This document shows, piece by piece, positions 1-23,457 of a stretch of 23,457 bases of DNA; position 1 is the stretch's first letter; the number at the start of each line of letters is the position of its first letter. The notes under the pieces were generated by a model. It was not told the origin of the DNA. It made no database searches and worked only from the letters and a program-made list of their open reading frames with translations. Made by a program: the position numbers and the translations under genes. The DNA is from a virus. The stretch spans positions 1-23,457 of IMG/VR virus record IMGVR_UViG_3300031963_000941. The stretch is one strand, 5' to 3'.

Positions 1-49
1 GGCATGCAAGTTGGGCAACATAGTGGATATCTGATTATGGGTTCACGAC

Positions 50-79
50 AAAAAAGCAAGCAGGATCTGCTTACTTTTT
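50..79 (-). terminator. Intrinsic terminator ending the leftward small-gene cluster
   Basis: On the minus strand GTAAGCAG and CTGCTTGC form an 8-bp stem with one G-T wobble (plus-strand arms 56-63 and 67-74) around a 3-base loop, followed by six Ts (plus-strand As at 50-55). The plus strand also has a T run (75-79) after the stem, so the structure could stop transcription from both sides. It overlaps the stop codon of the last small ORF (71-73), which fits the end of a leftward transcript. Confidence 0.7.
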
Positions 80-133
80 AGGTTTCTTTACAGTGCCACC
101 AGGTGTGGTGCGGACTATTTCGTAGTACGACAT
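71..133 (-). CDS. Possible 20-residue peptide
   Basis: This is a very short ORF from an ATG at 133 to a TAA at 71-73. The product is 20 residues, starting MSYYEIV and ending in a basic, proline-containing tail (VKKPKK). Its start lies inside the end of the preceding ORF in another frame (19-base overlap), as in the translationally coupled genes upstream, and its stop sits inside the terminator stem. No family is recognised. The tight placement between an upstream gene and the terminator is the only argument that it is real, and it may simply be a chance ORF. Confidence 0.3.
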   Translation of the reverse strand: MSYYEIVRTTPGGTVKKPKK

Positions 134-264
134 GGTTTCTTTGGTTTAGGTTGTGCAAGAATTTCTTTAACTATTTTGGCTGCTGCCTTTTTCATTGCGT
201 GTTCGGTAGAAGGTAATCCTAACATATCAAACAGCATGTTGTAACTTGGTTTTTTCTTTGCCAT
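115..264 (-). CDS. Small basic protein of unknown function (49 aa)
   Basis: This ORF of 49 residues starts at an ATG (262-264) that overlaps the TAA stop of the preceding gene as TAATG, a typical coupling arrangement. The product opens with a lysine run (MAKKKPSY), has a short probable amphipathic helix (roughly residues 9-38, with MLFDMLGLPS and KKAAAKIVKEIL), and ends in a Lys/Pro-rich tail. No catalytic motif, signal peptide or membrane segment is seen, and no family is recognised. It belongs to the leftward cluster of small genes. A small nucleic-acid-binding or regulatory role would be a guess from its charge only. Confidence 0.6.
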   Translation of the reverse strand: MAKKKPSYNMLFDMLGLPSTEHAMKKAAAKIVKEILAQPKPKKPCRTTK

Positions 265-569
265 TATTTTCGGTTTAAAATTCTATCAATTGCATTAACG
301 ACTGTTTGTTCTGCTTCTGGGTTAGAACTAACCACACGAACTTTGCTTCTTAAAAGATCTTGCTGGTAAGCCATTAGATTTTTAGTACTTAATAACCAGG
401 TTGCATCCCATTCTTCTTTGTCTATATTATAGGCAAAAGTCTTTTTCCAATCTTTAGCTAATGGATAAAGCTTGTCGCCTAACTTAATGAAATGCTTTTT
501 ACCGACTGTGCCTATTTGTAAGGCTGCAATATTTTTTTCTCTAGTAGTCATGATTAAATTTTTTGCCAT
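264..569 (-). CDS. Hypothetical phage protein (101 aa)
   Basis: This is a soluble, mixed-charge protein of 101 residues with no signal peptide or membrane segment. Its centre is rich in Lys, Trp and Tyr (DKLYPLAKDWKKTFAYNID, then EEWDATWLLS). The C-terminal part looks helical (AEQTVVNAIDRILNRK). The start at 569 overlaps the end of the preceding gene by 16 bases. A second in-frame ATG at 551 (MTTREKN) lies just past that gene's stop and has a more A/T-rich lead-in, so it could be the true start and would shorten the protein by six residues. The stop overlaps the next start as TAATG. I do not recognise a family; the function is unknown. Confidence 0.75.
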   Translation of the reverse strand: MAKNLIMTTREKNIAALQIGTVGKKHFIKLGDKLYPLAKDWKKTFAYNIDKEEWDATWLLSTKNLMAYQQDLLRSKVRVVSSNPEAEQTVVNAIDRILNRK

Positions 570-931
570 GGTACTTGTCCTACGCCGTCTGTGATACCGA
601 CCATAGAAGCAACTAATTGGGGTAATAAAGAATAGTAATCTTCAGGTACTTCTACTTGTAAAGTTTGGTGATTAGAACGTAATTCGTAACCATTTAATCC
701 TTTGTAAGTGTAAACTTTTAAACCAGGTAAAGTAGTAGGATCGAAATTAACTGCTGGGTTAATTTTATTTTTGCCCTTAAGCAAAAACTGTTTAATAGCA
801 GTAAATTCTTTTCCGTCCGGAACATACAAACGAGTTTTAGTCGTATTAACTGGTCCATTATTATTTCCCATACCGTAAAAGTATTTAACGGGAACGTCTT
901 TTTCGATTTTGTGAAAATAAATGCTTGGCAT
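554..931 (-). CDS. Hypothetical phage protein (125 aa)
   Basis: This 125-residue protein starts MPSIYFHKIEKDVPVKYFYG and appears beta-rich at first (alternating hydrophobic and Tyr/Phe residues). A Lys-rich stretch follows (FLLKGKNKINPAVNF), and the C-terminus holds a Tyr/Leu-rich segment (EDYYSLLPQLVASMVG). There is no signal peptide, transmembrane helix or recognisable catalytic motif, and the function is unknown. Six bases upstream of its start codon is one of two copies of a bipartite promoter-like element, so this gene may head its own transcript with the three smaller ORFs downstream. Its stop overlaps the start of the 101-residue gene, suggesting coupled translation. Confidence 0.75.
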   Translation of the reverse strand: MPSIYFHKIEKDVPVKYFYGMGNNNGPVNTTKTRLYVPDGKEFTAIKQFLLKGKNKINPAVNFDPTTLPGLKVYTYKGLNGYELRSNHQTLQVEVPEDYYSLLPQLVASMVGITDGVGQVPWQKI

Positions 932-937
932 ATCTTG

Positions 938-988
938 TTATTTTTATAGGGTAAATGTACAGGATTCTTCCCAAAGTAAAAAATGTTT
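938..988 (-). promoter_or_regulatory. Bipartite promoter-like element, copy 1
   Basis: Read on the minus strand, AAACATTTTTT (plus 978-988) is followed by exactly 18 bases and then TACATTTACCCTAT plus an A-rich run (plus 938-959), ending 6 bases before the ATG of the 125-aa gene. The same two boxes with the same 18-base spacing precede the 93-aa gene. TACATTTA differs by one base from the Bacteroidetes -7 consensus TAnnTTTG. The repeat and spacing are seen in the sequence; promoter function is inferred. Confidence 0.6.
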
Positions 989-993
989 TAGAA

Positions 994-1275
994 TTATTTT
1001 ATTCTTTTACAAATAACTTCTTTACTACTATTTTTTCTCTTTCTCAATAATGAGACTTTGTAAATCCTATCAGGAAATAATTTAATTAAATCACGTAAGT
1101 AAGGATTGAAAAGATCTGGCAAAATGAATTCATATCCCTCTTCTAAATTTTGTAAAAGCTGATATAACTTTTTTTCCCTTTCTATTGTTTCGGGTCTTCT
1201 AGGGTGACCTGAAGGAGATTTGTCTGTCTTAACAATTTGGATAGTGTCCAAATCGAATTCTTTAAATTTATTCAT
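994..1275 (-). CDS. Hypothetical basic phage protein (93 aa)
   Basis: This 93-residue, strongly basic protein begins MNKFKEFDLDTIQIVK, has a basic segment (SGHPRRPETIEREKKLYQLL) leading into a probable helix, and ends in a very basic tail (LLRKRKNSSKEVICKRIK). No zinc-binding or helix-turn-helix motif is convincing, and there is no signal peptide or membrane helix. The charge is compatible with DNA or RNA binding, but that is inference only. The second copy of the bipartite promoter-like element lies immediately upstream, so the gene probably begins a transcript. It is separated from the next gene by 62 bases that hold the first promoter copy. Confidence 0.75.
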   Translation of the reverse strand: MNKFKEFDLDTIQIVKTDKSPSGHPRRPETIEREKKLYQLLQNLEEGYEFILPDLFNPYLRDLIKLFPDRIYKVSLLRKRKNSSKEVICKRIK

Positions 1276-1280
1276 TTGTC

Positions 1281-1332
1281 TTATTTTTTATAAGGCAAAT
1301 GTAAGAGATAAGTGCGAGATAAAAAAATGTTT
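1281..1332 (-). promoter_or_regulatory. Bipartite promoter-like element, copy 2
   Basis: On the minus strand AAACATTTTTT (plus 1322-1332), 18 bases, then TACATTTGCCTTAT and an A-rich run (plus 1281-1303) end 5 bases before the ATG of the 93-aa gene. TACATTTG is an exact match to the Bacteroidetes -7 box TAnnTTTG. The upstream box overlaps the stop codon of the 107-aa gene. Compared with copy 1 the downstream box has two substitutions and one single-base indel, while the spacer sequences are unrelated, as expected for a conserved promoter and not a duplicated segment. Confidence 0.65.
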
Positions 1333-1654
1333 ACGGATGTAACCAGATGTTGCACTCGTTCTGGATCTTGACCCAGCCAATCCCACTTTCGTAAACTTCC
1401 CAAAATCCACGCTTAGTACGTTTTGCCCGACGTCCTGCTAATAAGGGGTTGCGTGTAATGGTCATAAATCGTAATCCTGGAGCCGCTGCTAAGGCAACGC
1501 GGACTGACCCAGATCTCAACATGGGTTTTAATTGGGTGAGCGTAATAGGCGCTAGACTGAGTTTATCCCAATCTAAATTGGTTGCCAGTGCTGGTTTCTT
1601 AGGTGTCATATAACTATAATGCAGAAAGTGTTCTGTGATTAAATAAACTTCCAA
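1331..1654 (-). CDS. Hypothetical phage protein (107 aa)
   Basis: This 107-residue protein starts MEVYLITEHFLHYSYM. The middle is rich in hydrophobic and proline residues (TPKKPALATNLDWDKLSLAP). The C-terminal half contains a basic cluster (LLAGRRAKRTKRGFWEVY) followed by an aromatic segment (IGWVKIQNECNIWLHP). The codons here are somewhat more GC-rich than in neighbouring small genes. An in-frame ATG at residue 16 is an alternative start. No domain is recognised, and no signal peptide or catalytic motif is visible. It lies 20 bases after the end of the 146-aa gene on the same strand and is probably co-transcribed with it. Confidence 0.7.
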   Translation of the reverse strand: MEVYLITEHFLHYSYMTPKKPALATNLDWDKLSLAPITLTQLKPMLRSGSVRVALAAAPGLRFMTITRNPLLAGRRAKRTKRGFWEVYESGIGWVKIQNECNIWLHP

Positions 1655-1674
1655 CTGAGCAAAGATAACTAAAA

Positions 1675-2115
1675 TTATTTAAATATCGGTGATTCCACAG
1701 AATAATAATCATCCATGGCCAGCATAAAACTTTCACAGGCCAGAAACACTTTGGTTAAGTCATGGTAATTCTGTGGACCGTGTTGGGTGTGCTTCTTTAA
1801 TTCCTTGCACCACACGTAAGCTTTGGCTAATGCCTGCTGATATTCTTTGTCGTCATCAAAGATCATCTTAAACAAATCCCAATGCTTGGCAATCCGATAG
1901 GAGATCTCGCTGACTATTTGTCTTTCCATAACAGTGAGTTTGGGACGCATGACATTATCGCCAAAGCGTTTGTACTGATCGATAGCATGTAATGCGTATT
2001 GGTCCACAATTTTCAAACCATAAGTCTTGTTAATGGTACGGAAGTTATACAGATTGTATTCGATAAACTTGTCTGCCAGGGAGTCTTGTAAGTTTTTATC
2101 TAAATTTAGGTCCAT
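1675..2115 (-). CDS. Hypothetical helical phage protein (146 aa)
   Basis: This 146-residue protein appears almost wholly alpha-helical (for example DKFIEYNLYNFRTINK, YALHAIDQYKRFGDN and YQQALAKAYVWCKELKKH). It carries several His and Asp/Glu residues but no clear metal-binding signature, and no signal peptide or membrane segment. It starts inside the last codons of the 94-aa gene (20-base overlap in a different frame), which suggests coupled translation. I do not recognise a family. Its position next to the structural genes could mean an accessory assembly protein, but its strand is opposite to theirs, so an early or middle regulatory role is just as possible. Confidence 0.75.
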   Translation of the reverse strand: MDLNLDKNLQDSLADKFIEYNLYNFRTINKTYGLKIVDQYALHAIDQYKRFGDNVMRPKLTVMERQIVSEISYRIAKHWDLFKMIFDDDKEYQQALAKAYVWCKELKKHTQHGPQNYHDLTKVFLACESFMLAMDDYYSVESPIFK

Positions 2116-2380
2116 CGTCGGAGGAATTTATTAGTTTTTGTGCCATGTCTTGTCCTCCTTTCTGGAAGATTTCCTCGTAGTTCTGTGCGACAAAGTCTCC
2201 AGTACTGGCGTAAACTGGTAGAGGCGCCTTCGTCTGCAGTGCTTTCATGCGCATTGCTCGTCCTTGCATCTCTTTGTTAAACTGTTCTTGAAGTTCAGTC
2301 ATGAGTTTTTTCTGACGCAATTTAAGATCTTCGTTTCTTTTTTGGACTTTCTTTCTGTGCTCTTTAGCTTTTTTACCCAT
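2096..2380 (-). CDS. Small basic coiled-coil protein (94 aa)
   Basis: This 94-residue protein is the first gene of the leftward cluster. The N-terminal half is very basic and predicted to form one long helix or coiled coil (roughly residues 1-50; KKAKEHRKKVQKRNEDLKLR, then a Glu/Gln/Met-rich stretch). The C-terminal half is less charged (LPVYASTGDFVAQNYEEIFQ). No signal peptide, membrane segment or known motif is seen, and its function is unknown. The start is set by the ATG at 2378-2380, immediately beside the divergent control region shared with the structural genes. Its tail overlaps the start of the 146-aa gene. Confidence 0.75.
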   Translation of the reverse strand: MGKKAKEHRKKVQKRNEDLKLRQKKLMTELQEQFNKEMQGRAMRMKALQTKAPLPVYASTGDFVAQNYEEIFQKGGQDMAQKLINSSDDGPKFR

Positions 2381-2442
2381 AAATTATCTGCATTTTAGAT
2401 GCCATATATACTCATAGTATAAAAGTCTAATTTATGGCATCT
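2381..2442. promoter_or_regulatory. Divergent control region with nested inverted repeats
   Basis: The 53 bases between the leftward and rightward gene blocks must hold both outward promoters. A perfect 10-bp inverted repeat (AGATGCCATA at 2397-2406, TATGGCATCT at 2433-2442) encloses a second perfect 6-bp one (TATACT 2407-2412, AGTATA 2416-2421, 3-base loop). The right arm contains the start codon of the 156-aa gene (2434-2436), so in the rightward RNA the AUG would pair with the left arm. An operator for a dimeric repressor or an RNA structure limiting translation are both possible. Confidence 0.55.
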
Positions 2443-2904
2443 GGTCCGATATCTTCTTTTAAATCCGTGGTGGAGTATTTGAGAACTCTATCCTTATCCC
2501 ATGTGAATGTTAAACAATTCACTTTCGGGCAGCTTAGTGATCTAGACATCGAAACTAACACTCAGTATCCTGTCAAGTATCCACTAGTCATGCTCATCCC
2601 TAGACGCGCGGACATAGATGCTGGGGGTAAGGTAGAGTTCTCTTTCGCACTTTCTGTACAGGATATTACCAACTACGATTTGGATATTGAGGAAGATCAA
2701 CTGAATACGACGTTTATGATTTTACAAGATTTGCTTTCTCGTATCCGTCAAACCACTTGGGACGAAGTGGAAGTCTACTTGGATGTGCCAGTAGTATGTC
2801 GTCCGTTTGTGGAAAGCTTCAACAACAACCTAACTGGTTGGAGTGCAGAAGTTGTGTTCGAAGTGAAGAATCCATTTAATAATTGTGACGCAGCTTTTAA
2901 CTAA
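2434..2904 (+). CDS. Probable tail completion / neck protein
   Basis: This soluble 156-residue alpha/beta protein is the first of the rightward structural genes. Early in the chain it shows SHVNVKQFTFGQLSDLDIET followed by the hydrophobic strand YPLVMLIPR. Mid-protein there is a helix with NTTFMILQDLLSRIR, and near the end a conserved-looking GWSAEVVFEVKNPF with a single Cys. I recall this pattern from small neck or tail-completion proteins of Bacteroidetes phages, but this is recollection, not a search. The gene's stop overlaps the next start as TAATG. The next gene looks HK97 gp10-like, which supports a role at the head-tail or tail-terminator joint. Its start codon lies in an inverted-repeat arm. 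Confidence 0.6.
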   Translation: MASGPISSFKSVVEYLRTLSLSHVNVKQFTFGQLSDLDIETNTQYPVKYPLVMLIPRRADIDAGGKVEFSFALSVQDITNYDLDIEEDQLNTTFMILQDLLSRIRQTTWDEVEVYLDVPVVCRPFVESFNNNLTGWSAEVVFEVKNPFNNCDAAFN

Positions 2905-3311
2905 TGGCTAATACAGTAAAACAAACATACAACAAGATTGCTAGGAGATTGGAACAAGTACTCCAAATGCAAGCACCTATAGATACTGGTCGATTAAAAA
3001 GATCTATCGCTGTTGCGTTTGACGAAAATGGATTTGTGATTTACGATCCCACTGGTTATGGATTTTATACCCACGCGGGAACAGGTAGAGAAGCTGCAAC
3101 ATCTGGAGATAATCCCCGTAGCATTTACGATGCGTTAAGCAACAAAAAATACAATCCGAATCCCGGTCAAGGTAAAGGTGGAATTAAACCAAGATATTGG
3201 ATGAACTTTTCGGATTCAGTGTATCAAATGATAGATGACGAATTGGAAAAAGCTTACTCCGAAGAACTAGAAGAAGACATAACCAAAATGTTAAATAAAG
3301 CAGCTGCATGA
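2904..3311 (+). CDS. HK97 gp10-like head-tail/tail component
   Basis: This 135-residue protein opens with a helix (TYNKIARRLEQVLQMQ), then APIDTGRLKRSI, the signature-like stretch of HK97 gp10-type tail-completion proteins. It continues with a beta strand (NGFVIYDPTGYGFYTHAGTG) and closes with an acidic C-terminal helix (DDELEKAYSEELEEDITKML). The length is normal for that family. HK97 gp10-like proteins act at the head-tail or tail-terminator interface, and the same role is inferred here. Translation is likely coupled on both sides: the start overlaps the previous stop by one base, and the stop overlaps the next start as ATGA. Confidence 0.65.
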   Translation: MANTVKQTYNKIARRLEQVLQMQAPIDTGRLKRSIAVAFDENGFVIYDPTGYGFYTHAGTGREAATSGDNPRSIYDALSNKKYNPNPGQGKGGIKPRYWMNFSDSVYQMIDDELEKAYSEELEEDITKMLNKAAA

Positions 3312-4069
3312 TAACTTTTAAGATAGACGATAAGAAGTACAAAATTCAGACCATTACAATCTCTGACTATTACAGAATTAAAAAACATTTGTTGTTAGAT
3401 CATCTGGCAGAGAAATATGAAATGCTTAGTCAACTGACTGGTTGTTCTATTGAAGACATTTCTAGAATTCCTTACAACGAGTTAATAGAAATCTTCGCAC
3501 TGTTAGAAATCATGGTTCAAAAAAGTCTACTTGAACAAGTAAGTGTGGCAAGTAAAATTTCTTTAGGTGGAGTGGAATATGGATTAGTAGATTTCGATCG
3601 TATGACGCTAGGAGAATTTTCAGATTTAGATGTGTTGGTAAACGATCCTAATGCTGATAACAAATTGCACGAAATGATGGCAATTCTTTATCGTCCAATT
3701 GTGAAGCAAAGACTTTTTAGTTACGATGTGAGTGATTACGATATGGCGGAATACAAAGAGCGATGTAAACTATTTTTAGACTTACCACTTAAGCACACAA
3801 AAGCAGTGACCACTTTTTTTTTGCTTTTCGAACTAGCATCTTCCGGAGCTACAGAAATCTTTTTGAAAGCAAATCCGAGGAAACGCCAGGAGATGAAAAG
3901 AAAAATCAACAGAGTATTAGCAGGCACTGGTACTCCACAATCGCCATACTTGCAGATCGTGATCCGCTTAAAGTACAAGCAGTCACTCAATTGGGTATCA
4001 GAGAAGCTTTCAATTTTATGGCTTGGACTTATGACGAAAATAGGAAAGCTGAATCCGAATCTAAAGTAA
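3308..4069 (+). CDS. Tail assembly chaperone, unshifted (G-like) product
   Basis: This 253-residue product begins MITFKIDDKKYKIQTITISD, a beta strand followed by helices. The core is helical (MTLGEFSDLDVLVNDP around residues 98-113) and includes MMAILYRPIV, a pattern I associate with tail assembly chaperones, which bind the tape measure protein before tube assembly. A run of nine Ts (3814-3822) follows codons for VTT. Beyond it, the -1 frame (to 4080) reads as more protein-like than this frame, with a helix containing REAFNFMAWTYDENRKAE. The sequence therefore suggests a programmed frameshift as in lambda G/GT. The 0-frame stays open for about 80 codons after the run, longer than usual. The chaperone role is inferred. 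Confidence 0.6.
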   Translation: MITFKIDDKKYKIQTITISDYYRIKKHLLLDHLAEKYEMLSQLTGCSIEDISRIPYNELIEIFALLEIMVQKSLLEQVSVASKISLGGVEYGLVDFDRMTLGEFSDLDVLVNDPNADNKLHEMMAILYRPIVKQRLFSYDVSDYDMAEYKERCKLFLDLPLKHTKAVTTFFLLFELASSGATEIFLKANPRKRQEMKRKINRVLAGTGTPQSPYLQIVIRLKYKQSLNWVSEKLSILWLGLMTKIGKLNPNLK

Positions 4070-4080
4070 GAAGAATATAA
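3308..4080 (+). CDS. Tail assembly chaperone, -1 frameshift (GT-like) fusion product
   Basis: If ribosomes slip back one base on T TTT TTT (3814-3820), residues 1-171 of the chaperone are joined to an 86-residue extension read from 3820 to the TAA at 4078-4080, giving 257 residues. The extension contains RHWYSTIAILADRDPLK and GIREAFNFMAWTYDENRK, which looks like a folded helical domain and resembles the T part of GT-type chaperones. The next gene starts 9 bases later. Both products are of similar size, which is atypical. The alternatives are a sequencing error in the T run or a real frameshift mutation. Confidence 0.5.
3814..3822 (+). other. Slippery T9 run, candidate -1 frameshift site
   Basis: Nine consecutive Ts contain the heptamer T TTT TTT in the chaperone frame. 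Both tRNAs can re-pair perfectly after a one-base backward slip. It lies where the 0 and -1 frames overlap, and I found no equally good heptamer before the convincing -1-frame sequence begins (about 3925). Confidence 0.55.
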
Positions 4081-4089
4081 AAAGTTATA

Positions 4090-5706
4090 ATGATAACCGC
4101 AGTCAATTTTAGACCAAAGTTTTATTCACCAGGATACAATCCTATTATTTGGTCTGTGACTAGTGACAAAGCACAACTCACTACCATATTTGATTTTTCT
4201 TATGTGTTCGATGTGTACATTGACGGTGTTTACATCAACAGATTTATTCAACGTCCTAATCCATCCGGAGCGGGTATGATTGATGTGGCTCCAATTGTAG
4301 AACCATTTTTAGAGATCGGAGATTTTGCCAACGAAGTAGGAGCAGAGATTAGCAAACCATTTAAGATGGGTAGCAATGCAATTTGCAACGTTAAGCTTTA
4401 TGCTGGAGAACAATATCGTGCAACTTCTGGGGCGCCACTGCAGGTTTACGATGGTTTAGGAAATGGCGGAGGTAATATTGGAAATCCAAGTTATCCATTA
4501 GGAGCGCAAGGATATTTTGACGATATGGATCCCACAGACGATAACGATATTCTGCCTGTAATTGTGATTCCAACTTCTTTAAATTGGAAAGAACAACAAG
4601 CACATTTGGCTGCACAAGAAGCTAACGCAGCAGACTATTATGGACTGTTCGGTTACGTTGCTCCTTATGTGTTAAAGAACAATACCATTTATCCGCCAAG
4701 CACATGTGGTGGTCCTGGTTTATTTCTTTCAGAAGCACCAAGATCTATTGCTGGTGGTGCATGGCAAACCACAACTGCCACTCCAAGTTATAACATTACA
4801 GCCGAAGCTTTAGACTATGATCGTTACACTGTGACATTCTTAAATCGTAATCCGGTGTATGAATACTTCCAAGGATCTCCAAGTTTGTTACAGAGTGCAT
4901 CTCCAAAAGTTGCTTGGTTTACTTTCTATTCTGCAACTGGAGCAATTGGAGAATACGCTATCGGTAACTATGAAGTTAACTTTGGTGGTGGACCAAGATA
5001 TCAGTGTGGAGGTTCAATCGCAAGTTCTGGAACTGGATCATTTTCTAATTTCGACAATCAGGAATTTTTAAGCCTTAGAGTTGGTCCAAAAGATCTAGAC
5101 GATTTAGGAGTTTGGACTTCTTTAGGTACTGTTCCTGAGTATTACACTGTGCAGTTGTTTAACGAATTAAACATTACTGGAAGTTGTGGATACACTGGAG
5201 CACCAACCGTTCCTGTTTCTGAATTATTAACCATTGACATTGTGGAAGATTGTTACTCTTATTTGTATCCGCGTGCAAGAGTCGCTTGGTTAAACTCTTT
5301 AGGTGGTAGAGACTATTGGAACTTTACCATGAAGGCAGAAGAAACTGTAGACACCACTGGACAAGATTTCTATCAAACAGAAGTAGATTGGAGTGCAACA
5401 ACCCCAGTCGTTTTGTCTAATGACACGACACAAAATTGGCTCAAAGGTGGTGTAAGACAATACAACAAATCTGTTCGAAGAAAATGGACAATTACTTCTG
5501 ATTTCCTAACTCAAGATCAAGTCGAGTTTTTGAAAGGTGTAGTAATGAGTTCTCAAAATTGGGTATACATAGGACAAGATGATTTTCCTTACACATGTAA
5601 AGTAAGTGAACAATCTTACACAGTTAAAACAATTAAACAAATAAAACTGTACACTGCTAACTTCACGCTAGAACTTAGCACAGAACAGTCAATGCAAAAT
5701 ACCTAA
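4090..5706 (+). CDS. Putative distal tail / tail-tip structural protein (538 aa)
   Basis: This 538-residue beta-rich protein has no signal peptide or membrane segment. The N-terminal domain starts MITAVNFRPKFYSPGYNPII and includes YVFDVYIDGVYINRF. The middle is rich in Gly, Tyr and Asn, with scattered Cys. The C-terminal region has a strand-rich pattern (residues about 410-535) with GGRDYWNFTMKAEETV, a basic YNKSVRRKWTIT and QNWVYIGQDDFPYTCKV. It resembles, from memory, tail-tip or distal tail proteins of Bacteroidetes phages in which a C-terminal beta domain packs on the tube. It lies between the chaperone and the tape measure, and its stop is followed directly by the 1433-aa gene (one base between), so the two are probably made together for one complex. 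Confidence 0.5.
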   Translation: MITAVNFRPKFYSPGYNPIIWSVTSDKAQLTTIFDFSYVFDVYIDGVYINRFIQRPNPSGAGMIDVAPIVEPFLEIGDFANEVGAEISKPFKMGSNAICNVKLYAGEQYRATSGAPLQVYDGLGNGGGNIGNPSYPLGAQGYFDDMDPTDDNDILPVIVIPTSLNWKEQQAHLAAQEANAADYYGLFGYVAPYVLKNNTIYPPSTCGGPGLFLSEAPRSIAGGAWQTTTATPSYNITAEALDYDRYTVTFLNRNPVYEYFQGSPSLLQSASPKVAWFTFYSATGAIGEYAIGNYEVNFGGGPRYQCGGSIASSGTGSFSNFDNQEFLSLRVGPKDLDDLGVWTSLGTVPEYYTVQLFNELNITGSCGYTGAPTVPVSELLTIDIVEDCYSYLYPRARVAWLNSLGGRDYWNFTMKAEETVDTTGQDFYQTEVDWSATTPVVLSNDTTQNWLKGGVRQYNKSVRRKWTITSDFLTQDQVEFLKGVVMSSQNWVYIGQDDFPYTCKVSEQSYTVKTIKQIKLYTANFTLELSTEQSMQNT

Positions 5707-5707
5707 T

Positions 5708-8700
5708 ATGAAAGCGTTACCGCAGTTATTTGTTAGAAGATACGAAGATGCAAACGATCCTACTGCATGGACTCTTTTAGATCTTTACGATACGGATCCG
5801 ATTAAAATGAACTTAAGAGTTCAGGATGTAATGGAACCTTCTATTGCTGCGGCTTCATATTCACAAACATTTAGAATTCCGCACTCTGCTCCAAACGGTA
5901 AGTTTTTTCAGCAGGCATTTAACGTTAACCAAACTCTATTTGATCCTGCTAAGAAAGCACAAGCATACATCAATGCCGAAGGTCAACTTTGGATGATGGG
6001 TGTTATCCAGTTAATGAACGTTTACCGTGAAGATGCCACTGGTAGAATAGAATATGAAATTTCTTTCATTAGTGAAGTCTCCGACTTTGCCACACAAATT
6101 GGTTTAAGTGTCGGCGGAGAAACTGGAGGATCACAAGGTGGATTCTTAACAGACTTAAATCTTTCTAAATACAATCACCAACTTAGTTACGATAACATTG
6201 TTAATTCGTGGACCCAAAACTTTGGTGGCACTGGAGGTAATCCTGGAGACATAGTTTATCCATTAATCGAATGGGGTTACAACTATACTGGTTCAGGTAA
6301 CGCAACTTTTCCAACTATTCCCACACTTTCCACAACCGGAACAGTAGGTAGCACAGGATCTAAACCATTTTGTAATCCTTCCTTTCCACTTTTTCAAGGA
6401 CAAATGAAACCGTCTTTACGTGTGAAAGCAATTTGGGATGCAATTTTTACACGTACAGAATACACTTACGAATCTGAATTTATTCAAGGTGATGAATGGG
6501 TAAGTCCTACAGGAGCAACTGGTGTTTCTAGATACGGAAACGAATTCAAAGATCTGTATATTATTTCAGACAAATATGCAAGAGCAACTTTATATGAAGC
6601 AGGATTTAGTGGTGGTACTGGACCAATTGAAACGATTGGTGCACAGTTAACCTCTAATTATTTTTATGCATATCCTAACTATGTTGCTAGAATTAATAAT
6701 CTTTATCCAATTTATGATTTAGGTTCTAACTTTAATATTAGTTCCCAAACTTTTACTGCCACCGTCGGGGGTCAGTATACTTTAGAATTCACTGGAGCGT
6801 ATCAGTGGGATGGTAACTTTCCTGCTCCAACAGGTTCTGAATATTTTGTGTTTGCTTTAAAAACTCCAGGTGGAGGAACAACTTACAACTTTAGTGTAGA
6901 TAACTTTGCAGCAGGAACTTGGTACGGAAGTATTACTGCTTCTGTGACTTATACTTTTAATGCTGGAGACACCTTTCAATTTTATGGTAATGTAGTTGGT
7001 ACACCAAACGTAAATCAAACAGTTTATTTTACTGATATAAAAATTACTACAACACAAACTCCAACTTCAATTCTTGACGTAAAAGCTATTCTTCCAGATA
7101 ATATCAAACAAATTGATTTTATTAGATCACTAACTGAAAGATTTAAATTGGTTTTTGAACCTAGTAAAACTATACCAAAGCATTTTGTTATTACTCCTTG
7201 GAAAGATTGGATCAGACAAGGAACAGTAAAAGATTGGACTAATAAATTAAATGAAAAAAAGAGTGTAAAACTTACACCTTTATTTCAATCACAACCAAGA
7301 TTTGTAACTTATAAAGATCAAGAAGATTCTGATTATCTTAACTACAACTATCAACAAGCACGTAAGCAAGTTTATGGTCAGTTAAATCAAGACTCACAAA
7401 TTGAAATCATTAAAGGAATTAAAGATGTGCAAGGAATCTTTGCACCTTTACCTTTAGGTCCGATTGGTTATGGTGGAGGCGCCTCTTCGCTTGATGTGGA
7501 AGATGCAGAAACATTTTTAATTCCGCACATTGCTAAAGACGTTGTTTCTAACGACGGTCCAGGTAGACGTGAACCCATTCAACCTAAATTAAGACTTGCT
7601 TGGTATAATGGATTAGTAGGAGAAAGTGGTCCAGGATCTAACGTTTCTAAGACTTGGTATTTACAAAACGATTCTTCAGCTGCAGTTGGTCAGACAAAAG
7701 TTCCGTTGATGAGTTCTTACTATCCTCATCCATGGAATCCACAAAACTTCTTATTAGATTGGAATAATTCAACTCCAACATGGGATAATACAATTGGAGT
7801 TAATCCATCTGGTAATTCTAACTTTACCAATTTCCAAAGATTTTGGCAAGATTGGTATAACGCAACTTATGGTCAAATTATCGACGTTGAACTTCCTAAC
7901 GGGCAGAACACTCAAGCTAGAGATTATGCTTATATTTTCGAAGGAGAATTTACTTTAAATTACAAAGACATTTACGAATTAAGATTTAACGATCTTATTT
8001 GGGTTAAAGATGCTTACTATTTAGTTAACTCAATTGACAATTATGTCCTTGGAGAAGAAAGCGAAACAAGAGTAGTTCTTTACAAAATTAATAACATCGA
8101 TTTAGCAATTCCAGTGCCTAATCAGGCAGTTCCTAATATCTGTTATTCTTCGGAAACAATCTGTGATGCAGTTTGCTGTCAAACATTCAGCACTATTACT
8201 GTTATTTTTGTTTCTGATCCTAGCAACATTATAGTTGGAACTAGATTTTTCTTAAACGCAGCAGGTACAATTTGGGCACCAGCAGGATTTTATTCTGATG
8301 GTACTTATGTTTACACTTTAGATGCTAACTCGCAAGTTTCTGATATTAATTTAATTGGAAGTTCTCCAGCATTATGTGAGTGTATACCAGATTTAGATCC
8401 ACTAGAACTTTGTTACGTTGGAGCCACAGGAGATTCATGTTTAGCATGTTGCTGCCAAGGTGCAACCGGAGAATTCTGGATGGTAGATAATTCTGCTACT
8501 TGGTATCAAAACAATATTATTTACGCAAACTCTACAGGATCTGCTTATCCAACAAATGGTTGGTATTCTAATGGTTCTAATTTTGTTTATCTTAACAATG
8601 GAATTAAAACACAATCTGGATCTTGTGACGTTTGTAACTGTTTAATTTACGATCTAACTCAATACACTGGATGTACTGGATCTACACTTTGTAACGCAGC

Positions 8701-10009
8701 ATGTTGCGTTAACAATTTAAACTATAACTTCTGGGCAGATTCTGACGATCTAAACACTGCAACATTCTTATTCTCAGATCAAACAGGAACACCAGTTTCA
8801 GATGGTTGGTATTACAATGGTATTGCAGCAGTACAAGTCGCTGGAGGTAGTGGTGGTGTTAATGCAACAGGAGATCCAGGATCTTGCGAACCATGTGTGA
8901 ATGAAACATTGGATGTTTACTTTGATTTCAAATCAAATGTAAACGGAACTGGAACATTTGTTATAACACGTTCTTTCGATGGTGTTAACTTTATGCCTGA
9001 AAGCAATAAAGATATTTCTACAATACCTGCTAACACAACATTTAATTACACTGGTGCAGTTGCAACAGGAACTTATGTTAGAGGTAGATTAACTTATGGA
9101 GCATCTCATGATACTGGTGTATTTACAACTAAAGTAGAAGGTGGTGCTACAATCAACTCACAAAACACAGTTAGATTTAGTACTTATACTTACACTCCAG
9201 CAACTCCAACAACTGGTGGTACTGAATACAGATTTAGTGTTAACTTAACTGGTACAGTTGTAGATTGTTCACTAACTGGAGGAACTGCTTGGAAATGTAC
9301 ACCACCTTCATGTAATATTACTGGTGGCACTGGAGGTAATTCAGTTTATGTTTACGATAACAACATTGAAGTATGTTGTGATCCGCTTTACATTTATGAT
9401 GCTGGTGTTGCTCGTATTGATAGCGAAACAGAAGTATTTTTGAATGGAAATTGCACGGGTGGAACAGGTGAAGGATTCTGTTACGAATGTAACGATTTCG
9501 TTACTAACTCTTATTCTGGAAACGATTTCCATATCTACGAACAAGTTGATATTTGTGACGGACTAGATACTTCTACAATTCAGTTTAACTACTTTGCTTT
9601 AGATCGTCCAAACAGATTTAATCTTTACAACTCTAGTGGATTAGTTACCACTTCAGGTTGGGTTGGTTATGCAAATTATCCAGGACCTTGGGGAGCTTCT
9701 CTTAGTACTCCTAATAGTGGCACAATCGGTGCTCCATATACTTCTGGTATGTACTTGATTGTAGAAGCTGGACCAGCAGATCCTATATCACCAATTTCAG
9801 ATACTTGGGATGGTCAATTTGTTTGCTCTACATCTTGCTTCCAATACTTAAATGAAAATGCATTTAATTGGATTGGTGATTATCAAGATTGTAATGGTAC
9901 TTGGTACTATGCAACAACAGTTGCTCCAGGAGCTTCAGTATGTGCAAGATCGGGATCAGTGTTTAATATCTCTGGAGCGTTAACACAAACGTATTCGTGT
10001 ATTTCATAA
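5708..10009 (+). CDS. Large tail-tip/baseplate-like protein with cysteine-rich modules (1433 aa)
   Basis: The N-terminal part (residues about 1-110) has LFVRRYEDANDPTAWTLLDL and ASYSQTFRIPHSAPNGKFFQ, a motif I recall from tail proteins of Bacteroidetes phages, followed by beta-rich tail-hub-like regions to about residue 805. Three tandem modules of about 87-90 residues follow (first Cys at about residues 812, 902 and 989), each with C-x(5-8)-C-x3-CC, then G-[FW]-Y-x2-G, then a closing C-x(1-2)-C pair. A beta-sandwich-like stretch (about 1074-1200), another Cys-rich stretch (about 1204-1260) and a Cys-containing C-terminal domain complete it. The paired Cys suggest disulfides outside the cell. 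It probably sits at the tail tip and may bind the host. No enzymatic motif is seen. Confidence 0.55.
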   Translation: MKALPQLFVRRYEDANDPTAWTLLDLYDTDPIKMNLRVQDVMEPSIAAASYSQTFRIPHSAPNGKFFQQAFNVNQTLFDPAKKAQAYINAEGQLWMMGVIQLMNVYREDATGRIEYEISFISEVSDFATQIGLSVGGETGGSQGGFLTDLNLSKYNHQLSYDNIVNSWTQNFGGTGGNPGDIVYPLIEWGYNYTGSGNATFPTIPTLSTTGTVGSTGSKPFCNPSFPLFQGQMKPSLRVKAIWDAIFTRTEYTYESEFIQGDEWVSPTGATGVSRYGNEFKDLYIISDKYARATLYEAGFSGGTGPIETIGAQLTSNYFYAYPNYVARINNLYPIYDLGSNFNISSQTFTATVGGQYTLEFTGAYQWDGNFPAPTGSEYFVFALKTPGGGTTYNFSVDNFAAGTWYGSITASVTYTFNAGDTFQFYGNVVGTPNVNQTVYFTDIKITTTQTPTSILDVKAILPDNIKQIDFIRSLTERFKLVFEPSKTIPKHFVITPWKDWIRQGTVKDWTNKLNEKKSVKLTPLFQSQPRFVTYKDQEDSDYLNYNYQQARKQVYGQLNQDSQIEIIKGIKDVQGIFAPLPLGPIGYGGGASSLDVEDAETFLIPHIAKDVVSNDGPGRREPIQPKLRLAWYNGLVGESGPGSNVSKTWYLQNDSSAAVGQTKVPLMSSYYPHPWNPQNFLLDWNNSTPTWDNTIGVNPSGNSNFTNFQRFWQDWYNATYGQIIDVELPNGQNTQARDYAYIFEGEFTLNYKDIYELRFNDLIWVKDAYYLVNSIDNYVLGEESETRVVLYKINNIDLAIPVPNQAVPNICYSSETICDAVCCQTFSTITVIFVSDPSNIIVGTRFFLNAAGTIWAPAGFYSDGTYVYTLDANSQVSDINLIGSSPALCECIPDLDPLELCYVGATGDSCLACCCQGATGEFWMVDNSATWYQNNIIYANSTGSAYPTNGWYSNGSNFVYLNNGIKTQSGSCDVCNCLIYDLTQYTGCTGSTLCNAACCVNNLNYNFWADSDDLNTATFLFSDQTGTPVSDGWYYNGIAAVQVAGGSGGVNATGDPGSCEPCVNETLDVYFDFKSNVNGTGTFVITRSFDGVNFMPESNKDISTIPANTTFNYTGAVATGTYVRGRLTYGASHDTGVFTTKVEGGATINSQNTVRFSTYTYTPATPTTGGTEYRFSVNLTGTVVDCSLTGGTAWKCTPPSCNITGGTGGNSVYVYDNNIEVCCDPLYIYDAGVARIDSETEVFLNGNCTGGTGEGFCYECNDFVTNSYSGNDFHIYEQVDICDGLDTSTIQFNYFALDRPNRFNLYNSSGLVTTSGWVGYANYPGPWGASLSTPNSGTIGAPYTSGMYLIVEAGPADPISPISDTWDGQFVCSTSCFQYLNENAFNWIGDYQDCNGTWYYATTVAPGASVCARSGSVFNISGALTQTYSCIS

Positions 10010-10019
10010 ATAAAAAGTT

Positions 10020-10913
10020 ATGCCTACAATAGCAGTCAATATAAACTTAACTACAATAGGAACAGGAGCAGGACCGTTTACGATTTCTGATAATGTTCTT
10101 GGTGTGTTGGCAACAAATGTTCCTAGAACATCTTTGCTAGGTAACTATGTGGTTAATGCGGACACAACAGCAACACAAATCACTGTGACATCTACTGGAG
10201 AATGTACTAATGCAATTACAATTCCAATTGATTTTCATCCGTGTGATGTTACACCTCCGCCTCCACCACCACCGCCTCCACCACCTCCACCACCAGAAGA
10301 TTGTAAACAAAACGTAGTGATTAATGTGACTGATTATGGTTACATTAAGTATTACAATTGTAACACTTCAGCAACTGAATATCAGTTCATGTCTGGTTTA
10401 GGAAACGTAACCTTAACAAACTGTTTAGACTATACAACACTTGCACCTGGTATTCCTTATGCAGATGTTGCAGCGTTTACACTTGTTAACACTGGTGTGC
10501 CTTGTACTACACCTCCACCTCCGCCGCCTCCTTCTGGTTCTATTTGGACGATTAGAAATGCAGATTGTGGATTTGGTGAGATTTACGATGTTGGTATTAA
10601 CGGTAACTTTATGGGAACACTAGAGGGTCCAAGTACATTCCCATTAACTTCAACTCTATATGGAATTAAAACAAATCCAAATGGAATTAACTATAACACT
10701 GCTAACAACACTGTTCAAGTTAATGTGACGACTAACTTACCAGGATCTGGTAACTGCGGATTCTTAAGAATTTATTTGAATGGAGGATTTTCGCCAACTT
10801 ATGAGATTCAGTTTACTTCACAACCATACGTAAACATTTCTGGTTTGTATTTCGCACCTGGAGATCAAGTAGAACTGGTAGTTAACTGTTATCCAGATTG
10901 CGCACAACTATAA
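10020..10913 (+). CDS. Three-domain virion protein with polyproline linkers (297 aa)
   Basis: Three beta-rich domains are joined by rigid polyproline: domain 1 (residues 1-78), a run of 14 prolines (79-92), domain 2 (93-164), a run of 7 prolines (165-171) and domain 3 (172-297). Each domain carries cysteine pairs and few charged residues, a composition like the Cys-rich end of the preceding 1433-aa protein. There is no signal peptide or membrane segment. The gene follows the 1433-aa gene by 10 bases and precedes the tape measure by 15, so it probably belongs to the tail tip or a host-contacting appendage. No family is recognised; the role is inferred from position and composition. Confidence 0.6.
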   Translation: MPTIAVNINLTTIGTGAGPFTISDNVLGVLATNVPRTSLLGNYVVNADTTATQITVTSTGECTNAITIPIDFHPCDVTPPPPPPPPPPPPPPEDCKQNVVINVTDYGYIKYYNCNTSATEYQFMSGLGNVTLTNCLDYTTLAPGIPYADVAAFTLVNTGVPCTTPPPPPPPSGSIWTIRNADCGFGEIYDVGINGNFMGTLEGPSTFPLTSTLYGIKTNPNGINYNTANNTVQVNVTTNLPGSGNCGFLRIYLNGGFSPTYEIQFTSQPYVNISGLYFAPGDQVELVVNCYPDCAQL

Positions 10914-10928
10914 AATAATTAAAATAAA

Positions 10929-13316
10929 ATGGCCGGTAAAGTCCAAATTAAAATAGACATTGAATCAGAATCAGTAGAATTTGCAACCGACAGAACTTTA
11001 ACCTTGACCGAAAAAACAAGGTTATTGAAAAAGGAATTGCAAACTATTCCGGAAGGTACCAAAGAATGGCACGTTCTGAACAACACGTTTAATGACACTA
11101 AAGATGCTTTAGATAGAGTTAACACCAAATCTAGAGACATATTTGGTACCATGAGTTTGTTGCCTGGACCTATCGGCCAAGTTAGTAACACACTAGAACA
11201 AACAATTGATGCTTTTAAGATTTTTGGTTCGCTAAAAACTTCAGATTTGAAAGCACAGTTAGGAAATCTATTAACTGATTTTAAAGATGTTGCTAAGACA
11301 ATTGGTAACCTAACTGGTATCACAAAAGTTTATACCACACTAAACAATGCACTTGCTTCTTCGTTTGTAAAAGTTGGTGTAGGTGAAACCGCAGCGGCGG
11401 CAGGAGCAAGAGCATTTTCTGCTGCACTAGTTGCAACTGGTGTTGGTGCTTTAATTGTTGCATTAGGTTTAGCGGTTAACGCGTTAATGGAAATGGCTAA
11501 TGCAGAAAGTGATGCTGAAATAGCTACCAGAGAACTTAACGACGAGTTAGAAAGACAAAACACTTTACTAGATCTAAATGCAAAAGATGCTGCTAGACGT
11601 AGAAAAGTAACAATTGCAGAAATGCGTGCTGATGGTAAAACTGAAAAAGAAATTCGACAGTTTAATTTAAAAGAAGCACAAAAAGATTTTGATGAAGCGA
11701 AAGCAGCAGAAGTTGAAGCTGTAAAAACATATAACGATGCTTTAGGAAAAGCTGATGAAGAAGGACTAAAAAAAGCAGGCGAAAATCTAGATAAAAGGCA
11801 ACAAGCAGTAAAAGATGCTTTATCTAATATTAAAGTTTTAGCAGCTGAATATAGAACTGAAGAAAATAAAGAGCAAGAATCAGCTAATCAAAAAGCAAAT
11901 CAAAAAGCAGAACAACAAAGAGATAAAGATAAAGCAGCAAAAGAAAAAGAACTAGAAGAACTTAAAAAAGGAAACAAAGAAGCTTTACAAGAAACTAGGG
12001 ATGCAAGGGTTAATGAGACTAATGAGGTAAACGAAAAGTACGACAATCTAGTTATGTTAGCTCAAAAATATGGTCAATCAACTAAAGATCTAGAAGCTGG
12101 TCGTATTGCTGCACTTTTAAAATTAACTGAAAAGTACAAAGAAGAAGACGAAAAGAAAGAAAAAGAAAAACAAGATAAAAAACTCGAAAATGCTAGGAAG
12201 TTATTAGAAATCGAGAAAGACCTTCACGAGTCTACTGTTGATGCAATGAAAGCCGGTAGAGATAAAGAGTTAGTAATTATTAAAGATGCAGGTCAGGAAA
12301 AAATCGATGCTTTCAAAAACGAATTAATGGAAGCAGAAAAGCTTAAACTTTTAACTGCTGAACAAGTTGCAGAAAAATTAGCAATTTTTACCAAAAACGT
12401 CAACGATGCAATTGCTGCACAGATTGAAGATCTAGATAAAAAAGATCTAAGTGAAAAATTAGACGAAAAATTACAACTTTTACAAATTCAAAGTGAAGGT
12501 TTACTTGCTGGAACGCAAGCATATTTTGATAACAGAAGAGCAATTATTAATGCTTCAGAACAAAAAGAGTTAGAAGATACAGAATTAACTGAAGCAGAAA
12601 AAACAGCAATTCAAGAAAAGTATGCTAGACAAAGAGACCAATTACGCAAAGAAGAAGTAGCTTCACTTGGTCAAACTATTTCAGCAACCATTAGTGCTAT
12701 TTCTTCTGTGACCTCTGCACTTGCATCTGGTTACGACGAAGAAGCTAAGACAAGCGAAGAAGCTTTTGAAAAGAGAAAGAAACTACAAATTGCCACTGCA
12801 GTTATGAGTGCTGCTTCTGGGGTAGTACAAATCTTAACCCAACCTTCTACTTTACCTTCTCCGTTCGACTGGATCGTAAAAGGAATTAATGCTTTGGCTT
12901 TAGGAGTTGCAACAGCGATCAACATTAAAAAGATCAAAGCAACAAAATTTGAAGCTCCTGATGCAGGTGGATCGGAAGCGGCATCAGCTGTGACTGGAAC
13001 CAAGTTTGCAAATGGTGGTATTTTAAATGGTCCAAGACATTCTCAAGGTGGAATCAGAACTAAGTATGGAGAATTAGAAGGCGGTGAGTTTGTTATAAAT
13101 AGACGTGCCACACAATCATTTTTACCTATCTTAAGTGCAATTAATTCTACCGGTGTAAGGAAATATGAGAATGGTGGAATGACAGCTTCTATTGATCAAT
13201 TACAATCGATGCTTATGAATCAACCAGCACAAATTGTTAAAACTTATGTGGTAGCTTCTGAAATGAGTAGCCAACAAGAAGCAGATAAACGCCTTAGAGA
13301 TTTGGCAAAAATCTAA
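10929..13316 (+). CDS. Tape measure protein
   Basis: This 795-residue protein would set tail length and occupy the tail tube, and is normally released at infection. Its N-terminal helices are followed by a hydrophobic stretch (about residues 161-189, with ALVATGVGALIVALGLAVNA). Residues about 195-560 form a long Lys/Glu/Ala-rich coiled-coil region. Further hydrophobic helices lie at about 578-600 and 620-668. The C-terminus has a Gly-rich segment (GGILNGPRHSQGGIRTKYGE, then GGEFVINRRA), which is typical of tape measure C-termini. At about 1.5 angstrom per residue, the length implies a tail near 120 nm. It stands downstream of the chaperone and tail-tip genes. No peptidase or lysozyme motif is seen. 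Confidence 0.85.
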   Translation: MAGKVQIKIDIESESVEFATDRTLTLTEKTRLLKKELQTIPEGTKEWHVLNNTFNDTKDALDRVNTKSRDIFGTMSLLPGPIGQVSNTLEQTIDAFKIFGSLKTSDLKAQLGNLLTDFKDVAKTIGNLTGITKVYTTLNNALASSFVKVGVGETAAAAGARAFSAALVATGVGALIVALGLAVNALMEMANAESDAEIATRELNDELERQNTLLDLNAKDAARRRKVTIAEMRADGKTEKEIRQFNLKEAQKDFDEAKAAEVEAVKTYNDALGKADEEGLKKAGENLDKRQQAVKDALSNIKVLAAEYRTEENKEQESANQKANQKAEQQRDKDKAAKEKELEELKKGNKEALQETRDARVNETNEVNEKYDNLVMLAQKYGQSTKDLEAGRIAALLKLTEKYKEEDEKKEKEKQDKKLENARKLLEIEKDLHESTVDAMKAGRDKELVIIKDAGQEKIDAFKNELMEAEKLKLLTAEQVAEKLAIFTKNVNDAIAAQIEDLDKKDLSEKLDEKLQLLQIQSEGLLAGTQAYFDNRRAIINASEQKELEDTELTEAEKTAIQEKYARQRDQLRKEEVASLGQTISATISAISSVTSALASGYDEEAKTSEEAFEKRKKLQIATAVMSAASGVVQILTQPSTLPSPFDWIVKGINALALGVATAINIKKIKATKFEAPDAGGSEAASAVTGTKFANGGILNGPRHSQGGIRTKYGELEGGEFVINRRATQSFLPILSAINSTGVRKYENGGMTASIDQLQSMLMNQPAQIVKTYVVASEMSSQQEADKRLRDLAKI

Positions 13317-13345
13317 AAATCATATTCATAATATATTAAATCGTT

Positions 13346-15337
13346 ATGGTTAAAAAAGAAGAAAAAAGAGTGGTAGAATTAGAACTTATAGATGATATGG
13401 AAGATTCTGGAGTTTCTGCTATTGCTCTTGTTGACGAACCTGCAATTGAAAAATTTTGGGTGTACATGAAGAAACACGCGTTTGTAAAACCATCTTCGGG
13501 TGAAAGTGAAGCTGAATACATTCCACGTTGTATGAGTGTGTTGGTAGGTGACGAAGGTTACGACCAAGATCAAGCAGCAGCAATCTGCTATTCCACTTGG
13601 AGAGAAGAACACGCCGCTGTAGATATGAAATTTGAAAGCTATACTGACTATCCCGAATCTGCAGTTAATGCTGCTAAGCGTGCACTAGAATGGGCAGAGG
13701 AGAATGGTTGGGGTGATTGCGGTACACCAATTGGTAAAGCTAGAGCAAACCAATTAGCTAACAAAGAACCTATTTCAGAAGAAACAATTGCCCGTATGGC
13801 AAGTTTTGCCAGGCATTTACAAAACAAAGACGTACCATATTCTGAAGGATGTGGAGGTCTTATGGTAGATGCCTGGGGTGGGCAAGCAGGAATCGAATGG
13901 GCACAAAACAAATTAGAAAGCATTCGGGAGAAAATGAGTTATGACACTAGTGCTTTACCACCTTATGTGGACCAAACCCAAAAGAAGAAACGCAAGTTTA
14001 ATGAATATGGTTGTCCATCAGCCACAGTAGATATTGCTCTTAACTTGAAAAATCGTCAAGAAGCAATCGATGTTGCACACTACGGTCCATTGAATCCTAA
14101 TGATCCTAATGAAGAATATTGGCAAGCAAAAGCAGATATGTTTAACACTTCTGTTGACGAATCTAAAAGTGCACTTTGCGGAAATTGTGCATTTTTCGTT
14201 AAGACTAAATCCATGCTGGCGTGTATTGCTGCAGGAATTGGCGAAGACGCCCCCGCAGATCCTTACGACTCTATTGCAGCTGGTGAATTAGGTTATTGCG
14301 AAGCATTTGATTTTAAATGCGCAGCAAGTAGAACATGTGACGCTTGGGTAACTGGCGGACCAATCACAGAGGAATTTTTAGAAGATAACCCGTGTTGGGA
14401 AGGCTACGAAGCTTATGGTCTAAAAGATGATGGCACACCAAACTGTGTACCAGTTAAAGCACAAGCATTTGCTGAAAGACCAATTGCTAGAATTCCGGAA
14501 GAGGAAAGAGGTCGTGAAGGTTCTGCTAAGAACGAACCAGGAGATACTAAAACCTCTAGAGGTGGTATTGAAGTTTCTGAAGAAGTAGAATCTAGCTTGA
14601 AAGAAAAAATACAAGAACATAACGAGAAGAATCCACAAGATAGCCAAAAAGCTGATTTAGGTATGCTTAAAGCAGTATGGCGCAGGGGCGCCGGTGCATA
14701 CTCTGTAGGCACCCCAGGTCGCAAAGGTATGACTAGATCGCAATGGGCAATGGGAAGAGTAAATGCCTTCCTTAAAATTCTAAGTGGATCTGCTCCATCA
14801 GATAAAGACTATACACAAGACAACGACTTGTTACCGAAAAGTCATCCTAAGCACTCAGAATCAATGAGCAAACTTGCTTTTGCATTAGAGAAAGACAAAC
14901 AAGTTATTGTTGGACCAGTTGCTATTCCAGACATAGAAATCTATAGAAGGGACGAAGCTACCGGTGAACCTTACTATGTTAAATTTTCTGAATCTACCAT
15001 TCAGAGAATGCAAGAAAAATTCATGAAAGAATTAAGGAACCGGGATACAAATATCGAACATAATGAAAATCAAAATGCAAATTCTTACGTTTTTGAAAGT
15101 TGGATTGTCGAAGATCCTGAAACTGATAAAGCCAACACAGTTTACAATCTCGGACTCCCCAAAGGAAGCTGGGCAGTCAAAATGCGAGTTACAGACCCAG
15201 AAGTCTGGCAAAGTGTCAAAGAAGGAAAGTACAAAGGATTCAGTCTCGAAGGAAGCTTCGTTGACAAAGAAGACTTCGAAGACCTCCAAAAAGAAAAGTC
15301 AATGATCGAAGAGATCATGAACATACTTAAAAATTAA
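13346..15337 (+). CDS. Composite prohead protease with cysteine-rich phage modules (663 aa)
   Basis: The order of parts is: an N-terminal SGVSAIALVDEPAI segment (about 19-32); a small Cys module (about 49-88, EYIPRCMSVL and AAAICYSTW); a helical domain (about 98-192, WAEENGWGDCGTPIGKARAN and GCGGLMVDAWGG); a Cys-rich domain (about 203-345, CGNCAFF at 278-284 and FDFKCAASRTCDAWVTGGP); a PCWEGYEAYG/PNCVP motif (about 347-374); and a basic helical module (about 417-505). The C-terminal domain (506-663) has IEHNENQ (His572), PKGSWAVKMRVTDPEVW and GFSLEG (Ser633), as recalled for XkdF-like serine proteases. It is far longer than usual for such proteases. Position directly before scaffold and capsid genes supports a head-maturation role. 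The other modules are unexplained. Confidence 0.65.
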   Translation: MVKKEEKRVVELELIDDMEDSGVSAIALVDEPAIEKFWVYMKKHAFVKPSSGESEAEYIPRCMSVLVGDEGYDQDQAAAICYSTWREEHAAVDMKFESYTDYPESAVNAAKRALEWAEENGWGDCGTPIGKARANQLANKEPISEETIARMASFARHLQNKDVPYSEGCGGLMVDAWGGQAGIEWAQNKLESIREKMSYDTSALPPYVDQTQKKKRKFNEYGCPSATVDIALNLKNRQEAIDVAHYGPLNPNDPNEEYWQAKADMFNTSVDESKSALCGNCAFFVKTKSMLACIAAGIGEDAPADPYDSIAAGELGYCEAFDFKCAASRTCDAWVTGGPITEEFLEDNPCWEGYEAYGLKDDGTPNCVPVKAQAFAERPIARIPEEERGREGSAKNEPGDTKTSRGGIEVSEEVESSLKEKIQEHNEKNPQDSQKADLGMLKAVWRRGAGAYSVGTPGRKGMTRSQWAMGRVNAFLKILSGSAPSDKDYTQDNDLLPKSHPKHSESMSKLAFALEKDKQVIVGPVAIPDIEIYRRDEATGEPYYVKFSESTIQRMQEKFMKELRNRDTNIEHNENQNANSYVFESWIVEDPETDKANTVYNLGLPKGSWAVKMRVTDPEVWQSVKEGKYKGFSLEGSFVDKEDFEDLQKEKSMIEEIMNILKN

Positions 15338-15408
15338 TGAGGTTAGGAAATGTCAGTATGTTTTACTGTCATATACAACCACATAATTCAATAATAAAAG
15401 TCACTAAC

Positions 15409-16008
15409 ATGAATTACAAAAACAAACTTAATCAGATCCGCGTAGTTCTAGGATTGCAGATAAAGCTTGCTTCTGAGAAATTGGTTGACGGCACCCAAGT
15501 TGAAGCAGAAGAATTTGCACCAGGTATGGACCTAATGGTCGTAGCCGAAGATGGTAGCAAATCTCCAGCTCCAGCAGGTGAGCACGTTACAGAATCAGGA
15601 CTTAAAGTTAAAGTCGATGATGCTGGAAAAATCGTTTCTGTGGAAAAAGAAGAATCTGAATCGGAAGGACCTAAAGTCGAGATCGAAGTGGAAAAAGCTG
15701 CTCAACCAGTTAAAATGGCAGAAGAAGATAAAGGACCAATTGATGGTTCTGAACCTGAAGCTCCAAAGAAAGAAGACGCAGTTGAAGAAAAAATTGCTGA
15801 AGTCATGAAGAAAGTAATGGCTGCAATGGAACCCATGATTGCTGAAATGGCAGACATGAAGGCTAAAATTGCAAAAATGGAAGAGCAATATAGCAAATTT
15901 GCGAAAGCACCTGCTACTGGTAAAATTTCCACTTTAAACACTCAAGCTGAAAAAGCGGAGTCTGTTGATATTGTCGACAGATTTAAAGAGTTAAGAAAAA
16001 CTCTATAA
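15409..16008 (+). CDS. Prohead scaffold protein
   Basis: This acidic, Lys/Glu-rich protein lies between the protease and the major capsid protein, the usual scaffold position. From the ATG at 15409 it is 199 residues, starting MNYKNKLNQIRVVLGLQIKL. A short beta-like segment follows (DGTQVEAEEFAPGMDLMVVA), then a charged linker, then a Met/Ala-rich coiled coil (about residues 126-165, with VMKKVMAAMEPMIAEMADMK), and a C-terminal helix RFKELRKTL. Scaffolds direct capsid assembly and are removed by the protease. An upstream ATG at 15337 overlaps the protease stop as TAATG and would add 24 residues of unlike composition (MFYCHIQPHNS). I prefer 15409 for its A/T-rich lead-in and scaffold-like sequence. 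Confidence 0.7.
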   Translation: MNYKNKLNQIRVVLGLQIKLASEKLVDGTQVEAEEFAPGMDLMVVAEDGSKSPAPAGEHVTESGLKVKVDDAGKIVSVEKEESESEGPKVEIEVEKAAQPVKMAEEDKGPIDGSEPEAPKKEDAVEEKIAEVMKKVMAAMEPMIAEMADMKAKIAKMEEQYSKFAKAPATGKISTLNTQAEKAESVDIVDRFKELRKTL

Positions 16009-16033
16009 TAAAAAACGAATAAAATTATAAACT

Positions 16034-16984
16034 ATGTCATTTAACGTCGCAGGTTTACAACCATACACGGATCAACTTTCAACAGACTTGATCATCCGTG
16101 CAATACTTAAACCACAATCAGTTCAAAACTTGACTATCAAACCAAACCTAACTGCAGGTACTACGGCTCTTAATATTTTAGGTGCTGGAGTTTCAGTTCA
16201 AGATTATGAGTGTGGCTTCGCAGGGGCCACCGGTAATACTACCATTTTTACTCAGCAAAATTTAGTCGTTGCTACAAAGCAATTAAAAGAAATCATGTGC
16301 GTAGAACCACTACGTGAATACTGGATCTCTTCTGTAATGAGCGCTTCTGCTTATGCAAACGAAACTCCAGTGTTCGAACAGCAAATCGCTGATCTTAAAG
16401 TAAGAGAAATTAATAAGTACGTGGAAAGCACATTGTGGGCTGGAGACGGTTCATCACTTGACGGATTGGTATTTCAAACTTCAGTAGCTGAAGGTGCTAT
16501 CGATGGTACTTCTTTTGCTGCTGACTTCGCTTCAGCAACTGCAGCTTACGATGGTTTCTGGGGAATGGTAGATGCTTTAGCTGCTGCAAATCCTGCAGTA
16601 CTACAAGAAGATGATTTAGTAATGTATGTTTCATACGCAACATATTCTAAACTAGTTCAGTCTCTACAAGCTAAAGGTAACTCAATTCTACTTCAGTATC
16701 CAAACATCAGCAATGTGTCTGGATCTCCTGAGAATTCCTTTGTTTTTCCGGGCACGAATATTAAAATTTTCGCTGCACCTGGAATCGTAGATTCTGGTTC
16801 TCCAGTATCTCCAACTGTAATTCTTGGTCCTAAGAAGTACGCGTTCTTCGGAACCGGTCTTAATAACGATCAAGATAAGTTCAGATTCTACTACGATCCA
16901 AGCGAAGATAACATTAAGTTCTTAGCTGCTTGGAGAATGGGTACTGCAGCAATTGCAAACCAGTTCATTTCAACTGTAGCTTAA
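16034..16984 (+). CDS. Major capsid protein
   Basis: This 316-residue soluble protein, without signal peptide or membrane helix, sits directly after the protease and scaffold genes. Its N-terminus (MSFNVAGLQPYTDQLSTDLI) is followed by a strand-rich region, then EPLREYWISSVMSASAYANE, a long helix with VFEQQIADLKVREINKYVES and WAGDGSSLDGLV. A later part reads YVSYATYSKLVQSLQAKGNS and ends in FRFYYDPSEDNIKFLAAWRM. The helix-plus-strand pattern and the length suit an HK97-fold capsid protein of the kind found in Bacteroidetes phages. A strong UUCG hairpin just after the stop may stabilise or end this highly used transcript. Confidence 0.8.
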   Translation: MSFNVAGLQPYTDQLSTDLIIRAILKPQSVQNLTIKPNLTAGTTALNILGAGVSVQDYECGFAGATGNTTIFTQQNLVVATKQLKEIMCVEPLREYWISSVMSASAYANETPVFEQQIADLKVREINKYVESTLWAGDGSSLDGLVFQTSVAEGAIDGTSFAADFASATAAYDGFWGMVDALAAANPAVLQEDDLVMYVSYATYSKLVQSLQAKGNSILLQYPNISNVSGSPENSFVFPGTNIKIFAAPGIVDSGSPVSPTVILGPKKYAFFGTGLNNDQDKFRFYYDPSEDNIKFLAAWRMGTAAIANQFISTVA

Positions 16985-16996
16985 TTTAATCTATAT

Positions 16997-17020
16997 AGAG
17001 TGTGACTTCGGTCACACTCT
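16997..17020 (+). terminator. UUCG-capped hairpin after the capsid gene
   Basis: AGAGTGTGAC and GTCACACTCT form a perfect 10-bp stem with the very stable C(TTCG)G loop, 13 bases after the capsid stop codon. The bases after it (TACTAAT) are only weakly T-rich, so it may be a leaky terminator or an RNA-stabilising 3' end instead of a full stop. Confidence 0.6.
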
Positions 17021-17047
17021 TACTAATAAAAAAATATAATACTTCAT

Positions 17048-17599
17048 ATGGCTTGTAACTTAACATACGGAATTTCGATAGATTGCCTCGATAGTATAGG
17101 GGGGGTCTCCGGTTCTATTTATATAAGTTCAGATGCTGATCTTGGTACGTTGACTTTGTCATCTGCCACTGGAAGTGTTTCATTGGTTACTGCTGCTACA
17201 GGCGAAACTGGAACTTTTTATGAGTTCGAAGTTGCTAAAAACGTAGCATCTTTCACAGAGACTTTTAACATCTCTAATGAAAATGGAACTGCTTTCTTTG
17301 AGCAAGCATTATCTCTGAACTTGCAAAAGATGGAAGCAAACAAAAGAAACGAAATTCTTTTGATTGCTCGCAACAGAAATTTAAAGGTTTTCTTTACCGA
17401 TAATAACGGGAAGATATTCCTAATGGGCTATTCTAGAGGCGCTGTAGTATCTGCGGGTACTTCAGTAACTGGAACCGCGGTCGGGGATCTTAACGGATAT
17501 ACCCTCACCCTAACGGCCCAGGAGCCTGCGATGGCTTTCGAAGTCCAAGCACCGCTTGCAACAACATTTGCTGGTTGTACATTCGTAACTGCTCCGTAA
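17048..17599 (+). CDS. Probable major tail tube protein
   Basis: This 183-residue beta-rich protein begins MACNLTYGISIDCLDSIGGV and has an ASFTETFNISNENGTAFFEQ strand pair. It continues with a conserved-looking helix (LQKMEANKRNEILLIARNRN), then FTDNNGKIFLMGYSRG, and a C-terminal DLNGYTLTLTAQEPAM strand. I recall this pattern from tail tube-like proteins of Bacteroidetes phages, but have not searched. Position after the capsid gene and enclosure between a UUCG hairpin and a strong terminator suggest a high-copy structural product. The last third uses more GC-rich codons (GCG, GTC, GGG, CTC, GCC) than its neighbours. The alternative is a capsid decoration protein. Confidence 0.6.
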   Translation: MACNLTYGISIDCLDSIGGVSGSIYISSDADLGTLTLSSATGSVSLVTAATGETGTFYEFEVAKNVASFTETFNISNENGTAFFEQALSLNLQKMEANKRNEILLIARNRNLKVFFTDNNGKIFLMGYSRGAVVSAGTSVTGTAVGDLNGYTLTLTAQEPAMAFEVQAPLATTFAGCTFVTAP

Positions 17600-17604
17600 T
17601 TTTT

Positions 17605-17622
17605 TAGTATTTTCATATACTA
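17605..17622. repeat. Small inverted repeat after the tube gene
   Basis: TAGTAT (17605-17610) and ATACTA (17617-17622) are perfect complements around a 6-base loop. It lies between the tube stop codon and the palindrome at 17632. It could be a weak hairpin. It shares TATACT/AGTATA-like content with the divergent control region at 2407-2421. Confidence 0.35.
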
Positions 17623-17631
17623 CCTAAACCA

Positions 17632-17647
17632 GATCGTGCGCACGATC
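17632..17647. repeat. Perfect 16-bp palindrome
   Basis: GATCGTGCGCACGATC reads identically on both strands and is GC-rich in an AT-rich spacer. It may be the binding site of a dimeric protein or a hairpin in RNA. No family is recognised. It lies 6 bases upstream of the terminator at 17654. Confidence 0.5.
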
Positions 17648-17653
17648 GAGTTT

Positions 17654-17683
17654 AAAAGATCAGAATCTTTCTGGTCTTTTTTT
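17654..17683 (+). terminator. Strong intrinsic terminator after the tail tube gene
   Basis: AAAAGATCAGAA and TTCTGGTCTTTT pair over 12 bases with one G-T wobble around a TCT loop. The descending arm runs into seven Ts. This is the strongest terminator in the window. It probably ends the head and tube transcript and isolates the fibre genes that follow. Confidence 0.85.
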
Positions 17684-17704
17684 ATGTCATTTTCTTGAGA
17701 ATAC

Positions 17705-17718
17705 ATATTCATGAATAT
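17705..17718. promoter_or_regulatory. Palindrome upstream of the first fibre gene
   Basis: ATATTCATGAATAT is a perfect 14-bp palindrome between the terminator at 17654-17683 and the fibre start at 17731. A similar CATATTCATAATATAT stretch precedes the protease gene (about 13321-13336). Because the terminator separates the fibres from the tube gene, a promoter is expected in 17684-17730. The palindrome may be part of it or an operator; this is inferred from position. Confidence 0.35.
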
Positions 17719-17730
17719 CAAACACAAATT

Positions 17731-19041
17731 ATGTCAGGAACATTAAAATTAGGAGCAACTGGTGGACAAATTCTATTTTCTACAAGTGGAACATCCGGGC
17801 TAGGAACTCCGGCAACTGGTTACGGATCATTATATTATGGTAGCGATCAGCAACTAAGATTAATGAACGATACTGGTGCAATTACTATATTAGGTGCTGG
17901 CGGAACAGGTTCAGGAACTTCAGGAAGCTCAGGAACTTCGGGTAATAATGGTGCAGGTATTTCTTACGGAGGTGGTAGTGTGGTAACAAACGTTGCAGGT
18001 TCAGTAGATGGATCTGCTTTAGTTTCTAATACCACAGGAGGTAATAACGTTGCAATTGGTGATAACGCATTAACTGCTAACACCACAGGTGGTAACAATA
18101 CTGCAGTTGGTGATAATGCTTTGGCTGCAAATACTTTTGGACTTTCTAATATAGCAATTGGAGCTGGAAGTTTATACAATAATTTAACAGGTGGTAGAAA
18201 CACTGCTGTTGGTTACACATCAATGTTTGCTAACACAAGAGGTAATGATAACGTTGCTATAGGAGAAGAAGCTTTAAGCACAAACGTAAATGGAGGTGCT
18301 AACGTAGCAGTTGGAAATAATGCTCTAAGATTAAGTATAGTTGGTAGTAACACAGCAGTTGGATTTAATGCCCTTGCTACTAATACTACAGGATTATCTA
18401 ATACTGCAATAGGTGCAGGAGCATTATTTGCAAATACCACAGGTGGAAGTAACACTGCAGTTGGAGTTAGTAGTATGCAGTCAAATACTACAGGTATTAA
18501 TAATACTGCTATTGGAGCTGCTACTTTAGATGCAAATACTATAGGTATACAAAATATAGCAATTGGAGCTAACTCTTTAGGATCAAATACTACTGGAGCT
18601 TACAATACTGCTGTTGGAACTTTTAGTTTAACTGCAAACACTATTGGTCAACAAAACGTTGCAATAGGCAATCAAGCAATGCAATCAAATGTTGATGGCG
18701 GTGGCAACGTTGCTATTGGAGATTCTTCTTTAGTTGCTATTACAGGATCAAATAGTAATACTGCAATTGGTGACGATACTTTATCAGCTTTAACAACTGG
18801 TTCTAATAACTTAGCACTAGGCAGATTTTCTGGTAATGCTATTACCACAGGATCTAATAACATACTAATTGGAGCCACTGGTGGCACAGCAGGTATGGCA
18901 AACACATTTGCTTATTATGCTGATGCTAATAACAATTTAACTGTTAATTCTGGAGCAGTTGTTTCTGCATCTAATACATCAGATCGTTATATTCCAATTG
19001 TAATTGGTGGCACAACTTATAAATTATTACTTAGTACATGA
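17731..19041 (+). CDS. Tail fibre with 17-residue beta-repeats (436 aa)
   Basis: The ATG at 17731 is preferred over an in-frame TTG at 17695 because the product then begins MSGTLKLGATGGQ, matching the start of the larger fibre downstream. The N-terminal module (1-60) is followed by a short GTSGSSGTSG linker. From about residue 105 to 390 there are about 17 repeats of 17 residues (consensus NTAIG-N-AL--NTTGG), recalling the YadA/Hep_Hag-type adhesin head repeats but with a longer period. The C-terminus (DRYIPIVIGGTTYKLLLST) forms a short cap. There is no signal peptide and no S74-type self-cleaving end. It probably forms a trimeric fibre contacting the host. Its stop overlaps the next start as ATGA. 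Confidence 0.75.
   Translation: MSGTLKLGATGGQILFSTSGTSGLGTPATGYGSLYYGSDQQLRLMNDTGAITILGAGGTGSGTSGSSGTSGNNGAGISYGGGSVVTNVAGSVDGSALVSNTTGGNNVAIGDNALTANTTGGNNTAVGDNALAANTFGLSNIAIGAGSLYNNLTGGRNTAVGYTSMFANTRGNDNVAIGEEALSTNVNGGANVAVGNNALRLSIVGSNTAVGFNALATNTTGLSNTAIGAGALFANTTGGSNTAVGVSSMQSNTTGINNTAIGAATLDANTIGIQNIAIGANSLGSNTTGAYNTAVGTFSLTANTIGQQNVAIGNQAMQSNVDGGGNVAIGDSSLVAITGSNSNTAIGDDTLSALTTGSNNLALGRFSGNAITTGSNNILIGATGGTAGMANTFAYYADANNNLTVNSGAVVSASNTSDRYIPIVIGGTTYKLLLST
18043..18900 (+). repeat. About 17 tandem 51-bp (17-residue) coding repeats
   Basis: The repeated protein unit (N-x-A-[IV]-G-x(3)-L-x(2)-N-T-x-G-x) is encoded in roughly 51-bp units. The DNA copies differ by many synonymous changes, so the repeat is conserved at protein level and not exactly at DNA level. 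Confidence 0.8.
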
Positions 19042-19598
19042 TTAATTTAAGTGTAGGATCCGATAACGTCTTTGCCATTTATGCTGACACTATTGATAAT
19101 AGTGTACAGGATTTTGGTGATTATTTCTTACTTGGATTTAAAAGTTTATACACTAATCAATGGGTGTATGTTGTACCACAAATTTTAACTCGCAATTCTA
19201 GATTCATTAAGTTTAATATCGAGGTTGTAGAATATCAATCTCCAGACGATCCTTTAAATGGTATTTTAGAAATATTTCCGCCGGGTAATTATTCTTACAA
19301 ATGTTGGAATACAAACTCGGCAACTTTAGATCCTTCTGCTGGTTTATTAATCGACGAAGGACAAATGATTATGGCGAACTACACGCCTCCAGAAGTCCAG
19401 ACTTACACTTACATTTCAGATAATGAAACGTTTGCAAGTGTGATTTATTATTCTGGACCTGCTAATGATTGTTTGATTGATGCAGAAAATTCTATTTTCT
19501 ACGTCAATGAAGATATGACAACTTTATGTCAACCACTAATCATTGCTGAAGATGGTTACGCAATAATAGAAGACGGTTTTACTTGGTCGTTTAATTAA
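19038..19598 (+). CDS. Small fibre-associated structural protein (186 aa)
   Basis: This acidic, beta-rich 186-residue protein sits between two fibre genes. It starts MINLSVGSDNVFAIYAD and has YFLLGFKSLYTNQWVYVVPQ, a central PPGNYSYKCWNTNSATLDPS, then LLIDEGQMIMANYTPPE. It ends FTWSFN. There is no signal peptide or membrane helix. I recall such proteins in tail-fibre neighbourhoods of Bacteroidetes phages, where they are annotated only as virion or hypothetical proteins. Translational coupling to the upstream fibre (4-base overlap) and the 14-base gap to the next fibre suggest it acts with them, perhaps as an adapter or attachment protein. The function is not established. Confidence 0.65.
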   Translation: MINLSVGSDNVFAIYADTIDNSVQDFGDYFLLGFKSLYTNQWVYVVPQILTRNSRFIKFNIEVVEYQSPDDPLNGILEIFPPGNYSYKCWNTNSATLDPSAGLLIDEGQMIMANYTPPEVQTYTYISDNETFASVIYYSGPANDCLIDAENSIFYVNEDMTTLCQPLIIAEDGYAIIEDGFTWSFN

Positions 19599-19612
19599 AA
19601 AAATTTTATAAC

Positions 19613-22600
19613 ATGAGCGGTAAATTACGCATACAGAACGAAGGAGAAATACAATTTGGACAATGGAGTACTAGCGGTACCGGTCCAGCTAATCCTTCTG
19701 CAGGTTATGTTACTTTGTATTCACAAGGTAGCCAAATCAAAGCGAAAGATCAAAATGGTAATATAACCGTATTTGGATCTTCAGGAACATCAGGACAGTC
19801 TGGTAGTTCCGGGACATCTGGACAATCAGGATCTTCTGGTAGTTCTGGACAATCTGGAACAGCAGGATCTTCCGGTACATCGGGTACGGGTTCACCAGGT
19901 ACATCAGGAACAAGCGGACAAAATGGATCTTCTGGTAGTTCTGGAGTAGACGGATCTTCTGGTAGCTCTGGCGTAAACGGAACTTCTGGTAGTTCTGGGC
20001 AATCTGGAACAGCGGGAACATCAGGAAGTTCAGGTTCATCTGGACAAACTGGTTCTTCAGGTAGTTCAGGTTCATCTGGCGTAGACGGAACCTCTGGTAG
20101 CTCTGGCGTAAATGGAACCTCCGGTAGCTCTGGCGTAAACGGAACATCAGGTAGTTCTGGAGAATCTGGAACATCAGGATCTTCCGGTAGCTCAGGTTCT
20201 TCAGGAACATCTGGAGCTAACGGTATCTCTTCTGGTCAGCTTTATTATTTTAACCAATCACAATCTTCTGATGTTGCTCCTTATAAGGTACTAAATCCTA
20301 TTCCTTCTGGTGGAGCACAACAGACTTTAACCACTAACTTAACCAGTCTTCAACAAAACGTTTTAGTTCAAGAATTTTTAACTCCTGAATTAGGATTTGC
20401 TGTTATCCCAGGTGGACAACAAACATTCCATTTTCATTATTTAAAACAAGCATCCGCAAATCTTTTAGATGCATACGCAACTATTGAATTAGCAAACTCT
20501 GCCGGTGTAGGATATGGAACGATTTTAACAACAGGAGTAGCACAAGTTGGATGGGTTGGAGTGTCAACACCATCATTAGTACTTTGTGATTTAACTTTAC
20601 CAACCACAACTATTAATACGACAGATCGTATGATAGTTAAACTATATTTAAACAACAACGATAACCAAGCACGTTCAGTAGATTTTTATACAGAAGGCAC
20701 ACAATACTATTCTTTTGTGGTAACTTCAGTAGGTGTAATTTATGCAACTAGTGGAACCTCAGGTAGTTCTGGACAAAACGGAACATCAGGTAGTTCTGGA
20801 CAAAACGGAACATCAGGTAGTTCTGGCGAATCAGGAACATCAGGTAGTTCTGGCGAATCAGGAACATCGGGAGTATCTGGTAGCTCAGGAACCTCCGGCG
20901 AGTCTGGAACATCAGGTAGCTCAGGTAGTTCTGGGGAATCTGGAACATCAGGAACCAGCGGAGCTAATGGAGCAACCGGTGCAACAGGTAGTGGAGCAAC
21001 CATTAACAACAACGCAGATAATCGTGTGATCACCGGTTCTAACACACCAGGAGAACTTAATGGAGAAGCAAATCTAACATTTGACGGATCTACCCTAAGT
21101 GTTAACTCTATTAAAGTTACACGCGGGGGTGCTAACGACGCATCTAATATAGCTATTGGTGTAGGATTACCCTCTAATACTGCCAATGGAATAGACCAAA
21201 TTTCCATTGGAAATAACTTAAATCTATTTCCTGGTAGTTACGACACTATTGCTATTGGTAATAATGTGGCTAAAAGTCTTACTATTGCCAATCCAAATAA
21301 CAGTTATGATAATATCCTAATTGGATATGGAGCTGCAGAACTTTCTAATCCTACCCTTTTCCGTGGTAACACAATGATCGGAGGTTATAGAACTTGGGCA
21401 GCAGGGGGTTATGCACTGCAAAATACTTTAGTAGGTGTGCAAATTGGAGAATTAGCTACAGGAGCAAGCGCTTCTAACACTGCTATGATTGGAGCTCTTC
21501 ATGCTTCCAATGCTAGTGGAGCTATATTTTCTAACTCTTCATTAGTTGGTAGCGGACAATTTTTAAATGCAAGAAGCGCTAACGTCAATGGTTCACAATT
21601 TACTGGACGATTACTTTTCCAAAATGCTAGTGGCGCTAGTGTTACTGGTTCATTTATAGCTGGTGATAATATAGCCGCAGGAGGTTCTGGAGCTACCTTT
21701 AGTAATGCAGTGGTTTTAGGAAGTAACGCTCTCCGTAATATTACAGGAGCTACGATTTCAAACACTGTGGCAATCGGTGCCGGACTTGGACAAAACGGTG
21801 CCACAGCATCTTATAATAATACAGTGGCAATTGGTCCAAATGTTGCCTTCGGAGGCACTGGAGGAAATTTTAATAGTTCTGTATTAATTGGTAACTCTGT
21901 AGCAATTGCAGGTACTGGAAATAATTCTAGTTCAGTTATTATTGGTTCCGGCGCTGGCCAATATGGAGGACAATCTAATTCAGTTATTTTAGGTGCGGAT
22001 GCAGGAAGAGGAATTACAGGAAGTAACTTAGATGGTAACGTCTTTATCGGATTCCAAGCAGGTCAATTAAATAATGCCTCTTATAACACCGGATTTGGAA
22101 CACAGTCAGTACAAAATAATACCACAGGAGCTTTCTTAACGGCATTGGGACATGGGACCCTTCAGGCGAACACAACCGGTAGTGGAAACACGGCCCTCGG
22201 CAGATATGCACTTAATGCAAACACCCTAGCAGATAACAATACAGCAGTTGGTTATAACGCTTTATTGTTTAACACTATTGGTACACAGTTAACTGCTGTT
22301 GGAGCAGGTGCTTTAGCAAATAACACTACAGGATCTTTCTCCTCAGCATTTGGTTCCAGTGCACTTGTTAATGCCACATATGGTGCAAATAACACTGCAA
22401 TAGGTCAAGTTGCTTTACAAAATTTAACCACAGGTTTTTCTAACACTGCACTCGGTAATGCAGCAGGTAATAACTTAACAACCGGAGCTTACAATACATT
22501 TCTTGGAGAAAATGCTGGATCTGGTATCACAACTGGTATCGGTAACGTGGTGATTGGTCGTAATGTGACAAGTGCCACTGGCGGTTTAAACAACAATATT

Positions 22601-23428
22601 CTACTTGGAGATGGCGATGGAAATATCCGTATGCAATTCAACGGAGCTACGGGTGTACAACTAAACTATTCTCAATTAAGTTTTGGAACCACATTGCCTG
22701 CTAAAATGGGTATGGCAAGCGAATCTACCTATTTAACTAGAGAAGGAACAGTAGTTAATGCTAATAGTACCATTATTGGATTTGCTGCTGCGAATAGTAT
22801 AAGTTCTGGTGACTACAACGTCTTCGTTGGTAGAGCAGCAGGATATGGGGTAACTACAGGATCTGGAGCAGTTGCAATTGGTAATTATTCAAGTGCTCTT
22901 GGTGGTAATGCTTCAGATTTTGTGACAATTGGATCTGGTGCTGGTCTATTTAATACTGGTAATAAAGTGGTTACAGTAGGTCAAGGATCATTGTATAATA
23001 ACACTGCGGAAGGAAGTGTGGCACTAGGATTCGAAACAGCTTATAATAATACTTCAGGTACAGAAAATACTTCTATTGGATTTAAAGCAGGTTACACGAA
23101 TGCAACTGGTGGATCTAACACTTATATAGGTTACCAAGCTGGATATGCTGCTACAGGATCTGGCAACACCATGATCGGAGCTGGATTATCTGGAGCAACT
23201 GGTAGCAATCAATTAAGAATTTCTACTGGATCTGGTACTCAGATTTACTCTGATGCAGGAAATTCCATTTCAGTATACAACATGTTTATTCCTAAACTAG
23301 ATACAGCAGCAAACATTACCGGAACTGCTTCACCAGTTGCAGGTATGATGGCTTATGATACCACTGGAAATCAGATAGTATTCTATAACGGAAGTGCATG
23401 GCAAAAAGTAAGCTTCACAGCATTATAA
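19613..23428 (+). CDS. Giant collagen-like/beta-repeat tail fibre (1271 aa)
   Basis: This 1271-residue protein begins with a module (residues 1-55, MSGKLRIQNEGEIQFG) that matches the other fibre's N-terminus, so both probably attach to the same virion site. A Gly-X-Ser collagen-like tract (about 56-200) precedes a beta-rich globular domain (about 205-378, with YYFNQSQSSDVAPYKVLNPI). A second Gly-X-Ser tract (about 380-449) leads to a long array of AIG-type beta repeats (about 514-1200). A C-terminal domain (about 1200-1271) ends VAGMMAYDTTGNQIVFYNG and SAWQKVSFTAL. No protease-chaperone (S74) end is seen. It is likely the main long fibre and host-recognition protein. Confidence 0.75.
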   Translation: MSGKLRIQNEGEIQFGQWSTSGTGPANPSAGYVTLYSQGSQIKAKDQNGNITVFGSSGTSGQSGSSGTSGQSGSSGSSGQSGTAGSSGTSGTGSPGTSGTSGQNGSSGSSGVDGSSGSSGVNGTSGSSGQSGTAGTSGSSGSSGQTGSSGSSGSSGVDGTSGSSGVNGTSGSSGVNGTSGSSGESGTSGSSGSSGSSGTSGANGISSGQLYYFNQSQSSDVAPYKVLNPIPSGGAQQTLTTNLTSLQQNVLVQEFLTPELGFAVIPGGQQTFHFHYLKQASANLLDAYATIELANSAGVGYGTILTTGVAQVGWVGVSTPSLVLCDLTLPTTTINTTDRMIVKLYLNNNDNQARSVDFYTEGTQYYSFVVTSVGVIYATSGTSGSSGQNGTSGSSGQNGTSGSSGESGTSGSSGESGTSGVSGSSGTSGESGTSGSSGSSGESGTSGTSGANGATGATGSGATINNNADNRVITGSNTPGELNGEANLTFDGSTLSVNSIKVTRGGANDASNIAIGVGLPSNTANGIDQISIGNNLNLFPGSYDTIAIGNNVAKSLTIANPNNSYDNILIGYGAAELSNPTLFRGNTMIGGYRTWAAGGYALQNTLVGVQIGELATGASASNTAMIGALHASNASGAIFSNSSLVGSGQFLNARSANVNGSQFTGRLLFQNASGASVTGSFIAGDNIAAGGSGATFSNAVVLGSNALRNITGATISNTVAIGAGLGQNGATASYNNTVAIGPNVAFGGTGGNFNSSVLIGNSVAIAGTGNNSSSVIIGSGAGQYGGQSNSVILGADAGRGITGSNLDGNVFIGFQAGQLNNASYNTGFGTQSVQNNTTGAFLTALGHGTLQANTTGSGNTALGRYALNANTLADNNTAVGYNALLFNTIGTQLTAVGAGALANNTTGSFSSAFGSSALVNATYGANNTAIGQVALQNLTTGFSNTALGNAAGNNLTTGAYNTFLGENAGSGITTGIGNVVIGRNVTSATGGLNNNILLGDGDGNIRMQFNGATGVQLNYSQLSFGTTLPAKMGMASESTYLTREGTVVNANSTIIGFAAANSISSGDYNVFVGRAAGYGVTTGSGAVAIGNYSSALGGNASDFVTIGSGAGLFNTGNKVVTVGQGSLYNNTAEGSVALGFETAYNNTSGTENTSIGFKAGYTNATGGSNTYIGYQAGYAATGSGNTMIGAGLSGATGSNQLRISTGSGTQIYSDAGNSISVYNMFIPKLDTAANITGTASPVAGMMAYDTTGNQIVFYNGSAWQKVSFTAL
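19777..20220 (+). repeat. First Gly-X-Ser collagen-like tract
   Basis: About 148 residues of G-x-S triplets (x mostly S, T, Q, V or N) are encoded with mixed Ser codons (TCT, TCA, TCC, AGT, AGC), so neighbouring DNA units are rarely identical. Proline is almost absent. Confidence 0.8.
20751..20960 (+). repeat. Second Gly-X-Ser tract with exact 27-bp tandem duplications
   Basis: A 27-bp unit is exactly duplicated at 20761-20787 and 20788-20814. A related 27-bp unit is exactly duplicated at 20815-20841 and 20842-20868. This is unlike the scrambled codons of the first tract. Confidence 0.85.
21150..23210 (+). repeat. Long AIG-type beta-repeat array in the giant fibre
   Basis: Repeats resembling those of the 436-aa fibre (for example NTAVGYNALLFNTIG and NTALGNAAGNNLTTG) run over about 690 residues. 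They are less regular than in the smaller fibre, with insertions between several units. Confidence 0.7.
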
Positions 23429-23444
23429 TATAAATCTAAATAAA

Positions 23445-23457
23445 ATGAGCGTAAGAT
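23445..23457 (+). CDS. Start of a further gene, cut by the window end
   Basis: An ATG with an A/T-rich lead-in (TAAATAAA) begins MSVR, 16 bases after the giant fibre's stop. Only four codons are present. Position and strand suggest another virion or tail-associated gene, but nothing can be said about its product. Confidence 0.5.

Follow-up and report, generated by a model that had tools for sequence, protein, structure and literature searches.

An invariant nine-T run and overlapping alternative C-termini in a predicted two-product gene of an aquatic phage family

The gene that starts at position 3308 of this phage DNA raises the question of whether a run of nine T's in its middle marks a programmed change of reading frame and, if so, how the change is brought about and what the two resulting proteins, almost equal in length, would do. 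An earlier note, made from the letters of the window alone (the window being the whole stretch of 23,457 nucleotides analyzed here), had proposed a -1 programmed ribosomal frameshift in a tail assembly chaperone gene. The parts of the gene are the following.

3308-4069, + strand: 0-frame coding sequence, 253 amino acids, comprising the shared N-terminal domain and the 0-frame tail (from the ORF list and translation; open in relatives)
3308-3820, + strand: N-terminal part common to both predicted products, 171 codons (48% mean identity in nine lineages; confident AlphaFold region at residues 1-170)
3814-3822, + strand: putative T9 slip site, with the in-phase heptamer T TTT TTT at 3814-3820
3820-4080, + strand: -1 frame tail, 86 codons plus stop, giving the predicted 257-residue fusion (from conservation, z = 25, and the single-ORF homologue L091)
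3821-4069, + strand: 0-frame tail overlapping the -1 tail, 82 codons plus stop (from the probability of an open frame and conservation above the -1 constraint)
3822-3836, + strand: +1 frame after T9, four codons and then TAG

The heptamer is in phase with the ORF starting at 3308, and the T9 run is the sole run of A or T of at least eight in the window. Translation yields a 0-frame product that ends at the stop codon 4067-4069 and a -1 fusion that ends at the stop codon 4078-4080. The mid-gene T9 with its heptamer and the near equality of the two products, both pointed out in the earlier note, are borne out by the sequence, the latter in the closest relatives as well.

The gene follows a tail completion gene, and three ORFs (starting at 4090, 5708 and 10020) separate it from the tape measure gene.

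2434-2904, + strand: conserved 156-residue neighbor, used as the anchor for finding relatives
2904-3311, + strand: tail completion or neck type protein (phrog_5, E 6.7e-6), sharing 4 bases with the gene at its start
4090-5706, + strand: downstream neighbor of 538 residues, conserved and without a family in database searches
10929-13316, + strand: tail tape measure protein (phrog_1506, E 2.2e-10)

Further downstream, PHROG 24921 (349 aa) is split over the adjacent ORFs 13346-15337 and 15337-16008, with profile positions 41-174 matching the C-terminal part of the former (head maturation protease like) and 204-290 matching the latter; either a protease-scaffold gene that is naturally divided or a further site of recoding may account for this. 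The 1271-residue ORF at 19613-23428, in which long GTSGSSG-type repeats are followed by adhesin-like repeats, likely encodes a tail fibre or adhesin.

A family search with the N-terminal domain, which involves no selection for the site, together with a search with the C-terminal domain, yielded 46 distinct homologues that possess the site. The run is T9 in 45 of these and T10 in one (L013, through a G to T change), and runs of 7, 8 or 11 were not encountered. Two phages grown in culture on a marine flavobacterium, the Nonlabens phages P12024L and P12024S, are among the sources of these homologues. In them, the gene is split as gp40 and gp41, annotated as two unlinked hypothetical proteins; T9 occupies the corresponding position (L003:3781-3789 and L004:3781-3789; NC_018272 and NC_018271) and joins gp40 to gp41, and the frame transition is unannotated. 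The window protein matches that of P12024L in both parts (N-terminal part, E 8e-11; -1 part, E 1.9e-5). The two halves of the gene in this cultured relative, gp40 and gp41, are filed as the unrelated PHROG families 32199 and 38404, both of unknown function, and the 0 frame of P12024L stops 25 codons after the site. The annotated phage collection contained no match other than P12024L and P12024S, and no relative of the neighboring gene was found in GTDB genome contigs.

Homopolymers are error prone, and the gene could in principle owe its two frames to a sequencing or assembly error in a gene that truly has one; however, the same T9 recurs in nearly all of the distinct homologues, from many separate assemblies and including the finished genomes of P12024L and P12024S, and the only T10 arose by substitution. 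A separately assembled, near-identical contig (L001, 99.6% over 4.85 kb) shows zero differences from the window within 3308-4080. Elsewhere, the differences between the two lie nearly all in 2297-2436, around divergent gene starts, with two others in 4.85 kb, and this cluster may reflect an artefact of the contig end or a regulatory region that varies. A T9 tract is also of the type that can vary in length, such that DNA-level length changes could switch the frame in the manner of a phase-variable contingency tract, but T8 and indel-made T10 are absent among the 46 homologues, near-identical groups included, and both frames are conserved at length 9. On these comparisons, phase variation and a pseudogene appear very unlikely, and an error is scarcely conceivable.

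What follows the run in the -1 frame was examined in nine lineages that were found via the neighboring gene at 2434-2904 and hence blind to the slip site. All nine have a T run at the same codon, followed by the -1 tail, the mean identity of which (47%) matches that of the shared N-terminal part. The tail opens with the pattern FFFxFRxSIxxxYxxLF and continues, after a variable acidic linker, with WYxTLxxLAxxNPLxxxxxxxLGxREAxNFxAW. Synonymous sites are near saturation between the lineages, and synonymous-codon redraws of the 0-frame protein never reach the observed -1 similarity (z = 25). Furthermore, three homologues (L091, L092 and L093) contain the N-terminal motif and the C-terminal domain in a single ORF, without the T run and with no need for a slip; the L091 protein can be aligned to the window fusion across the motif as well as the domain (hhalign E 1.7e-15; 30% identity by BLASTP). 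These genes (L091:2623-3291 and L092:2620-3309, for example), each of which follows the terminase gene either immediately or almost so, are natural versions of the fusion product and, given their existence, the two-isoform scheme is one that was gained or lost within the family. The -1 frame is, by all these comparative measures, the predicted true and conserved continuation of the gene after T9, and the earlier note's reading of it as convincing protein up to 4080 holds. Homologues that continue in the 0 frame and lack the -1 segment, which that note had named as the finding that would speak against it, were looked for and none was found.

The 0 frame after the run, described in the earlier note as less protein-like, does show less conservation than the -1 frame; nevertheless, it has been kept open, and parts of it are conserved. 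In the window's group, it runs 82-98 codons past T9, and among the closest relatives of the window its stop and the -1 stop are no more than about 20 bases apart. It is open in all nine closest lineages, against 2.8-6.5 stops expected from synonymous redraws of the -1 protein; the probability of an open 0 frame in such redraws is 0.001-0.013 for the window and 0.0002-0.001 for its relatives, values which, like the others obtained from redraws here, are guides and not exact probabilities, given that the redraws treat codons as independent and the lineages share ancestry. When seven diverged lineages of this group are compared with stop-avoiding redraws, the 0 frame shows more conservation than the -1 constraint accounts for in columns 16-42 (matched by 0 of 1000 redraws) and from column 76 to the end (matched by 12 of 1000), with columns 43-75 showing no conservation beyond openness; the excess is located largely opposite the variable linker of the -1 tail. 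The 0 frame of a sister group likewise has a conserved end point, about 64 codons past T9, and its conservation exceeds the -1 constraint over most of the overlap, with z of 8.3 and 6.1 in two subsets that were picked for near-saturated synonymous sites and whose lower values are used instead of an earlier 11.5. In the outgroups P12024L, L045, L096 and L098, the 0-frame tails are shorter and no longer than chance.

An alternative is that the -1 tail alone matters, the 0 frame being open as a by-product and its tail being without function. The much better conservation of the -1 frame, the early 0-frame stop in P12024L and the bare openness of columns 43-75 are compatible with this possibility, but the low probabilities of an open frame in every lineage, the excess in columns 16-42 and the z values of the sister group argue against it, and we consider it unlikely. 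Because the 0 frame is both kept open and conserved beyond the -1 constraint, the overlap appears to code in both frames in the window's group and, since the outgroups have shorter tails of chance length, the long two-frame overlap seems to be a property of part of the family that is longest in the window's group. The site, its conservation and the coding in both frames can be read from the aligned sequences themselves, which point to a genuine and conserved case of a gene programmed for two products, of the G/GT kind, in which T9 is invariant and the alternative tails are written in two frames.

The most satisfactory explanation overall, and in our view a highly probable one, is that two isoforms are made from one start codon, with a programmed frame transition at T9. 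Both would have the same 171-residue N-terminal domain; standard reading would add the 82-residue 0-frame tail, and the programmed transition would instead add the 86-residue -1 tail, a small helical domain that is fused in a single ORF in L091-L093. We infer the production of both proteins and their ratio. The programmed use of the -1 frame at T9, as proposed in the earlier note, is well supported by the 46 homologues and the single-ORF fusions; the ribosomal nature of the event is another matter, because the heptamer cannot tell the two routes apart, and the constancy of the run length points at least equally to transcriptional slippage.

A ribosomal route of the classical kind known from lambda G/GT and P2 E/E', in which -1 programmed frameshifting would occur on U UUU UUU alone and the extra T's would be incidental, is a possibility that we take seriously while holding it somewhat doubtful. 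It agrees with the in-phase heptamer in all 46 homologues, with the rarity of T7 and longer runs elsewhere (4 seen versus about 38 expected, a depletion that suits a ribosomal heptamer as well) and with the wide occurrence of the -1 type in tail chaperone genes (PMC5009743, PMC3711429). However, the heptamer cannot decide the mechanism, because any T9 contains one in phase, and the run is never 7 or 8 bases long. P12024L and L066 have the run displaced by one base, with a T gained at -7 and another lost at +2, so that the length of 9 is retained; T8 and T9 could, nevertheless, be held by amino-acid constraint (Leu in the 0 frame, Phe in the -1 frame). No conserved RNA element was detected downstream, where the folds of single sequences have a mean z close to 0 and the consensus yields a weak fold of -1.8 kcal/mol, and the stimulatory structure that might be sought for a ribosomal event is accordingly not apparent.

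Runs of nine A's or T's are known sites of transcriptional slippage in bacteria (PMC1088944, PMC5009743), and Baranov and colleagues recognize candidates by the avoidance of such runs in coding sequence and by conservation of the run and the ORF arrangement in homologues (PMC1088944). In the present family, a run of at least nine is conserved together with the overlapping ORF arrangement, and such runs are avoided elsewhere in coding sequence: in 187 kb of it (224 CDS from 30 contigs), all 30 A/T runs of at least nine are the T9 site itself, whereas synonymous redraws lead one to expect about 19, spread over the genes, and none is seen outside the site. The fixed run length, this avoidance and the lack of a conserved downstream structure lean slightly toward polymerase slippage over ribosomal frameshifting. 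Our leaning is therefore to the insertion of a U by RNA polymerase at the T9 tract, to which we would assign about an even chance, with ribosomal shifting alone ranking just below it, and it is possible that slippage and ribosomal shifting act together. If the polymerase does slip, loss of one base at T9 would give a third, truncated product, given that the +1 frame stops within 0-11 codons after the run in all 46 homologues and immediately in 20 of them.

With respect to function, the architecture, a shared part plus a -1 domain, and the location of the gene suggest that it probably encodes a tail assembly chaperone. Genes of the lambda G/GT type usually lie just upstream of the tape measure gene; their chaperones bind the tape measure and tail tube proteins and are absent from the virion. 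By analogy with lambda gpG/gpGT, the isoform ratio would serve tail assembly: the tape measure protein would be bound through the shared domain, and the -1 tail would bring in a further component of the tail. The chaperone assignment of the earlier note is thus plausible on architecture and location, but profile and fold searches provided no match in its favor: Pfam, PHROG and NCBIfam showed no match to a chaperone family, PDB fold and sequence searches returned nothing usable, and the family has no detectable homology to known chaperone families. AlphaFold models the N-terminal domain (residues 1-170) confidently, the 0-frame tail as a helical segment near residues 190-205 with low confidence beyond it, and the -1 tail as helical with middling confidence. 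Comparison with viral fold models gave 37 relatives at E of 0.001 or below, all uncharacterized or unnamed and including the P12024S protein, and only a weak match (E 0.26) to the chaperone of phage Kitkat. Flavobacterium phage 6H is among the viral fold matches. Matches to Pfam DUF1322 (E 0.003, below the cut-off) and CYTH were dismissed as weak.

The gene resembles lambda gpG/gpGT and its counterparts in long-tailed phages in its single start, in the predicted slip that follows the shared part, in its -1 C-terminal domain and in its place in the tail module, and specifically in the conserved slip site at which a -1 transition would join the shared N-terminal part to a conserved C-terminal part. 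It differs in that the -1 product of the lambda type is clearly longer than the standard one, as is also the case in P12024L and the sister group, whereas the window products have 257 and 253 residues. In P2 E/E+E', the slip occurs on T TTT TTG, likewise a T-rich site in a tail gene, as opposed to the run of fixed length 9 and the long two-frame overlap of the present family; the efficiency of the P2 frameshift is given in PMC5009743. In lambda, where GT is the longer product, the slip occurs close to the 3' end of g (PMC5009743), whereas here the 0 frame extends for 82 codons under the -1 tail. The review by Atkins and colleagues states that frameshift products generally differ in length from the standard ones (PMC5009743), in contrast to the near-equal products of the window gene. 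Shigella mxiE, Thermus dnaX and IS elements share with it a conserved nine-A/T run that joins overlapping ORFs (PMC1088944), although transcriptional slippage at the window T9 is a proposal from sequence. In the literature searched, the coverage of which was partial, we found no report of the T9 site and none of transcriptional slippage in a phage tail assembly gene.

The full picture, in which aquatic phages of a widespread family, relatives of a flavobacterial phage, set the ratio of their two tail-assembly isoforms through slippage of RNA polymerase on the invariant T9, with selection acting in both frames on the two overlapping C-terminal tails, strikes us as plausible, if a little short of an even chance. 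Phage recoding gains a large, previously unannotated family, one member of which, P12024L, is in culture. A site at which the 0-frame ORF spans nearly the whole gene would escape gene callers and frameshift predictors that seek two adjacent ORFs. The two-frame overlap would offer a clear example of joint selection on alternative C-termini and, if T9 acts by transcriptional slippage, the stoichiometry of tail assembly could be fixed at the level of RNA as well as on the ribosome.
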